Below are positions 1 through 64,000 of a stretch of DNA of 64,000 nt, piece by piece. This DNA comes from Bythopirellula goksoeyrii (lineage in GTDB: Bacteria > Planctomycetota > Planctomycetia > Pirellulales > Lacipirellulaceae). The DNA lies in assembly GCF_008065115.1 (NCBI RefSeq), contig NZ_CP042913.1, positions 3,879,658-3,943,657 of the forward strand. The letters are read 5' to 3'. How positions within the stretch are numbered: position 1 is the first letter of the stretch; each line of letters opens with the position of its first letter. The translations under genes and the position numbers were made by a program. A model generated the notes under the pieces. That model worked only from the letters and a program-made list of their open reading frames with translations. It was not told where the DNA came from and did not search any database.

Positions 1-2745
1 AAGGCCAACATCAGACGGCCTTCAGCCAATTTCCAAAGGGATGGACAGTCAACCTTTACCGTCGATTCAATAGAGGGCCAATATCCTTCGTGGCGAACTG
101 AAATCCGCTCGTCTCAGTCAGGTGAATTAATTAAGGAATTTCCTGCCAGCGGAGTTGGCAATGCACTGCGATGGGATGCCACGCGACGATTCGCTGTCCT
201 CCTCGAAAGCGAGACTGTCAATACGGTTTCCTACGAAGTGCTCGATGTGCAAGAGGACAAGGTGCTGGGACAGCTCGGTCCTTTCGACTTTGACAATGGC
301 GATTCCTCCGGGAAGCCGGTTGTCGAATTTTCGCCGCGTGGCCGGTGGCTTCTTATCACACAGGGTGAGGTGATGAAGTTGTGGGAAATACCGAGTTTGA
401 AGTACGCAGGTTCGGTCAAAAACAAGAACAAAAGCCCATGGCAGAACCAACAATATGAAATTCGAGACATTCGAAACAATAGGGAAGACAACGAGTTTAT
501 TGAAAGCGAGATTCCCGATTTCAGGGAGGTCTATTTTGATCAGGTGGAAGATAACGTTTTCGTTCGACCGTTGCGATCGGTGTACAATCTGCCATCGATG
601 AAGCGAGTTGCTAAGCTCGCGGACTGGCCAGATGACGAATTTAATCTTTTCCCCTTCAGAGTTAAGTTTCTTGGCACACGCATTTTCTTGTTAGCTGATC
701 GTAGCGGCTTGAGAGATAGACAATTTCTCGTTGGGGTTTGGGACCTTGAGACAGGACAGCGTTATACACTTGGTGACTCTACAGCCCATGAGCCTAGCGG
801 AGTTGAAGTGCAGAACAATGCGGACCGACCGTTGCGACTCGGCGAGACACCGGTTGAACTTGCCAATAAGCTCGCTGATCCCTCGACTGCGGAAGCAGCA
901 ATCAAAGAGCTTGCACGAAAGGCGGAAGCCGCGTTCGATGCGATTGCAGAAGATAGGGAAGTAGTCGCGGCAGATGGCAACTCGGCGGAAAATGGGGCTG
1001 TCGAGGAAGGCGGCCCCAAAGAGACCGCGAAGCCACTTTTTAGGGAGAACTCGATGGCGATTGTCCATCCTTCAGGCGAAAAGGTCCTTATCTTAATGCC
1101 TTTCAAGGAGCGAATGTCTTTTGGCTCATCCAGGTCGAGCCCATTAAGTATCTACCTGTGGGATCTGAAGTCTGGCGAATACAAAATGGTGGGCTCTTAT
1201 GCGAACGTAGGGGAATTCAGTCTCGATCCGCCCGTAGTCTCGTTTGATGAGGATTTTGTCTATTTGAAACTTGAAATCGAAGAAGAGAAATCAGAGAGCG
1301 ACCATCCGTTCGCGCAGGCGCATATTGTGCGATGGTCTGACGGTAAAGTTACACATAGTGGGAAGCTCTGGAAGGACGGCTTCAATCGCTTGCTGGTGTG
1401 GAAAGACGATGAAGGGCTATCCGTTCAGGTTATTCCTGGCACCGTCCGAACTCCTCTCGAGCATTCATCCGGCGCAGTACCGGGGCGGGCCCACTTGAGT
1501 CCCGACCATTCGACAATCGTCCTCCAGCTCGATCTGGGTAATCGCGGTGCAAAGCGGACACGGATAGCAGGAATGTGGAGCAGCATAAATGGAAAACGCT
1601 TGGTCGAACTACCAGCGTCGATTTCGTCGGTCACATTTGATCCAAAAAGTCGGTGGTGCGTCGTGACCAACAACGACAAAGAAGAACTGATGATTGTGGA
1701 TTGCGAAAGCGGTCAAATCCAACGGCGATTGTCACCACCTTGGTTACTCAAAGACGTCATCCGAATGGCTGACGATCGCGTGCCCAATGCTAATAGCCCG
1801 CCGGGGTATCCGATTGGTTATACACCCAGTTACGGTCTTGACAACATACGGATTGATCCGACGGGTTCTAGACTTCTTCTCAACGGCTACGGTTTGACGG
1901 CCCTTTGGGATGCAGAGCAAAACAAAGAGATCAAGCGTCTGAAGAAGAGCCATCATGCACCAATCAATTGTGTAGCGCAAGACCCAAGAGGACGATTTAT
2001 TGCTACCGGTGGCGTCGAGGGGGGCGTCATTATCTGGGATCGCAAAACGGGAAAATACGTTCGCAGCTATGTCGAGTACGTCGGTTCTATTGTCGAGGTG
2101 TCATTTGACAACAAGGGGGATCGCTTATTTGCCCTCTCTAGTAACGGAACCTTGTCTTGCTTGGGGCAGCATGGCTGGCAAGTTCGATCAAAGAGTAAGT
2201 CCACCGCTCAAACTTTTGCGTGCCATCCTAGCGAGCCTATTGTCGCCGTAGGTACAGAAGCAGGAGAAATCCTTTTCCTATCGATGAGAGACGGGAAGCA
2301 ATCGGGCACCTTGCGATTCGAACACGGCGACCTGACCTCGCTAGATTACACGTCTGACGGGAAGTTTTTAGCGGCAGGATGCAAAGATGGTTCAATTGTG
2401 GTCTGGGACGTCTCGACGAAGAAAGAGCGTTGTCAGATGAATGCGGAAGGACCTATTGTGTCTTTGCGATGGCTTATTGAGACAGGAACACTCGTGAGCG
2501 GAGGCCAGACAATTGAGATTTGGGATGTTGATCGCGCCACGTCAATCTGGTCGATTCCAATCACAAAAGCACCAGTCCGCGCGATGGATCTTAATAGAAT
2601 TCGGGACCAACTCGTGATAGCAGATGGTGGTGGTGCAGGTCGACTTATCGATCTGCGAGGCCTGAATAGCGCGATTGCGGAAATGGGAGTATTGGGGATT
2701 GAGTTGCCGAGGGACGTCACGGGCGTTTCTGGAACAACGCGCTGA
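1..2745 (+). CDS. WD40 repeat protein, 5' end outside window
   Basis: This is the C-terminal part of a large WD40 beta-propeller protein. The reading frame is open from base 1 to the stop at 2743-2745, so the true start lies upstream; the GTG at 238 is only an internal codon. WD-type repeats are clearest in the last 250 residues, for example ATGGVEGGVIIWDRKTGK, AAGCKDGSIVVWD and TIEIWDVDRATSIW. An acidic, alanine-rich insert (about bases 850-1030) interrupts the propeller. Such proteins are usually scaffolds for protein interactions, and no catalytic motif is visible. Large stand-alone WD40 proteins are common in planctomycetes. A kinase domain could be fused upstream, as often happens in this phylum, but this window cannot show it. 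Confidence 0.85.
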   Translation, partial: KANIRRPSANFQRDGQSTFTVDSIEGQYPSWRTEIRSSQSGELIKEFPASGVGNALRWDATRRFAVLLESETVNTVSYEVLDVQEDKVLGQLGPFDFDNGDSSGKPVVEFSPRGRWLLITQGEVMKLWEIPSLKYAGSVKNKNKSPWQNQQYEIRDIRNNREDNEFIESEIPDFREVYFDQVEDNVFVRPLRSVYNLPSMKRVAKLADWPDDEFNLFPFRVKFLGTRIFLLADRSGLRDRQFLVGVWDLETGQRYTLGDSTAHEPSGVEVQNNADRPLRLGETPVELANKLADPSTAEAAIKELARKAEAAFDAIAEDREVVAADGNSAENGAVEEGGPKETAKPLFRENSMAIVHPSGEKVLILMPFKERMSFGSSRSSPLSIYLWDLKSGEYKMVGSYANVGEFSLDPPVVSFDEDFVYLKLEIEEEKSESDHPFAQAHIVRWSDGKVTHSGKLWKDGFNRLLVWKDDEGLSVQVIPGTVRTPLEHSSGAVPGRAHLSPDHSTIVLQLDLGNRGAKRTRIAGMWSSINGKRLVELPASISSVTFDPKSRWCVVTNNDKEELMIVDCESGQIQRRLSPPWLLKDVIRMADDRVPNANSPPGYPIGYTPSYGLDNIRIDPTGSRLLLNGYGLTALWDAEQNKEIKRLKKSHHAPINCVAQDPRGRFIATGGVEGGVIIWDRKTGKYVRSYVEYVGSIVEVSFDNKGDRLFALSSNGTLSCLGQHGWQVRSKSKSTAQTFACHPSEPIVAVGTEAGEILFLSMRDGKQSGTLRFEHGDLTSLDYTSDGKFLAAGCKDGSIVVWDVSTKKERCQMNAEGPIVSLRWLIETGTLVSGGQTIEIWDVDRATSIWSIPITKAPVRAMDLNRIRDQLVIADGGGAGRLIDLRGLNSAIAEMGVLGIELPRDVTGVSGTTR

Positions 2746-3530
2746 TGTTGATGTCCATTTCTGCAACATGGCGCAATTCCGAGGAAAATGCTTCGAGCAA
2801 TACAGCTTGAACGGTTCTAGGACTTACAGCGTGCCCAACTTTTCGGCCGACAACCTCGAGGTTACGAGGCTCACCGGTGTAATCGAGCTAAGACACTCAC
2901 ACGTAAAAAGTTCGAGCATTTTACTACTTCTTTGCCGCATTGCAATTGATTAGCACCTTTTAGCATGTATTAGCATTTCAACCGTGCCAAAGAAGTAGTC
3001 GAGAATCGATGGCCAATTGTCATCAAGTTTCTCGAGCCCATATCTTGTTTGAACTGGCTGACCAGCGAGAATCGAGGCCAACCGCAGGTGTTCAGAAAGA
3101 TTGTCACCTTCTTTTCCGCTCTATATTCTCGCCAGAATGTGTTCCGCATTAAAAGTTGGTATTCACCGTTACTATGTCTTTCGGTCAGAACGAACATTGA
3201 ATTTGGGAGAAGCCAGTCGATTCGATCAGGTTCGATATCTGAACGCACCTTACTGTTTGAATTTGACGGCAAAGCTTGCAATTCGGCACTGAATCAATCT
3301 CTAATCTGCTAGCTATGTGACGTCACAACTTGAGACTCTCAAGACGAGTAAAGCTGCACCAATCAAAACCTGTATTTCAAGGACTATTACGCCACAGACT
3401 TGCCAATAGGACGATTAAGTACCAATCCCAAGTTACATGACTTTTCGATTTGCTTTGAAAGCTTTTAATCTTATAACAGGAATGTGCCTCTTCATGTCAT
3501 ATGCTTTTAGAGTTTGGAGCCACCTTGATC
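2746..3530. other. 785-base gap with a 12-bp palindrome
   Basis: No convincing gene is visible on either strand. Short open frames between 2970 and 3312 lack a ribosome binding site or any family resemblance. The one distinct feature is the palindrome TGTGACGTCACA near 3316-3327, described separately. The stretch is richer in A+T than the genes around it and probably carries the promoter of the LRR gene. Confidence 0.5.
3316..3327. promoter_or_regulatory. perfect 12-bp palindrome, possible operator
   Basis: The sequence TGTGACGTCACA is a perfect inverted repeat about 205 bases upstream of the probable LRR start. Its half-sites resemble those bound by CRP/FNR-family regulators (TGTGA), although the spacing is much tighter than a classical CRP site. 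A regulatory role is inference only. Confidence 0.3.
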
Positions 3531-6500
3531 ATGTCAGCACTTCGAAACCCATTCGTCGTAGCAAACTTTGCTCTGCTCGCTATTGTGCAATGGAGCGGAC
3601 TATCGAGTGTCGTCCAGGCAGAACCCAACGAGCTTGAGGTCAAATCATGGGTCGAGCAACTAGCCAGCAGTGACTTCCAAGTCCGAGAGGCCTCGACAGA
3701 GAATCTAATCCAGTCTGGTCGCAGCGTTATCCCGGCGGTCCGCGACGCAGCTTTGTCTAACGATCTCGAAGTAAGTGACCGAGCCTGCCAAATTCTTATT
3801 CGGCTCTATGACTCGGCGGACGAGCGGACGCATCTACAAGCACGCCAAGCGTTGCAGCAACTGGCTGAGTCACAACACGGCAGTGCCACAGTGGCCAGGG
3901 ACGCCTTGCAAGAGGTCTTGGCATGGATCCAGCGTCATTCTGGAGAGTACGACGTGGACATGACTCGTCCAGATCACCCAGTGGTCGTGGTGCGTCTCGA
4001 TCGCACGCGCGGAATTGACCCCGGTTTTTCTGGTGATGGAATTCAAAACGCGGATCTGGCGAAACTTCAGAAAGTGCGGGAGATACGCGAACTTACGCTT
4101 GAGAATCGGACCACGATGACGGATGAAGGCCTTCGGCATCTCGGAAGGTTAAAGCAACTTACTTCACTCAACCTGCGTCGAACGCAGATCAGAGGCAGCG
4201 GCCTGGCCCACCTTGCCGAGTTGCCAGAGTTACAGACCTTAGATTTGGCGTACTGTCGCAATCTCGGCGAGAACGGAATAAAGACGATTAAGAAACTTTC
4301 GCATCTGACGTCTCTAAATCTCGACGCCACCTCAAACAGATGGTCACACGACGACATATGGCAGCAACATATTCGGAGTTGCGTGCATGAAAAGTTTTTG
4401 CCGTTAAAAGACCACTCGCTGAGAGAGCTTGCAGAACTCAGAGGCGGAATAACTGACGAGGGCCTCCAGCACATTTCGGAAATGCCCGCCCTGAATCGGC
4501 TCTCGCTCGTTTCGTCGCGCATTACTGACTCCGGAGCTAAATCAATCGCAAAACTACCAAACTTGGAATGGCTTGACGTTAGTCGCACTGCAATTACCGA
4601 CGTAGGGGTCGAATCGATTGCTGACATTCCGACCCTCAAGGCACTGCATGTCAATTTCGTACCTATTAGCGGCGCAGGTATTGTCCGATTGGGGAAACTT
4701 GCAGACCTGAGAGAGTTGGGTTTGAGCGGCACCGTAGTTACTGCTGCGGATCTTGAGAAGCTTCAAGGACTCAAGAAGCTAGAGAGGATAGATCTAGCGT
4801 CAACCAGGCTCTCTGATGAGCTGGTTGAAGTATTGCTGGGATTTCCTGATCTTTGCGAGGTTAACCTTGCGAACTCAAAACTGACATTCAAGGGAGTTGC
4901 CGAGTTGGCCGAGAAGTCCACAAACATCGATTTGACGCAGGCACTTATTGCGGCCGGTTGGGGGAAGGTCTACGAGGCAGGAGTGCTGGAATCGCTTGAC
5001 CTCAACTACCAACAGTTGACAAACAGCGATCTGGCCCAATTGGAAGGCCTGAAAGATTTGAAATACCTTTCGCTCAATCGAACTCAGATCTCCGACGACG
5101 GGCTCCAATCGATTGGCAAACTGGACAATCTGGTGAGTCTCAGCCTCGCCAGCACAAATATCACGGATGTCGGAATATCGCATCTGAAGAATCTTATCAA
5201 ATTGACCCGTCTAGACTTGCACGGCACGAAAACTACCTTTGGCGGCGTGATCGATCTGTTAATGCGGAGCCAAGGACGTACCTTACGCGAGGCAATCAGT
5301 GTGGCCCGCATGTCGCGGCGGGCTGACGCACAGGGATTAAAACTTGATCCAGAGTTCGTGGACTTACGAGGCTTTCCGGTCACGGACGCTGACTTGGAAG
5401 CATTGGCAACCTTGAGCACGCTGGAAACACTGTTCTTACTGGGCGATTCTATTACAGATCAGGGGATCGCGCAGCTTACCCCTCTGGAGCATCTCAAACA
5501 GTTGTGGATTAGCGGCAAACAAATCACTGGCCAAGGCTTGGCAACGCTCAATTCGCTGAAGCATTTGGAGACGCTTTGGTTCACTGACACCAGTGTGACG
5601 AGTGACGATTTGGTTCACTTGTCCGCCTTGCCTCACTTGAAATGTTTGAACCTGAGTGGGACCCGACTGACGCCCCATGTCGTGGAAACTCTCTCGGAAT
5701 TTCACGCATTGGAGCTGTTGATTATCGACAGCCTTGCCATCTCTGACGAGGATGTCACGCAGTTGGGACTGGCCAATCCAGCCCTTTCAGTCGTCCAGAG
5801 TCAAAAGCGAGCCCTGGAAGCGGTGCGGGCAGAAGCGCAGACTATTCATAGGATGTCCGATCCGAGTTTTTCACCGGAAAGGGCAGTAAATGTCGTTGTG
5901 CAAGAACATCCCTTAGTCACAGATTTTGGATCGCAGTATTTCGAACAGGCCGTCGAGCTGAATTGCGGCGTACTGCCCCTACTGCCCAGTCGCTGGAAGG
6001 AGCTTGCGACGTTGACAGATGTATTGCTTCACGGCGTAAATCAACCGGCCGCTGCAATGCGCGTCCTGCCTGAACTCTCCCAGATAAAGAAGGTCTCATT
6101 ATATCGAGCAAGAGTCACCGACGCAGACCTCGTGCACCTAGGTAAGGTCACGTCGCTCGAAGATTTAGACCTGCAACGCACCCTGATTACCGACGTCGGT
6201 TTTGAGCATCTTCGGAATCTAAAACGACTGAGATCGCTGTCCGTAGGGGGCTATGGAACCGAGATCCACGATCCAGGAATGAAGTTCCTAGCAGAACTGA
6301 ATCAGCTGGAGTCGTTGTCGCTGTATCGAACCAGTATCAGCGACGCTGGACTCATCCATCTTCGAGGCCTGAAGCATCTCAAGGGTTTGGTCCTGGGCGA
6401 AGTCAAGGTAGACGAGGGACTGACCCATCTCAGCAAGCTGGAAAACTTGGAGACACTTGACCTAAGCTCCACGAAGGTCACGGACGCCAGCTTACGCTTC

Positions 6501-7304
6501 CTCTTCGGACTCAAGAACCTTCGCAGCTTAGACCTAGGAAGCACACTCGTCAGTGAAAATGGAGTTGCTGAACTTCAACAACACTTGCCTGAAGTGAAGA
6601 TCTCCTTTCGGCCAATGTCAGAAAAAGCGCGAACAGCCAAGGCTGACCTGGCTGAGCTAGGCGTAAAGGCATTTTGGAGCTCTGGCCAAGGATTCAATGG
6701 CGCCGATCTGACGAAGGCCGACAACCTAGGTCCGGCGATGTCCAAAGTGCTTGAACTCAAGGGCTTAAGAATGTTGAACTTGGGTGCCAACACAACGGAC
6801 ACAACTTTAGAGAAAGTGGCCGTGCTCACTCAACTAGAGCACCTCTCGGTCGCAGACGCCACTTTAACAGGAGTAGGTGTGCAATGTCTCTCACGCCTCG
6901 ATCATCTAACCCATCTGTATCTGCGAAGATGTCAACTTTCCAAGGAAGCCCTGGCGAATCTGGCTGCGCTGAAAAGGGTAAAATCTCTCGACTTGACCGG
7001 GGCCAAACTCCCTCAACATGGGATCAGACATCTTGGAGAGCTGTCGAAACTCGAGTGGCTCGGCTTAAGCGGTGTAGATTACGAGGATGCCGATTTACAG
7101 AGTCTCCACTCCTTGACGAACCTAAAAGAGCTAGTTCTCATCGACACGCCAGTTTCTGCCGCGGGACTCCGAACCCTCGCGGGTCTGAACTCATTGCGCA
7201 TGTTGCAAGTTAGGAATACTCAAGTTCGCATGGAGGACGTCGCTGACTTAGAGAATGCGTTGCCAGAATGCCGAGTCATACTTTTCGATATTTGGCCTGA
7301 ATAG
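3531..7304 (+). CDS. large secreted leucine-rich-repeat protein
   Basis: The product is about 1,257 residues. A signal peptide covers residues 1-30 (hydrophobic core FVVANFALLAIVQW, cleavage near VVQA-EP). Residues 30-120 form a HEAT-like helical domain (VREASTENLIQSG, RACQILIRL). The rest holds roughly 30 leucine-rich repeats of about 24 residues with the pattern L-x-HL-x-x-L-x-x-L-x-x-L-x-L-x-x-T-x-I-x-D, the RNI/cysteine-containing bacterial class. Two non-LRR spacers interrupt the array (around residues 550-590 and 770-830). I prefer the ATG at 3531 because GGAG sits 11 bases upstream and the signal peptide follows directly; an in-frame ATG at 3501 adds ten residues. LRR proteins of this type are thought to bind protein or carbohydrate; the ligand is unknown. 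Confidence 0.88.
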   Translation: MSALRNPFVVANFALLAIVQWSGLSSVVQAEPNELEVKSWVEQLASSDFQVREASTENLIQSGRSVIPAVRDAALSNDLEVSDRACQILIRLYDSADERTHLQARQALQQLAESQHGSATVARDALQEVLAWIQRHSGEYDVDMTRPDHPVVVVRLDRTRGIDPGFSGDGIQNADLAKLQKVREIRELTLENRTTMTDEGLRHLGRLKQLTSLNLRRTQIRGSGLAHLAELPELQTLDLAYCRNLGENGIKTIKKLSHLTSLNLDATSNRWSHDDIWQQHIRSCVHEKFLPLKDHSLRELAELRGGITDEGLQHISEMPALNRLSLVSSRITDSGAKSIAKLPNLEWLDVSRTAITDVGVESIADIPTLKALHVNFVPISGAGIVRLGKLADLRELGLSGTVVTAADLEKLQGLKKLERIDLASTRLSDELVEVLLGFPDLCEVNLANSKLTFKGVAELAEKSTNIDLTQALIAAGWGKVYEAGVLESLDLNYQQLTNSDLAQLEGLKDLKYLSLNRTQISDDGLQSIGKLDNLVSLSLASTNITDVGISHLKNLIKLTRLDLHGTKTTFGGVIDLLMRSQGRTLREAISVARMSRRADAQGLKLDPEFVDLRGFPVTDADLEALATLSTLETLFLLGDSITDQGIAQLTPLEHLKQLWISGKQITGQGLATLNSLKHLETLWFTDTSVTSDDLVHLSALPHLKCLNLSGTRLTPHVVETLSEFHALELLIIDSLAISDEDVTQLGLANPALSVVQSQKRALEAVRAEAQTIHRMSDPSFSPERAVNVVVQEHPLVTDFGSQYFEQAVELNCGVLPLLPSRWKELATLTDVLLHGVNQPAAAMRVLPELSQIKKVSLYRARVTDADLVHLGKVTSLEDLDLQRTLITDVGFEHLRNLKRLRSLSVGGYGTEIHDPGMKFLAELNQLESLSLYRTSISDAGLIHLRGLKHLKGLVLGEVKVDEGLTHLSKLENLETLDLSSTKVTDASLRFLFGLKNLRSLDLGSTLVSENGVAELQQHLPEVKISFRPMSEKARTAKADLAELGVKAFWSSGQGFNGADLTKADNLGPAMSKVLELKGLRMLNLGANTTDTTLEKVAVLTQLEHLSVADATLTGVGVQCLSRLDHLTHLYLRRCQLSKEALANLAALKRVKSLDLTGAKLPQHGIRHLGELSKLEWLGLSGVDYEDADLQSLHSLTNLKELVLIDTPVSAAGLRTLAGLNSLRMLQVRNTQVRMEDVADLENALPECRVILFDIWPE

Positions 7305-7503
7305 CTGCGTCATAAAAACGTTGCACTTCGAGCTTTTTTCCAATCTGGTGTTCGAAGTTCGACTGGCTGCGTTCTTTGGCTATCCAGCCAAGAGCACAGG
7401 CCACCAGCGTGGTGACAACAAGGAGGCTTCGCACACTAAAGCGAAACCAGCGGCGTCGAGTGGGCGTGGTCTCGTTGACGAGAGGGTGCACATCGGACGT
7501 CAT
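7276..7503 (-). CDS. short membrane-anchored protein, RFSVRSLL type
   Basis: This 75-residue product has a basic N-terminus (TRRRWFRFSVRSLL) followed by one membrane helix (LLVVTTLVACALGWI). The start matches a well-known N-terminal module of planctomycete membrane-anchored LRR and hypothetical proteins, in which RRRWFRFSLRSLL precedes a single transmembrane helix and a long outer domain. Here the protein ends about 40 residues after the helix, so it may be a truncated remnant of a longer gene. Its last 29 bases overlap the end of the LRR gene on the other strand. The ribosome binding site is weak. Confidence 0.5.
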   Translation of the reverse strand: MTSDVHPLVNETTPTRRRWFRFSVRSLLVVTTLVACALGWIAKERSQSNFEHQIGKKLEVQRFYDAAIQAKYRKV

Positions 7504-7738
7504 TAGAGAGTGCCTGCTGTGGTCTTCGTGGAGGCAACTTACGCGATCCCTATCTTATCGCAAGCAAGCAGACGTCAAAGATTAATCTGGCAGCCACTGG
7601 AAAACTACGCTCAGACAGCATGCAAGTACTGAAAGCTCGAGTGGAAAGTTTTCTAGAAGATAGTACTATACATACGTATACTTTTTGCTATATTGGGGCC
7701 ATGGCAACTTTTCTTCACTTTCACGGAGAACCTGGACC

Positions 7739-7909
7739 ATGATTACTTGCCCATCGGAACTGGCCGCCTCAGACTACACTTCCATCGCCGAGATTCTTCC
7801 TGCAGTGCTGGCACGCTACGGAATTGAATCAGAAGAGAATCAGCACGACTCCTTCGCTGTCTTGGGCTGTCTGCAAGTGGCAGACTATTCCGCACTAGTT
7901 ACCCAATGA
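7739..7909 (+). CDS. small hypothetical protein, 56 residues
   Basis: The protein runs from MITCPSELAASDY to ADYSALVTQ. I place the start at 7739 because GGAG lies about 13 bases upstream; a longer frame from 7685 adds 18 residues with no ribosome site. No motif is recognised. It forms a pair with the 48-residue CxxC gene that starts 10 bases after its stop, whose ribosome site overlaps this stop codon, so the two are probably co-transcribed. Confidence 0.45.
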   Translation: MITCPSELAASDYTSIAEILPAVLARYGIESEENQHDSFAVLGCLQVADYSALVTQ

Positions 7910-7918
7910 GGCTTTCAG

Positions 7919-8065
7919 ATGTCAGAGCAACCTATAGACGATGAAATGGCGTGCGAGAGGGAGACTTCTGCTCCTCTAACGCAGGCTGAGCTGCATTCTC
8001 TTTACCTTGAGCAGCAACGCCGCATGCAGTGCCATGGCTGTGGGGAGGCGATTGAGGTTTACTGA
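7919..8065 (+). CDS. 48-residue CxxC micro-protein
   Basis: This gene is too short for usual ORF cut-offs. The frame starts at ATG 7919 with GAGG eight bases upstream, overlapping the preceding stop codon, and ends at TGA 8063-8065. It is acidic at the N-terminus, has a helical stretch (LHSLYLEQQRRM) and ends with QCHGCGEAIEVY. The single CxxC knuckle near the C-terminus resembles half of a zinc ribbon, as in other planctomycete small proteins (see 29040-29249). It could bind metal as a dimer. The function is unknown, and support comes from gene spacing and the CxxC motif. Confidence 0.5.
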   Translation: MSEQPIDDEMACERETSAPLTQAELHSLYLEQQRRMQCHGCGEAIEVY

Positions 8066-8135
8066 GTGGGTTGCGGGGACAAGCATTTAATATTTCTACC
8101 CATCGCGAAAGCAGCAGCTTGTGCTTCACGGCCCT

Positions 8136-10562
8136 CTACTCCTGCTCATCTCGCAAAACTTGCTTTTCTTTGTATGACTTAAGTACCTCTTCCAATGTTT
8201 TCCTATTGCGGACAGGATTCAGAGCGATCGCCTTAGCTAAGTGTTCTTGAGCCTTCACGAAATCTCCCTTTTCGGCATACGCCGCCGCAAGATTCTCAAG
8301 ACCTATACTACTCTTCCAATTGGTAAGTTCACATGCTTTGGTGCCTAACTCCACCGCCCTGCTGCCATCACGATATTTCTCATCAGGGCATCTTGCGTAG
8401 ATCCAGTTAAGGTAAACATAGGCATCGACATATTTGGGGTCGAGGCGAATGGCTTCCTCGAAGTCGGCGATTGCGTCGTCGTATTCCTGCATGAGCTTCC
8501 ATGCAGTTCCTCGGGTGTGGTAAGACGCCGAGGAAGGATCGAGGCGAATGACTTCATTGAGGTCAGCGATGGCCTTGTCGAATTCTCCCTTGGCACCCCA
8601 TGTAGTTGCTCGGCTTCGGTAAGCATCTGTAGAGCTCGGGTCGAGGCGGATGGCTTCGTTAAGATCGGCGATGGCCTTGTCAGCATCTTGCCTGGCAACC
8701 CATACAGCTCCTCGATTAAAATAAGCCTTAGAGTCATTCGGATTGAGGCGGATGGCTTTGTCGAGGTCATTTATAGCTTCACCGTATTCTAGCTTGCCAC
8801 GCCATGAAGCTCCTCGATTAGTATATGCGTTGGCATTTTTTGGATCGAGGCGGATAGCTTCATTGAAGTCGTCGATGGACTTGTCGTACTCTTGTTTGGC
8901 AAACCAGGCAGCTCCCCGATTAGTATATGCACTGGCATATTTCGAATCGAGGCGAATGGCTTCGTTGTAGTCATCGATAGCTTTGTCGTGCTCTCGCAGT
9001 TTGAACCATGCGGCTCCTCGGTAGAGATAAGCTTGAGATTGAATCGGATCGAGGCGAATGGCATCGGAGAAGTCTGCGATGGCCTTTTCCCATTCTTGCT
9101 TGGCATTCCAAGCAGTTCCTCGATTGTAGTACGCGGATGAATAATCCGGATCGAGGCGGACAGCTTCACTAAAATCGTCGATCGCCTTGTCATACTCTCG
9201 CTTGGCAATCCATGAAGCTCCTCGGTTCGCATATGCTTTGGCATCTTTTGGTTCGACGCGGATGGCTTCATTAAAGTCGTCGATGGCCTTCTCGTACTCT
9301 TGCTTGACTTTCCAAACAGCTCCTCGATTGTTGTAGGCTGCGGCATAGTTTGGGTCGAGTCTAATGGCTTCGCTAAAGTCGTGAATGGCCTCATTCCATT
9401 CCTGCTTTGCCACCCAAGAGGATCCGCGATTGTACTGAGCAATCGAATCCTCCGGATCTAGGCGGATAGCTTCACTAAAGTCTGCGATTGCCTTGTCCCA
9501 TTCCTGTTTAGCACTCCTTGAAGTTCCTCGACCTCTGTAAGCGAATGAATCATCCGGATCAAGGCGAATGACTTCGGTGAAGTCATTTGTGGCCTTATCC
9601 CATTCTTGCTTGTTACCCCATAAACTCCCACGGCACTTGTAAGCGTTTGAATGATCAGGGTCTAGTCTGATAGTCTCGCTAAAGTCTTCGATTGCCTTGT
9701 CGTACTCTCGCTTAACGTTCCACGCAACTCCCCGACTGTAGAAAGCGTTTTTATCACTTGGATCGAGGCGAATCACTTCTGTAAAGTCAGCGATGGCTTT
9801 GTCATTTTCTCGCTTGTAACCCCATGCTATTCCTCGATATGCATAAGCCGACGAATTATCCGGATCGAGGCGAATGGCTGTACTCAAGTCGTCGATGGCC
9901 TTATCCGATTCTTGTAAGGCGAGCCAAGCATTTCCGCGATTGTAGTGTGCAATGGAATCATCTGGATCGAGGCGGATGGCTTCACTGAAGTCCGCGATAG
10001 CCTTTTCATATTCTTTCTTGGAAGCTAATGTAGCACCTCGATTGACGTAACTGTTTGATCTATTCGGGTTGAGGCGGATGGCTTCGTTGTAGTCATCGAT
10101 AGCTTTGTCGTATTCTTGCTTGGCAGCCCAGACATTTCCTCGACTGGAGTAAGCAATTGAATCGCTTGGATCGAGTCTTAAGGCTTCTTCGGAATCCGCA
10201 AGTGCATTATCTAATTCCCCTAGTGCACGCCACACACACGCCCGCCCGATATAGAGCCGTGCAGAGCTTCGATTGTTCTGAATCAAAGAAGTGAGTTGGT
10301 CGGCGGCTTTGCGGTTCAGCGGTATCACATGCGACTTATGAAGCCAGCCGGAGCTGCTGTAGGTCAGCCATAGATCATCGCCATTCACTTTCTGAACCTT
10401 CAGAGTCAAGCCAGGCCAAACAGTCTCAACGTGTTCGGATTCGCCACTAAGATCCGTATTGTGAATAACTACGACCATATCACCGGAGTGATACTCTTGA
10501 GCGAGTACGCAAGGAGAGCCAAATGCTACACCAAGAACGATAAGAATAAACAACTGACGCAT
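8136..10562 (-). CDS. secreted SH3-like plus 20-TPR protein
   Basis: The 808-residue product starts with a signal peptide (MRQLFILIVLGVAFG, cleavage near VLAQ-E), followed by an SH3-like beta domain (residues 22-85, ending GWLHKSHVIPL). About 20 tetratricopeptide repeats of 34 residues follow, each built on YxNRGxAWxAKQEYDKAI and DFxEAIRLDP. Repetition is strong at DNA level with a 102-base period. I choose the ATG at 10562 because AAGGGG lies eight bases upstream; an ATG seven codons earlier has no such site. TPR arrays mediate protein-protein contacts, and the same domain order is frequent in planctomycete exported proteins. Partner and location (periplasm or surface) are inferred. Confidence 0.88.
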   Translation of the reverse strand: MRQLFILIVLGVAFGSPCVLAQEYHSGDMVVVIHNTDLSGESEHVETVWPGLTLKVQKVNGDDLWLTYSSSGWLHKSHVIPLNRKAADQLTSLIQNNRSSARLYIGRACVWRALGELDNALADSEEALRLDPSDSIAYSSRGNVWAAKQEYDKAIDDYNEAIRLNPNRSNSYVNRGATLASKKEYEKAIADFSEAIRLDPDDSIAHYNRGNAWLALQESDKAIDDLSTAIRLDPDNSSAYAYRGIAWGYKRENDKAIADFTEVIRLDPSDKNAFYSRGVAWNVKREYDKAIEDFSETIRLDPDHSNAYKCRGSLWGNKQEWDKATNDFTEVIRLDPDDSFAYRGRGTSRSAKQEWDKAIADFSEAIRLDPEDSIAQYNRGSSWVAKQEWNEAIHDFSEAIRLDPNYAAAYNNRGAVWKVKQEYEKAIDDFNEAIRVEPKDAKAYANRGASWIAKREYDKAIDDFSEAVRLDPDYSSAYYNRGTAWNAKQEWEKAIADFSDAIRLDPIQSQAYLYRGAAWFKLREHDKAIDDYNEAIRLDSKYASAYTNRGAAWFAKQEYDKSIDDFNEAIRLDPKNANAYTNRGASWRGKLEYGEAINDLDKAIRLNPNDSKAYFNRGAVWVARQDADKAIADLNEAIRLDPSSTDAYRSRATTWGAKGEFDKAIADLNEVIRLDPSSASYHTRGTAWKLMQEYDDAIADFEEAIRLDPKYVDAYVYLNWIYARCPDEKYRDGSRAVELGTKACELTNWKSSIGLENLAAAYAEKGDFVKAQEHLAKAIALNPVRNRKTLEEVLKSYKEKQVLRDEQE

Positions 10563-10819
10563 AGCGAACCCCTTGCATTGCATTCGGAACAGTTGCCGAA
10601 GTAGGATTTTTGCTTGGTATATTCACCCGATTGTAGATGCGGATTGTTTCACGGTCCACATATTCGAGTCAAATTCCCCGCCCAGGCGAAAATGCTAAGG
10701 AATCTGCACGTATCAGCACGTAGAAGTCCTGGGATGGGTGCAATTAAAATTGAACCAACTACGCCACGTCCCACAGGATTACCTGGCTTGCCTCCTTGGC
10801 ACCGACCAAATCTAATCCT

Positions 10820-11098
10820 CTAAATGGTCATATCGATTATGTGGGGCGAATAGCTCCCATCTTCCGGCTGCTCTACGAACATTGGGACGAAGCGATTGAG
10901 AATATCTGCCGCTTGTTCGAGTTTCTCTTGTTGCCGTTTAGTAAGTCGTCCCAAATCTCTCTGTTCTCGAGTCACTCCGGAAAAAGAGTACAGCCAGTTA
11001 TCAACGACTCCTTCGATCTCCGCAGCTTTTATCACGTATTTGCAGCGGCCACGGCCTGCAGTTAGTAAGAACGACAATAGAAACGAGTCGACAGTCAT
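10820..11098 (-). CDS. hypothetical protein, last of a minus-strand cluster
   Basis: The 92-residue product contains a helical central part (TKRQQEKLEQAADILNRFV) and no recognised domain. A GGAAG ribosome site lies about 11 bases before the ATG. It follows the csrA remnant by 27 bases on the same strand and may be the last gene of that cluster. No function is proposed. Confidence 0.45.
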   Translation of the reverse strand: MTVDSFLLSFLLTAGRGRCKYVIKAAEIEGVVDNWLYSFSGVTREQRDLGRLTKRQQEKLEQAADILNRFVPMFVEQPEDGSYSPHIIDMTI

Positions 11099-11125
11099 AT
11101 GATGAGTCTTCCACGCCTTTATAGT

Positions 11126-11341
11126 TCATCGCGATTCACCGCGTTGGCGAAGATGGCCTCGAATCGCGTAGTAGACCTCTCCCTGATGCACGGGCACTGA
11201 CTCAGGGGCGATCCCTTCTAGCTTAACCTTCTCTGGAGAAATCTATCCGACACGAACAAAGACATCGTCTCCCAGACGAATTGCCTCGCCCGCTCTGCGT
11301 GTTAAGACGACCGCTGACTTCTCTTGAGTTTCTTCATTCAT
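11126..11341 (-). pseudogene. csrA: csrA-like carbon storage regulator with one in-frame stop
   Basis: Read on the minus strand from ATG 11341 to TGA 11126-11128, the frame has 72 codons and matches CsrA along its length. It has VVLTRRAGEAIRLGDDVFVRV (strands 1-2), then KVKLEGIAPESVPVHQGEV and YYAIR (strands 3-5 and helix). Codon 33 is TAG (11243-11245), where the family usually has a charged residue. CsrA is a dimeric RNA-binding protein that blocks translation by covering GGA-containing ribosome sites. The AxPxxVPVHxxEVY core and the later codons are intact, so the loss looks recent. Stop-codon read-through or a sequencing error remain possible. The six residues before the LTR motif are longer than in E. 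coli CsrA. Confidence 0.75.
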
Positions 11342-11355
11342 GTCAATACGTACTG

Positions 11356-11538
11356 CTACCAGGCCAACGATTCAAGCATAATCCGAAAGACTTCATCTTT
11401 GCCAGTATGCTTTAAGGCGGTGAGACTATCCAAACTTGCTCGCTCCACTGCGGCCTTGGCTCGCATGGCATCCAGCTCCCCTGCAAACCTTAAAGACATC
11501 GCAGAGAGATAGGGTTCGGTCTCGCACCCAACTGACAC
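11356..11538 (-). CDS. 60-residue hypothetical protein upstream of csrA remnant
   Basis: The gene starts at GTG 11538, with GGAG seven bases upstream, and ends 14 bases before the csrA start. The product is helical (LRFAGELDAMRAKAAVERAS) with no recognised motif. It begins 13 bases after the end of the PEP-CTERM gene, so all genes from 12403 down to 10820 appear to share one transcript. Confidence 0.5.
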   Translation of the reverse strand: MSVGCETEPYLSAMSLRFAGELDAMRAKAAVERASLDSLTALKHTGKDEVFRIMLESLAW

Positions 11539-11551
11539 TCGCCAGCTCCAA

Positions 11552-12100
11552 CTAACTCCGCGAATAGGGCTGCCGTACTGCGATTAGCGAGAAAACTACT
11601 AGCAGAAACTCAATCAGTGTGGATGGCTCTGGGACGACGAAAATGTCGAATTCAGTGAGTGTCGGAATGCCAGAAGTTCGGTAGGAAGCTTCGTTCAAGA
11701 AACTCTGTACCTGCGGTCCAGAAAAACCTGCCGGGAGGATTCTGCCTAACTCGAACACCCCTTGGAATCCTAGGTTCGTCGGATCATCGTAAGAGATTGC
11801 TTGCTCGTTTCCACATGCCACAGCTGGGAGAATCAATCCGCAGTCAAGGCCCTGGGTTACGAACCCGTCGTCCAGATTGAAAGCCTGATCGGTGCCCAGG
11901 CTGAACTGAACTACCGGGCCAGTGGCTACGAAGTCGGGAACTTCCAACTGAACATTGCCGCTAGTGGAGTCATAGACCAAATCGTTGCGGAGGTTGTTGT
12001 CATCCAAATTGCCTGCGGCAAAAACTTGTGAGCAAAGTGACGCCACGACACACGCGGATAGGCATCGAGCTAACAAGAAAGATCTGCCGGTGCTATGCAT
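11552..12100 (-). CDS. PEP-CTERM sorted secreted protein
   Basis: The 182-residue protein has a signal peptide (SFLLARCLSACVVASLCSQVFA, cleavage near residue 28) and a C-terminal PEP-CTERM tag: VVPEPSTL, then a hydrophobic helix (IEFLLVVFSLIAV) and a basic end (RQPYSRS). In known systems an exosortase recognises this tag and attaches the protein to the envelope or extracellular polymer. The middle part (NLDDNNLRNDLVYDSTSGNV) resembles the short domain of planctomycete PEP-CTERM proteins of unknown role. AGGAA lies about eight bases before the ATG. It follows the 12119-12403 gene by 18 bases, suggesting an operon. Confidence 0.85.
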   Translation of the reverse strand: MHSTGRSFLLARCLSACVVASLCSQVFAAGNLDDNNLRNDLVYDSTSGNVQLEVPDFVATGPVVQFSLGTDQAFNLDDGFVTQGLDCGLILPAVACGNEQAISYDDPTNLGFQGVFELGRILPAGFSGPQVQSFLNEASYRTSGIPTLTEFDIFVVPEPSTLIEFLLVVFSLIAVRQPYSRS

Positions 12101-12118
12101 TGGAGTTCCTCATGGTTG

Positions 12119-12403
12119 TCAGCCACTCAGACCAAACTCGACTGAAGCCTCTGCCTCGCTCGCCTGAGCTGCGGTGACGGGTCTTTGGGGGGCAGGAAGC
12201 ATCTCTTTTTCAATTGGCCCACGTTCGGCTAGACTCTGGATTTCAGATAATTGACGACGCATGCCAATTATCTTACCGGAAACCGCCAATGCCCACCAGT
12301 TTTCCGAGTCGCTACCCATTTTCGACTTATAGGGAAATAGCCTTGCAGTATTGCCGAGGTGCTGCTTGGCGAAGGATTCAACTTCTTTGCGGTCTTGAGT
12401 CAT
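12119..12403 (-). CDS. hypothetical protein, 94 residues
   Basis: I start this gene at MTQDRKEV (12403), where AAGGA lies nine bases upstream, rather than at the in-frame start ten codons earlier. The product is soluble, with a helical N-terminus (KEVESFAKQHLGN) and a proline/alanine-rich tail. No domain is recognised. It is the first gene of the minus-strand cluster that continues through the PEP-CTERM gene to the csrA remnant. Confidence 0.5.
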   Translation of the reverse strand: MTQDRKEVESFAKQHLGNTARLFPYKSKMGSDSENWWALAVSGKIIGMRRQLSEIQSLAERGPIEKEMLPAPQRPVTAAQASEAEASVEFGLSG

Positions 12404-12599
12404 CGGGTCCTTTCGAGTTTCGGGAGCCCACAACCTATCTCAAATAGAACCCCTCCGCCAGTGGAATGGGTAAATGACACATGTGGGGGACCTTCGACAG
12501 AGATGCTCTCAGCCTGGGGTTCGATGTTGTTGCAAGGATGGTACAATCGGTTGAGCAAACCTGCGGACGGATGGAATCCTGCTGAAAGGACGTCTTGCC

Positions 12600-12965
12600 A
12601 TGCATGAAAACTCATTTGCGGTAATTCACCCCTTTAAATGGCATGGTCTCTGGGTCTTCGACGACGAGCGGGTCGGCTTGGACAAGGAGCCCTTTGTAGC
12701 CGGTGCCGACACCCTGATCGACCTTGCGATTGAACGCATCGGAATCGATGCAGGGGAGGATGGCTTTCTGATGCTGTTCTCCGCAACTCCGTTTCCCAGT
12801 GCGGATTTACATCTGGAATGGGTAAGAGAAGAATCAGATGGGAATGTCTACCTTTGGCGAGAAGAAGGTCGAGAGGGGTGGCTATCTCACGCAATACTCA
12901 ATTATTTTGATTGTGCTCCGAAGAATCTCTATGTGCAATTGAGAAATGCTGAACCCGAGTATTAA
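12600..12965 (+). CDS. DUF6717-like protein
   Basis: The 121-residue protein reads FKWHGLWVFDDERVGLDKEP, then FLMLFSATPFPSADLHLEWV, then EGWLSHAILNYFDCAPKNLY. This pattern (WVFDD, EPFVAG, LLFSATPFP, EGWL, YFDxAPxxLYV) matches a small family found in planctomycetes and cyanobacteria that I recall as DUF6717; the name is from memory. Its function is unknown. AAGGA lies 13 bases upstream of the ATG. The gene stands alone, divergent from the minus-strand cluster to its left. Confidence 0.65.
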   Translation: MHENSFAVIHPFKWHGLWVFDDERVGLDKEPFVAGADTLIDLAIERIGIDAGEDGFLMLFSATPFPSADLHLEWVREESDGNVYLWREEGREGWLSHAILNYFDCAPKNLYVQLRNAEPEY

Positions 12966-13330
12966 ATACCGTGGGACGATGGAGTTCTGCCCAAGCACCA
13001 CTGACGGCGCTTTTCGCAGCCCGAATGGATTCTTCGTTTTTGTGAAGTTCGGTTCGCCGGCGAATGGAGTCGTCGCCCATTGCATTTTGTCCTACCTAGC
13101 CGCACCAACACCCGCCGAGCTCCGCAGTGTGACACAGGCTGGACACGTAGCAATTCTGAGCAACATTAGCAGAACGGTGTGCTTGACTCATCTTTGCTTT
13201 AGAATGGATGGGGCAACCTATCGCTGTTAAAAGAGAGCCTTGTTTGCAATTGTTGCCGACAGAATCACCCACTCTATGGCCTGTGAAGACAGCTGGGCAG
13301 AATAAACCATTCGGATAAGGAAGAATCGAT
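12966..13330. other. gap without a supported gene
   Basis: Open frames on both strands here (for example 13096-13389 minus and 12946-13230 plus) have no ribosome site or recognisable composition. A 36-codon frame at 13208-13318 ends 12 bases before the next gene but has no independent support. AAGGAAGA near 13318 is the ribosome site of the gene at 13331. Confidence 0.4.
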
Positions 13331-14185
13331 ATGCGAGACTCTTTACGCACACTCTCGTTTACCTTATGTGTTGTTATTGTAACGACCACGCCAGCTTCGG
13401 TGCCAACTAGCTATGGCAAAGAGCCTCCACAAGGTTCAACAGAAATAACCGCCGAGCAGTCAACAACCGCAGAAGGAAAACGATGGCCGAAGGACACGAA
13501 AGCCTACACGCGGTTCATAGACTTCTCCGAATACAAGTGGAGCACCAAGGTGCAACACAAGCCAGCAGGACCGGGTCCAAATTTTTTCTCCGACCGGGTA
13601 GAAGACGTTTGGGTGGACGACGAGGGGTTGCATCTGACCATCTCAAAGCGAGATGGGAATTGGTACTGCACGGAAGTGATTCTCCAAGAGAGCTTTGGCT
13701 ATGGGAGCTATATCTTCCAGACCAAAACTGAGCCGGAGTATGTCGATGCCAACGTGATTGCGGGGATGTTCACCTGGGAGGCTGGGCTACCTTGGCCCAA
13801 TCGAGAATTGGACTTCGAATTTGCCCGGTGGAGCAATCCAGACGATTCGACCAATGCTCAGTTCGTTATTCAACCTTTCACAAACTCAGGGAACATGGTG
13901 CGCTATCGCGTAGAGCCCGACAAGAAGGATCCCTATCTGACTCAAGTGATGACTTGGCAGGAAGGAAAGGTTCACTTTAAGACAGCCCGTGGTCGGTTCG
14001 ACTCACCACGTATTCCGGAAGAGGCGGTCATTATTGCTTGGACGTATGCCGGCGACGGTGTGCCCGAACCGAGGAATGAAAACATTCGCATCAACTTGTG
14101 GCTGGACGACGGCAAACCGCCCGCCTCGGATAAGCCGATTGACCTAGTGGTTACGAAGTTTCTCTACCATCCGCTTGGGAACTAA
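13331..14185 (+). CDS. secreted GH16-type glycoside hydrolase
   Basis: The 284-residue protein has a signal peptide (residues 1-29, core LSFTLCVVIVTTTPASV) and a single beta-jelly-roll domain. The glycoside hydrolase family 16 catalytic signature E-x-D-x-E appears as ELDFEF, with E159 as the likely nucleophile, D161 the helper and E163 the acid/base. GH16 enzymes cleave beta-1,3/1,4-glucans or galactans such as laminarin, agar or carrageenan; substrate cannot be read from sequence alone. Flanking WxxEAGLPWPN and FARWSNP fit the cleft. AAGGAAGA lies just upstream of the ATG. Sulfatases elsewhere in the window fit a polysaccharide-degrading lifestyle. Confidence 0.8.
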   Translation: MRDSLRTLSFTLCVVIVTTTPASVPTSYGKEPPQGSTEITAEQSTTAEGKRWPKDTKAYTRFIDFSEYKWSTKVQHKPAGPGPNFFSDRVEDVWVDDEGLHLTISKRDGNWYCTEVILQESFGYGSYIFQTKTEPEYVDANVIAGMFTWEAGLPWPNRELDFEFARWSNPDDSTNAQFVIQPFTNSGNMVRYRVEPDKKDPYLTQVMTWQEGKVHFKTARGRFDSPRIPEEAVIIAWTYAGDGVPEPRNENIRINLWLDDGKPPASDKPIDLVVTKFLYHPLGN

Positions 14186-14284
14186 TACACTCGTTTCTCT
14201 GTTTACTGCCGTCACGCGAGTCGCATCTGCCGGACGCCAAGCGTCATCGGTTTGACTGTGCTATTCGCAGCCCAAAACTGCGAT

Positions 14285-14400
14285 CGGTGGGATCCACCTC
14301 TGCGGCAAACGACGCTTCGCTCGAGCGAGCGGTTGATGCAACTTCAGCGAGTTCCAGCGAACGCGAATTGACAGAGGTGGTGACACTCCAGCAGGTTGGG
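14285..14400 (+). repeat. dispersed hairpin repeat, copy 1
   Basis: This gap between the GH16 gene and the histidine kinase holds ATCCACCTCTGCGGC, then the hairpin CGCTC-gagc-GAGCG, then GGTTGATGCAACTTC. That is the same order (paired segment, then GATGCA) as in the other copies listed. Boundaries are approximate. The rest of 14186-14524 shows nothing else. Confidence 0.5.
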
Positions 14401-14524
14401 ATACGATTGACTAAAGGGCAGCGTCCCCCATATATAACTCCGAGAGACTGATTGCCGAAGTTGCCAATGACGGCAGTGAGGGAGGCCGCCAAGACCGAGC
14501 CAATTGGTCGCCAAAGTAGAGGCG

Positions 14525-16669
14525 TCAGCGAGGTTTTCGTGGCTGCTGCAGCAGTAGCTTGAGCTTTTCAAGGTTCACTGGTTTCACCAAATGCTCATCG
14601 AAACCAGCTTGGTACGCCGCCTCTTGATCTTGCTCCTGGCCATAGCCAGTCAAAGCCACCAGCAACACTTCCGACTTGCTGAAGTGTTTCCGAACCCGTC
14701 GGGCCACCTCGTAGCCGTCCATGATCGGAAGACCGATGTCAATCACCGCGATGTCAGGACGCTGCTGTAAGATCGTGTCCAATCCCTTTTGGCCATCTTC
14801 AACGCTCTCTACTTGATGGCCATCGAGTCTCAGTAGTGTTTGGAGCATCTCTCGACTATCCTGGTTGTCTTCGATCAGCACAACACGCGCTGTTCCGCCC
14901 GTTTCAGCCGCAATACCCTTATCGGATGGAGACGCTGGACTATCCGTCAGCGGTAGCCGGACGACAAATCGGCTACCCTTGCCGAGTCCATCGCTCTTCG
15001 CGCTGATTGTCCCGCCGTGCATCTCAACCAAAGCGCGGACCAGCGTCAGACCTACTCCCATTCCACCCTCACTCCGATCCAAGGCGTGATTGGATTGAAA
15101 GAACATGTTGAAGATCTCTTCGAGCAAGTCGGGATCGATACCCCGGCCGTTGTCCCGGACGCACAATTCGCAAAAATCCCCTTGCTTCTCCAAAACCGCG
15201 GCAATCTTGCCACCGTGAGGAGTATATTTCGCAGCGTTGGTCAGCAAGTTCTCTATGATTTGCAGCAGCCGTGTCGGATCACCTTCGACGGCCACTGATT
15301 CTGGATCTGGCAAGATGGAAAACTCATGCCCACGTGCATCCATGATCGGTTGGATGGCCTCAGCCGACTCTAGCATTAGCTCATTGAGATCCAACGGCCG
15401 AGGTCGAAACCCGATCTTGCCTTGGGTGACCCGCGCCACGTCCAGTAAGTCGTCAAGCAAACAAGACATGTGATGAACTTGACGTTGGATCGCCTTTCTC
15501 GCGTGTTCGATAGCATCTTGGTCTGCATGGACGTGTCCCAGTACGCCCATACCATTGCGAATCGCCGAGAGGGGATTGCGCAATTCATGCGATAACATCG
15601 CCAGGAATTGGTCACGTTCATCCACAGCCTTGCGGGCTTCTGCTTCGGCGACGCGAAGCGTTTCATATGCCCGTTGAATCTCAGCTGCGTTTTGTTCGAG
15701 GGCTACTCCGGTCCGCTTGCTTTCGGTGATGTCCGTGAGCGAGCCAGCCATGCGGATTGCTTGACCAGTTTCGTCCCAGATAGCCTGCCCGCGAGCTCGA
15801 AACCAGCGATATTCTCCGCACTTGGTCAACAGTCGGTACTCCACATCGTAAGGTTCTCGTTCTTTCAGATGGCGCTGAACCTGTTCGAGTGTCCTTTGTC
15901 GATCATCGGGGTGGAGAGCCGTTTCAAACGCCGCAAATTTGTTGTCAAATTCGTCGTCGCGAAAACCGAGAAGTTCCTTGAATCGAGGTGCGTAGTAGAC
16001 TTCGTTGGTCCGCACATCCCAGTCCCAGATGCCATCGTTCGAACCTGCAACCGCAAGATCAAATCGCTCCTCACTCTTGCGTAATGCTTGCTCTGAGCGC
16101 TTGCGCTCGGAGATATCTTCAGCCACGCCCAAGAATCCCGTAATTCCTCCCGCCGCGTTCCGGACAGCCGTTACTACAAGGTTTACGGTGAAGCGTTGGC
16201 CGTCTTTGCGCACATACGTCCATTCACGGCGTTCAAACTTGCCAGCCTTCGCATAAGCGACAAATACCTCAAAACCGCAGATATCGCGGCCGAACTCACG
16301 TGAGAGTTCCTTACCGCGTCTTTCCACTTCGGATGCCAAATGCATGATCGCTGGAGTCCGTTTGCCGACCATCTCAGTCGCTCGGTAGCCGAGCATCTGC
16401 TCCGCACCGGAATTGAACAGTGTGATGATGCCGTTCATGTCGGTGACACAGATCGACACCTGAGTGGCGGCATCCAGCACCTGCGAAAGCTGCACTTGCG
16501 TCTCTACAGATTCTGTTTCCTCCGCGCTATCCTGGGCAGGTCTACCGTAGCGAACTGTCGAATATTGCAAGTCGACTTCGTTTAAGTCCGGCGGTGCCGT
16601 CGTTGGCCCTTGCATCGCGTCAGCGACAGATAAAGGTTTGGACCTGCTAGTAGAGCGCTGGTCGTTCAT
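14525..16669 (-). CDS. hybrid histidine kinase, PAS-PAS-HisKA-HATPase-REC
   Basis: The 714-residue protein has no membrane helix and is probably a cytoplasmic sensor. PAS domain 1 spans residues 62-187 (VCVTDMNGIITLFN-type, then a PAC motif), and PAS domain 2 spans 200-318 (GIWDWDV, YRWFRARG). A short coiled coil leads to HisKA with the phosphorylated His361 in LSHELRNPL. The HATPase domain has N-box NLLTNAAKY, G1 box DNGRGIDP and G2 box GGMGVGL. A C-terminal receiver has acidic E600/D601, phospho-acceptor D644 (VIDIGLPIMDG) and conserved K near residue 695 (LVKP). Phosphorelay from His361 to D644 is the expected chemistry. No separate response regulator is adjacent. Confidence 0.93.
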   Translation of the reverse strand: MNDQRSTSRSKPLSVADAMQGPTTAPPDLNEVDLQYSTVRYGRPAQDSAEETESVETQVQLSQVLDAATQVSICVTDMNGIITLFNSGAEQMLGYRATEMVGKRTPAIMHLASEVERRGKELSREFGRDICGFEVFVAYAKAGKFERREWTYVRKDGQRFTVNLVVTAVRNAAGGITGFLGVAEDISERKRSEQALRKSEERFDLAVAGSNDGIWDWDVRTNEVYYAPRFKELLGFRDDEFDNKFAAFETALHPDDRQRTLEQVQRHLKEREPYDVEYRLLTKCGEYRWFRARGQAIWDETGQAIRMAGSLTDITESKRTGVALEQNAAEIQRAYETLRVAEAEARKAVDERDQFLAMLSHELRNPLSAIRNGMGVLGHVHADQDAIEHARKAIQRQVHHMSCLLDDLLDVARVTQGKIGFRPRPLDLNELMLESAEAIQPIMDARGHEFSILPDPESVAVEGDPTRLLQIIENLLTNAAKYTPHGGKIAAVLEKQGDFCELCVRDNGRGIDPDLLEEIFNMFFQSNHALDRSEGGMGVGLTLVRALVEMHGGTISAKSDGLGKGSRFVVRLPLTDSPASPSDKGIAAETGGTARVVLIEDNQDSREMLQTLLRLDGHQVESVEDGQKGLDTILQQRPDIAVIDIGLPIMDGYEVARRVRKHFSKSEVLLVALTGYGQEQDQEAAYQAGFDEHLVKPVNLEKLKLLLQQPRKPR

Positions 16670-16919
16670 GGTAAGGAGGAGCTACGGCATATAAGGGGTC
16701 GTGTTGAAAAGGCTGGTTGAGCGAGGGGTCCGCCTATTCTAACGCGCTGCCAATGAACGCCAATAGCAGTGGCTTTGCCGACAGGCACTCTCAATGTGCC
16801 CCTGCTTGAATTAGAGTGTTTTCGCATTTGGATTAATCTATCCGGTCCGCGATTTTCGATGCCTCTACCGTTTTGGCCGCTTGCTGCAGACTTCACCCAG
16901 AAATGCTCCGATTCAAAGG

Positions 16920-17015
16920 CGAGTGTGCGTCTGGCGAATTGAGCCAACCCATGTCGGTTGATGCAACCTCGCTCATTTTGCAGGTCGCCAAACTGATGGA
17001 GGTCGTGCACCCCCG
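16920..17015 (+). repeat. dispersed hairpin repeat, copy 2
   Basis: The 549-base gap between the histidine kinase and the ECF sigma factor contains a well-preserved copy: a GGC/GCC pairing near 16932-16946, then GGTTGATGCAACCTCGCTCA (16956-16975), then GTCGCCAAACTGATGGAGG. The second half matches the copy near 41,420 over about 55 bases with few differences. The remainder of the gap (16670-17218) shows no gene; the long minus frame across it reads like noncoding sequence. Confidence 0.6.
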
Positions 17016-17218
17016 GCCGCTGTTGGCAAAGTGTCTTTTGCGACCTCGGAACCGAGCGGCCATAGTCAATAATTTCGCCTCCCGAAGTATGGTGCTTCGG
17101 AGATCTGATTGATGCTACTAGAGTCCGTTCCCAGCCGTAGCCCACTGATTTTCGTGGCTTATGGAAACTCGTTGGGCTTTGATGGATCACGCTCCGGAGG
17201 CCAGCTATACTACAACCT

Positions 17219-17776
17219 ATGAACGATGTCACGCTCATCCTCCAGCAAATCCAAGAGGGTCGCGCCGAAGCAGGTGCCGATCTGTTTCCAGCCGTTTATG
17301 AGGAACTGCGACGGCTTGCCGGTAGCAAGATGCGTGCCGAGCGATTGGACCACACCTTATCGGCAACCGCCTTGGTGCACGAAGCCTATGTGCGACTCGT
17401 TGACAACGAAACTGCCAAAAACTGGGAAAGTCGCGGGCAGTTTCTTGGTGTCGCGGCCGAGGCGATGCGGCGCATTTTAGTTGAGCATGCCCGCCAGAAA
17501 ATGGCAATCAAACGAGGTGGTGATAAACAACGATATTCCGATTGCGATCTCTTGTTTAGTTTGCCGACGGACCCAGCGATACTGCTCGATCTTAACGAAG
17601 CGATCGAGAGTCTGACAATCAATGATCCGCAATCGGCCGAACTCTTGAAACTGTTGCTGTTCACAGGCATTTCAGTTGTCGAAGCGGGTCGGATACTGGA
17701 AATGTCCCGAAAAACCGCGTACCGCCACTGGGATTACATCCGCAGCTGGTTCGCCGTTCATTATGGCTCGAATTAG
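17219..17776 (+). CDS. ECF sigma factor, planctomycete ECF-like type
   Basis: The 185-residue protein fits the ECF-like sigma-70 family expanded in planctomycetes and acidobacteria (the TIGR02999 type). Region 2 contains YEELRRLAGSKMRAER, HTLSATALVHEAYVRLV and RRILVEHARQ. Region 4 contains the helix-turn-helix VVEAGRILEMSRKTAYRHW. It directs RNA polymerase to a regulon, and partners are often Ser/Thr kinases rather than anti-sigma factors. No kinase lies directly beside it; the nearest is at 23700, beyond two PEP-CTERM genes on the same strand, so it might control these. A terminator-like hairpin follows its stop. Confidence 0.9.
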   Translation: MNDVTLILQQIQEGRAEAGADLFPAVYEELRRLAGSKMRAERLDHTLSATALVHEAYVRLVDNETAKNWESRGQFLGVAAEAMRRILVEHARQKMAIKRGGDKQRYSDCDLLFSLPTDPAILLDLNEAIESLTINDPQSAELLKLLLFTGISVVEAGRILEMSRKTAYRHWDYIRSWFAVHYGSN

Positions 17777-17785
17777 AGTGCTTCG

Positions 17786-17813
17786 GCAGAAATCTTCTGC
17801 TGTTCTTCTTTCT
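17786..17813 (+). terminator. hairpin with T-rich tail after sigma factor gene
   Basis: GCAGAA-ATC-TTCTGC (17786-17800) forms a perfect 6-bp stem with a 3-base loop and is followed by TGTTCTTCTTTCTC. It begins about ten bases after the sigma factor stop, consistent with an intrinsic terminator. Confidence 0.55.
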
Positions 17814-17835
17814 CATGTGCCCCATACCACATGAG
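17812..17835. promoter_or_regulatory. inverted repeat CTCATGTG...CACATGAG
   Basis: Two perfect 8-base arms (17812-17819 and 17828-17835) are separated by eight bases. No T tract follows, so this is more likely an operator or RNA hairpin than a terminator. It lies in the 329-base gap between the ECF sigma factor and the next PEP-CTERM gene; the rest of the gap shows nothing further. Confidence 0.35.
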
Positions 17836-18105
17836 ATCAGCATCCTGCTCCCTGTAGCCAAATCAGGCTCAGTTTCTGCATGAGAAACAAATTGGGATTT
17901 TTTTCAAGATTATTGGGGACGCGCACCAGTCCAAATACGCACTTAGCTTGTAGGAGCTATACGACCACAGCTGACTTGGACTTCAAAAAGAGCACCCCTC
18001 ACTGCCAGGCTCCCAGCAGAATTCGATAACTAGCTCTCTTTGCCCTTAAATCGCATCACTTATCCAACCCACATGTGCCATTAGACACTCGATTACGAGG
18101 ACTCT

Positions 18106-19419
18106 ATGAACCTTACTCTCACACTAATCTCAAGCATCCGGTCGCATCTATCTTGGGTGCGGATGTACTTGATCACGCTGATTCTTGCCTGGGGCACCAG
18201 TCCAGTGGCCCTTGCTGCAGGGTTCACTAAAATCGCCGATACGTCAACGGCCATACCAAATGGCGTCGGGAATTTTGATGGTTTTGACAAGCCAATCATT
18301 TCTGGTTCGACGGTGGCTTTTCATGGTGGGGCAGGAATCTATGTTGGCCCGTCGACAGGCGGATCGCTCCAGGTGATCGTCGACCTCAATGACGCAATTC
18401 CAGCTGGAATTGGAAACTTCACTTCAATTGAACGTCCAAGATCCTCATCGGAGTCTATCGTCGCCTTTCGGGCCAGAGGTAGCAACGATCAACTTGGAAT
18501 TTACGCTGTCTCAATGACAGACGGGACGTTGTCCAGAATTGCAGACCAAAATACCGCTATAGCGAATGGCTCTGGAACCTTTTCCGGAATGAGTCTTGAA
18601 TCTGCATCGGGCTCGACGGTGGCGTTCAGCGGTGGAAATGTTGGTAACAGCCAGCGCGGCATTTACGTTGGGTCGACCAGCGGCGGACCATTAACGCGAG
18701 TCGCCGACCGAAACACCCCAATTCCAGGTGGCGTTGGCGTCTTTGAGAGACTGGGGCAGCCAGGCGTGGCGCTGCATGGCAACAAGGTGGCATGGACAGG
18801 ACGGGGTGCCAATTCGCAAGTTGGGATCTACATTGGAGACGTCACGGAGGGATCAATCGTCCGCGTGGCTGACGCCAGTTTCGCAATCCCCGATGGAATC
18901 GGGACTTTTAGAAGTTTCTATTTCCCCTACTTGTCCCAATCGATCGTGGCGTTCGAGGGCCTCGGAGACAACGGTCAGGAAGGTATTTACGCTGTGTTCG
19001 CGGAGGGTGGCATGCTCACTCGCGTGGCGGATCTCAATACATCCGTCCCCTTTGGCAACGGGAATTTCTCACAGCTCTTCTTCAACGGGAACCCGTCTGT
19101 TTCCGTATCTGGATCAATGATTGCGTTTCAGGGGCTGGACTCAGAAGGCCAAACTGGAATCTACGCGAAATCAATCTCTAAAGACGTGCTGACTAAAATC
19201 GTCGCAACTGGAGATACGCTCGACGGTAGAAGCGTGAACGGTCTGCGATTTGGCATCGACTCGCTCGACGCAGGCGTCCTTGCTTTTGCAGCTAGCTTCA
19301 CAGATGGCACAAGCGGTGTTTATACGACTTCGATCGCTGTGCCAGAGCCGAGTTCACTGATTCTTGGCGCGATTGGTATGGTCATGTTCGTGCGCCTGCG
19401 ATCCAACCAGACTGGATAG
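18106..19419 (+). CDS. PEP-CTERM protein with VADxNTxIPxGxGxF repeats
   Basis: The 437-residue protein has a signal peptide (hydrophobic YLITLILAWGTSPVALAA, cleavage near residue 38). It then has about seven repeats of roughly 55 residues with the core GIYV...LxxVADxNTxIPxGxGxF, probably the blades of a beta-propeller; the pattern resembles the family I recall as DUF7453. The C-terminus carries VAVPEPSSLILGAIGMVMFV and a basic end (RLRSNQ), a PEP-CTERM tag. It is expected to be exported and processed by an exosortase. GAGG lies close to the ATG. The next PEP-CTERM gene follows within 75 bases on the same strand. Confidence 0.88.
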   Translation: MNLTLTLISSIRSHLSWVRMYLITLILAWGTSPVALAAGFTKIADTSTAIPNGVGNFDGFDKPIISGSTVAFHGGAGIYVGPSTGGSLQVIVDLNDAIPAGIGNFTSIERPRSSSESIVAFRARGSNDQLGIYAVSMTDGTLSRIADQNTAIANGSGTFSGMSLESASGSTVAFSGGNVGNSQRGIYVGSTSGGPLTRVADRNTPIPGGVGVFERLGQPGVALHGNKVAWTGRGANSQVGIYIGDVTEGSIVRVADASFAIPDGIGTFRSFYFPYLSQSIVAFEGLGDNGQEGIYAVFAEGGMLTRVADLNTSVPFGNGNFSQLFFNGNPSVSVSGSMIAFQGLDSEGQTGIYAKSISKDVLTKIVATGDTLDGRSVNGLRFGIDSLDAGVLAFAASFTDGTSGVYTTSIAVPEPSSLILGAIGMVMFVRLRSNQTG

Positions 19420-19490
19420 GAACACGGGTGGTTGATGCGAGATACTGCTTATCTGAAGACACCAGCTCACAAATTTACAAGGAATTACTG

Positions 19491-22400
19491 ATGAATCCTA
19501 AGACCCTCCTTTGCGTTGTCTTGTCCATGGCTTCTCTGGGCCAACTCGCAACGGCCTCCGATATCACCAGCAATTGGGACGGTTCCACCGGTAATTGGTC
19601 GGATTCATCCCGTTGGGACAGTCTGCTGTTTCCCAATAATGGAAATGGAGGACTGACCTACGATGCACTGATTTCAGGCGGCACGGTCACGGTGGATCAG
19701 GCGATTAACATTGAAGAATTGCAGCTATCGAACGGATCCATCACAGGAATCTCCGATCTCACCGCTTCGGGTCTCACAACCTGGACGGGTGGCGAGATGA
19801 CCGACACGGGCGTCACCAATGCCAACGGTGGTCTGAACCTAAGCGGGTCGACCAAGTTCCTCACCAATGGCCGCACGATCAACAACGCCGGGGCGGCGAC
19901 CTGGACAGCCGGCCCAATCACCACCAGCCATGGGGCAGTGTTTAACAACCAACTCGGAGCAACGTTTGACACCGCTTTCGATGGCAGCTTCTCTAACGGC
20001 GCCGGAGGTCAATCGCATTTCCACAACGCTGGGATCTTCACCAAGAGCGGCGGAACAGGCACGACAACCCTCGGTGTCGAATTCAACAATACAGGCATCG
20101 TTGAAGTCGATACTGGGACGCTGAGTTTGTCGGGAGGTGGAACAAGTAGTGGGAGCTTTACCGGCGCGGCAGGAACGACGCTGGGGCTTGGCGGCGGGCA
20201 TATGCTCGAGGCAAGTACCAGCGTGAGTGCTCCCAACGTCATGTTCTCCGGCAGTGGAACCAACACGATCTCGGGGACCTATAGCGCCAGTGCAACGACA
20301 ACATTCAGTGGTGCCACGACCACGTTCAACGGCACCTCGGCGGTGCCTTCGGCCGCACTGGTCTTCACTGGGGGTTCGGCCATTTTCAGTAACACCGGTG
20401 GGGCGAACGCCGATACCCTAGACCTCTCCTTTGGCCTTCTAGGCGGCACAGCGGAACTCACCGCTTCTGGCTTGACAACCTGGACGGGCGGCGAGATGAC
20501 CGACACGGGCGTCACCAATGCCAACGGTGGTCTGAACCTAAGCGGGTCGACCAAGTTCCTCACCAATGGCCGCACCATTAACAACGCTGGCGCTGCGACC
20601 TGGACGGCCGGGCCAATCGCCACCGGCCATGGGGCAGTGTTCAACAACCAACTGCGAGCAACGTTCGACACCGATTTCGATGGCAGCTTCTCCAACGGCG
20701 CCGGAGGTCAGTCACAGTTCAACAACATTGGGACACTCACCAAGAGCAGTGGAACAGGCGTCACTAACTTCAGTGTCGAATTCAATAATTCAGGAACCGT
20801 AGAAGTCGATAGCGGCACACTCATGCTATCCCAGGGTGGCATCAGCACTGGGGGGATTACCGCCGCGGCAGGAACGACGTTGGCTTTTCGGGGGACGCAC
20901 GACTTTAACACTGGCAGCTCCGTGACTAGCAATGGAACAGTGCAGTTCGAAAGTGGAATGTGGAACCTCAACGACGGCACGTACAACGTGACGGAAACGA
21001 CGGACATTACCGGTGGCACGGCCAAATTTAACGCCCCGGCCACCACCAATATACTTAATCTTTCCAATGGCGTTCTCGACGGCACAGCGGAGGTCACCGC
21101 TTCGGGACTCACATCCTGGACAGGTGGCGAGATGACCGACACGGGCGTCACCAATGCCAACGGCGGATTGAATCTGAGCGGGTCGACCAAGTTCCTCACG
21201 TATGGCCGCACCATCAACAACGCTGGCGCAGCGGCCTGGACGGCCGGCCCAATCACCACCAGCCATGGGGCAGTGTTTAACAACCAACTGGGAGCGACGT
21301 TCGACACCGATTTCGATGGCAGCTTCTCCAACGGCGCCGGAGGTCAATCGCATTTCCACAACGCTGGGACCTTCACCAAGAGCGGCGGAACAGGCGTCAC
21401 TAACTTCAGTGTCACGTTCAACAATACCGGAACCGTCAATGTCAACAGCGGTACGCTAAACTTCGGAGAAACTGTATATAATGCGGGATCGATAAATGTC
21501 CGACCGAGCATGAACCTAACTCTCGGTTCAGGACTACACAATGACGAGGAAGGAATCGTCACGGTTGACAATGGCCACCTTTCCGTGGCTTCATTCGTCA
21601 CGAATGATGGCGTATTACTCGTGGACTCCGGAGGGCAATTTAATCTCCCGTCAAATCAGCCGTTTGACAATTCCGGAACGCTGGAAGTTCGCGACGGCAC
21701 TGTTGTGATCGGAACCACCAACAGCATCGTGGTTCATCCGCTCGCACCCCTGGAGATCACCCCAATAGCAACGCTTTCTGAAGGAACTTGGATTGCTAGA
21801 GGAACTGGCGCCATTCAACTTCCAGCGTCCGCTGGCGGGACCCCATTTGATCTGCGGCACAATGATGCCGTCGTAGTCCTGGATGGCCCGAACGCTGAAA
21901 TCTCTGTAATCGACGGGCTGTGGACTAATTCTGGCACGCTGGAGTTGCGTGGCGGACATGATTTGCACCTGACAGGTCGGCCGGTGCAGGGATTACCAAA
22001 TGATCCGGTTTCCAATAGCGGCACAATCCGAATTGGCGCCGGCACGACCCTCTCGCTCGGCTCGCAAGGCATGACGAGCCAAAGCGGCTCTCAAGTGGAA
22101 GGCGAGGGAGTCATCGAAGGTTCCGTTACTGCTGTCGGAACAATGTTCTCCAGCAGCGCGGCACTATCAATCAACGAAGGAGCCCTAACGATTTCGACCT
22201 CCACGAGCACCCTGGCCGCTGGCACGTTAGCAGTCAACGTCCCCATGTTTGTGAGAAATGGCGGACATTTCATAATTGCCGACGGAGCAACTCTAGGTGG
22301 GAGCGGGGTTTTAGAATTACAGGACGGCCTGGTCACCATTGATGGAACTCTCAACAAACAAGTGCGAGTGACAGGTCCAGTTGAAATAGGCGGAACCATC

Positions 22401-23609
22401 TCCGAAGCGACACTCGATGGTGCTGTGGTGACCTCCACAGCGGGTGCGGGTTTCGGATTAGTCAATTGCTTTGGTGAAAACAATATCCAGTCGGGCGTTG
22501 TCAATATCGACGGCCAATTGCTCGTCAACGATGGAAGCACTTTGGTCCTCGGCGCCGGGGCAAGTGTCTTGGGTTCGGGGAGGATGGATGTGCTCGGCCT
22601 GGGGTCAGTCGTAATCAATGGCAATCTGGCGTCCACCGGCGATGCGACTATCACCGGATCGCTGGCCGTAGAAGCAGGTGCAACGGCGCAGGCCGCCAAT
22701 TGGCATTTCACCGGAAATAGTCTGGTAAGCGTCAAAGGCAAAATAACATCTTCAACGCCTGTCGAATTGACGGGAACGCTCGCCGTCGATCTCGCAGGTG
22801 AGATGGACGTTCCCAATATTAAGATGTTAGGTATTCCCGGATTTGATCCTGCCAAGTTTAAGGGATCTGGCAAGTCCGTTGGTGATGTAGCTGCTGGTAC
22901 ATTTTCTACGGTATCCCCCGGTTTTAGTCCCGGCATGCTGACAATCGGCGGCAACATGACATTTGAGGGAGGATCGACCCTCGAGTTCGAAGTCCGCGAC
23001 GCCCAGGGAACTTCCGGAGTCGACTATGACCTCTTGGCCGTTGAAGGTGATCTCCTCAACACCGCCACCATCGCCGAGCCGATGACGATCTCGCTCCACA
23101 CGCTGGACTTACTCGACGCTCCAGGGCAAGCATCAAATTTCGATAACACTCAGGACTACAGTTGGACCATCGCCACAGTCCTCGGCTCAATCAGCGGCTT
23201 CTCGGCTAGGACCTATGTCATTGAAGAGAGTGCATTCCTAAACGACCTCGGCAATGGAGCATTCTATTTATCTCTTGGAGACTCCGGCCATGCCCTAAAT
23301 GTGCTCTTCTCAGCTAGTGGGCTTCCGACTATCGAAACTGGCAACTTCGATCTCGATGGCGACGTCGACGGTGCGGACTTTCTCATCTGGCAACGAAACC
23401 CTGCTATTGGATACCTCGCTAACTGGCAGGCTAACTACGGCCGCAGTGCTACTCAATCGGCAGTCAGCGTGGCAGTTCCCGAACCGAGCTCTCTTCTGTT
23501 ACTAGCAATAGTTCCAGCATGGATTCTCAGCACGCTAAGGCTGACGAAAAAGTCGCACTTTGCAGATCGATTTTTGGGAAATCGAGGTTCTGCCTGCTCA
23601 TCTGTTTGA
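19491..23609 (+). CDS. large PEP-CTERM/dockerin protein with repeated modules
   Basis: The 1,372-residue product starts at 19491 (MNPKTLLCVVLSMASLG), where AAGGAA lies nine bases upstream; a longer frame from 19428 lacks a ribosome site. After the signal peptide comes an autotransporter-like beta-helix (short G/N/T-rich strands such as NNTGTVEVDSGTL). Three modules of 210-233 residues share the nearly identical core TTWTGGEMTDTGVTNANGG. A dockerin-like calcium motif (FDLDGDVDGADFLIWQRN) precedes the PEP-CTERM tag VAVPEPSSLLLLAIVPA and a basic tail. The protein is probably a surface or matrix component. The low divergence between modules indicates recent duplication or gene conversion. Confidence 0.88.
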   Translation: MNPKTLLCVVLSMASLGQLATASDITSNWDGSTGNWSDSSRWDSLLFPNNGNGGLTYDALISGGTVTVDQAINIEELQLSNGSITGISDLTASGLTTWTGGEMTDTGVTNANGGLNLSGSTKFLTNGRTINNAGAATWTAGPITTSHGAVFNNQLGATFDTAFDGSFSNGAGGQSHFHNAGIFTKSGGTGTTTLGVEFNNTGIVEVDTGTLSLSGGGTSSGSFTGAAGTTLGLGGGHMLEASTSVSAPNVMFSGSGTNTISGTYSASATTTFSGATTTFNGTSAVPSAALVFTGGSAIFSNTGGANADTLDLSFGLLGGTAELTASGLTTWTGGEMTDTGVTNANGGLNLSGSTKFLTNGRTINNAGAATWTAGPIATGHGAVFNNQLRATFDTDFDGSFSNGAGGQSQFNNIGTLTKSSGTGVTNFSVEFNNSGTVEVDSGTLMLSQGGISTGGITAAAGTTLAFRGTHDFNTGSSVTSNGTVQFESGMWNLNDGTYNVTETTDITGGTAKFNAPATTNILNLSNGVLDGTAEVTASGLTSWTGGEMTDTGVTNANGGLNLSGSTKFLTYGRTINNAGAAAWTAGPITTSHGAVFNNQLGATFDTDFDGSFSNGAGGQSHFHNAGTFTKSGGTGVTNFSVTFNNTGTVNVNSGTLNFGETVYNAGSINVRPSMNLTLGSGLHNDEEGIVTVDNGHLSVASFVTNDGVLLVDSGGQFNLPSNQPFDNSGTLEVRDGTVVIGTTNSIVVHPLAPLEITPIATLSEGTWIARGTGAIQLPASAGGTPFDLRHNDAVVVLDGPNAEISVIDGLWTNSGTLELRGGHDLHLTGRPVQGLPNDPVSNSGTIRIGAGTTLSLGSQGMTSQSGSQVEGEGVIEGSVTAVGTMFSSSAALSINEGALTISTSTSTLAAGTLAVNVPMFVRNGGHFIIADGATLGGSGVLELQDGLVTIDGTLNKQVRVTGPVEIGGTISEATLDGAVVTSTAGAGFGLVNCFGENNIQSGVVNIDGQLLVNDGSTLVLGAGASVLGSGRMDVLGLGSVVINGNLASTGDATITGSLAVEAGATAQAANWHFTGNSLVSVKGKITSSTPVELTGTLAVDLAGEMDVPNIKMLGIPGFDPAKFKGSGKSVGDVAAGTFSTVSPGFSPGMLTIGGNMTFEGGSTLEFEVRDAQGTSGVDYDLLAVEGDLLNTATIAEPMTISLHTLDLLDAPGQASNFDNTQDYSWTIATVLGSISGFSARTYVIEESAFLNDLGNGAFYLSLGDSGHALNVLFSASGLPTIETGNFDLDGDVDGADFLIWQRNPAIGYLANWQANYGRSATQSAVSVAVPEPSSLLLLAIVPAWILSTLRLTKKSHFADRFLGNRGSACSSV
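19761..20110 (+). repeat. intragenic module copy 1
   Basis: The first of three nearly identical ~350-base DNA segments in the large PEP-CTERM gene, beginning at ACCGCTTCGGGTCTCACAAC. It lies 699 bases before copy 2, a whole number of codons. Confidence 0.8.
20460..20812 (+). repeat. intragenic module copy 2
   Basis: The second copy, starting at ACCGCTTCTGGCTTGACAAC. Long stretches (for instance 20491-20565) match copy 1 with almost no change. It lies 636 bases before copy 3, again in frame. Confidence 0.8.
21096..21448 (+). repeat. intragenic module copy 3
   Basis: The third copy, starting at ACCGCTTCGGGACTCACATC. Its second half (CATTTCCACAACGCTGGGAC onward) is closer to copy 1, while its end (ACTAACTTCAGTGTC) is closer to copy 2, a mosaic that suggests gene conversion between modules. 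Confidence 0.78.
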
Positions 23610-23699
23610 TGTGTTGATCGGTGAAGTGATAATAATTAGTCAATTACTACTGACTCCCACCATTCTGCTATGATGAATTGACAGCCCGACCCTCTAACC

Positions 23700-26291
23700 A
23701 TGGTCTCGCAGCCGATGGAAAATCTCTCGTCGACCGAAAACTCTGCCAAGTCGATTTTCTTCGCAGCGCTTGATATCGAAAATCCTGCCGCGCGGACCGA
23801 TTACGTTGACGAGGCATGTCACCAGGATGCCTCGTTACAAAAGGAAGTCAATCGGCTGCTGATCGCCCACAGGGACTCCGAAGATCATCGACTAGTCGGC
23901 GCATTTCAAGTGCTAAATCCCCAATTGGGTGAGAAAGAAACAAGCGGCGACGTTGGTACTGAAGAGACGTCCGTAATGTCGGATATTTCTTCCCATCCCG
24001 TTGTCGACCGCTACAAGATTCTCAAAGAGATCGGCCGTGGCGGAATGGGCACAGTCTACTTGGCCGCTCAGCTTGAGCCGGTCAAAAGAAAAGTCGCCCT
24101 CAAGGTCATCAATCCCGGCATGGACAGCCGCGATGTGATTGCTCGATTTGAGGCGGAACGGCAGGCGTTGGCCATGATGGATCATCCCTCCATCGCCCGA
24201 GTGTTCGACGGAGGAACCACAGAGCAGGGTCGGCCCTACTTTGTAATGGAGTTAGTCCGTGGTATTCCGATAACAGAATACTGCGACGAACATAGGCTTT
24301 CGCTGGAAAGCCGTCTGAATCTCTTCATCACCCTCTGCCAGGCGGTACATCACGCCCATCAGAAGGGAATTATCCATCGCGATCTAAAACCTTCAAACGT
24401 GCAGATCACCAATCACGATGGCCAACCTGTGGTAAAAGTGATCGATTTTGGTGTCGCCAAGGCGCTCAGCCATGATCTTACGGATAAAACATTGTTCACT
24501 CACTTTGCGCAGCTTGTAGGTACGCCGCTCTACATGAGTCCTGAGCAGGCAGATCAGCACGGGCTCGATATTGACATCCGTAGCGACGTCTATTCGCTTG
24601 GCGTCTTACTCTACGAGCTGCTTACAGGCACGACTCCTTTCAATCGAGAGGAGCTATCAAAGCTGAGTATTGATGAGGTCCGTCGAATAATTTGTGATGT
24701 CGATCCCCTCAGGCCCAGTACCCGGCTCAGCACGCTCAAGGGTTCCGACGATTCGACACTCCCGGTGCAGCAGCGGGAGATATTCGACCGACGGAAAATG
24801 ACTTCTACAATTCGGGGCGATCTAGATCTGATTGTCATGAAGGCATTGGAAAAGGAACGCAACCGCCGGTACGAGTCGGCTAGCTCACTGGCACAAGACG
24901 TCAGTCGTTATCTGAACAACGAGCCAATCGAGGCAATTCCACCTACCCTATTTACGAAACTGGCAAAATGGTCTCGGCGACATGCCGAAATTGCGTGGAC
25001 AATCGCTATTGGCTTTATCGTGATCAGTTTGACAATTGCCGTTTGGCTGGGAGGGCACATTGCGTTTCAAGCAGCGGTGACCAGACAATTGCAGCAAGAC
25101 CTAGAAGAAGTAAACGCCGCGATTGACTCAAACCAGGAAATATTGGCACGGCAACTACTCTCGGCCTCAAGCTCAACCGCAAGCCAACTTGGTGCGGCAG
25201 GTGAGCAGTTTCGAAAAGAAATAAAATTACTTAGCAACGAACTAGATCGCTACCAGCAGTTTACGAAACTATACCAAAAGGCTCGAAGGGATCGCTCTTC
25301 TGGTCCGTCGGAGTTGGCTGAAGAAGCAATCAGACTTTATGGAGTCCTCGACGACTCCAAGTGGCTTGCAAGTCTGCAAAGCAAGAACTTGCCCAAGGGT
25401 TATATTGATCAACTTATTCCTCAGGTCTACGAATTGTTGATCTGTATTTCTCACTACGAAGTGCTTTGGATGGAGCCTCATGGTCAGACTGCTGCGAAAA
25501 AGTTAAAAACGATCAGCAAAGCTCGCTCAATGTTGGCGATTGCCGACAAGCTGCATCCACCTACGAAGGGTTACTATTGGGTACTTGCAAGCTGTTATCA
25601 ACGCTTAGGGGACCTAACCGACGGCGATGTGAGAACGCACCACGATCAGGAGGCCATTCGCCTCAGGGCGCTTGCCAAGCAGACCGCGCCACAGGACGCG
25701 GCCGAACTCTTTTATATCGTGCGAGATCGCCGCTGGGGAGCTGCAGCTTCATGGGTGCGCCCGCCCTTTGCTGATCCACTATCAGACGAGGGAATACTCG
25801 CTGCCTATCGAGATATGAGACGCATCGATCGAACCTACTACAATGCGATCTTTTTCGAGGGAATTCAGCTCGATGAAATGGGAAGACATGCTGAAGCGGC
25901 TCAAGCGTATAGCGGATGCCTTATGGCACTACCTGACGATCTGGTTGCATTGAGCAACAGAGGCAATGCTTTGGTAAAAATGGGGAACGTTGATGAAGGA
26001 CTCCGCGATCAAGAGCAGTCAATTCTTGAAGCGCGCAGCAGGTTGGATGCCACCACTGACGCAAGTGATCAAATAGTTTTACTTGCCACTTTGCTTGAGG
26101 AATATGCAATATCCTTGCGAGTCGCTGGAAGGGAGAATGACGTACTTGCTGCGATCCAAGAAGCCTCTGATTTGCTTGAGCAGTTGGAGGCAAGTAACCC
26201 ATCCGCAGGTAGAGATCGGCTTAACCTCAAGAAACTGAGGGAAGCGATTGAGCAATTGGATGTCCATTCACCCAAAATCGAGGAAGAGTAG
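23700..26291 (+). CDS. transmembrane Ser/Thr protein kinase with TPR-like C-terminus
   Basis: The 863-residue protein has an N-terminal helical region, then a kinase domain at about residues 104-405. It shows the glycine loop IGRGGMGTVY, ATP-binding K135, catalytic loop HRDLKPSN (D228) and DFG at 249-251. One membrane helix follows (about 430-452, IAWTIAIGFIVISLTIAVWL). The C-terminal ~400 residues are helical, with a coiled coil (QQDLEEVNAAIDSNQEIL) and TPR-like repeats (AEAAQAYSGCLMALPDD). This is the PknB-like layout common in planctomycetes, where the outer region may sense a signal. The PP2C phosphatase 440 bases downstream could oppose it. The ribosome site is unclear; an alternative ATG lies five codons later. 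Confidence 0.92.
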   Translation: MVSQPMENLSSTENSAKSIFFAALDIENPAARTDYVDEACHQDASLQKEVNRLLIAHRDSEDHRLVGAFQVLNPQLGEKETSGDVGTEETSVMSDISSHPVVDRYKILKEIGRGGMGTVYLAAQLEPVKRKVALKVINPGMDSRDVIARFEAERQALAMMDHPSIARVFDGGTTEQGRPYFVMELVRGIPITEYCDEHRLSLESRLNLFITLCQAVHHAHQKGIIHRDLKPSNVQITNHDGQPVVKVIDFGVAKALSHDLTDKTLFTHFAQLVGTPLYMSPEQADQHGLDIDIRSDVYSLGVLLYELLTGTTPFNREELSKLSIDEVRRIICDVDPLRPSTRLSTLKGSDDSTLPVQQREIFDRRKMTSTIRGDLDLIVMKALEKERNRRYESASSLAQDVSRYLNNEPIEAIPPTLFTKLAKWSRRHAEIAWTIAIGFIVISLTIAVWLGGHIAFQAAVTRQLQQDLEEVNAAIDSNQEILARQLLSASSSTASQLGAAGEQFRKEIKLLSNELDRYQQFTKLYQKARRDRSSGPSELAEEAIRLYGVLDDSKWLASLQSKNLPKGYIDQLIPQVYELLICISHYEVLWMEPHGQTAAKKLKTISKARSMLAIADKLHPPTKGYYWVLASCYQRLGDLTDGDVRTHHDQEAIRLRALAKQTAPQDAAELFYIVRDRRWGAAASWVRPPFADPLSDEGILAAYRDMRRIDRTYYNAIFFEGIQLDEMGRHAEAAQAYSGCLMALPDDLVALSNRGNALVKMGNVDEGLRDQEQSILEARSRLDATTDASDQIVLLATLLEEYAISLRVAGRENDVLAAIQEASDLLEQLEASNPSAGRDRLNLKKLREAIEQLDVHSPKIEEE

Positions 26292-26540
26292 TAGATGTTT
26301 TTGGGCTATTGAGATTCGTGTGCAAAGCTGAACCTTCTCAGTAGTCGACAAGTCATGCGGGAGCAGCGAAAGGAACTTCCAGCACGATACTTTGCTTTGT
26401 TAAAACGAATTCCGAACTATCGAAATGGCGGGATATCCGACCCATTGCGGGCATGAGACTCACCACCCGTGCTCCTCTCCAACAATTCTCATTGCCGCGT
26501 CGGTTGAGCACAAGGACGTTAGCTTGATTGTCTGCTAAGT

Positions 26541-26665
26541 TGCAGAAGTTGGACCACCCGACCGGAGTTGCGCTCGTCGCAAACTCGCATCGGTATCCTG
26601 CTGGGAAACATACCGCTGTAGTATGTAGAAGGCCTTCGCCGCCGCGGTCAATGCATCCTGCTAGA
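26541..26665 (+). repeat. dispersed hairpin repeat, copy 3
   Basis: In the 441-base gap between the kinase and phosphatase genes lies GAAGTTGGACCACCCGACC, then GGAGTTGCGCTCGTCGC, then the palindrome GAAGGCCTTC, then GGTCAATGCATCCTGC. The order matches the copies near 34,480 and 40,080. No gene is visible in 26292-26732. Confidence 0.6.
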
Positions 26666-26732
26666 CGCGGAACAGGCGTTCCGCCTATATTTGGATAGTT
26701 TGCAGTAACTCTCTAGTTGTGCGGTGAGCTGA

Positions 26733-27629
26733 ATGGCAGATTCTCGGGATCTTGAGGAAACCGACGTCTTCCTCTCGGAGGACGAATTCGCTCATCGATT
26801 CTTTGCGCCCAAGGAACCCGCACTTCAATATTCATTTGGGGCAGCCTCACATGTCGGCGAGGTCCGGCCAAACAATGAAGACCACTTTGCGGTCATTCAA
26901 CGCAGACGCTCCAGTGAACTAGTGATGAGCAATCTAAAAATAAATAGCAACAGTTTCTCTACAGACAGCAGTTTTGCCGCAATCGTAGCTGATGGAATGG
27001 GTGGTGAAAGATTTGGGGAATTTGCGAGCCGAGTCGCTCTGGAAACCATGTTCGACCTGGCAAACCATGCTACAAGTTGGGTAATGAGGTTTACAGACTT
27101 CGAAGCTCAGCAAATTCGACAGCGTGTTCGAGCGTACGTTGATCAGCTTCAGTCCACCATGCGGGAGTACATCCAATCCGATCCCGCTTTAGCAGGCATG
27201 GGCACCACGTGGACGTCTGCGCTTTGCCTGTCTCATGATGTATTGATCGTGCACATTGGCGACTCACGTGCTTACACCCTCAGACAGAAAGAACTCCGAC
27301 AGATTACCCATGACGAGACCGTGGCCCAGGCTTTTGTCGATGCAGGGAAGGCCCCACAGAGCGTTAAACAGTTTCGCCACTTATTGCTGAATCATTTTGG
27401 CGGAGATAAGCAGCAAGTATCTGCGCAAATTTATCACGTCCGCGTTGAGCCTGGCGACCGGTTACTGCTTTGTACGGATGGACTTACGGATATGATTCCG
27501 GACGACCACATATCCAGAACGCTGCAATCGCATGCCGATCCTCAGGAAGCTACTGATGAACTTGTGAAGCAGGCCTTGCTCAATGGTGGCAAGGACAACG
27601 TGACTGTTGTTGTCGCCGCTGTGAAATAG
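26733..27629 (+). CDS. PP2C-family protein phosphatase
   Basis: The 298-residue protein shows the metal-dependent phosphatase motifs in order: RPNNEDHF (motif 1), VADGMGG (motif 2, metal-binding D), GMGTTWTSA (motif 5), IHIGDSRAY-type (VHIGDSRAY), LLLCTDGLTDMI (motif 8, D) and GGKDNVTVVV (motif 11, D). PP2C enzymes use two Mn/Mg ions to remove phosphate from Ser/Thr. No membrane helix is present, so it is cytoplasmic. GGTGAG precedes the ATG. Its place after a Ser/Thr kinase on the same strand suggests it reverses that kinase, though the 440-base gap argues for separate promoters. Confidence 0.93.
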   Translation: MADSRDLEETDVFLSEDEFAHRFFAPKEPALQYSFGAASHVGEVRPNNEDHFAVIQRRRSSELVMSNLKINSNSFSTDSSFAAIVADGMGGERFGEFASRVALETMFDLANHATSWVMRFTDFEAQQIRQRVRAYVDQLQSTMREYIQSDPALAGMGTTWTSALCLSHDVLIVHIGDSRAYTLRQKELRQITHDETVAQAFVDAGKAPQSVKQFRHLLLNHFGGDKQQVSAQIYHVRVEPGDRLLLCTDGLTDMIPDDHISRTLQSHADPQEATDELVKQALLNGGKDNVTVVVAAVK

Positions 27630-28245
27630 TCCATGAATAATTCGCGTGAGACGGCATACGTCGCTACTGTTCGCGTTATTCCTTGCGGGAACGACACGAG
27701 AGCTTTTTGATGGCTAAGTTATTTTCGGCAACGGACTCAAAGCTGATGGACATGGCGACGACTCCAGGCCGTCGGCACGTGCTTTCGTCGCAGGTTCCAC
27801 CAGCCGATGGCCTCGATCGGCCTCCTGCTGAACCTCCTGTCGTTCTGTGATGAGGTCAGGCAACTTACGCTAACTGCACAGATGTCCCTATTTTAGTCGA
27901 GAAAATGGCGATGAGTGCGAGCTGGCGAGCGGGCTAACTTGCTGAGACTGATGCATCCTGAGTGAGTGGGCAGTCGCCTATCTGAGCGAAGTCGAATTCA
28001 CCTCTACAGCCAAACGATCACTCCCATTCCAGTTGAGAACTGACTCCGATGCGGGGTAGAACATTCTATGAGGGTGTCTCAACCGGCGCCGATTCGATGG
28101 TAATCTGGAACTGTGATTGATGTCATGGGCTTAGAAACAGAGTGCTGCCAAGATATTGCCGTAAGTAGACTAAAGTCGACGAGTGCCATCAAACTAAGGA
28201 TTAGTGAAATCAAGGGACGCACTTAAGCCGTCGCCGCTTGGAGCA
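27630..28245. other. 616-base gap, no clear gene
   Basis: A 46-codon frame at 27710-27850 (MAKLFSATDSK start) exists but has no strong ribosome site or family. The motif AGGCAACTTACGC near 27856 also occurs near 7533, another small intergenic repetition. Nothing else is supported. Confidence 0.35.
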
Positions 28246-28536
28246 CTAACCACCAATGGGGTCCACTACGTGGGGCCTTGCACTGTGCATCCTAACGGTC
28301 CACTCCGCTCTTGCGCTTGCCGTCATATTTTGTGAGCAACGTTCTTTCCTAGGTTGTTGGATTTCGGTGTGGCCCCCTTCCAGGATAGCGGGACGCAACA
28401 ATTGGACCGCCAGCTCACTCAGACGCTTCGGCATTTCTTCCAAAGCTGGATCGACGTAATACTTGCACGGGTGGCTGAGGCCGCAGCGTGAACAGTGAGC
28501 CTTGTTTACACAGTTACAGCAAGGAGACAGAAACAT
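28246..28536 (-). CDS. cysteine-rich small protein
   Basis: The 96-residue frame begins MFLSPCCNCVNKAHCSRCG and contains seven cysteines in the first 24 residues, with CxxC (CNC/CSRC) spacing typical of zinc or iron-sulfur binding. The next part is helical (EEMPKRLSELAVQLLRPAIL). AGAGGTG lies just upstream of the ATG on this strand. The C-terminal third is low in character and may not be conserved. A plus-strand frame in the same place lacks a ribosome site. No function is known. Confidence 0.5.
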   Translation of the reverse strand: MFLSPCCNCVNKAHCSRCGLSHPCKYYVDPALEEMPKRLSELAVQLLRPAILEGGHTEIQQPRKERCSQNMTASARAEWTVRMHSARPHVVDPIGG

Positions 28537-29039
28537 AAGACACCTCTCAATCCTTATCAGACATGAAGCGATGAAATTGATGTAGGTAATGCCTGTCAGT
28601 CAGAACCTGAGCCGAAAGCGTGACAGGGGAATTTTGGGACAAGGCGCTGCTGCCATCTTGGCCGGGGATTTCCTGCCTGTACTCTAGCCACATGTGCTGA
28701 CGGATCGTTCCTCTATATTCACTCTAGTTCGACGTGGCGAGATCTGAATCTGCGCTTCGTTGTATTTGGCCATAAGAGTGAAATATACGAGGGACAATTC
28801 CGGAAAAACCGGTATTCGCACCCGGAAATGCTGTTATAGTTCATTCGCAAGTTAAATCGCTCGATTGAATCGTAGAGTTAGACGAGTGTTGATTTGCAGT
28901 GAGTGATTTCTTGGCTTGTCATGTTCGAGGGATCGTTGCAAGATGTAATCTCATCCCACGGCGACCTGGCGAGGGGCACGCAGAGCTAGGAAAAGCTGCT
29001 ATGATGTCAATCGGATAACTTAACCAAGGGAGTCTTGCC
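28537..29039. other. 503-base gap upstream of a small zinc-ribbon gene
   Basis: No gene is seen. A short hairpin CCGG-AAAAA-CCGG lies near 28800-28812 and may be part of a leader or promoter. AAGGGAG just before 29040 is the ribosome site of the next gene. Confidence 0.35.
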
Positions 29040-29249
29040 ATGGCGTGCGTTCACCTACAGCAGCTTTACAAGCTTTGCCAGCAACAACACCTGAAGCTTG
29101 GCGGCTCGGATTTGATACGTGTAGTCTGCCATCAGTGCGGCGAACAGGAAGTGTGTCCTTCCACGCTCGTGGAAGAGTACGATTCCAAGCAATCACGGCA
29201 GCGTATCGATGACACGCAGGATCTGCCGACAGATCCCGTCACTTCATAG
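29040..29249 (+). CDS. small zinc-ribbon protein (VCHQCGEQEVCPS type)
   Basis: The 69-residue protein reads MACVHLQQLYKLCQQQHLKL, then GGSDLIRVVCHQCGEQEVCPS, then a charged tail. The C-x2-C and extra C/H residues near the N-terminus could form one zinc site. I recall near-identical short proteins across Pirellulales, which supports a real gene of unknown function. AAGGGAG lies nine bases before the ATG. Confidence 0.75.
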   Translation: MACVHLQQLYKLCQQQHLKLGGSDLIRVVCHQCGEQEVCPSTLVEEYDSKQSRQRIDDTQDLPTDPVTS

Positions 29250-29427
29250 ATGATTGACTACGCCAACGATACTGAGATCACTGTCTTCTCTGGTTCAGTT
29301 AAAAAACGTGAATGAGATAACTTCACGGCGGTAAATCGACCCCTATCGATCGACTGGGCAGAGAGGTTGGTCTGAGCAGTCACTCGGCTGGGCGACTAGT
29401 TCAATGAAGCGACCCAAAGGCAGCAGC

Positions 29428-30552
29428 CTATTTCCTTAATCGTGAGATAATTCCAGAGGAAGCCGAATCAATCCCTTTGAGTGACGAGAGCAGGGCCTCA
29501 CGATTGGGGGCAGCGTCTAGCGCCACTACGCGCGAGATTTTTTCTGTTAGCACCAACTCACACAATGAATGAGTGTATTCCCGCATCCCTTCCGCCCGGC
29601 ATTGATGCAAGAGTGCTGGCAGGTCATCGTCCTCTTCGTGCAAGATCTTGTCTTTGACAATCGAGTTCACCAGCAACACCTCCGTCGCTGGATAGCGCCG
29701 CCCCTCTTCCAAAGCTGGCAACAGCCGCTGGCACATGATTGCCTTCAGGCTGTTTGAGAGCGAGGAGCGGATAAAGCTGTGCTCGCTCCGTTCGAAGAAT
29801 TCGAGAATCCGAGAAAAACTCAACTGAGCATCTGCACAGTGCAACGATCCCATCACCAAGTGTCCTGTCTCGGCAGCTTGAATCGCCGCCAACATGGTTT
29901 CTCGATCTCGCATTTCACCTATCAGTATCGCGTCGGGATCCTGCCGTACGACAACTCGCATCGCATCCTGAAAGTTCGGTACGTCAAGTCCCACTTCACG
30001 CTGCGAGATGATGCACTTTTTCCCATGAAAAGCAAACTCGATGGGGTCTTCGATGGTAATAATATGCATGCTACGGTTTTGGTTGATGTGTTCGAGCATA
30101 GCTGCCAAGGTGGAACTTTTGCCGCTGCCCGTCACGCCACACACCAAGACTAATCCTTCACTAGTCTCCGTGATCATTTTGCGGTAGACGTCAGGAAGGT
30201 TCAGATCATTAAAGTTCAAGATCTTAGCCTGCACGCGCCGAATCGCCGCATGAATCTCACCTCGTGAACGAAATAGGTTGATCCGAAAGCGGTCGCCTGT
30301 GTGGTGAGCGGCTGAGAAATCGACCGAGCCCTTATTCTCGAAGTCTCGCCAACGATCGTGCGGGACCATCGACTTAAACATGCCATCCAAATAGCTCGCA
30401 TCCGGAAGTTCCGGCAACTGCAACTTGCGGAGGTGCCCTCCGATCCGCACATAGGGAGGATATCCGACTTTCAAATGCAAGTCCGAGGCTTCATGCTCGC
30501 TGACGAAGGTCAGGAGTTTTTGAATTTCTTCTTCAGGAGGTAATAGTTCCAT
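29428..30552 (-). CDS. pilT: PilT-like twitching motility ATPase
   Basis: The 374-residue protein is a secretion-superfamily hexameric ATPase. It has an N-terminal PAS-like domain (ASDLHLKVGYPPYVRI), Walker A GVTGSGKSS (139-147, K145), an Asp box (ITIEDPIEF), Walker B (DAILIGEMRD) and the His box ETGHLVMGSLH. PilT powers retraction of type IV pili, and PilU is the closest paralogue. The usual C-terminal AIRNLIRE motif is not seen, and the tail differs from model PilT. No other pilus genes lie nearby. AGGGGA precedes the ATG. The symbol reflects family, not proven function. Confidence 0.85.
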   Translation of the reverse strand: MELLPPEEEIQKLLTFVSEHEASDLHLKVGYPPYVRIGGHLRKLQLPELPDASYLDGMFKSMVPHDRWRDFENKGSVDFSAAHHTGDRFRINLFRSRGEIHAAIRRVQAKILNFNDLNLPDVYRKMITETSEGLVLVCGVTGSGKSSTLAAMLEHINQNRSMHIITIEDPIEFAFHGKKCIISQREVGLDVPNFQDAMRVVVRQDPDAILIGEMRDRETMLAAIQAAETGHLVMGSLHCADAQLSFSRILEFFERSEHSFIRSSLSNSLKAIMCQRLLPALEEGRRYPATEVLLVNSIVKDKILHEEDDDLPALLHQCRAEGMREYTHSLCELVLTEKISRVVALDAAPNREALLSSLKGIDSASSGIISRLRK

Positions 30553-30605
30553 GAGACAGGTCCCCTAACTAATGGAGAGTCCTCGTCCAGGCAAAACCAA
30601 ATCCA

Positions 30606-30899
30606 CTATTGTGGCTGCTCTTTTCCATGCTCTGTGGCAAAGGAAACCCCTAAGTTGTTGTTTCCATTATAATCAGATTCGCGACGAAGTGCGCCTACGC
30701 GCGGTTGACTACTCGTAAAAAGAAAATGAAGTAAGACGCCCCCTACTGTGACCGTGATCAGGCTTCCCAAGATATTAGTGCTTTCAAACCCGAGGAGCCC
30801 GAACACTAACCTGCCTACGATCGCCCTGATCACACCCACGACGAAATTTCCCGGCAACCCGAAACCACCCCCCACCTCATCAGAGTTCTGGCCAACCAT
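30606..30899 (-). pseudogene. GlsB/YeaQ/YmgE-like membrane protein, N-terminus lost
   Basis: From ATG 30899 the frame gives GGGFGLPGNFVVGVIRAIVG, then RLVFGLLGFESTNILGSLI and TVTVGGVLLHFLF. These match helices 2 and 3 of the GlsB/YeaQ/YmgE (transglycosylase-associated) family, which normally has three membrane helices in about 85 residues. The first helix is missing: just upstream the frame runs through sequence of the dispersed repeat (30976-31058) with no hydrophobic segment. Near-universal glycines are changed (GVIRAIVGR for GVIGAxxGG). A charged 40-residue tail follows. It is most likely a degraded gene, though a shortened product starting at 30899 is possible. Confidence 0.6.
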
Positions 30900-30975
30900 C
30901 CGGCCACGAGGCCTGAGATTGGTAAGTTCAAAGCACTTGCCCCAGTCGATGCTTATGTCAACTAGGGCAAGTGTT

Positions 30976-31058
30976 GCCAATTGACGGAGGTCGCGCCACC
31001 GCCAGCAATTCGGCAATTTGCAGCGGCGCAGCGGATGGACCACCCGACGTGATTTAAC
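30976..31058 (+). repeat. dispersed hairpin repeat, copy 4
   Basis: TTGACGGAGGTCGCGCCACC corresponds to the CTGAACGAGGTCGCGCAC block, and GGATGGACCACCCGACGTG corresponds to the TTGGACCACCCGAC block. It lies between the truncated GlsB-like gene and the UPF0158 gene. Boundaries are approximate. Confidence 0.5.
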
Positions 31059-31114
31059 AGAATTGGCTAAGTACAGAGGAGTCCTTCGAGATTGTCCACC
31101 GCTGCGCCTGAGCT

Positions 31115-31600
31115 TCACTTCCACTCTGGTTCGACACCGTGCTCACGCAAGAACTCCTCCGCCAACTGCTGGGTCTTTCGCTCACGGTAATCATAGAATG
31201 CGTGGACAATCCTGTCGTCATTCACTGACTTCTTCCACCCACCGATGGAGCCGGAATAGGCGATTCGCGCCCTTGTATGGTCTTCCATATTCTCAGTCCA
31301 ATCTGAATCCAGGAATTCCCGCAGAAGCTCGTGATGGTCACCGTGATCAAGACCAGGAATCTCAAGGTATTGCTGGGGAGAGGCGTTAGTACGTTCGCGA
31401 AGGGTGCTGTTCTCCTCGGGAGAAATGCCTGCCTCCATGTACGCATCTTCATCGTTCTCGTAAATCCATTCGACCTCGCCGGATTCTAAATCAAGGTAGG
31501 TAGATATTGGACAGACATCTTGAAAGTCCACGTCTCGTTCAAACGCCATGCTGAACATCGTCTGATCAATGATTACTCGTCGCAACTGCGAGTGTCCCAT
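31115..31600 (-). CDS. UPF0158-family protein
   Basis: The 161-residue protein contains ISTYLDLESGEVEWIYE near the N-terminus, YLEIPGLDHGDHHELLREFL in the middle and KTQQLAEEFLREHGVEPEW at the end, the order of conserved blocks in UPF0158 (PF03682), a soluble family of unknown function. I choose ATG 31600 (MGHSQLRRVIID) because family members begin close to this motif and GGGAG lies upstream; the frame is open for 16 more codons. It follows the acidic protein at 31668-31976 closely on the same strand, so the two are probably one operon. Confidence 0.7.
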   Translation of the reverse strand: MGHSQLRRVIIDQTMFSMAFERDVDFQDVCPISTYLDLESGEVEWIYENDEDAYMEAGISPEENSTLRERTNASPQQYLEIPGLDHGDHHELLREFLDSDWTENMEDHTRARIAYSGSIGGWKKSVNDDRIVHAFYDYRERKTQQLAEEFLREHGVEPEWK

Positions 31601-31667
31601 TTTCGCTTTGCTCCCAACACGGCGATTAGCTCCCGAACGAACCAACATTAGGTTACCATCTCACGTT

Positions 31668-31976
31668 TTATGCGTCGTCCCATGCTCGTTCGTTTCCATC
31701 CCAATCTCCGCCTAGCACGTATTCCATCCAACTCTTGAAGAAGTCGATCATTTCTTGCTGTGGATAGGAGAGAGACTGCTCCTCTATCAGAGCCCGTTTC
31801 GCAGCCGCCGCCAACGCTTCCTCCTCTTCTGGCGTAGCATGCAAAAGATAGGCCATGATATGACTCATCGCTGCTTCGTTTGCGTCCTCAGAATCGTCTA
31901 AGCTCTCCTCGTCTTCAATTTCTTGGCAATTGATGTACGCCACAGCATAAACAAGTGCATCGGCAACAGAGTTCAC
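31668..31976 (-). CDS. acidic hypothetical protein with GTG start
   Basis: The 102-residue protein is strongly acidic (EIEDEESLDDSEDANEAAM) and helical, with no recognised domain. It starts with GTG at 31976, supported by GAGGT eight bases upstream. It is the first gene of a pair with the UPF0158 protein. Confidence 0.6.
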   Translation of the reverse strand: MNSVADALVYAVAYINCQEIEDEESLDDSEDANEAAMSHIMAYLLHATPEEEEALAAAAKRALIEEQSLSYPQQEMIDFFKSWMEYVLGGDWDGNERAWDDA

Positions 31977-32582
31977 TGCAATTACCTCGCAAATTGGTTT
32001 CGCTGGATGACAAGTAGTTTAAACGGGATTGTACCAACTTCGGAGGTGAATAGTCACAACTCCCACCGCCCGCAATTTCCCGCATGCTCAGCGGCTAAGG
32101 GCTCGACTGGTTTCAGCAAGTCATGCCACTGAGGTTGCCCACCGGCGGCGACCCCTCCGCAGTTTAGCCGGGAGGCGTCACCCCGGCCGGATTCTACGCC
32201 TGTCGGAACCTACGGCGGCAGCATGGGCACTCGCCGTTAAAGCCGTGTACTAGCGCGGTGAATGCCGTCGGCTGGGGCAGCGACATGATCGCTTTGAAGG
32301 CAAGTGGGTCCCGGTGGGCGTAATGCCGGTAGGTTACGCCTCCTAGGCTGGACCGAAAAAGGCCCAGTCCTGACGTTGCCGGTTGGCATCTGATTGTATT
32401 ATTACCGGCTCATGTACCGGAAAGCAGTACTTTGGGTGTTTAGATCGTCTTGTCCACAAATGGATTGATATTGCTGGACAATCAAGCGCAAAATGAACGC
32501 CTGGAGGGGATGGTCATCAGGCCAACTCTCAATAGCGATTCCGCCGCAGACGAACCGGAAGACCAGCATTTTGAGTTCTCAA
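31977..32582. other. 606-base GC-rich gap with hairpins
   Basis: The part from 32130 to 32400 is clearly richer in G+C than the flanks and has no open frame over its length. A strong hairpin (arms GGCTGG-ACC and GG-CCCAGTCC around GAAAAA, about 32345-32370) is present without a T tract. It could be a structured RNA or a decayed gene. CCACTGAGGTTGCCCACC near 32127 faintly resembles the dispersed repeat. Confidence 0.35.
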
Positions 32583-33020
32583 ATGAAGTCAATGAATAGC
32601 ATGTCAAAGGAAGCCAGCGATCGAATTACTGAAGCAGTCTCCGCCGCAGAATATCGAACATCCGCGGAAATAAAGGTGATCGTCTTAAGCTATTGCTGGA
32701 CAGACATCCGTGAGAAAGCAGAGTCACTCTTTTACAAATACGAGCTTCACGAGACTCAAGACCGCAACGCCGTGATGATATTGCTGGTCCTCGTCAATCA
32801 CGAGTTTCTTGTCTACGGGGACAAAGGGATCCACGAAAAGGTGGAAGAAGACTTCTGGTCAACGGTCTGCAGCGCGATGCGGGAGAAGTTCCAGGCGGGG
32901 AACCTGGTCGACGGTCTCTGCACCGGAGTCGAACGCGTTGGCGACCAACTCGCTACCTATTTCCCACGTGCTGAGGACGACGTCAACGAAGTTACTGACG
33001 AGGTTGTCCATGAAGACTGA
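32583..33020 (+). CDS. TPM-domain protein, cytosolic form
   Basis: The ~145-residue protein carries a TPM domain (PF04536 type): RITEAVSAAEYRTSAEIKVI, RNAVMILLVLVNHEFLVYGD and FQAGNLVDGLCTGVERVGDQ. The domain occurs in plant TLP18.3 photosystem II repair protein and bacterial YgcG and has weak phosphatase links. There is no signal peptide. The start is uncertain: in-frame ATGs lie at 32583, 32592 and 32601 and none has a clear ribosome site. The stop overlaps the next TPM gene by 11 bases, so the two are translationally coupled. Confidence 0.75.
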   Translation: MKSMNSMSKEASDRITEAVSAAEYRTSAEIKVIVLSYCWTDIREKAESLFYKYELHETQDRNAVMILLVLVNHEFLVYGDKGIHEKVEEDFWSTVCSAMREKFQAGNLVDGLCTGVERVGDQLATYFPRAEDDVNEVTDEVVHED

Positions 33021-33831
33021 ATTTCTGTGGTCACTCGTTGTGTTGGTGATGCTCTCCTCTTTGGGTGTTGCGCAAGAAGAACCGCCAGCCGCGGTAGGCG
33101 CCGAGCAGGGGCTGGCGCAGCAGAAGAACTATGCCCCCTATCCAGAGCCGGACTCGGGCTACGTGACCGACCTTGCGGGCCTGCTACCACCAGAGGAAGA
33201 AGAACAAATCGAGCAATGGCTTTGGGATGTCGAAGCGAAGACGGGCGTGGAAATTGCGGTCGTAATAATTAACTCCATCAAGGACTATCCGGGCAGCGCG
33301 AACGATTCCATCGAGTCGTTTGCTACTGGTCTGTTCGACAAATATGGCATTGGGAACCTACCGAAAGACGACGGCGTGCTGCTGCTAGTAGCGCGGAACG
33401 ACCGCGAGGCTCGGATCGAACTTGGCAAAAGCTACGGACGATCGCGCGACGCTGACGCTGTGGCAATCATGGATGGCCGGATCATTCCGCAGTTCAAGGA
33501 GGATCGATACAACAAGGGCATTATAGAAGGGGTCCGGGGACTCATGGCGGAGTTCGCCGGTGTGCGTGTCGGCGTCAATTGGCAGTTGATCGCATTGATC
33601 GTCGCCATCCCCATCGTTGGCGCGATCGCATTCAGCCTCTTCAAGAGCGGCAAACGCGGGTGGGGTTGGGTATGCGTTGGAATTCTCATCATTCTCGTGC
33701 TTGCCGTTTTGAGAATTCTGGCTATTCTCGTCAAATCCAGTGATTCCAGCGGCTCTTGGAGCTCGGGCGGATTTGGCGGAGGGTTTGGTGGAGGATCGTC
33801 GGGCGGCGGAGGCGCTACCGGTAGCTGGTAG
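33010..33831 (+). CDS. secreted TPM-domain protein with Gly-rich tail (YgcG-like)
   Basis: The 273-residue protein begins inside the preceding gene. It has a signal peptide (FLWSLVVLVMLSSLGVAQ), then a TPM domain with the hallmark YVTDLAGLLPPEEEEQIEQW, KYGIGNLPKDDGVLLLVA and REARIELGKSYG. Two membrane helices follow (about 190-215 and 225-245) before a Gly/Ser tail (GGFGGGFGGGSSGGGG) ending in GSW. This is the YgcG/beta-propeller-less layout seen widely in bacteria. The domain probably faces outside the cytoplasm. It sits with a cytosolic TPM protein and a zf-TFIIB protein, a frequent neighbourhood for this family as I recall. Confidence 0.87.
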   Translation: MKTEFLWSLVVLVMLSSLGVAQEEPPAAVGAEQGLAQQKNYAPYPEPDSGYVTDLAGLLPPEEEEQIEQWLWDVEAKTGVEIAVVIINSIKDYPGSANDSIESFATGLFDKYGIGNLPKDDGVLLLVARNDREARIELGKSYGRSRDADAVAIMDGRIIPQFKEDRYNKGIIEGVRGLMAEFAGVRVGVNWQLIALIVAIPIVGAIAFSLFKSGKRGWGWVCVGILIILVLAVLRILAILVKSSDSSGSWSSGGFGGGFGGGSSGGGGATGSW

Positions 33832-33842
33832 AAGGACAGAAC

Positions 33843-34271
33843 ATGCATTGCCCCAAGTGCAATCAGACTTCACTGAAGCCCTACAAATTCAAGCGCTCCG
33901 ACGTAGTCGTCGACGTATGCGAGCGTTGTAAGGGCGTCTGGTTCGATGCCAACGAACTGAACGAGGTGTTGCCGGTCGCCAGCAAGGACTTGCAGGTTCC
34001 CAACGACGCCAAGCCAACGGGGATGACTTGCCCGAAATGCCTTGTCCCACTAGAGGCTTTTGACTACCCACAGACCTACGTCAAAATCGACATGTGTAGA
34101 GTGTGCAAAGGGCTATGGCTGTACAAGAGTGAACTCAAAGAGATCAAGATTGTCCGCGGGCACCTCGAAAAGAAAGGGAAGTTGGAATCACACGCCCCTG
34201 TAGAGGGCATTAAAGGGGAGGCTTTGACCTGGGTCAACTGGGCGATCGATAAACTTTCACAATTCGACTAG
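33843..34271 (+). CDS. double zf-TFIIB zinc-ribbon protein
   Basis: The 142-residue protein holds two zinc ribbons of the zf-TFIIB family: MHCPKCN...CERCKGVWFDANEL (residues 1-38) and TCPKC...CRVCKGLWLYKSEL (about 62-98), each with two CxxC knuckles followed by the G-x-W signature. The C-terminus is basic and helical. The family is widespread in bacteria with unknown function. It starts 11 bases after the secreted TPM gene and is the third gene of that operon. A related gene is cut by the window end at 63772. Confidence 0.85.
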   Translation: MHCPKCNQTSLKPYKFKRSDVVVDVCERCKGVWFDANELNEVLPVASKDLQVPNDAKPTGMTCPKCLVPLEAFDYPQTYVKIDMCRVCKGLWLYKSELKEIKIVRGHLEKKGKLESHAPVEGIKGEALTWVNWAIDKLSQFD

Positions 34272-34409
34272 ATGGGGCAATTTCAACGGATTATCAATAC
34301 GCTGTCAGGAACTGATGTAATTCAAGCCTCGCAGCGGCTATCTCACGCTGATATTCACGACCGCCAAGGACACTTTCCGTTCGGACGACTCAGTGGTAGT
34401 CTCGCTCAA

Positions 34410-34560
34410 ACTCCACCGCTGCATCCTGAAGAACTCTCGAACTGAACGAAGTTGGACCACCCGACTGAAGTTACGCTCGACGCCAACTCGCAGAGGTGTA
34501 CTTTGACACCGCTGCGCCTTGGAAGAAGCTCTTCCAGCGATCGGTTGATGCAACTGATGC
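34410..34560 (+). repeat. dispersed hairpin repeat, copy 5 (reference copy)
   Basis: The most complete copy fills most of the 441-base gap between the zf-TFIIB gene and a sulfatase. In order it has CTGCATCCTGAAG, CTGAACGAAGTTGGACCACC, GACTGAAGTTACGCTCGACG, GCAGAGGTGTAC, the perfect hairpin TGGAAGA-AGC-TCTTCCA (34520-34536), and GGTTGATGCAACTGATGC. The copy near 40,080 has the same hairpin stem with a changed loop (ACC). Confidence 0.65.
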
Positions 34561-34712
34561 CCCAGAGCAAGTCTGCTGATTGTGGGAGGTGGCTCCAGAG
34601 CACGGCAGGAAAGGAATCTTGATATCCAGTATGATTGACAGGAAGCGACACTTCCGATCAGTGAAAACAATTCTTTTGATTCGCTTTTTGCCCATGAAAG
34701 GCTCGATTTGCC

Positions 34713-36290
34713 ATGATTTTGCGAGTATCCATAGTCGTTATCGTTGTCATCTGTTCTCTTGACAAGACAACTACTTTGAAGGCCGACGAAGCGTTGCACA
34801 AACCGCCCAATATTGTGGTTATATTAGCGGACGATTTTGGCGTCGGGGACATTCTCGCTCACTATCCAAAGAATAAGATTCCGACTCCGTATTTGGACAA
34901 GCTGGTCCGCGAGGGCATTAGCTTCACAGATGCTCACAGTCCGTCGGCAGTGTGCTCTCCAACTCGTTATGGTTTATTGACAGGGCGATATTGTTGGCGG
35001 ACTCGGATGCAGGAGTGGGTAATCGCAGCTTACGAACCACCGCTGATTGAAGGGGACTTGTTAACGCTTCCCGAGTTTTTGCGAGAGAACGGGTACGAAA
35101 CTGCATGTATTGGAAAGTGGCACCTTGGTTGGGACTGGGCTGGGCCACAGAAACCCAAAATGCATCCGCTACAGCGCAACTATCAAAAACACTTTAAGTG
35201 GGATTTCACAAAAACGATTGGTGGAGGGCCTACGGACCACGGTTTTGACTATTACTTCGGAGTCGTATTGCCCAACATGCCACCCTTTTGCTGGATCGAA
35301 AACGACCGGGTGACGCAGCTACCCACAGAAAAATATACATATGAACCCGAAGAAGGCTTCGTCGTGATGCCGCGTGAATTCGAGGGTGCTCCCATGGCAC
35401 CTGACTGGCGATTCGAAACGATCCTGCCTGAGCTGACCAGGCGCTCGGTCAGGTATGTTCACGACCACGCCAAAGGCGACAAACCATTCTTTCTCTATTT
35501 CTCGCAGACTTCGCCACACGAACCAATAGTGCCCTCAGAACGTTTTCGCGGCAAGAGTGGCATCGCCCCCATTGCGGACTTTGTAATGGAAACTGACTGG
35601 TCGGTAGGCCAAGTCATTCAAGCGATCGATGACGCAGGGTTGTCTGACAATACCATCGTGATTTTCACGGCCGACAATGGACATTCCCACTACACTGGCT
35701 GGGACAAGCTGGTCGCCGCAGAACATTTGCCGAGCGGACCCTACCGTGGTCACAAAGGCGACGTATGGGAAGGCGGCCACCGAGTGCCACTAATCGTGCG
35801 TTGGCCTGACAAGGTAGTTCCCGGTTCACGGTCCGACGCCATGGTTTGCCTGACCGACGTGTATGCCACATGCGCGGAAGTGTTAGGGCGAGACTTACCG
35901 GACGGATGCGCGCAGGATAGTTTTAGTTTTCATGGAGCTGCAACTCGCATCGAAAACCCAAAGAGGCCCAGCAGGAGCACTATGGTTAACCACTCCAACT
36001 TTGGTGAGTTTGCCTACCGTCGGGATAACTGGAAGCTCGTCTACCGACTTTCGAAACCAAATCTGGAAGCCTCGCGTGGCAAACCGACCGTAGCTGAATT
36101 GTATGATCTATCCAAGGACATAGGTGAAGCAAGTGACTTGGCCTTGAAACGACCGGAGAAGGTGACCGAACTGACCTCGGAATTGGATGACTTAATTCGC
36201 TCTGGCGCCAGTCGCCCTGACGCCGTTGGTCGAAACGATTGCAAAGTTCGATTTGACGTCACCCAGCAATTCCGCTGGGTCGAAGACTAA
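34713..36290 (+). CDS. type I sulfatase (arylsulfatase-like)
   Basis: The 525-residue protein has a signal peptide (VSIVVIVVICSL) and a sulfatase domain. IVVILADDFGVGD supplies metal-binding D40/D41. The active-site motif C-S-P-T-R (C81-R85), with C81 to be converted to formylglycine, lies in AVCSPTRYGLLTGR. GKWHLG and the second metal site TADNGHSH follow. It removes sulfate esters, probably from algal or animal polysaccharides. C-terminal ELYDLSKDIGEASDLA is the usual sulfatase ending. The signal peptide indicates export. A second sulfatase of another subfamily lies at 38324-39742. Confidence 0.93.
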   Translation: MILRVSIVVIVVICSLDKTTTLKADEALHKPPNIVVILADDFGVGDILAHYPKNKIPTPYLDKLVREGISFTDAHSPSAVCSPTRYGLLTGRYCWRTRMQEWVIAAYEPPLIEGDLLTLPEFLRENGYETACIGKWHLGWDWAGPQKPKMHPLQRNYQKHFKWDFTKTIGGGPTDHGFDYYFGVVLPNMPPFCWIENDRVTQLPTEKYTYEPEEGFVVMPREFEGAPMAPDWRFETILPELTRRSVRYVHDHAKGDKPFFLYFSQTSPHEPIVPSERFRGKSGIAPIADFVMETDWSVGQVIQAIDDAGLSDNTIVIFTADNGHSHYTGWDKLVAAEHLPSGPYRGHKGDVWEGGHRVPLIVRWPDKVVPGSRSDAMVCLTDVYATCAEVLGRDLPDGCAQDSFSFHGAATRIENPKRPSRSTMVNHSNFGEFAYRRDNWKLVYRLSKPNLEASRGKPTVAELYDLSKDIGEASDLALKRPEKVTELTSELDDLIRSGASRPDAVGRNDCKVRFDVTQQFRWVED

Positions 36291-36396
36291 TGGCCTACTG
36301 CAAGCCACCGTGAGCCTGCCAGTCAACTCGCCCGCAGCCCACACCTTTTCGATATTCTCATGCTATCGACACATCCGTAATTGGCTCCAGCTGCCG

Positions 36397-36678
36397 ATGG
36401 CCGATGATTGGCTTGTTGCAGAACTTGCTGTTGCCGAGAAGTATCGCAGCACTATTTCTGCAGAGGTCTACCACATTTGGTCCGATGGAATGCGAAGGCT
36501 GCAGCAGTGTGGTCTCGGCGAGGACACCTCTTGCAGTTCACCGAAAAACTTAGCCGCTGAGAATGATGTATCCGACGCGGCTTCGAGTGCCCGCGAAATG
36601 CGAGCGGTGGGGGCGACCGAAGCAGGTTCTTCGGAAGAAACATTGCCCGGCGGAAGCGTTTCAAAAACGGACGTTTGA
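36397..36678 (+). CDS. doubtful hypothetical protein
   Basis: An open frame overlaps the end of the sulfatase gene and continues to 36678. From ATG 36397 it would give a 93-residue, Ala/Glu-rich product starting MADDWLVAELAVAEKYRST. No ribosome site or domain is recognised, and antisense frames are equally open. I list it only because the sequence from 36397 has protein-like composition. Confidence 0.22.
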   Translation: MADDWLVAELAVAEKYRSTISAEVYHIWSDGMRRLQQCGLGEDTSCSSPKNLAAENDVSDAASSAREMRAVGATEAGSSEETLPGGSVSKTDV

Positions 36679-36902
36679 TGCGGCATCGGCAAGCAGCTTG
36701 AAAGAACCTCGCTCACTTTGACCGTATCTATACTTGCGGGAAGCCCGCAAACCCACACGTCGACGCCCAATCACGAAGGGCCGCTCGAATTCGTGCAACC
36801 GACCCTGCGACTTCTGTTATATTGAGGACGGGTCATCTGCAACGGGTGATCACTCGTCTTGTCGCTCTGTACTTCATGTGCCAGTAGGCTAGGAGGTGTG
36901 TA

Positions 36903-37970
36903 ATGAATGTGGCCCGAACGTGTCAGCCTCTAATTGTTTTGGGGTTTCTGTGTGTAGCCGCCAGCTCAGCAATGGCTGCCAACGTGTTTGTGGGAGATAA
37001 AGGCGGTGCGAGCGCACGTGACCCCGCTGCGATTCATGAATTCCTCAGCACGACTGGGTATCAATCCCAACTCGTGAGTGGGGATGGCATCTGGACTGAT
37101 CCACTCGACATGGCGGCCGATCAAACAACTGGCGATGTGATCGTGCTCGATTTGGGAGCAGGGGCTGTGACTTATCCGCCGCGATTGTTGCGGTTCGATG
37201 GGGAATCGGGCGCACGTGCGGAAGTCGCCAGCGGCCAAAACTTGTGGATCGATCCACTGGCAGTGACAGTTGACCGCAACGGCGACATCGTGGTGCTCGA
37301 CAAGGGAGGCGGGGCGGTTTTTCTTGAGCCCGCACTTCTGCGGTTCAATGGGCAGACAGGCCAACGGACAGTGATCGCTGACGGTCAAGATCTTTGGCAC
37401 AACGCAGTAGACCTGGTGGCGGATCCGTTAACCGGCGATGTTTTCGTCCTGGACTTGGGCGGCGCGGCGGCCCGCGATCTGCCCGCTGTTCGGAGATTCA
37501 ATCGACTTACGGGCGATGCAACAATCGTCGCCGAAGGGCCCGATTTGTGGTACGACGCTACGAAGATCACGGCAGACGCAAACGGTGACGCGATCGTACT
37601 CGATCTGGGTGGAGCAGCTGCAACTCGTCCGCCGAGACTTCTGCAGTTCGACGGTCAGGGCGGCGATCGTACGGAGATCGTTAGTGGCAATGATCTTTGG
37701 TACAATCCAATTGATCTCGACGTCGATCTGTCGACAGGTGATGTCGTTGTCTTGGACCGCGGGGGCGGGGCGGTTTTTCTTTTACCGACGTTGCGGTCGT
37801 TCGACGGGGTGACGGGCAACGCGTCGGCCATCGCCGAAGGGACCGATCTCTGGGTGAGCGCATTTGCAGTTGCGGTGGTGGTTCCAGAACCGAGCTCGGG
37901 CATGTTGTGCCTGCTCGCTTGTCTGTTCGTACTGAGGATCGACACTCGACGCCCAATGACGACGACTTAG
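36903..37970 (+). CDS. PEP-CTERM beta-propeller protein
   Basis: The 355-residue protein has a signal peptide (PLIVLGFLCVAASSAMAA). Six repeats of about 48 residues follow, built on DLWxxPxDLxxDxxTGDVxVLDLGGAA and LLRFxGxxG, an NHL/SGL-type propeller pattern. The C-terminal tag is VVVPEPSSGMLCLLACLFVL followed by RIDTRR (PEP-CTERM). The ribosome site AGGAGGTGTGTA directly precedes the ATG, an almost complete anti-16S match. The protein is probably displayed on the surface or in the extracellular matrix; no enzyme motif is visible. Confidence 0.87.
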   Translation: MNVARTCQPLIVLGFLCVAASSAMAANVFVGDKGGASARDPAAIHEFLSTTGYQSQLVSGDGIWTDPLDMAADQTTGDVIVLDLGAGAVTYPPRLLRFDGESGARAEVASGQNLWIDPLAVTVDRNGDIVVLDKGGGAVFLEPALLRFNGQTGQRTVIADGQDLWHNAVDLVADPLTGDVFVLDLGGAAARDLPAVRRFNRLTGDATIVAEGPDLWYDATKITADANGDAIVLDLGGAAATRPPRLLQFDGQGGDRTEIVSGNDLWYNPIDLDVDLSTGDVVVLDRGGGAVFLLPTLRSFDGVTGNASAIAEGTDLWVSAFAVAVVVPEPSSGMLCLLACLFVLRIDTRRPMTTT

Positions 37971-38071
37971 TGGGCTTTTCCCCTTCGTGCAGCTCCGTCG
38001 AGGACTGGCTTCCCTTGCTTGGAACAAAGACGGGAGTGGGGTGATGGTCGGACATGCCAGTGACTTCGGTC

Positions 38072-38160
38072 GGTGAAATCGACCTCGTTCAGTTTGTGGT
38101 CCCTTGAAACGACAGCGGGTGGAGTAACTTCGCTCGATTGGCCAGTCACCGAATTGATCG
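38072..38160 (-). repeat. dispersed hairpin repeat, copy 6, reversed
   Basis: Read on the minus strand, this segment in the gap between the propeller gene and the sulfatase gives CAATTCGGTGACTGGCCAA, CGAAGTTACTCCACCCGC and CACAAACTGAACGAGGTCGA, matching the CTGAACGAGGTCG and GAAGTTACGCTCG blocks. Copies therefore occur in both orientations. No gene is seen in 37971-38323. Confidence 0.5.
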
Positions 38161-38323
38161 ACGTGAGTTCCACCGACAGCTGATGGAGAAGGCCCGGAAC
38201 TTACGTCGAATTTTCACGCCGGGTGCTGTTCGCAATCCGCACGAAACTGCTTCGGCAAATCTGTCCTAAACAGATTAATCGAATCGCTAGGCTGCTGCTT
38301 CGGGCTAGCCCATTTTAACTACC

Positions 38324-39742
38324 TCAGTCTAGTGATCCATCTTCTAGGATGGTTTCCATCTCACGTGCCACCTCCTTGTACTGAGGATGGTTGTATAAAT
38401 TGACTGTTGCGACGTCCGACTCACTATGATCGTAAAGCTCTCGAGCAACGACCGTACCGTTCTTATCGCGCCACTGGGTGAAACGCCAGTTTCTGCAGCG
38501 GATGGAATAGCCCATGCCCCCGTTGCGTGGATACTGGCTGAAGGCGGCTTTTTTCCATGTCTTCGAAGGATCTGCGAAGAGAGGAACCAAACTCAATCCG
38601 TCACACTGTGGAATATCTAGCCCACAGCACTCGGCGAGCGTTGGGAAAATGTCCACAAACTCCACCAGTGCCTTGGACCGCTTGCCTCGAGGCACGCCCG
38701 GGCCGCTGTAGATGAGCGGCACATGGGTATCGAGTTCAAAGTTAGTATGCTTGCACCAGTCGCCGTAGTCACCAAGCTTCCAGCCGTGATCGCCCCATAG
38801 GACGATGAGCGTATCTTCGCGCAATCCTTGCCTGTCGAGTTCGGCAAGTACCCGGCCAAGCTGTGCGTCTGCGTAGGAGACACAAGCGCGGTATCCATGG
38901 ATTAAGGCTTTTCCCTGATTGTCGGAGACGTATCCCTTCTTCGGCATATCGTGGTAGTTGCGGAGCTCACCCCAATTGGCGAAGGCCCAATCAGCCGAAC
39001 CTTTTGGCTGATCTTTGGATGGCAAACTAATGTCTTCTCGGTTATATAGATCCCAGTACTTTTTGGGCGCCACAAAGGGTAGGTGCGGCTTCCTGAAACC
39101 AACTGCAAGGAACAGAGGTCGATCATCCTGCTTACGAATCTCTTCGATGGCGCGATCGGCGACAATCCCATCGGTATAGGTGTTGTCGGGTACCTCGACC
39201 GACTCATAAGCCGGACCTCGGACGTAATTCTTGAAAGCATTGCCCTTCAAGTTATTGGCTTTGGCTTCTTGTGTTAGCTTCTTGACGAGAGCTACGTTTT
39301 TTGGAGCAGCATAATGCGGAGCACCACAACGATCGAGGACATTCCAGAATTCCTTGTCATCCTCGCCGTGATGATAGATCTTTCCGAGCGAGACGGTCTT
39401 GTATCCGTTCTCCCGGAAGTGCTGAACCAGCGTGCGAGCATCAGGCAGATATTCGTCGAGTGGCTTCTTCAGGTCGTAGATTCTGGTTGAGTCGGGTCGC
39501 AACCCCGTCATGATACTGATGCGCGACGGGGCGCAGATGGCTTGCTGGCAATAGGCCTGCTCGAACAGCAAGCCATTGCGTGCCAAGCGATCGATGTTGG
39601 GTGTTTTCATATGGCCCGCACCATAGCAGCCTAGTTCAGGACGCAAGTCATCAACTGCCACGAACAGTACGTTCCTTGGTGCCGCCAATGCCGTAGCCAA
39701 GAGCATCAGCCATGCCAGTGTGATGGAGCCGATTGTTCTCAT
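38324..39742 (-). CDS. type I sulfatase, iduronate-2-sulfatase-like
   Basis: The 472-residue protein has a signal peptide (ITLAWLMLLATALAA) and NVLFVAVDDLRPELGCYG with metal-binding aspartates. The formylglycine motif C-A-P-S-R (C70-R74) lies in AICAPSRISIMTGLRPDSTR. GKIYHHG, FLAVGFRKPHLPF and LWGDHGWKLGD complete the iduronate-2-sulfatase-type signature (sulfatase group S1_7-like in my recollection). It would hydrolyse sulfate esters on polysaccharides. GAGGG precedes the ATG. Maturation needs a formylglycine-generating or anaerobic sulfatase-maturating enzyme, not seen here. Confidence 0.93.
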   Translation of the reverse strand: MRTIGSITLAWLMLLATALAAPRNVLFVAVDDLRPELGCYGAGHMKTPNIDRLARNGLLFEQAYCQQAICAPSRISIMTGLRPDSTRIYDLKKPLDEYLPDARTLVQHFRENGYKTVSLGKIYHHGEDDKEFWNVLDRCGAPHYAAPKNVALVKKLTQEAKANNLKGNAFKNYVRGPAYESVEVPDNTYTDGIVADRAIEEIRKQDDRPLFLAVGFRKPHLPFVAPKKYWDLYNREDISLPSKDQPKGSADWAFANWGELRNYHDMPKKGYVSDNQGKALIHGYRACVSYADAQLGRVLAELDRQGLREDTLIVLWGDHGWKLGDYGDWCKHTNFELDTHVPLIYSGPGVPRGKRSKALVEFVDIFPTLAECCGLDIPQCDGLSLVPLFADPSKTWKKAAFSQYPRNGGMGYSIRCRNWRFTQWRDKNGTVVARELYDHSESDVATVNLYNHPQYKEVAREMETILEDGSLD

Positions 39743-40024
39743 TTCTTATCCCTCACCGGTGGAATCTTGACGTTAAAGTCATGAAGTCACTGAAGAAAAA
39801 TGCCACATCAACGGCCGACCCGTATGCTGAGGATCTACAACTCTCCAAATTGTAGCAAAGGAAGGCATGAACGCGGAGTCGCCGATCGCGCGTTTCCAAA
39901 TAGACCATAAACCGCGGCGGCCCGGTTATGCCATACGTTAAGCAGTCGGAGTAAGTGCCCTCAGATCGCACTCGACGCTGCTTAGGTCCCCACACCGCTG
40001 CAAGTATGGTCAGTCGTCAAGTCG

Positions 40025-40145
40025 CAGCGATTGGACCACTCGCTGCGAGTTTCGGGTGGAGCTAAGTCGCTGAGATCTGTCGCAGATCGAGACACCTCCG
40101 CGCATTGGAAGAACCTCTTCCAGGGGGCTGGCAATGCATCCTCGG
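40025..40145 (+). repeat. dispersed hairpin repeat, copy 7
   Basis: In the 532-base gap between the sulfatase and the phosphodiester glycosidase lie GATTGGACCACTCGCTGCGA, GAGACACCTCCGCGCAT, the perfect hairpin TGGAAGA-ACC-TCTTCCA (40106-40122) and GGCAATGCATCCTCGG. It aligns with the copy at 34,410 across the hairpin and the GATGCA block. Nothing else is supported between 39743 and 40274. Confidence 0.62.
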
Positions 40146-40274
40146 TGACTTGGAAAATCTGCGAACTGCCGGCGGTGAACGGACCGCCGCATGCAAGCCG
40201 TTGCCTCAACGACGCCTTGTGCGACAACGTAAACGCCTATGGTCGTGGGAAGCCGGCACGCTCTCCTCGGGCGT

Positions 40275-41219
40275 TCAATCTGACCACACGGCCTGCTCTG
40301 CTTGGCCACGATTGGCACGTCTTAGTACGGGGGCCGTCCGCTGATAACTTGGATTTCGGCGGGCGAACACAGCGAGGTTGGTGCCGTTTTTGCGGAGCAC
40401 TCCGCACTCGCCGGCCTTGTTCTTGCTGCTTGGCGTATTCAGGACGCGTGGCTCAGGATCGGCAATGACCATCGTCGTCGATCCGCCACCGTCTAGGTTT
40501 AGCGCCTGAACGGAACCAAACCGCAGCATCAAACTGGCGAGTTCCAACAGCGACATTCCCTCCGAGACTCCCGGTTGACGACCGTCAACGGTGGCCAGAA
40601 TGAGCTTCTTGTCAGCGGTGTAGCCGATGGCGGTTCGTGGGTGCAAGGCGGTGCTGAACTCTCGTCTGCCGGTCGTCGCCTTACTATTGGTTACGATCTG
40701 ATCGCTTCCAGTGACGGCGTTGTACAGATTCTCGTGTTGACTCCGACTGGTGACTTGGTAGGTGTCGTGTTTACCGCGCACGATACTAGCCTGATTGTCC
40801 GAACTGATGTTGAAGCTGGGCCAATCTTCGCGAAATGGCGAGACCCATTCGCCAGCAGAGACGACAAGGCCAAGGTTGTCCGTATCCCGGGCACTCATTC
40901 CGAAGAATGTGGCATTGATTGCGAGCTGCGCATTCTGTTCCTTGAGAAATTCCAAGGTGGTCTGCCTTGTCGTCTCAGCATTTGGGTCACCAGCCTCACT
41001 CCCGTTTGGGTCGCCATTGCCAGGGGTGACAAGAAACGAGATTCCATCCGCAGTGAGATCGATCTCTGCCACCCAAATAGTCAGAGGGCGAGGGTCGTCG
41101 AGAAAGAGTCCTCGGAGCGTCACACCAACGAATGGTTGGGCTATGTGCTCCTCGGCGCTAGCGACGGGACCAAGTACAAGGGTGGCGAGTATCAGATAAA
41201 CGTAGTGGTACCGGGACAT
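40275..41219 (-). CDS. phosphodiester glycosidase family (NAGPA-domain) protein
   Basis: The 314-residue protein starts at 41219, with AGGGAA eight bases upstream, followed by a signal peptide (YVYLILATLVLGPVASA). The NAGPA domain (PF09992) is shown by AINATFFGM, RTAIGYTADKKLILATVDGR (about 195-214) and the hallmark ALNLDGGGSTTMV (239-251). In animals the domain uncovers mannose-6-phosphate by removing GlcNAc from a phosphodiester; bacterial members act on exported glycans or wall polymers. Substrate here is unknown. It is a single gene flanked by two copies of the dispersed repeat. Confidence 0.85.
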   Translation of the reverse strand: MSRYHYVYLILATLVLGPVASAEEHIAQPFVGVTLRGLFLDDPRPLTIWVAEIDLTADGISFLVTPGNGDPNGSEAGDPNAETTRQTTLEFLKEQNAQLAINATFFGMSARDTDNLGLVVSAGEWVSPFREDWPSFNISSDNQASIVRGKHDTYQVTSRSQHENLYNAVTGSDQIVTNSKATTGRREFSTALHPRTAIGYTADKKLILATVDGRQPGVSEGMSLLELASLMLRFGSVQALNLDGGGSTTMVIADPEPRVLNTPSSKNKAGECGVLRKNGTNLAVFARRNPSYQRTAPVLRRANRGQAEQAVWSD

Positions 41220-41349
41220 GGGGTGTTCCCTATGCGAATTGTCGAGCCATGGCAATTTAACGATTGCAGCTCCTAAGTTCAATATACGCACCTGTTCCAA
41301 CTTTGTACTCAATCATGATGCCGTGAGACGCGTCGCCAGGAGCAGCCTT

Positions 41350-41475
41350 GGATGCAGAGGTGTCTCCCGAAAAATGACACCGATGCGCCTCAGGCGAACC
41401 GCTACGGCGCTGAGAGTGATGCATCCTCGCTCAATTAAACGGTCGCCAAACTGAACGAGGTCGCGCACAACGAGT
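41350..41475 (+). repeat. dispersed hairpin repeat, copy 8
   Basis: Upstream of the phosphodiester glycosidase gene, this copy has GATGCAGAGGTGTCTCCCGA, the hairpin CGCC-TCA-GGCG (41386-41396), GTGATGCATCCTCGCTCA and CGCCAAACTGAACGAGGTCG. The last part is nearly the same as copy 2 at 16,960. The rest of 41220-41616 shows no gene. Confidence 0.62.
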
Positions 41476-41616
41476 GCACTTAGCAAGTTACTTTGACGAC
41501 GCCGTCAGGGGCATCTTAATCGCGTCGACACGTACTACAATGGCAGACGCGACTTGGATCAATAGTGTGGTTTTTTGGAGGTCTTGATAAGCGTTTGACT
41601 TGTTGACCAGCCTCTA

Positions 41617-44600
41617 CTACCTAAACACTCGCTCCAGCAGTTCCTCGGCAAGCCAAGCTTCCTTTCCAGTTTTCTCATCATCCGACCCAGCTGCAAGCGA
41701 TTCGTACTCCGCGGAAAGAACAGATGTCGAAAGAACGTCTCCCCTCGCAAACACAGCATCCCGAACCGCCTCATTCTCGCTTGGTTGAACTTCAACGAAG
41801 AAATTGCCCTCACTCTCAGCCTGATCCATCCACTCCATAGCCAGCGCGAGATCAATGAGTTCGGTGTTAGAGAGCGGAGAGTTAAGAGTCGAAAGTTGAG
41901 AGCCAACATCCGAGAACTTAGAGCCAGATTCTGGCTCTGGATGCTCAGCACTAGACTCTTGACTGAGAACTACCAGCGGCGGAACGATCCCGTACTGCCC
42001 CTGCCACACCCCCAGGTCATCGCCATCCACGTCCAGGTCGTTATCTGCATCGCCATCGGCCTTCTGCGCATTGGGTGTACCCAAGCCCCGCTGCCAGGAA
42101 AGGAAATCCCGGCCATCGACGTCGCCATCGTCATCAAAGTCGGCGGAATCGACAGCAGCCTCCTGGACTTCAAACGCCCCGATGTCGATCGCCGCGCCCT
42201 TAACTCGGTCGAAACCGCTGCGACGATGATCGAACGTGCGGACGATGCCCTGGCCTGCGACGTCGGCAGGGTCGCCGGCGTCGTGCGCGGGACCGCCGAG
42301 CAACAGGGCATGGGTTGGTGTGGGGCCGCCGTAGTCGCTTAGCGGTAACAGCTGCGGATCGAAGACTCCCGACTGATCGCCGGTGGCGATAAATCTTCCA
42401 TTAGAATTGCCACCGCCGACAAGGTTGTAGCCGTCCGATAAGATTGAACTCAACCCGAATCCGACTGAAGCCACGTCGTCGTTATCGGTGTTGTCGGCGA
42501 CGATGGTTGAGCGAAATCGTGTGTTCACGAGCGACGACGCACGGCTCAGCACGCCGTCGCCCACAGCAGCCGTGTTCTGGGTGATGGTACTATGCCGAAT
42601 GAGCGTTTTCCCAAAATCGACGTAAATCCCGCCGCCGCTGCCGGTGGCGGTGTTTCCAGAGATCGTCGAGTTGGAGATGACGGCCCGTTCGACGAAGTTC
42701 TCATCGTCGTTGTAGATCCAAAGTCCGCCGCCGTCGTCGCCTGCTGTGTTCCCGGAGATGGTGCTGTCGACAATCGTCAGATTGCTGAAGCTAAACACGC
42801 CGCCTCCGTCTTGTGTCGCCACGTTGCCCGTAACGACCATCGCCGTAAGCGTCACATTGGTGTTCCCGGCACTGCGGATGCCGGCGCCATTGTCGGCGAC
42901 CCCGCCGGTGATCGTCAGGCCGCTAATATTGGCGCTCTTATTGAGGCCGATATCGAATACGCGGGAATTACCGCCGCCGTCGATGGTGAGCTGATTGGCG
43001 CCCAGTCCCACGATGGTTACGTTGTCGGTAATATCCAACTCACCAAGCGTCAAATCAATTGTGCCACCGGCTAGACCTGGATCGAAGGAAATCACGTCGG
43101 CACCCATATTCATGTTGGCAGTTTCAATTGCCTCGCGGAGGCTGAACTCTCCGGTGCCGTTACTCTCATCGTTCAGGGTCGTAACGATGAGTAGTTGTGG
43201 GTGATCTTCGATGGCGCCGATGTCGATCCGGGGACCCGATTGCCGTACGAACGGCAATCCCCGCTGATCGCTATCGGGCGGCGTGGAGAAAGCAGGATCG
43301 CCGGCATTGATGGCGGGGCTGCCGGCAGCGAGCGCATGCGTGAGCGTCGGCCCGCCGTTGTCGGCCAGCGTGGTGTCGATGATACTGGCCAGGGGCGTCG
43401 GCAGCGTGCCGTTGCTGGTGGCGACGATATCCGTCGCGCCGGGCGTGAGACCGCCGAGTGAATTCGCCGTCGAGTAAGCCGCGGCTCCAAACAAGTTGTA
43501 ATCATCGACGACGATGGTTCCCTGATTGGAAATGTCCCTTGTCGCACCTAAAGAGCCAACGCTGTTGCCGGCGAGAATTGAGTGGCTAAGCGTGGCCGTG
43601 CCGCCTGTGTAATTCAAAATTCCACCGACCGAAAAGCCAGAATTATCCGTCACCGTGCTGTGGCGAACATTAAGCGTCGCCTGATTCCAGATACCACCGC
43701 CACCCTGGCCAAGCCCGGCCGAATTGCCGCTGAGCGTGGAGTTCACGACATTGGCTGTTCCCGCAGAGTTGAAAATACCCCCTCCCGGGGCCAAAGCGCC
43801 TGCAGAATTACCGCGAAGCGTGCTGCGCTCGATGTTGAGCGTGCCACCGTCGTTGAAGATTCCACCGCCTGCGCCTAGATTATCCGTGACGTTATTGCCA
43901 CTGATGGTGGACTCAACAATCGTCAGCTCGCCAGATACGGTCGAGTTAAAGATGCCGCCACCCGAGTTGACGGCCGTGTTGTCCGAGATCGTACTTCCAG
44001 ACGCCACTAGACTACCGTAATTGTTAATGCCGCCGCCTACGTCGGCTACGTTACCAGAAATCGTGCTGCCTGTGATCGAAGCTCGCCTAAGACTAGATAT
44101 CAGAACGCCGCCGCCAACAGCGGCAAGAATTGGAGATTCTGAAGACGCCGTATTGTCCGAGATAGTGCTATCGGCGATCGTTAGTTCAGAGTAGGCGGCT
44201 TGAATGATACCTCCACCTATTCTGGCTGAATTGTTCGATATCAAGCTTCCCGATATCACGGGCGAAAGGGCGCGTCTCAGTAAGACGCCGCCGCCAGAAC
44301 CTCCATAACCATTGTTTTCATCCGTGGCGGCGTTTCCCGTAATGGTGCTGTCCAATATGACTATCGGCGCGTTTTCTTTATCTGTGGAAGGAAATGCATA
44401 GGCATAGACGCCTCCACCCTGCTCCCGCGCCGTATTGCCAGAGATGGTACTGCCGATGATGGACATCGAGTCTTCTGTGAAGGTCAAGCCGTCAAAAAAA
44501 ACCCCGCCTCCATATAGAAAGGCAAAATTTTCGCTGATTGTGCTACCGGTGATGGTGAGGGTGCCCCCCCTCACGTTGGCAATCCCACCTCCGAAATAGG

Positions 44601-45057
44601 CATAGCTGGAGGTGATCGTCGATGACGTAATGGTGAGACTGCCTTGATTCCTTATTGCTCCACCAGCACCTCCAAAAGGATCATCCGCTCTGCCTCGCGT
44701 CAGCGTCAAGCTGCTGATTCCCACGTTGCCGCCGGTAATATTGAAAATCCTCGAATTGTTCTGCGCATCAATAGTAAGCTGCAAACCGCTTGCGGCGGCG
44801 ATCGTGAGATCCTTGTCGATCACCAACTCGCCGAGCGTCAGATTGATCGCGCCGCCCGAGACAAAGCCGATTGTCTCGCCCGCAGGCGCCAGGGCGATCG
44901 CGTCGCGCAGCGAGATGTCGCCATCGGTGATGCTGCCGTCGGCTTCGTCGATAAGGGTGTCGACAAAGATCGCCAGCATCCGCCGATCTTCAAGCGGTTC
45001 GAAGCAAAGGCGGCGAGAACCGCAGGTAGCACGGCGCAGTGAGGGGGAGTGAGCCAT
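41617..45057 (-). CDS. LEPR-motif beta-helix protein with dockerin
   Basis: The 1,146-residue protein starts at MAHSPSLRR (45057), with AGGA about 12 bases upstream. The planctomycete LEPR export/anchor motif appears as FEPLEDRRMLA (19-29). Two large right-handed beta-helix regions follow, each opened by a CSLP/choice-of-anchor-Q-like block (ISLRDAIALAPAG...; FSLREAIETANMN). They contain dozens of ITGSTISGNTA-type coils. FDDDGDVDGRDFLSWQRG and DADNDLDVDGDDLGVWQ form a dockerin-like calcium pair. The final ~100 residues are acidic and have no PEP-CTERM tag. Beta-helices of this class are often polysaccharide lyases or adhesins; no catalytic site is evident, so an adhesive role is inferred. Confidence 0.87.
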   Translation of the reverse strand: MAHSPSLRRATCGSRRLCFEPLEDRRMLAIFVDTLIDEADGSITDGDISLRDAIALAPAGETIGFVSGGAINLTLGELVIDKDLTIAAASGLQLTIDAQNNSRIFNITGGNVGISSLTLTRGRADDPFGGAGGAIRNQGSLTITSSTITSSYAYFGGGIANVRGGTLTITGSTISENFAFLYGGGVFFDGLTFTEDSMSIIGSTISGNTAREQGGGVYAYAFPSTDKENAPIVILDSTITGNAATDENNGYGGSGGGVLLRRALSPVISGSLISNNSARIGGGIIQAAYSELTIADSTISDNTASSESPILAAVGGGVLISSLRRASITGSTISGNVADVGGGINNYGSLVASGSTISDNTAVNSGGGIFNSTVSGELTIVESTISGNNVTDNLGAGGGIFNDGGTLNIERSTLRGNSAGALAPGGGIFNSAGTANVVNSTLSGNSAGLGQGGGGIWNQATLNVRHSTVTDNSGFSVGGILNYTGGTATLSHSILAGNSVGSLGATRDISNQGTIVVDDYNLFGAAAYSTANSLGGLTPGATDIVATSNGTLPTPLASIIDTTLADNGGPTLTHALAAGSPAINAGDPAFSTPPDSDQRGLPFVRQSGPRIDIGAIEDHPQLLIVTTLNDESNGTGEFSLREAIETANMNMGADVISFDPGLAGGTIDLTLGELDITDNVTIVGLGANQLTIDGGGNSRVFDIGLNKSANISGLTITGGVADNGAGIRSAGNTNVTLTAMVVTGNVATQDGGGVFSFSNLTIVDSTISGNTAGDDGGGLWIYNDDENFVERAVISNSTISGNTATGSGGGIYVDFGKTLIRHSTITQNTAAVGDGVLSRASSLVNTRFRSTIVADNTDNDDVASVGFGLSSILSDGYNLVGGGNSNGRFIATGDQSGVFDPQLLPLSDYGGPTPTHALLLGGPAHDAGDPADVAGQGIVRTFDHRRSGFDRVKGAAIDIGAFEVQEAAVDSADFDDDGDVDGRDFLSWQRGLGTPNAQKADGDADNDLDVDGDDLGVWQGQYGIVPPLVVLSQESSAEHPEPESGSKFSDVGSQLSTLNSPLSNTELIDLALAMEWMDQAESEGNFFVEVQPSENEAVRDAVFARGDVLSTSVLSAEYESLAAGSDDEKTGKEAWLAEELLERVFR

Positions 45058-45414
45058 GACGGGGTATCCTGGAGAAGCGACGGGCACACAACACCAACAG
45101 AGCCACCGCCCGATGGCCCCCCGCCTCTCGGCAAATTACCACCAGACAGACCCCTGCGAGGAGTATAAACCGGGATTTCCCATTTGGGTTGAGCCTGGAA
45201 CCGCTCCAAGCCTAAATCGTTCCCTATGTTAACATCGCGCCCCCCCCCCGTGTCTAGCGCGTGGTGATTTTTCTCCATTTTTTCTTCCATCCGATGCTGG
45301 AAACTGCGAATCGGTTCCCGTCGAGTCGTTTTTCAGCGGCGAAGTGCTGGTCCTGCGCAGAACTTCTCCGCTGGGAACCTCGTTTTCCACTCTTTGTTTC
45401 GCTCCCGAGTCACA
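45058..45414. other. gap with a run of ten C, end of IS remnant
   Basis: The stretch between the LEPR protein start and the transposase remnant holds ten consecutive C residues (45240-45249) and the sequence beyond the transposase stop. It may include the former right end of the IS1380-type element. No terminal inverted repeat can be confirmed because the left half of the element is missing. Confidence 0.35.
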
Positions 45415-46032
45415 TCACTCGACCAGAGGCGGCGGCTTTGCCAGCTGCGCAATGCGGTCGAGAATGTCTGCGAACAATCGCCTTGGCACCGCCACCTCGG
45501 TCAGTTGAAAGAACACTTACTTCGAATGCCGCGTCACCTTGGCTCCGATCTTCACCAGCTTTTCCCGCAGCGTCGTCAGCGACCAGTGCTGAAATGGTTT
45601 CGGCAGTGCCAACCGCCGCAGAAAATTCGCCAAGTTGTACGCCAAGGCAAACAGTTGCAGGCGCGTCTGGTTGTACTTGAACGTGCGGCAGGAGAGCTTC
45701 GTCCATTTGACGGCGTTCTTGCCTTCCTTGATCCACTGCTCCCCCGTGCCGCGACCGTTGTAGAATTGCACCACATTCTTGGATTGTTTGCTCAGGTTGG
45801 TCACGATGAACCCAACGCGTGAAAACAATTCGCCAGCGTGCCATTCGATCTTGGCGACCACGCGCCCCGCTCGCTCCCACGACTTCGCTTGATACTGGAA
45901 ACTGTGATAGAAGACCTTCGGCTTGTGCGACGGACGGCCCACGGGTCGGGTTAGCAGATGCTCGATTTCCCGCTCCAGTACGAAGTTGGACTTGATGCGA
46001 ATGGTGTATCTCAGATTGAGACACCTCTGCAA
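45415..46032 (-). pseudogene. IS1380-type transposase, C-terminal half, broken
   Basis: The frame read leftward from about 46017 gives RYTIRIKSNFVLEREIEHLL, VVAKIEWHAGELFSRVGFIV, YNGRGTGEQWIKEGKNAVKW and LQLFALAYNLANFLRRL, all hallmarks of IS1380-family (DDE group 1) transposases. The catalytic E lies in GRGTGEQWIKEGKNA. It is only the C-terminal ~200 of about 450 residues. A TAA at 45517-45519 interrupts it after TRHSK; in the same frame the family ending FQLTEVAVPRRLFADILDRI continues to TGA 45415-45417. Immediately upstream the frame hits a stop and joins dispersed-repeat and intron sequence, so the N-terminal half is absent. Confidence 0.8.
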
Positions 46033-46067
46033 CTTCGGAGAAGCCCCAATTCAACGCGGACCAGGTG

Positions 46068-46134
46068 GCCCTGGGTGATTACTCACCCAGGGCTCCCACA
46101 GACCCGTACGTGCCCGCATTAGAGCATACGGTTC
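46068..46134 (-). ncRNA. group II intron domains V and VI
   Basis: The domain V candidate occupies 46101-46134: 34 bases, with GAACCGT pairing with ACGGGTC at the ends. Domain VI has the perfect stem GCCCTGGGTGA/TCACCCAGGGC with a GNRA-type GTAA loop. Their position directly after the reverse transcriptase stop is as expected. The upper stem of domain V is weak, so splicing competence is uncertain. Confidence 0.6.
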
Positions 46135-46140
46135 CTCAAA

Positions 46141-47478
46141 TCATGGTTTCACTGCGTGACGAAGCTGCGAGCGAACGGCGCGCGCCGGAGCAAGCGGGTA
46201 ACGACGGAGCAATGCGCAGAATTTCTGCCAGTGCATCGAGCGGATGTTGTTGCGGCGGTTAAGCCACTTACGCCATCGGTTCTCGACTTCTTGGCGAAAC
46301 CGGTTCATTGCTTCCGAGTTCCCTGTAACTCCGTAATACGCATAGTGTCCACGTAGCTTCTGGTTGAGCTTTTGCTGCTGCTCTGCAAGCGACAAGTGTC
46401 GATTGTCGTGGCACCATTGATCGATGCGACGAACAGCGCGGGTGAAACGATCCGTGGCAGTCTTGAGCTTGACCACCCAATAGCCCTTCAGGGATTTCGC
46501 CCAGTAGTGGGTGAATCCAAGCAGGTCAAACGTGCCAGGACGATCGTCGTCCTTCGTCCGTGAAGACGGGGGACGGAACGATATAAGTTTCGTCTTGGTC
46601 GGGTGGACAGTCAGCCCATACTTACCAAATCGTTTCGGAAGGACTTCCAGCACGCGTTCAGCATCGCGAGGATCGCAAAAGCCGATCACGAAATCATCCG
46701 CATAGCGGATGAGGAAAGCCTTCCCACGCAGGCGGGGCTTCACTTCTTGTTCGAACCAGAGGTCCAGCACGTAGTGCAAGAACACGTTCGAAATCAAGGG
46801 AGAAACAACACCACCCTGGGGCGATCCAGAGTCCGGGTAACTGACGTTACCATCTTCCATCACGCCCGCTTTCAACCACTTGTCGATCAGACGCAGCAAC
46901 ACGCCATCACGCACCCTCTGTCGGAGAAACTGCCTGAGATGTTGATGATCCAGATTATCGAAAAACTTCCGGATATCGACCTCCAAAACTGTCACGCCCG
47001 TCCGCCGATGGCGCATCGTCTGGTCACGGAAGGAACTCAATGCATCGTGTGCCGAGCGGCCACGTCGAAATCCGTAGGAACAGTCCAAGAAGTCCTGCTC
47101 ATAGATCGGATCCAGTAACATGACCACCGCACGCTGAAGGATTTTATCCTCCAGCGTGGGTATTCCGAGCGGACGAGTCTCCGTGGTGGAGCCGCCTTTC
47201 GGAATGTGCACTCGTCGCACAGGAGGAGCCTTATAGGTGCCGGACTTCGCGCGGTCGAGCAGGCTTTGAAGGTTGCCCTCCAAATCCTGTTCATATTGTT
47301 CCGCGGTCACTCCGTCGACACCAGCAGCACCGTCCTTACGCGTGCATCGATAAGCATCCTTTAACCAGTCAATGTCCATCAGATAGGCGAGCGAAGTGAA
47401 GGCCATCTCTGAAGACCGTCTCGCCAACGCTGCTATCCGTCTCTGTTTCGTGTACACGTCTATCGAATTTCGAGGCAT
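46141..47478 (-). CDS. ltrA: group II intron reverse transcriptase/maturase
   Basis: The 445-residue protein has reverse transcriptase blocks RPLGIPTLEDKILQRAV, CSYGFRRGRSAHDAL, VLEVDIRKFFDNLDH, GSPQGGVVSPLISNVFLHYV and the catalytic YADD (259-262) in FLIRYADDFVIGF. The maturase (X/GIIM) domain covers about 330-430 (LNQKLRGHYAYYGVTGN, WLNRRNN). There is no HNH endonuclease, as in several bacterial intron classes that home to nicked or single-stranded DNA. It assists splicing and copies the intron RNA into DNA. Length and motifs are intact, so the protein may be active even though its surroundings are degraded. Confidence 0.93.
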   Translation of the reverse strand: MPRNSIDVYTKQRRIAALARRSSEMAFTSLAYLMDIDWLKDAYRCTRKDGAAGVDGVTAEQYEQDLEGNLQSLLDRAKSGTYKAPPVRRVHIPKGGSTTETRPLGIPTLEDKILQRAVVMLLDPIYEQDFLDCSYGFRRGRSAHDALSSFRDQTMRHRRTGVTVLEVDIRKFFDNLDHQHLRQFLRQRVRDGVLLRLIDKWLKAGVMEDGNVSYPDSGSPQGGVVSPLISNVFLHYVLDLWFEQEVKPRLRGKAFLIRYADDFVIGFCDPRDAERVLEVLPKRFGKYGLTVHPTKTKLISFRPPSSRTKDDDRPGTFDLLGFTHYWAKSLKGYWVVKLKTATDRFTRAVRRIDQWCHDNRHLSLAEQQQKLNQKLRGHYAYYGVTGNSEAMNRFRQEVENRWRKWLNRRNNIRSMHWQKFCALLRRYPLAPARAVRSQLRHAVKP

Positions 47479-48080
47479 TCGTCGTGTTTCTCAAAAACGG
47501 TTCCATGATTCGACGTCTCGCTTCCCTCCACTGGCTCCAACAGGGTGAAGTTCGCCAGTTTCAACGGTACTATCAAGACGCTATGACTTCCTGCTACCCA
47601 TCTCGCCGCACTTCGTTTCCTTCGCTTGGCGATACCTCGGTTGCACTCGTTCTCTTTCGCTCCTTGACGGACGAGTAAGCCGCCAAGGCCTGGAGTTGGT
47701 AACCCGGTGTCTCCATCCGGGATGTTGCCGAGGAAGCAACAGGATCTCCCAAGTTCCTGGGGAACCTCAATCATCCGTTTGCACATGTTCCAAACCGACG
47801 CCGGCAGGACTGCTTGCACCAGACCATACAGTGCAGCAGCGTGGCCCTTGGTCATCAAAAGGCAAAGGCTCCCACGATTGGGTCTTTCGACGCTCAATAG
47901 CATGGCTTTCGGACTCGCTGCGGGCACCGAGCGGAGCTTGGTCGGCTTCGCAGAGCCGGTCACCCGGCACCACGCAAAACTCGCTTCCAGTTGCGGGTCA
48001 GGCTCTACTGGACGGGGTTCTCACCCGCAAGGTTCCGATGAAAGGTTTCAAAGTTGTACTTTACATCTCATTCCCCCTTC

Positions 48081-48155
48081 CCAAGCTTTGCTTGGCGCAA
48101 CTGATGCAACCTCTTTCAGTTGGCCCATCGCCGAACTGAAGGAGGATGTGCAGAC
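48081..48155 (+). repeat. dispersed hairpin repeat, copy 9, at intron edge
   Basis: The copy has the hairpin CCAAGC-TTT-GCTTGG (48081-48095), then CTGATGCAACCTCTTTCAGT, then CATCGCCGAACTGAAGGAGG. It sits directly outside the proposed 5' end of the group II intron. A further fragment (GACACCTCTGCAACTTCGG near 46020) lies at the other intron edge. The gap to 48465 contains no other gene. Confidence 0.6.
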
Positions 48156-48465
48156 CAAATCCATTTAGGCAGTTACCGTTGGTGTGGGAGGTTAGATTCA
48201 AGAATGGGATCTATCCACCGAGAGTTGGCATGTCGTTTGCTCCTTTTATTCTCCTAGGTCTTCACATGGTACGTGAGAGGCCGATTACCCTTGGTTTTTT
48301 GAGCCAGTCCGTTGTGCCGGGGGCGTACAGCGTGCGTAATCGCACTGTGCCCCTGTGACAGAATGGGGGTGTCTTATCAGGGGAGGGCATTCCCGTTGAC
48401 TCGCCCGCGGCGGGGCGAGGGTCGCCGTCGGCATGAACACTGGTCCCAGGAAAGGGAGGTGTATC

Positions 48466-49938
48466 ATGCGATGTCGCATTCGAAATATAGTACCGGCTAC
48501 TCTGTATATGCCCACGGCAGTGTTACGACCTGGAATCACTCTTAGGTCCTCAGGACAGAAGGCTGAGCAAATCATCTCCAATAGAAGTCTTCGGTTTTCG
48601 GAGGTGACCATCAGTAGTTTTCTGATCTCTAGTTTTTTCGTAACGATTCTAATTTGCCCGCAATATCTATTCGGGAAAGAGGTTTTCGATCAGCAGACAA
48701 CCCAGCAAGCTAGTCGAAGTGAGGCCGAGACACCCTTACGTTGGATATTTGTACCTGATGACGTAATTCGTGTTGAAATGGAAGTCAATGAAACAGTGGT
48801 TGACGATGAAAACAAGGAGTATCAAACCAAACGCATTTATGATTATCGGTGGACCGTGAACTCAGTGGACTCGGATGGAACAGCTACTCTCACAGTCACT
48901 TTCGATCGCATTCAATTTCATAGTGAATGGTTCTCCTTCGACTATGACAGCCAAACAGACGACGCCACTGTCGGTACATCAGTCGACAGCGAAAGGTATT
49001 CGATGCTTTATGAATTCCGGGCAATGAGGAGTTCGCAGTTCGAAATTGAGGTTACTTCTCGTGGTGCCGTCAAGCAAATAGTGGCAGCAGAGTCCGTGGT
49101 CGGGCCAATGCAGTTCACTCCAGGAGATTGGCCTGGGTTACCAGAGAAACCCGTGAAGATTGGCGATTCATGGACTTTAAACAGCGAACTGAATGTTGAC
49201 TATATCCATTCCCACGGTCAGGCCACCTATGAACTTGTCAGCCTGGAACGGAAGGATGAGAAACTCTTATGCGACATCAGAGGAAATTCCCTCTTTTCGG
49301 AACACACTGGCCTACCACCCAAATCGGAGATAGGAGCAATAGAAAGTAAGAGTCACTTTGACCCGAAGGCGGGAATGTTTATGGACGAAAAGCTCTCGTC
49401 GAAACTTCGATCAGAGATCGCTCCTGGAGAAAACGTCAGCATCACTGTCGACGTCACGCGGCGTCTCTTCCCCTGCGAAAAACAAGTTGAGCAGACGGAA
49501 AGAAACGGGGAGTACCTCTTCGTGTTCGACAAAGGAATTGCCAAGCCAATAGTTCTTGCTGGCGTTCCAGTGGGCGTTCACAATGACACCGTGAGTGAGC
49601 TGTTGCATTTGAACTTTTACCATACCTGGACGGACACCGACAAAGATGGGATGCCTATTCCTGAAGAATTGACTGGTATCTCGACTCGCTTTTCTGCGGG
49701 TGATCCAGTTCATTTCTCTCTGATTATAGTCGGCCTTAAGGACGCAGAGTTGTACTTCAATATCCTCTGCTCACAAGGGCGATATGAAAGGAATGTGATT
49801 CCAATCCGGGATAATATCTGGTACGCAATGCGAACAGTCCCTGAACTGGAGCCTGGAGTCTATTTCTTCGAATTCTTTGTGAACGAACGTCATCTGGTTC
49901 GCATTCCGATCCAAGTTGCCCCTTCACTCGATCCGTGA
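48466..49938 (+). CDS. secreted or anchored hypothetical protein
   Basis: The 490-residue protein starts at 48466, with GGGAGGTG close upstream; an earlier in-frame ATG at 48433 lacks such a site. A hydrophobic segment near residues 48-66 (VTISSFLISSFFVTILIC) acts as a late signal peptide or anchor. The remainder is beta-rich (VIRVEMEVNETVVDD, ATLTVTFDRIQF) with RSEIAPGENVSITVDVTRR. The first two-thirds resemble planctomycete secreted proteins of the DUF6263 kind, a tentative match. It is the first gene of a same-strand run to 56610. Confidence 0.65.
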   Translation: MRCRIRNIVPATLYMPTAVLRPGITLRSSGQKAEQIISNRSLRFSEVTISSFLISSFFVTILICPQYLFGKEVFDQQTTQQASRSEAETPLRWIFVPDDVIRVEMEVNETVVDDENKEYQTKRIYDYRWTVNSVDSDGTATLTVTFDRIQFHSEWFSFDYDSQTDDATVGTSVDSERYSMLYEFRAMRSSQFEIEVTSRGAVKQIVAAESVVGPMQFTPGDWPGLPEKPVKIGDSWTLNSELNVDYIHSHGQATYELVSLERKDEKLLCDIRGNSLFSEHTGLPPKSEIGAIESKSHFDPKAGMFMDEKLSSKLRSEIAPGENVSITVDVTRRLFPCEKQVEQTERNGEYLFVFDKGIAKPIVLAGVPVGVHNDTVSELLHLNFYHTWTDTDKDGMPIPEELTGISTRFSAGDPVHFSLIIVGLKDAELYFNILCSQGRYERNVIPIRDNIWYAMRTVPELEPGVYFFEFFVNERHLVRIPIQVAPSLDP

Positions 49939-49960
49939 GCGAAAACCAAAGCAAGCCATC

Positions 49961-50416
49961 ATGGGTGAAAAGATGAAAAACAAATGGGTCATCACGATGG
50001 TCGTCGGGTATGTTCTACTGTTCCTAACCTATTTTTTCTCATCTGGAACTCGCGGCGATCTGTGGTTTATGCTTCATTATTATCGAATGGAAATCGTGCT
50101 CGTCAGAGGAACGCATTTCGGAGATAGTTTAACCAATGGTCATTGGGAGGGAAGAGTCGCTATTCCATCGAAATATCCGCTTTATTTGTCGGTTGGACTT
50201 ATTTTAGCGGGCACTGGAATGGCGATTAGAAATGACACGAAAGAGCATTCTCGCCGAACCGTCCAACAAATTAAAAACCGTCCAGTTGTTGGCCACGGCA
50301 AACCCGCTGATGCCGCTGAAACATCGACCGCTGCAAAGCCAAACCAAGCCCGAACTCTTTCAACTTCATGCCAGCAACCCTGCGAGGACGGAAGTCTCGA
50401 TCAAAGGAGGTGTGCG
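49961..50416 (+). CDS. membrane protein frame fused to the next gene
   Basis: The frame from ATG 49961 gives a protein with two membrane helices (WVITMVVGYVLLFLTYFF and YLSVGLILAGTGMAI) separated by GTRGDLWFMLHYYRMEIVLV, followed by a hydrophilic linker. It has no stop codon of its own: the frame runs straight into the PEP-CTERM gene at 50417. It is either translated as one 376-residue fusion or has lost its natural stop. The start overlaps the end region of the preceding gene by position (22 bases after its stop). No family is recognised. Confidence 0.5.
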
Positions 50417-51091
50417 ATGCGATGGTTGACGATCAGTGCGGCGGTAGTCGGGGCGGCTCTCGGTCTCGGCAGTTTTTCCGATGGTGTTCACGCTGCTCCT
50501 GTGGTTTACTCTGGTAGCGACAATGGAAGTACTTCGCTCGTCGGGTCGCCAAATTCTTCAGCTGCTGCAGCGGCATTCGACCTTACTACCGGAGCCTTAG
50601 CAATGCTTGACTTTGAGACAGCGTTACCTGCGGGAGTGACCATATCTGGCGGTACCATAGGAGACGCAGATGATGTGTGCGCCACAGCGAACCTCCACTG
50701 TTACGCCACAAGCCCAGTGAATGTTCTCCGAAACAATGGGACGACTATTCAGTTCTCAGACCCGATTAATGCCGTTGGCGCGTACTTCACTGGGTGGCAA
50801 ATCGATGGTCAAGAAATGCTCATCAGGTATGCAAACGGGGAAGAGGCAGCAATCGAGATGCCCCCCGGGAATTTCGCAGGCGGGACCATTTTCTTTGGCT
50901 TCATTGATAATGGCGCCTCGATCACCCGTATCACATATGTAGCTGGGAACCCCAACAACACTGACGCGGTTGGAATCGACGACATAAGGTACGGCGTTGT
51001 CATTCCCGAACCATCGTCGACCATCTTGTCGTTTTCGGCTTATGTTGTTTTGATTCAATTGAGACGCATGAAATTCCGCTTCGGCGTTTGA
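50417..51091 (+). CDS. PEP-CTERM secreted protein
   Basis: The 224-residue protein starts at ATG 50417 directly after AAAGGAGGTGTGCG, an almost full anti-16S match, even though the frame is open upstream. The signal peptide is LTISAAVVGAALGLGSFSDG (cleavage near VHAA). The middle (MLDFETALPAGVTISGG; VGAYFTGWQIDGQEM; FFGFIDNGASITRITYVAGN; GIDDIRYG) fits the beta-sandwich of PEP-CTERM choice-of-anchor proteins. The tag is VVIPEPSSTILSFSAYVVLI followed by QLRRMKFR. It is expected to be processed by an exosortase encoded elsewhere. Confidence 0.83.
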   Translation: MRWLTISAAVVGAALGLGSFSDGVHAAPVVYSGSDNGSTSLVGSPNSSAAAAAFDLTTGALAMLDFETALPAGVTISGGTIGDADDVCATANLHCYATSPVNVLRNNGTTIQFSDPINAVGAYFTGWQIDGQEMLIRYANGEEAAIEMPPGNFAGGTIFFGFIDNGASITRITYVAGNPNNTDAVGIDDIRYGVVIPEPSSTILSFSAYVVLIQLRRMKFRFGV

Positions 51092-51236
51092 CCTGGGCAA
51101 ACTGGCCGGTTCACTACGGTGCATCGATCGAACCACCACGTGCGAGTTAGCCCAGAACATTGCAGACATCGGTGGTGACAGCTCCGCGAGTTATTTCAGA
51201 GATGCCACGACCGATGAAATGAAGGAGATTTAAACT

Positions 51237-51896
51237 ATGGATACAAGACTCTTGTTTTGTTTCGCAGTTTTGACTGGTGTGCAGCACGGTGAAGTGAGAG
51301 CCGAACACGTGCGCTGGGAAATTGCCGACGGAGGGAATGGGCATTGGTATGAAGTTTTTCAAGGGCCGACAGATTCCTACTTCAATGGGGTTCAACGCGT
51401 TATTAATTGGCCTGAGGCCCAATTGAACGCCCAGGCTCAGGGGGGATACCTCGCGACCGTCACTTCTTCAGAAGAAAACGAGTTTGTCTTCAGTCTGACG
51501 GATTCGCCCTCGAATTGGCAGACGGATGGAATCGGCAATTATTTTGGCGCCTGGCTAGGTGCCTTCCAAGAACCTGAAACCCAAGATCCAACCGCTGGGT
51601 GGCAATGGATAACTGGAGAACCATTCGCATTCGCCAATTGGCATCCCGGCGAACCCAATGATTTGTTCGGACAAATTGATGAGAATCGGATCGCCTTCTT
51701 CGCCAGTGAAAGCTCAACCGGACAACGATCTGCCTTCTGGAATGATGAGCAAGCCACTCGACTGATCGTCACCGCCTATGTTGTCGAGTATGTCCCTGAA
51801 CCAACGAGTCTGGCGGTAGCGTTGGCAAGCTTATTTGCTTGTTCGCAGTTCAGACTCTCAGTCATGAATCAAATCGGGGAAAGGGGAATCAAATGA
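51237..51896 (+). CDS. C-type lectin fold PEP-CTERM protein
   Basis: The 219-residue protein has a short signal peptide (RLLFCFAVLTGVQHG) and a C-type lectin-like domain with the typical blocks: WPEAQLNAQAQGGYLATVTS, WLGAFQE, GWQWITGEPFAFANWHPGEP and FWNDEQA. The EPN within HPGEPND is the classical calcium/sugar-binding triplet, so carbohydrate binding is plausible. The C-terminus has YVPEPTSLAVALASLFAC followed by SQFRLS, a PEP-CTERM tag with a longer tail than usual. AAGGAG lies about 11 bases before the ATG. Its stop overlaps the next start (ATGA), so the two are coupled. Confidence 0.85.
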   Translation: MDTRLLFCFAVLTGVQHGEVRAEHVRWEIADGGNGHWYEVFQGPTDSYFNGVQRVINWPEAQLNAQAQGGYLATVTSSEENEFVFSLTDSPSNWQTDGIGNYFGAWLGAFQEPETQDPTAGWQWITGEPFAFANWHPGEPNDLFGQIDENRIAFFASESSTGQRSAFWNDEQATRLIVTAYVVEYVPEPTSLAVALASLFACSQFRLSVMNQIGERGIK

Positions 51897-53074
51897 ACCG
51901 CCCCATCACTAAGAAGCAGACGTTACAGCGGCTTCGAGCGAGAGTATGTATTGCAGCATGTGGAGTGCTCGTCGAGATATGCTTAGTTGCCGTGTCGGTC
52001 GTTGCGGAAGAGGCACCCTCTCAAGGAACTGCCGCACAGCAAGACCAGCGTTTGGAGCAGATGAAGTCTCAAAGTCCCAAGGCAACGTTGACCATTCTCC
52101 CAGTCCGTGTCGCCGGCAGATCGCTGGACAGGGTCTCGGAACTCATCGGCCTGCTGTTGGAAAAACAGGGACTAAAGAACATCGAACTAGGAGGCAAACC
52201 CTTTGATTCTGGCGAGGCCAGCGAATTACAGCAGTTGACGCAGGAGCTTGGCAAGTTCATCCAACAAAACCCTATCACCACGGACTACGCCTTGTACGTC
52301 GAATACAACGTCAAGCTACCACAGGGCGAGCTACAGGGAATTCGGAGTGTCTTTGTGGACAAACAAGGCGAGGTGGTATGGAGCGAAGTTCTGACGACGG
52401 AGAATGAAGCGCTGAAGAAACTTCAGGCTCATCGCGACCTGATGACTCTGTCATCAGAGGTCGTCGAGCGCCTAGCGCCACAACTGGGTCTCAACGAACA
52501 GACCGCCGCAGCCGCCCAGCCGGGTAAGATGGCACGACTAATGGACGAGCGGAGCGGACTGCCTCCGCAGGCAGAACGGGATGCTATGCCAAGCCGGGAA
52601 GAGCATTTCCGCCAGGCCGGACCGAATCGGACATTGCAGGTAGTGACTCCTCGCGTGCTTGGCCGTGCGACAGATGTCGCCAGCGCTCAGGCTTTGGCCA
52701 ATGGACTAAATACCGCAGCACTGTGTCAGGCCCAGCCCGCCGCAGAAGTCGTCAAGTTCACCGCGTCCCAGAAGGATCCCAATGAGTTAAAAGTCCTGTG
52801 GGATCTGGCCCGCGAGGTTCGAGATTATGTGCGACAGCATCCGCCGGAAACCGACTACGTGCTGTGTGCCGACTATGTGTTCAACCCCCAGAACTGGGAA
52901 CAGGGTATTGTGCACTTCGTTGTGTGCGACCGCCAGGGAGAGTGGGTCCTTGTCGACATGCAAAATTCACATCACAAGGATTACCAGGCCGTTCGGCCAA
53001 CATCGCAGGCTGATTGTGACCGACTGCTTGTTAAGCGAATGGAGGAACGTCTTAAGGTGGCTTCGGAGCAATAG
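51893..53074 (+). CDS. secreted protein with two similar domains
   Basis: The 393-residue protein starts at 51893, with AAAGGGGA upstream and an ATGA overlap with the lectin gene. After a signal peptide (CIAACGVLVEICLVAVSVV, cleavage near residue 38) come two similar halves. TLTILPVRVAGRSLDRVSEL...FIQQNPITTDYALYVEY...FVDKQGEVVWSEV is followed by TLQVVTPRVLGRATDVASAQ...YVRQHPPETDYVLCADY...VVCDRQGEWVLVDM. Each half reads as alternating helices and strands with a shared (I/V)RQ(N/H)PxxTDY motif. No known family is recognised. The internal duplication and coupling to a lectin suggest an envelope role. Confidence 0.7.
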   Translation: MNRPITKKQTLQRLRARVCIAACGVLVEICLVAVSVVAEEAPSQGTAAQQDQRLEQMKSQSPKATLTILPVRVAGRSLDRVSELIGLLLEKQGLKNIELGGKPFDSGEASELQQLTQELGKFIQQNPITTDYALYVEYNVKLPQGELQGIRSVFVDKQGEVVWSEVLTTENEALKKLQAHRDLMTLSSEVVERLAPQLGLNEQTAAAAQPGKMARLMDERSGLPPQAERDAMPSREEHFRQAGPNRTLQVVTPRVLGRATDVASAQALANGLNTAALCQAQPAAEVVKFTASQKDPNELKVLWDLAREVRDYVRQHPPETDYVLCADYVFNPQNWEQGIVHFVVCDRQGEWVLVDMQNSHHKDYQAVRPTSQADCDRLLVKRMEERLKVASEQ

Positions 53075-53184
53075 CAGGGCCGCAACAGGCTGGGGCGGGT
53101 GCTGACTGAGGGCTTGCCCCACCGTAAGAGGCGGTCGCTTCAGCGCCCCGACCGAACCATCACGAAGGAGGCGGAACCAGGATC

Positions 53185-56100
53185 ATGGGGTCTCGATACC
53201 TAGTCAATGCTGCCTTGAATCTCGTCATATTCAGCGGCCCCGTAATAGGCGCTTCGGTCGTATCTGGCGAGCTACCAATTGCCGAGCCGCTCGACGTGGC
53301 CTACTCGCCTTCAGGCGAGCAAATCGCAGTCGGTGGCTTGACAAGCGAACGGGACGGACCGGCAGACGGCCTCGTGCTGCTCATCGACGCGGAAAATGGC
53401 GAGCAGCAGGCAACGCTGCGACACTCGGGTGCGGTCACACGCAACTTGAGAATGCCGAACCCGGTCCGAGGTTTGGCTTATTCCCCGGACGGCAAGGTGC
53501 TGGCCGTAGCGGCCGCGTTAGGGCTCAAACTGTGGGATCCAGCCGATGGCAAGGAGTTGGCGACACTGGCTGGCTATGGCGACACCGATCAAGAATCTCG
53601 CGACGAAGTCATTTCAATCGCCTTCTCACCGGATGGCAAATGGCTCGCGGCCACCGACAACCGGTTTCGCGGACAACCAAGCCACCTGCGGCTGTGGGAC
53701 GTGGCGCAGCGCGACTTGGTTGGCGAGTTCGAGATTGGACACAACGGTCATGTAGCGTTCCTACCCAACGGCACGATGCTTGTTACGGACAAAAATGATA
53801 GCCCTGAAGTTCCGTGGCGCTTGGCCGAAGGTCGGGAGTTAGCCGTAGTGCGCACCAAGTTGTCTCGTCCGCTAGTTGTTGATCGACAAGGAAAATACGT
53901 CGTGGCGGACAGCATGGGCGGTTCAAAACTGTGGCGGATCGAGCCGACCGAAGCGGGCGACTTGCGTTTTGTCGATGAAATGTCGTTTGCAGGACAAGAT
54001 CTGCGCCACGTCGGTTTCTCAATTGATGGTCGGTTGTTAGCGACCTGCGTTCGTAGCGGGGTCTTCGTAATTTACGACGTACCGTCACGGCAAGTGGTCG
54101 GCACACTGCTGGCCGGAGGACCCTTTGCGTTTTCGCCGGATGGAACGTCGCTAGCGGTCGCCCAAGACAGTCCCGAACGATCGCCCGACGGCAGGCTGCT
54201 GGGCGGAACTCGCCTGGCCGTCTGGAAGACGGACGATGTCCTCGCTGCGGACCGCTTGGCGGCGCAAGCGCGTGAAGCGGCAACGGACATGGTGCGAGTA
54301 TTGTCCGCGCGGCAAGCGGATCTGTGGCGGGTGCATGCGGGCGGTGCGACGATGGACATGTTGCGAAACGTGTATCCCCCGCGCTCAGGCATGTGGATGA
54401 GACAAGACGCCATCACGACCTTGCTCACAGGTCCGCAGGGCGAGGCGGCGACGTCGATCCTCATCGACGGGCTGAAGAATCCACTGGTCAACGACAAACA
54501 ACGGTTACTCCATCCCTTGGGTCTTATCGCCCATCGGAGTTCCCAGGCCCGTGCGGCGATTATCGAAGCGCTGCGTACCTCCGAGGCCACTGACGCACGC
54601 ACAATGGCGGCGACGATGCTTGGGTTGCTCCCGGTTAACATGGGGCAGGAAGCAGTACCAGTGTTGGTCGAGTCGGCTGGCAACGACAAAAGTCCCCACG
54701 TGCGCGCTGCGGCTGAACGGACGCTCAAAGAGTTGGATCCCAAGGCGTACGAGCAGTTCACCGCGCAGGCCCGAGCGCGCGGACCGGTCGTGGACCGCGT
54801 CGAGCGACGCGACGGACAACTCAGATACCAAGGCCGGTCCCTGGAAGAGTGGCTGGGGCGGTTGAGTGCTTCTTACATGCCGAATGAAATATTCGGTCAG
54901 CCGCGTCGCGACGAACCACTGGCGGCGATTCGCGCGATTGGCTTGGACGCGATGCCAGTGCTTCTCGCCACACTCAACAGTAGCGAGCAACCACTGCGGC
55001 GTGCGGCTGCGGCCGGCTTAGGATCACTTGGTTCGCAAGCGAAGGCTGCGATTCAACCACTGCTGGACATCATTGCAGCAGCCGATGCTGCTGATGTGAG
55101 CTTCGTACAAGGTGTGCCCGGCGGTGTGGCTAGCGAAGCGGCTGACGCCGTGGCGCTCATCCTAAGGGAACAGCAGGAACTGCCAGCAAGGCTGGTCGAG
55201 TTGACCTTGTCTGATAATCCTGCGGCACGCTTAAGCGCCGCGCGGGCCGTGGCGGTTCTGATACCCACCCACCCACGTGGCCTGCCGGTACTGAAGGCAG
55301 CGATGGCCGCTGCTGATTCCCAGACGATGGATTTCTTTCCCAATCCCTATGCGTGGTACTTTGGCGATCGTCCGAATGTAGCTTGGTTGGGCCGGTTAAT
55401 TGCTGATAACGAAGCACCCGCCGAGTATCGAGTCCAGGCAGCCGAGCGTCTTGAGCAGTTGGGTCCGGCCGCGTTACCGGCAATTTCCGGTATGCTCCAG
55501 GCGGTCAAAGCCGCCGACCCGAACCTGAGCCGGAGGACAGCCCGCGCGATTCATAAGATCGGACCAGAGGCAGTGCCGCCGGTGCGTGACGCGCTGCGAG
55601 CTACCACCAACGATCCCACACGCGAGCGATTGGCCGCCACATTGTGGGGAATGGGTGACGAAGGCCGTTCAGCGTTGAAAGAGGAGTTACACGGTAAAGA
55701 AGATCGTGAAGTCGAATCGCTGTGGTGGGCCGCTTTCGCGGGAACCTGGGATGCGCAAGCGTCGCGGATGTATCAGACGGCAATCAAAGAGGCACTGCAG
55801 CGCGCGGGGCACTTCGTTCCGCCACAGCCGCCGCGGACTGGCCCCAATCGTCCCCCCAGTCCTCCGATGCCACAAAAGGCAAGTACTGCTTGGTCGGTAA
55901 GACTGCTGGCTGACAACGAAGCGCCGGGGACGCTGCGGAGGCAGGCGGCAAAGGCGCTGTCCCAGACATCGCAGAAAGAGCTCCTGCCGTTCTTGCCAGT
56001 GCTGCTCGGCGGGCTTGCCAATGAACGAGATACCGGGATGGTTCCTGATTTGGCAGGTTTGATCCAGCGCGTGGGCCCGCCGGCGATTCCGGCGCTGAAG

Positions 56101-56610
56101 GCCGCAATCGAGCAGGCTCCGTCCGATCATGCTCGCGGTGGCCTGCTCCTTGTTCTTTCATCCAGGTTTGGCAAAGAAGGGCAGCAAGAGTTTGAGCGGC
56201 TCAGGCAGCTCCATCCGGAGTACAGCCGACTGCTCGACGCCTACATCCGGCCGCACAAGGCAATCGCCCCATCCCAACGCCCGACTACCTACTTGGCAAC
56301 GTTTCGAGTGCATGCGCCTGAATCGACGCCGGCAGACGACGTGATCTATATCACCGGAAACGACCCGGCCTTGGGGAACTGGAACCCCAAGGGCCTACGA
56401 CTCCAGCGGCAGGCGTCGGGCGTGTACGAGTCGCAAGTGCGCCTCGCTCAGGGCAGCCGCATCGAGTACAAGGTGACGCGCGGTAGTTGGGAGACGGTTG
56501 AAAAAGACCAGAACAAGGAGGAACTTGCGAACCGTAAACTCGAAGTGACTTCAGATCGCACCGTCGTGATTCGCGTGGAAAACTGGAGTGATCAATTGGA
56601 TCAGCAATAA
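53185..56610 (+). CDS. WD40-HEAT-CBM20 exported protein
   Basis: The 1,141-residue protein has a signal peptide or anchor (NAALNLVIFSGPVIGASVV). WD40 repeats cover residues 30-350 (VAYSPSGEQIAVGG, LAYSPDGKVLAVAA, IAFSPDGKWLAATD). A long HEAT-repeat array covers about 390-1000 (AAAAGLGSLGSQAKAAIQPL, RVQAAERLEQLGPAALPAI). A C-terminal CBM20 starch-binding domain covers about 1035-1141 (VIYITGNDPALGNWNPKGLR, YKVTRGSWETVEKD). CBM20 domains bind starch-like glucans with conserved tryptophans. The order is unusual and suggests a scaffold that docks on polysaccharide. GGAGG precedes the ATG. It is the last gene of the run. Confidence 0.87.
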   Translation: MGSRYLVNAALNLVIFSGPVIGASVVSGELPIAEPLDVAYSPSGEQIAVGGLTSERDGPADGLVLLIDAENGEQQATLRHSGAVTRNLRMPNPVRGLAYSPDGKVLAVAAALGLKLWDPADGKELATLAGYGDTDQESRDEVISIAFSPDGKWLAATDNRFRGQPSHLRLWDVAQRDLVGEFEIGHNGHVAFLPNGTMLVTDKNDSPEVPWRLAEGRELAVVRTKLSRPLVVDRQGKYVVADSMGGSKLWRIEPTEAGDLRFVDEMSFAGQDLRHVGFSIDGRLLATCVRSGVFVIYDVPSRQVVGTLLAGGPFAFSPDGTSLAVAQDSPERSPDGRLLGGTRLAVWKTDDVLAADRLAAQAREAATDMVRVLSARQADLWRVHAGGATMDMLRNVYPPRSGMWMRQDAITTLLTGPQGEAATSILIDGLKNPLVNDKQRLLHPLGLIAHRSSQARAAIIEALRTSEATDARTMAATMLGLLPVNMGQEAVPVLVESAGNDKSPHVRAAAERTLKELDPKAYEQFTAQARARGPVVDRVERRDGQLRYQGRSLEEWLGRLSASYMPNEIFGQPRRDEPLAAIRAIGLDAMPVLLATLNSSEQPLRRAAAAGLGSLGSQAKAAIQPLLDIIAAADAADVSFVQGVPGGVASEAADAVALILREQQELPARLVELTLSDNPAARLSAARAVAVLIPTHPRGLPVLKAAMAAADSQTMDFFPNPYAWYFGDRPNVAWLGRLIADNEAPAEYRVQAAERLEQLGPAALPAISGMLQAVKAADPNLSRRTARAIHKIGPEAVPPVRDALRATTNDPTRERLAATLWGMGDEGRSALKEELHGKEDREVESLWWAAFAGTWDAQASRMYQTAIKEALQRAGHFVPPQPPRTGPNRPPSPPMPQKASTAWSVRLLADNEAPGTLRRQAAKALSQTSQKELLPFLPVLLGGLANERDTGMVPDLAGLIQRVGPPAIPALKAAIEQAPSDHARGGLLLVLSSRFGKEGQQEFERLRQLHPEYSRLLDAYIRPHKAIAPSQRPTTYLATFRVHAPESTPADDVIYITGNDPALGNWNPKGLRLQRQASGVYESQVRLAQGSRIEYKVTRGSWETVEKDQNKEELANRKLEVTSDRTVVIRVENWSDQLDQQ

Positions 56611-56684
56611 CAAAACCACCATGACTGATCTTGATCACTGTCACGCAGATCATCACTTGTATCGCCCTTAGCTAAATAAAATAA

Positions 56685-57093
56685 ATGCCCCAGTCTCCCG
56701 ATGAAGAAATACCTCGGACCCGTGCAGTGGACGACTGGGTTCCTTGGCTGGCAGGTTTGCTGCAATTGATTGCCGCAGTTGGGTGGTTATGCGCGTGGAT
56801 GGTCGTCGTTTTTCGCAAATGCTGGTCTGTTCAATGCTTTCCCCGAAGGCGAAGCACGAGAGGGCTGGCAGTATTCGTTTTCGCTTGGCTTTATCAATTT
56901 AAATTCGGCCGCGACGATCTTCGGCTGGCCGTTGTGCTTTGTGGTGGCTTGGTACCGCTATCTTCGCCACACCAAGGCAAATCGGAAGCAGCTGCTGCTC
57001 CTCACCTGCCTGCCGTACTTGCACGTACTATTACTTGTGGTTAGTTGCCTGTTCCTCGCATTGCTCGAGCGACTTTTCGATCTGGGACTGTAG
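56685..57093 (+). pseudogene. frameshifted small membrane protein
   Basis: The first frame (ATG 56685) gives MPQSPDEEIPRTRAVDDW and a membrane helix (WLAGLLQLIAAVGWLCAWMV), then turns into basic non-membrane sequence. The next frame takes over at the T5 run 56809-56813: FFANAGLFNAFPEGEAREGW, FINLNSAATIFGWPLCFVVA and LLLLTCLPYLHVLLLVV, ending at 57093. Joined there, the two make one ~135-residue protein with three or four helices. A one-base length change in the T run explains the break. A sequencing error or programmed frameshift are alternatives. No family is recognised. Confidence 0.6.
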
Positions 57094-57276
57094 CCAGATC
57101 TTGTGATCATCAAGAATCTCGGTTCCAGCCGAACCCGCTCAAGTTTCGGCAACAGCTGCTTTGCTTTTGACCGGCAACGATGGGTGAACACACCGAAAGA
57201 CAGAGACATAAACCATGTTTGCTCCGAATAAGCTGAGCTATATTGGTATCCGTTGAGGCATTGTCGAGGTGCAGGT

Positions 57277-57564
57277 ATGGCGGAAGTAATCGCGGTTATC
57301 GTAGCGTTCGGCGCAATTGCCGTGGCTGTTACGGCCTGGGCGTGGTATCGGATGGATGAGCCAGCGGGTGCCCTGGTCGCGTTCTGTCTGGGTCCCACAT
57401 GGGGATCGTTCATTTATTCGATTGCTGTCTGCCGTGACGGTGGGCCGGACGCAGGTTTGCTCTTCGGCTTCAGCTTAGGCATCGGCGGATTATATGTGGG
57501 AGTCCCAGCCGGGTTGTTTCTGGCGATACTGCAGATCTTTGCTCGAATAGGCCGTCGTTATTGA
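57277..57564 (+). CDS. small membrane protein, 95 residues
   Basis: I place the start at ATG 57277, where GAGGTG lies about eight bases upstream, rather than eight codons earlier. The product has helices AEVIAVIVAFGAIAVAVTAW, ALVAFCLGPTWGSFIYSIAV and LYVGVPAGLFLAILQIF and ends in a basic tail. It probably sits in the cytoplasmic membrane. No domain is recognised. It lies downstream of another broken small membrane gene. Confidence 0.6.
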   Translation: MAEVIAVIVAFGAIAVAVTAWAWYRMDEPAGALVAFCLGPTWGSFIYSIAVCRDGGPDAGLLFGFSLGIGGLYVGVPAGLFLAILQIFARIGRRY

Positions 57565-58239
57565 GGCAACGGTAAATAACGGCAAATGACGACTGTTTTT
57601 CGGAGCTTTCTTCTCAGGCAAAGCTCTCGGGAGAGCCCGCGTCGATCTGCTACGCCGTGGATGACACAACTTAGCGTTGCGCCCACATGTCGAATCGCAA
57701 TTTGCAAACAACCGCCAGTATCCCGCACGATAACGTCCTAAATCATGCGCACAGTTGTCTGGGCAGCCCCTGCTCGTCCGATGCACGCCCTGGTGGGTGA
57801 GGACATTTCTGCACCATGTTTCTCACAGCGCGACCAATAAGATTCCCTGTGAGCGCACCAACTAGAATTGAAGGTGCCCAGATCATCGCCCAGATGGCAG
57901 CAGCGATCAATGCAACCGCTGTCAGTTTTGTGGGAGTGAACTGTGGCCAGTGAATCGACCGCCGACTAGGGGAATTGCAGTTTCTTGCTTCTGGCCATTA
58001 GCCAGCACCCTCTTACTCGCAAGCGTTGCAAATCCTGCAGCCTTAATAATTTAGCACGACTTCGCACGAACCAAGTCGCAGGCACTTCTCTATTACGGGA
58101 GTCCGGTGGCATCATTTGCGTGAGATGGACAATGCGTAGCGCTAGAGGTGCAGATCTCTCGGTCGTTATGTCCAAAGCCGTTAACTGTTGTCTGCGAGTT
58201 CAGCATTGTTGACGTGCGTCTTGAAGTCGGGCGCTCAAG
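57565..58239. other. 675-base gap with a hidden membrane-like frame
   Basis: On the minus strand 57910 (TTG) to 57743 encodes 55 residues: a membrane-like segment IAAAIWAMIWAPSILVGALT, then GRAVRNMVQKCPHPP. The frame stays open upstream of 57910 without ATG or GTG. It may be a short gene with a TTG start or the end of a broken gene (a frame starting MARSKKLQFP near 58000 stops early). The rest of the gap shows no gene. Confidence 0.35.
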
Positions 58240-61200
58240 CTAGTTACTCGTCGGTGTTGCCGCTTCGGCCGTCTTCATGAGGACTCCTTCCGTGTTCATC
58301 CAGCGTTCAACATCTACTTTATGCCCGGCATCGGGTTCAACTTCGTGCCATGCTTGGTAGAACTGTACGACGCGTTTGACGGCTTCTTGTGCACGATCTT
58401 CCCCGCCGGTCTCTTCTGGCGTCGGCATTCGTGAGTCGGTGGTCATCCATACGGCTGACTCCACGAGCAGCGGTTCTGCCTCTGCGAACTTGCCTTGGAG
58501 CGCCAACGCCTCGCCAAGCATGCTGGCGGCGTTATAGCGGAACCAGACATCTTTATGATCATCTGTGAACAGATCGCGTCGCAATTGAAAGGATTTATGG
58601 GCTAGAATTTCAGCTGGCGCTGCGAGGCGTTCAGCGATCGCGTCGTGCGCAGATTTTGCCAGAATAGCTGCAGCTAAGCTTGAGTCATTCGGGTATGCCG
58701 CGATCACCTTGTCTCTGAAGTCACGTGCTAAGGTCACCGCCTCCTCGTCATTTCCTGAGGCATGGTAAAACTGCATCAAATGCACGTAGATCAGGCACAC
58801 TTGCAGAGTGGGATCACCACGGAGCAGGGATATGGCCCGCTTCTGTGTCTTTATTGCATCGTGGGTGGCTCTGGTCAAGTGTTGCGCGAGCGCCAATGTA
58901 TCTAAATATGCAGGAAGTGAATCGCTATCGACCTCTTCAGCAAGAGCAACTGCCTCAGTTGCCCAGGCTACCGCTTGATCAGGAACCCACGGATCGACCG
59001 GCTTCGCGCTCACCATTTCCCAGGCAGCGACATTGAGCGCATCAGCTTTTCTCAGTCGCAGTGCCTCGACCTCTGACTCGGCGTTTGCCAAAGCTTTCTC
59101 CGCGCGCGATACTCTTTCAAGACGTAGGTTGGCCAACTCCGCTTGATCCCCTTTCGCCCGTAAGACAGCTATTAAGGAAGATATGGCCGCGAGATTGCCA
59201 GAGTGTGAATCATCGTGATAGGTACGGAAAATGGAAAGGGCTTCACGGCTGCACGCTTCAGCTTCGTCGAGTTTCCCTTTTTCGCGGAGTACCGCACTCA
59301 AATGTAGTAGTCCCCATGCTGTTTCCGGGTGATAGTTCCCATGGAATTTGCGATGCAATAGAACAGCTTCGCGCCCATCTTCTTCTGCACGCCCAAAGTC
59401 ACCCTGCTCCATTAAGTAAAAAGTCGAACGGTGCAATACATTGGCAAGTTCCGGATGTCCGTTAGGCATCTGATGTGCCATTGTTTGCAGTTCTCGAGCA
59501 ACCTGATCTGCCTCATTTAACTTCCTTTGGGTTACAAGTACAAAATGCAATTGGGAGAGTATTTCAATTGTTTCTTCATTATGAAGGAGATGCTTCTTGT
59601 GTATCGCGAGAGCGTCTCGCGAGAGCGTCTCACATCGACTCCAGTCACCCCTTCCATAAGCAAGCCAGGCATTGGCGAAGAGGCTATTAGCAATCTCTGG
59701 GTGATCTGGAGGGAAGACGCGTCTTCTCAGTTTTAATGCCTTCGTGAGATGTGCCTCGGCATCATCGAACAGATCTAGTCGACGGTAGGCGTTGCCCATT
59801 GTTGTACGGATTGCTGCTTCTACTTCGGGTAGTTCTGTGAACTGGTGTCCCACTTTCGCTGAGATGTTGTCGAGTAATTGACGCACCGTGTAGTCACTCC
59901 CCCTTGCGGCATCAGGGTTCGCGGCCTGCAACGCGTCCAAGAGCAGAGTGCTAACTGCTTCCGCTTTTGCCGCCTCGGCGGCCACCTGTGCGGTCGCAAT
60001 TCGTTCTGCACGTACCAATTGTCTCTGGCGCAGGGCGACCAGCGGGCCGACGATCGCCAAGCCAACTACCATGGCAACGACGGACGCCGCCATGGGCTTC
60101 CTGTGGGCCCATCTCCAGGTCTTCGAGATGATTCCATGTGGCTTTGCCTGAATTAGTCTTCCGTCCAGATACCGCCGCAGTTCTTCTGCGACATCCTTAG
60201 CAGTTTGGTACCGTTTGGCAGGTTCTTTCTCCAAGCACTTGAGAGTGATCGTCTCTAAATCTTTGGACACGTGCGCATTCAGCTTCCGCGGACTGGGCGG
60301 CTCGTCGTAGATTACCTGGTGAATCAGCATGCGGGTGTTTCCGCGGAATGGTAGCTCGCCCGTGAGAAGTTGGAAAAGGATCACGCCAAGGGAGTAAATG
60401 TCACTGCGGCGGTCGGCCTGATGTGCTTCGCCCTGGGCCTGTTCGGGTGACATGTAGGCGGGAGTGCCGAGGAGCTGCCCGTCAATCGTGACTGTCATCT
60501 CTCCTATATCACGGCGTGCCAAGCCAAAGTCCATAAGGTGTGGCTCCCTATCGCCGTCGATCATGATGTTCGCTGGCTTGAGGTCGCGGTGGATCACACC
60601 TTGCTCGTGAGCATAGTGCACCGCTTCAGCAACTTTCGCACATAGCTCGGCTGCTTCTCGGCCGGTCAGCTTTTGGTCGGTGAGCCAATCGCTGAGCGTG
60701 AAGCCGTGAACAAAGTCACTAACGATATAGATCGATTCACCTTCGCTACCAACTTCATGGACGCTCACGATATTGGGATGCTGCAATTGGGCAGCGGCGC
60801 GGGCTTCGTGAAAGAATCTTTCTTTCTCTTCGGTGGTCATCATCCCCTGACGTGGAATCTTAATGGCGACCATGCGATCGAGCTCCTTGTCCCGCGCCTT
60901 CCACACACTTCCGAAGCTGCCGACCCCCAGCCGCTCGACAAGTTCGAATCGCCCGAGTTGTGAGAGCGGAGGCGCTCTCTGTGTGGCATGACTTTGATCT
61001 ACCAGGCTGAAATGACTTCCGCAACGATTGCAGATCAGTTCGGTAAGCGGCGTGTCAACAGCCACTTGCATCGGCGCATTGCAACTGGGGCAACGAATGT
61101 CTAAGTAGAGGGAGGGTATCTCAGTACGATCGAGGGAATCTGTCTCGACCTGCGCGGTCGAACTGCAATCGTCAAAACCTTCGCGGACGGTTGCAGTATC

Positions 61201-61455
61201 ACTGGTAAACCTTGATTCATACTCAGAAGCATCAGGTGTCTGACCACTCTTGCGACGATAGGAGACCTCCAGTGCGACGAGCTCTTGGAGTAGGCGTGTT
61301 CTAAGTGGATCCTGCAGACCCTCGATATAGTCCTCGATGAGGGGGTGCTGCCCATCACACCATGCCTCCTCGAAACGATCACAAATCTGGTCAAGAGTGT
61401 GGAGCAGATGGGTCTGAGTGATTTCGTTAGAGTCCGCAGTCCGCTTTGGAATCAT
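58240..61455 (-). CDS. Ser/Thr kinase with zinc-ribbon and TPR domains
   Basis: The 1,071-residue protein starts at ATG 61455, overlapping the sigma factor stop by four bases, with AAAGGAGT upstream. N-terminal helices (about 10-70) are followed by a zinc-ribbon-like pair, CPSC (122-125) and CNRC (143-146). The kinase domain covers 168-430: loop LGVGSFGSVW, K199, HRDLKPAN (D291), DFG 309-311 and PEQAQGE. One membrane helix lies near 457-475 (AASVVAMVVGLAIVGPLVAL). The C-terminal 550 residues contain TPR repeats (AEAHLTKALKLRRRVFPPDH). ECF sigma factor plus kinase is the signature planctomycete module in which the kinase likely modifies or controls the sigma factor. Confidence 0.93.
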   Translation of the reverse strand: MIPKRTADSNEITQTHLLHTLDQICDRFEEAWCDGQHPLIEDYIEGLQDPLRTRLLQELVALEVSYRRKSGQTPDASEYESRFTSDTATVREGFDDCSSTAQVETDSLDRTEIPSLYLDIRCPSCNAPMQVAVDTPLTELICNRCGSHFSLVDQSHATQRAPPLSQLGRFELVERLGVGSFGSVWKARDKELDRMVAIKIPRQGMMTTEEKERFFHEARAAAQLQHPNIVSVHEVGSEGESIYIVSDFVHGFTLSDWLTDQKLTGREAAELCAKVAEAVHYAHEQGVIHRDLKPANIMIDGDREPHLMDFGLARRDIGEMTVTIDGQLLGTPAYMSPEQAQGEAHQADRRSDIYSLGVILFQLLTGELPFRGNTRMLIHQVIYDEPPSPRKLNAHVSKDLETITLKCLEKEPAKRYQTAKDVAEELRRYLDGRLIQAKPHGIISKTWRWAHRKPMAASVVAMVVGLAIVGPLVALRQRQLVRAERIATAQVAAEAAKAEAVSTLLLDALQAANPDAARGSDYTVRQLLDNISAKVGHQFTELPEVEAAIRTTMGNAYRRLDLFDDAEAHLTKALKLRRRVFPPDHPEIANSLFANAWLAYGRGDWSRCETLSRDALAIHKKHLLHNEETIEILSQLHFVLVTQRKLNEADQVARELQTMAHQMPNGHPELANVLHRSTFYLMEQGDFGRAEEDGREAVLLHRKFHGNYHPETAWGLLHLSAVLREKGKLDEAEACSREALSIFRTYHDDSHSGNLAAISSLIAVLRAKGDQAELANLRLERVSRAEKALANAESEVEALRLRKADALNVAAWEMVSAKPVDPWVPDQAVAWATEAVALAEEVDSDSLPAYLDTLALAQHLTRATHDAIKTQKRAISLLRGDPTLQVCLIYVHLMQFYHASGNDEEAVTLARDFRDKVIAAYPNDSSLAAAILAKSAHDAIAERLAAPAEILAHKSFQLRRDLFTDDHKDVWFRYNAASMLGEALALQGKFAEAEPLLVESAVWMTTDSRMPTPEETGGEDRAQEAVKRVVQFYQAWHEVEPDAGHKVDVERWMNTEGVLMKTAEAATPTSN

Positions 61456-62039
61456 TGTAATGCGACTCCTTTCGACCAGATCTGTCGGATGCAGTCGAGC
61501 TTGCGCTCGACCGTGCGTTCGACTCTTCCAATCGATGTTGCGATTTCGCGATTGGTGTAGCCCTCCAGTTTCATCCGAGCCACTGTTTGCAGTGATGGAT
61601 CCAATGTGGCCATCAAGCGGCGACATTCTTCGTTGATAGCGGCCACCATGTCCGGCGTGGGTTCATTCCCTGCTAGATTCTTGAAATACTCATCGTTCAG
61701 AGAATCGTCCAGCAATTGACCGAATCCTCGCTTTTGTGCGCGCGTATTGCGACGCAGATCAGCGGTTTTTCTGACGGTAATTTTGGTGAGAAGCTGCCAG
61801 AGGTCTCTGCGATCGTGCAGTTGGGGGAAGTTGTCGTCCTTGGCACGTGTAAAGAAAGTGTTCAGCGCGCTAAGCGCCACGTCCTCGTCGTCGCGAACTT
61901 GCGGCGGCAAGTCGTCAAGTTTCCGGCGTGCCAAGGCGGCCAAGCGTAAAAAGTATCGGTCCCACAACTCCTTCTCAGCGACACTTTCGCTCCCCGTTTT
62001 GACCCGCTCGATCCAGTGCGTGATGGACCCGCTGTTCAT
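61452..62039 (-). CDS. ECF sigma factor coupled to Ser/Thr kinase
   Basis: The 195-residue protein has sigma region 2 (ELWDRYFLRLAALARRKLDD; VALSALNTFFTRAK; LWQLLTKITVRKTADLRR) and region 4 with a helix-turn-helix (MKLEGYTNREIATSIGRVER). It belongs to the planctomycete ECF-like group encoded beside Ser/Thr kinases. Its TGA shares four bases with the kinase ATG, implying translational coupling. The region 2 motif RDLWQLL fits the type that works without a classical anti-sigma factor. It would direct RNA polymerase in response to the kinase. Confidence 0.9.
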   Translation of the reverse strand: MNSGSITHWIERVKTGSESVAEKELWDRYFLRLAALARRKLDDLPPQVRDDEDVALSALNTFFTRAKDDNFPQLHDRRDLWQLLTKITVRKTADLRRNTRAQKRGFGQLLDDSLNDEYFKNLAGNEPTPDMVAAINEECRRLMATLDPSLQTVARMKLEGYTNREIATSIGRVERTVERKLDCIRQIWSKGVALQ

Positions 62040-62316
62040 TGTTCAGCAGGCACTCTTGGCCTGCACCTTGGTCGATAGGGTCACAACCAAGCTATCCACT
62101 TATTCATCTTTCGCAACTCTTGTACCGCTCGAATCCTGCGACCCCGTTCAGGAGTGTTAGAGACCTTGAAGGGAGAAGTGAGCGATTCCGCCCACCCGGA
62201 ATCCAAGTTGCCCACTTAATGTCGGTGGAATCAATAACGGCTGTGAACAAAAGCTTTAGTAGCTTTCAACGAAAAATGTCGGAAAACTTGGACGGTTTAC
62301 GAGTAACTATATAGGG

Positions 62317-62349
62317 GCACTTCGGTGGTAGCGACAACCACCAGAGTGC
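62317..62349 (+). promoter_or_regulatory. hairpin in leader of PEP-CTERM gene
   Basis: GCACT-TC-GGTGGT pairs with ACCACC-AG-AGTGC across a seven-base loop, with one internal mismatch. It lies about 80 bases before the start at 62429, and a second smaller pairing (AGCG...CGCT) follows. There is no T tract, so a leader or operator structure is more likely than a terminator. The remaining gap 62040-62428 shows no gene. Confidence 0.4.
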
Positions 62350-62428
62350 TGGAAGCAAGACTCAGCGTTTGGCGAGAAGCGCTAAGCGTGAGTGATCAGT
62401 ATACCCTTGGCAAATAAGGAGAGTAGAG

Positions 62429-63451
62429 ATGAAAACTGCATCTATTTTCTTGGCAACGTTCGTATGCAACACATTTTTGGGGTTGTTATCCCACGCCGCG
62501 CCGATTGCGAGTGAATCCTTCGCTACTTCCGCCGGGGGCAACGACTATGTTTCGTTTACTTCAATTCTGAGCCAAAATCCCACCGTCGGAGCGAGTGGTT
62601 TCGTGGGTCCGTGGGGGAATTGCTGCACTGGTGCCCTAGTCCCGGTCCCGGGTGGATTAACGCATGAATTGACCCCTGGTGAGACGTTTAATGGCCATTT
62701 GGTCGGCTATACGTCGAACAGTTCTGCTACACGCAATCTGAGTCGCGAAATCGACTACACACCCAGCGACGGCACCTACTATATGAGCATGCTACTACGC
62801 AAGAATGCTCCAACGACGCGTGGGGATCTCCTCGCCGGATTAGGACGCTCGCAAGGTGCAGAGACCTCCATCTTTGGAATTGACGGAACTTGGCTCGGAT
62901 TCGTAGACGGCGGCATCTCGTTTTTCTGGGGACCAGACGCGCATCTAAGCACTGTACTCCCCGAATCGCAAATGAACGTCGACGAAACCTACTTTGCGTT
63001 GCTGCAATACGATTTCACCACGTTAGGGCCCGACAAGGTGACCGCGACGATCTATGACGGCTCGTCCGCAGAGGTTGCTAGTCAGTCGTTCCCAGGACTT
63101 GACCTCGATCAGACCATGGGACGGTTTAGTGTCGTTACACAAGACTTCGGTCCCATCCCCGAATTGGACGAGTGGCGTTTTGGTACGGAGTTGCGGGATG
63201 TGATGGTACAGGCGCTACCCGGGGATTTCGATCTGGATGGCGACGTCGACGGAGCGGATTTCCTTATGTTGCAACGCAATCCCAGCATCGGCAACCTGGC
63301 CGAATGGCAAGCGAACTACGGCACACCCAATTTGCTGGCGGAAAGCCGAGCAGCAGTGCCCGAGCCCGCGACGGTGTTGCTGCTACTGGTAGGATTCGCG
63401 TTCGCTTGTATTCGTGGACCCATGTCACATCGAAATCAACAAATTCTTTAA
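62429..63451 (+). CDS. PEP-CTERM/dockerin secreted protein
   Basis: The 340-residue protein has AAGGAGAG upstream of the ATG and a signal peptide (SIFLATFVCNTFLGLLSHAA). The middle part is a beta-sandwich (GYTSNSSATRNLSREIDYTP, GTYYMSMLLRKNAPTT, GIDGTWLGFVDGG), the LamG-like type common in planctomycete PEP-CTERM proteins. A dockerin-like motif (GDFDLDGDVDGADFLMLQRN) and the tag AAVPEPATVLLLLVGFAFA with a basic end follow. The dockerin motif is nearly identical to that at 23350, showing a shared C-terminal cassette. Confidence 0.87.
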   Translation: MKTASIFLATFVCNTFLGLLSHAAPIASESFATSAGGNDYVSFTSILSQNPTVGASGFVGPWGNCCTGALVPVPGGLTHELTPGETFNGHLVGYTSNSSATRNLSREIDYTPSDGTYYMSMLLRKNAPTTRGDLLAGLGRSQGAETSIFGIDGTWLGFVDGGISFFWGPDAHLSTVLPESQMNVDETYFALLQYDFTTLGPDKVTATIYDGSSAEVASQSFPGLDLDQTMGRFSVVTQDFGPIPELDEWRFGTELRDVMVQALPGDFDLDGDVDGADFLMLQRNPSIGNLAEWQANYGTPNLLAESRAAVPEPATVLLLLVGFAFACIRGPMSHRNQQIL

Positions 63452-63771
63452 TAGTAGAAAAACCGAGAAACGGAGGAACATGATGCGATAGCAAATGGCA
63501 TGGGCGGCAGTCGCAGTGGCGACTCGGCTGTCGCCCAAAGTGTGATTGGGCAAAACGTTGGGCAACTAGGCGAGTGCCCCGAGCCATTAGCTTGGCTCCG
63601 TGATGACCCGTGCTGTAAGCGCTGACGGTTCTTCCATTGATACTTACAAGAAAGACTGTCGGACTCGTAGCACCGGTTCTCAAATAGTCGCCTTGATGTT
63701 TAGTTGTACAATAATTTTGAACCCACACCATTGATCTGTTCTTCGATTCGATGAAGGAAAGGAGGTGTGTG
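63452..63771. other. 320-base gap with a start followed by an early stop
   Basis: CGGAGGAAC then ATGATGCGATAG (63482-63492) gives a good ribosome site but only three codons before a stop, possibly a dead gene or a leader peptide. No other gene is visible. AAAGGAGGTGTGTG at the right edge is the ribosome site of the next gene. Confidence 0.35.
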
Positions 63772-64000
63772 ATGAAATGTCCACGTGACGGCTCGCGACT
63801 AGCAAGAGCCAAGATCGACGGTATTCGACTCAAGAAGTGCCCAGAATGTGCAGGAATCTGGCTCGACTTTCATGAGTTGGAGGCAGTCTGTGGGCTGAAA
63901 CTTGCCGATGTCGAAAGTCATCTTCGGGAGGAGGTTGATGAGATAGTCAACAACACCGACGCGGTCGCAGGTTATATGCGGTGCCCACGGTGCCCCAACG
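63772..64000 (+). CDS. zf-TFIIB zinc-ribbon protein, 3' end outside window
   Basis: The frame starts at ATG 63772, directly after AAAGGAGGTGTGTG, and is still open at the window end. It begins MKCPRDGSRLARAKIDGI and continues with KKCPECAGIWLDFHELEAV, one zf-TFIIB ribbon in which the first knuckle is CPRD rather than CPxC. A second ribbon starts at MRCPRCPN just before the edge. It is similar in layout to 33843-34271. Confidence 0.75.
   Translation, partial: MKCPRDGSRLARAKIDGIRLKKCPECAGIWLDFHELEAVCGLKLADVESHLREEVDEIVNNTDAVAGYMRCPRCPN

Follow-up and report, generated by a model that had tools for sequence, protein, structure and literature searches.

A dispersed planctomycete repeat family probably derived from a mobile element with a divergent tyrosine recombinase

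Features of the window and copies of the repeat

The window, that is, the whole stretch of 64,000 nucleotides of Bythopirellula goksoeyrii DNA that was analysed (contig NZ_CP042913.1, positions 3,879,658 to 3,943,657, forward strand), contains copies of a dispersed repeat, fragments of a recombinase gene, a group II intron, and protein-coding genes in the intervals (Table 1). The ten interval proteins tested include sulfatases, a phosphodiester glycosidase domain protein, a PP2C phosphatase, a type II/IV secretion ATPase, and a histidine kinase, and are encoded in both orientations. The repeat unit reads GTTGGACC...GATGCAnCC and its commonest length is exactly 109 bp. Many copies align without gaps across the 109 bp, from GGACC to GATGCAnCC. 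The stretch 34,410-34,560 holds one copy, which measures 102 bp by model R1 and has a central linker seven bases shorter than that of the 109-bp form.

At an equal threshold, core-site profiles match the window 34 times and its reversed sequence 4 times, with several matches per site, two profiles, and both strands counted. Together with an R1 score of 93.8 bits at 34,410, this places the dispersed structured repeat family proposed in the first-pass annotation above chance. Weak profile matches at 1061, 14289, and 17423 were excluded from the list of sites. About nine copies had been proposed; the family is present in the window, but at more than nine sites. The block TTGGACCACCCGAC, which had been described as shared by the copies, has exact matches only at 26549 and 34452.

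Table 1. Coordinates of the repeats and associated features (window positions unless a locus is named)
Feature	Position	Strand	Details
815-aa protein, almost wholly TPR repeats	8139-10583		DNA period 102 bp
Core site, TGATGCA	14321..14353	+	box 14334; profile score 33.7
Core site, TGATGCA	16946..16978	+	box 16959; profile score 26.5
Repeat copy	26550..26658	+	box 1 26550, box 2 CAATGCA 26649; R1 67.7 bits
Recombinase gene fragment, query residues 2-58	27670..27840	-	65% identity, one stop, E 5.9e-13
Core site, TGATGCA	27936..27968	+	box 27949; 106 bp from N-terminal recombinase fragment; core-site profile
Weak repeat copy	31036..31138	+	box 1 31036; R1 22.6 bits
Recombinase gene fragment, query residues 318-376	32197..32373	-	83% identity, E 2.9e-29
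Repeat copy of the finding	34453..34555	+	box 1 TGGACCA 34453-34459, box 2 TGATGCA 34546-34552; R1 93.8 bits
Repeat copy, left half decayed	36465..36573	+	box 2 TGATGTA 36564; R1 57.4 bits
Weak core site, TGGAGTA	38107..38139	+	box 38120; profile score 11.9; inside copy earlier called reversed (repeat D4)
Repeat copy, cleanest core site of window	40032..40141	+	box 1 40032, box 2 CAATGCA 40132; R1 79.9 bits
Repeat copy, left half decayed	41320..41426	+	box 2 41417, then extra arm pair to about 41468; R1 69.4 bits
Partial repeat copy	45973-46060		close to the opposite side of the group II intron; profile E 3.9e-8
Group II intron	46141-48100		Rfam RF02005 75 bits; reverse transcriptase and maturase domains
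Core site, TGATGCA	48089..48121	+	box 48102; directly adjoins group II intron end; core-site profile
Solitary core site, CAATGCA	57895..57927	+	box 57908; core-site profile
Segment A, small integron	L017 12253-16011; L021 5389-9147		intI on same strand as attC-like sites
Segment B, Tn5/IS50-type insertion sequence	L025 6809-8447; L021 around 3650-5290		inside box-1 site both times

Distribution in the genome and in related Pirellulales

The covariance model R1 was based on 16 copies and a structure written by hand, and its match threshold was E<=0.1. On the 6.47-Mb genome it gives 61 matches, which were merged by hand into 44 distinct places, of which 27 score at least 35 bits. Owing to the near-palindromic form of the unit, R1 matches both strands at many of these places. 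Further copies elsewhere in the genome are therefore present, as the first-pass annotation expected, but they do not reach the hundreds that it extrapolated. Half of the places (22 of 44) lie within 3.86-4.38 Mb, 21 of those 22 on the plus strand. Seven of the 44 are in the window, which is a repeat hot spot. The mostly intergenic placement noted at the outset is upheld. Occurrence in related Pirellulales was found in 22 of 59 genomes; the per-genome counts were made with stricter filters and a limit on the number of candidates scored, are lower bounds, and include some places counted on both strands. The family had not been recognised as a known one, and searches of the open literature, judged by titles and abstract openings and with subscription papers and preprints outside their scope, found no description of these repeats or of the recombinase described below.

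Boxes, arms, and hairpins

For the statistics of boxes and arms, 62 copies of exactly 109 bp were picked from 13 genomes, and removal of near-identical copies left 58. In the genome of the window, 18 of the 25 R1 matches of at least 41 bits are exactly 109 bp long, a proportion that is biased upward because R1 was trained mostly on such copies. Conservation in the 58 copies peaks at two 7-bp boxes and their flanking 13-bp arms. Box 1 is TGGACCA in 49 of the 58 copies, and box 2 is TGATGCA in 28, CGATGCA in 12, and TGAGGCA in 6. The arms are inverted on either side of each box, with a consensus of about nCCnCnGCGAGTT. The best-preserved core site of the window, at 40032, reads AAGTCGCAGCGAT TGGACCA CTCGCTGCGAGTT. 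Sites of tyrosine recombinases, such as loxP, FRT, and lambda att, have inverted 13-bp arms around a centre of 7-8 bp, and the 13-7-13 geometry of the repeat looks like that of such core sites.

The four hairpins quoted in the first-pass annotation were located at 34520, 40106, 48081, and 41386, but they are not one conserved part of the unit. The hairpin CCAAGC-TTT-GCTTGG at 48081 recurs beside four other copies of the group II intron and is thus assigned to the intron. A structured RNA or a transcription signal maintained by hairpin selection would explain the hairpin potential of the folded copies, and also the 14 pairs with double changes, compared with 8.3 in shuffled alignments, a value that 0 of 500 shuffles reach. 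However, covariation in the 58 copies amounts to weak helices, the RNAalifold consensus has five pairs and -0.42 kcal/mol, and an Rfam search of the window gives no match at the repeats, its sole match being the group II intron; the repeat ends are also common to a recombinase gene. The arms of box 1 have a mean identity of 5.38/13 to the partner arm in the same copy and of 5.30/13 to the arms of other copies, and for box 2 the values are 6.14/13 and 5.66/13. As the arms match their own partners hardly better than those of other copies, the near-palindromes fit inverted protein-binding arms better than a selected RNA hairpin. The modest covariation, the weak helices, and the arms that barely track their own partners do not bear out clear selection on the hairpins, and an RNA or transcription signal is extremely improbable.

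The recombinase element

Among the homologous segments that end at boxes (see below) is a unit of about 1.35 kb, bounded by a box on each side, which is present in the genome of the window and, in several copies, in Aeoliella straminimaris (G033). The order of this element is TGGACCA, recombinase gene (antisense), TGATGCA, and it encodes one protein, of 376 aa as the frame is listed. The PHROG_1 integrase family matches the protein with E 2.7e-21 and 3.7e-23. In Pfam, PF02899 is reached at the cut-off, and PF00589 scores 15.8 bits, below its cut-off of 27.1. The AlphaFold2 model, made with 23 sequences, has a mean pLDDT of 64 and reaches confidence in the first 100 residues alone, the catalytic domain being weakly modelled; compared with the PDB by Foldseek, this model has tyrosine recombinases at all of ranks 1-17. 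Profile-profile comparison with IntI covers only the N-terminal two thirds, at 75% probability. By family profile and fold, the protein is a predicted divergent tyrosine recombinase.

The catalytic positions, assigned by eye, comprise a conserved K, an R (in KDLRKT), GH, and two candidate tyrosines, while the position of the first catalytic His has a Lys or Ile-Lys context. The Arg I position (YGVDTGT), also assigned by eye, is Asp in all 23 aligned members. The integrase of CTnDOT, as described in PMC8138268, is likewise without Arg I and uses another arginine. The dN/dS ratio of the recombinase is 0.025-0.082 in six of ten pairs, and dS is saturated in the other four. No intact recombinase was found in the genome of the window, where one copy lies in two frames and two fragments lie in the window. 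Recombinase frames free of stop codons occur in A. straminimaris, Bythopirellula polymerisocia Pla144, and Botrimarina colliarenosi.

Searches of public genomes gave 55 recombinase loci, all but two of which are labelled Planctomycetota; the two others are metagenome-assembled genomes labelled Opitutaceae and Acidimicrobiaceae. The more distant recombinases lack boxes of the kind described here, but at L220 and L222 (uncultured Planctomycetaceae) each of the two copies in one genome has a nearby palindromic site that is similar in form, with the centre CGACCAG/CTGGTCG, perhaps from a sister element with other sites.

Association of the recombinase with the repeat

The close clade of the recombinase (at least 78% identity) is represented by 13 distinct full or nearly full copies. 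In 12 of these, at least one flank has a box no more than 120 bp from the gene, and in seven both flanks do. Boxes were scored at 37 of the 55 public loci, the 95th percentile of random segments being 7.1 (n=71). Loci of at least 75% identity have a 5' box in 12 of 14 cases and a 3' box in 10 of 14 (score >15), compared with 1 of 23 on each side for the remaining scored loci. The left 75 bp of three elements, placed in register with the 109-bp copies, show a mean identity of 0.54-0.56 (0.26 when shuffled), and the right 45 bp show 0.48-0.52, the shuffled null having been made for the left end only. Owing to this in-register similarity of its ends to the element, the 109-bp unit is read as a miniature derivative. 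The earlier suspicion of a MITE-like repeat was near the mark, although the ends are those of a tyrosine-recombinase element.

Recombinase genes, fragments counted, occur in 12 of the 59 Pirellulales genomes. They are present in six of the eight genomes with at least 10 repeat matches and in six of the 51 others (p=0.00047; p=0.0017 without the genome of the window, and p=0.0049 within the family). Repeats without a detected recombinase occur in 14 of the 22 repeat-bearing genomes, including G028 and G035 with at least 13 matches each, and recombinases or fragments without repeats occur in G008, G010, G025, and G056. A further 16 genomes were chosen from the 55 loci, and R1 matches were found in six of the eight with a recombinase of 72-83% identity and in none of the eight with one of 52-69% (p=0.0035); these matches are weak (26-44 bits) and may include ends of recombinase elements. 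The two best Phage_integrase genes among those listed for the genome of the window (C1:1532088 and C1:325668) are both more than 200 kb from any R1 place, and a 224-aa Phage_integrase gene at C1:4331434 adjoins a weak R1 place (20.4 bits).

Gene-bearing segments between boxes

An all-versus-all comparison was made of 80 loci of at least 5 kb (1.47 Mb). Homologous segments end at a box in both copies in 13 of 106 testable cases, and 0.7% of the sequence is equally near a box. One of the 13 cases is an insertion sequence and two are group II introns, and the rest are not all independent. Segment A is a 3,759-bp stretch that is letter-for-letter identical at two loci 2.07 Mb apart, the identity stopping at both boxes. 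Segment C comprises 6.5 kb with an ORF of 1,899 aa, is common to Bythopirellula polymerisocia Pla144 (G004) with 91.0% and 86.3% identity in two blocks, and also ends at boxes. Every copy of segments A and C has TGATGCA as its left box and TGGACCA as its right box, and the flanking 109-bp units differ. The segments thus run from TGATGCA to TGGACCA and the elements from TGGACCA to TGATGCA, so that the two site types alternate. Strict alternation in the window is broken by many decayed sites. The pattern of segments A and C would be the expected outcome of two exchanges between sites with equal spacers, a route that is discussed for single dif modules in PMC13141974. The identical copies of segment A, an integron, imply recent movement, and with the recombinase copies found in this genome broken, help in trans or a recent loss must be assumed.

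Arrays on one strand are found in other genomes: G035 has four repeats with a spacing of 1.0-2.3 kb, and G018 has five at 2.0-3.4 kb, with one to few ORFs per interval. The genes flanking the site at 57908 have homologues that are 154 kb apart in B. polymerisocia, and between these homologues lie at least eight R1 places, all on the plus strand, from 404,814 to 557,279. Synteny with B. polymerisocia around this site continues rightward and is absent left of gene X in the stretch examined. A base-exact empty site was sought in B. polymerisocia and not found, the intergenic DNA not being conserved. This case of split neighbours is suggestive of module movement. No target-site duplication was seen flanking the aligned copies, and the left and right boxes differ.

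The element and its miniatures could also be real without any module system, the intervening genes having been moved by homologous recombination or gene conversion between repeats. Repeat copies do provide similarity on both sides of a segment, and only two gene-bearing segments without a close-clade recombinase, A and C, were seen to have moved with both ends at boxes. Yet in both cases the difference between the flanking 109-bp units and the stop of identity at a 7-bp box leave little homology for such a process, and the one-strand arrays of other genomes also speak against it. This explanation is considered unlikely, and movement of modules by site-specific recombination is preferred.

Segment B (1.67 kb, 99.6% identity, two loci) was rejected as a module, being a Tn5/IS50-type insertion sequence. 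It shows the apparent 9-bp duplications TTGGACCAA and TTGGACCAT and apparently targets the recombinase site. Five copies of the end sequence of the group II intron were compared in this genome, and in four of them (window, L122, L116, and L020; L123 is unclear) only a few bases separate a box from the intron end, so this intron also seems to target the core sites.

Integrons and the attC question

The first long ORF of segment A encodes an integron integrase (TIGR02249, 475 bits, cut-off 265), and inside the segment attC-like sites of another type, GCCTAAC...GTTAGAT and relatives, were recognised by eye. In G016, intI and an array of attC-like sites lie between two repeats, with R1 scores of 21.2 bits on the left and 13.4 bits on the right, and the right-hand repeat carries GCAGCGGTTGGACCATCC. 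In G015, a repeat (30 bits) adjoins intI on one side. As integrons with attC-like sites of their own are bracketed by repeats, the integron is the cargo in these cases. The intI loci of G011, G022, G029, G044, and G058 have no repeat at the R1 threshold, some of these loci being cut by contig ends. The attC-like sites of L148 and L149 in G016 (CCTAACCACCGGCTGCAG...) resemble those in the genome of the window, which suggests, from sequence resemblance, cassette exchange across genera. Genome G011, which has no R1 matches, contains a different near-palindromic repeat of 127 bp (L152 13313-13432 and 19193-19319), one copy of which adjoins an integron integrase.

The R boxes of attC sites are RYYYAAC and GTTRRRY. 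That the repeats themselves are attC sites, and their arrays cassette arrays left after loss of the integrase, was an early favourite. Integron integrases adjoin repeats in G000, G015, and G016, the sequence GTTGGAC fits GTTRRRY, and the arrays are on one strand. The idea was dropped, however, as the bracketed integrons of G000 and G016 hold attC-like sites of another type (recognised by eye). Only 43% of the 58 copies have T directly before the TG of box 1, box 2 is TGATGCA or a variant, and another recombinase carries the repeat ends. Integron integrases (E<=1e-60) occur in eight of the 59 genomes and do not follow the number of repeats (p=0.71 for at least 10 repeats, p=0.34 for any). A strict R''/R' pattern with at most one mismatch gave no match at 11 intI loci, and this pattern is too strict, as attC-like sites were later seen by eye. 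The attC explanation is largely refuted and very improbable.

Proposed origin and mechanism

The repeats probably stem from a planctomycete mobile element with a gene for a divergent tyrosine recombinase, and represent recombination joints as well as non-autonomous miniatures of that element. The observations on which this is based are the geometry of boxes and arms, the constant distance between box and gene, the co-distribution of recombinase and repeats, and the module ends at boxes. The case for the repeats as derivatives of the recombinase element is strong, and a module-exchange mechanism is likely. Genes lying between joints, and at some loci an entire integron, seem to have been moved as modules.

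The recombinase would bind the 13-bp arms and exchange strands across the 7-bp box, with binding and catalysis, as well as the recombination intermediates and direction, being presumptive. Elements and gene-bearing segments would alternate along the chromosome. As the two boxes have different sequences, each is expected to recombine with a box of its own kind. This would allow the stretch flanked by two elements to be swapped as a module with no duplication of the target, a route considered for dif modules.

It is tentatively proposed that, with integrons and dif modules as the first two, these repeats mark a third natural system of gene cassettes. It would consist of planctomycete chromosomal modules with two alternating kinds of core site and a self-mobile recombinase without Arg I, and its cargo, which would also cross between genera, would include single genes, genes for giant surface proteins, and complete integrons. 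If true, this would explain some of the shuffling of accessory genes in planctomycetes and provide a relocation route for whole chromosomal integrons, with cassette-type shuffling by a different recombinase. The spread of integrons and large surface-protein genes in the phylum becomes directly testable, and the box with its arms serves as a marker to find such modules.

Comparison with known systems

Like integrons, the present system has one-strand arrays of gene-bearing segments between repeats, a tyrosine recombinase, and the capture and shuffling of genes. It differs in having a recombinase that belongs, by profile matches, to an unrelated branch, in lacking attC-type R boxes, and in carrying whole integrons as cargo.

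MITEs and REP sequences are likewise short, intergenic, and nearly palindromic, with ends common to an autonomous element. Their autonomous partner is a DDE or RAYT transposase, whereas the partner here is a tyrosine recombinase, no target duplication is seen, and the repeats would function as joints.

Tyrosine-recombinase transposons such as Tn916 and CTnDOT are not expected to produce target duplications. They share the integrase-type enzyme, and the CTnDOT integrase shares the missing Arg I (PMC8138268). In contrast, the present element has a single gene, conserved boxes, multi-copy miniatures, and cargo that lies between elements and not inside them.

The closest analogue of the repeat-bounded modules is provided by the dif modules of Acinetobacter plasmids, in which XerCD acts on pdif sites with a 6-bp spacer and distinct XerC and XerD arms, according to PMC13141974. 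In both systems, gene modules are bounded by core sites of the tyrosine-recombinase type, two kinds of module must alternate, and exchange takes place, or would take place in the present case, between sites with identical spacers. Insertion sequences that target pdif sites are known (PMC10132070), and one site-targeting insertion sequence was observed here. The arm consensus nCCnCnGCGAGTT is unlike the pdif arms printed in PMC13141974. The system described here also differs in that its spacers are 7 bp long and of two conserved kinds, with arms that are alike on the two sides, and it is chromosomal, with its own recombinase, itself such a module, in place of the host XerCD.
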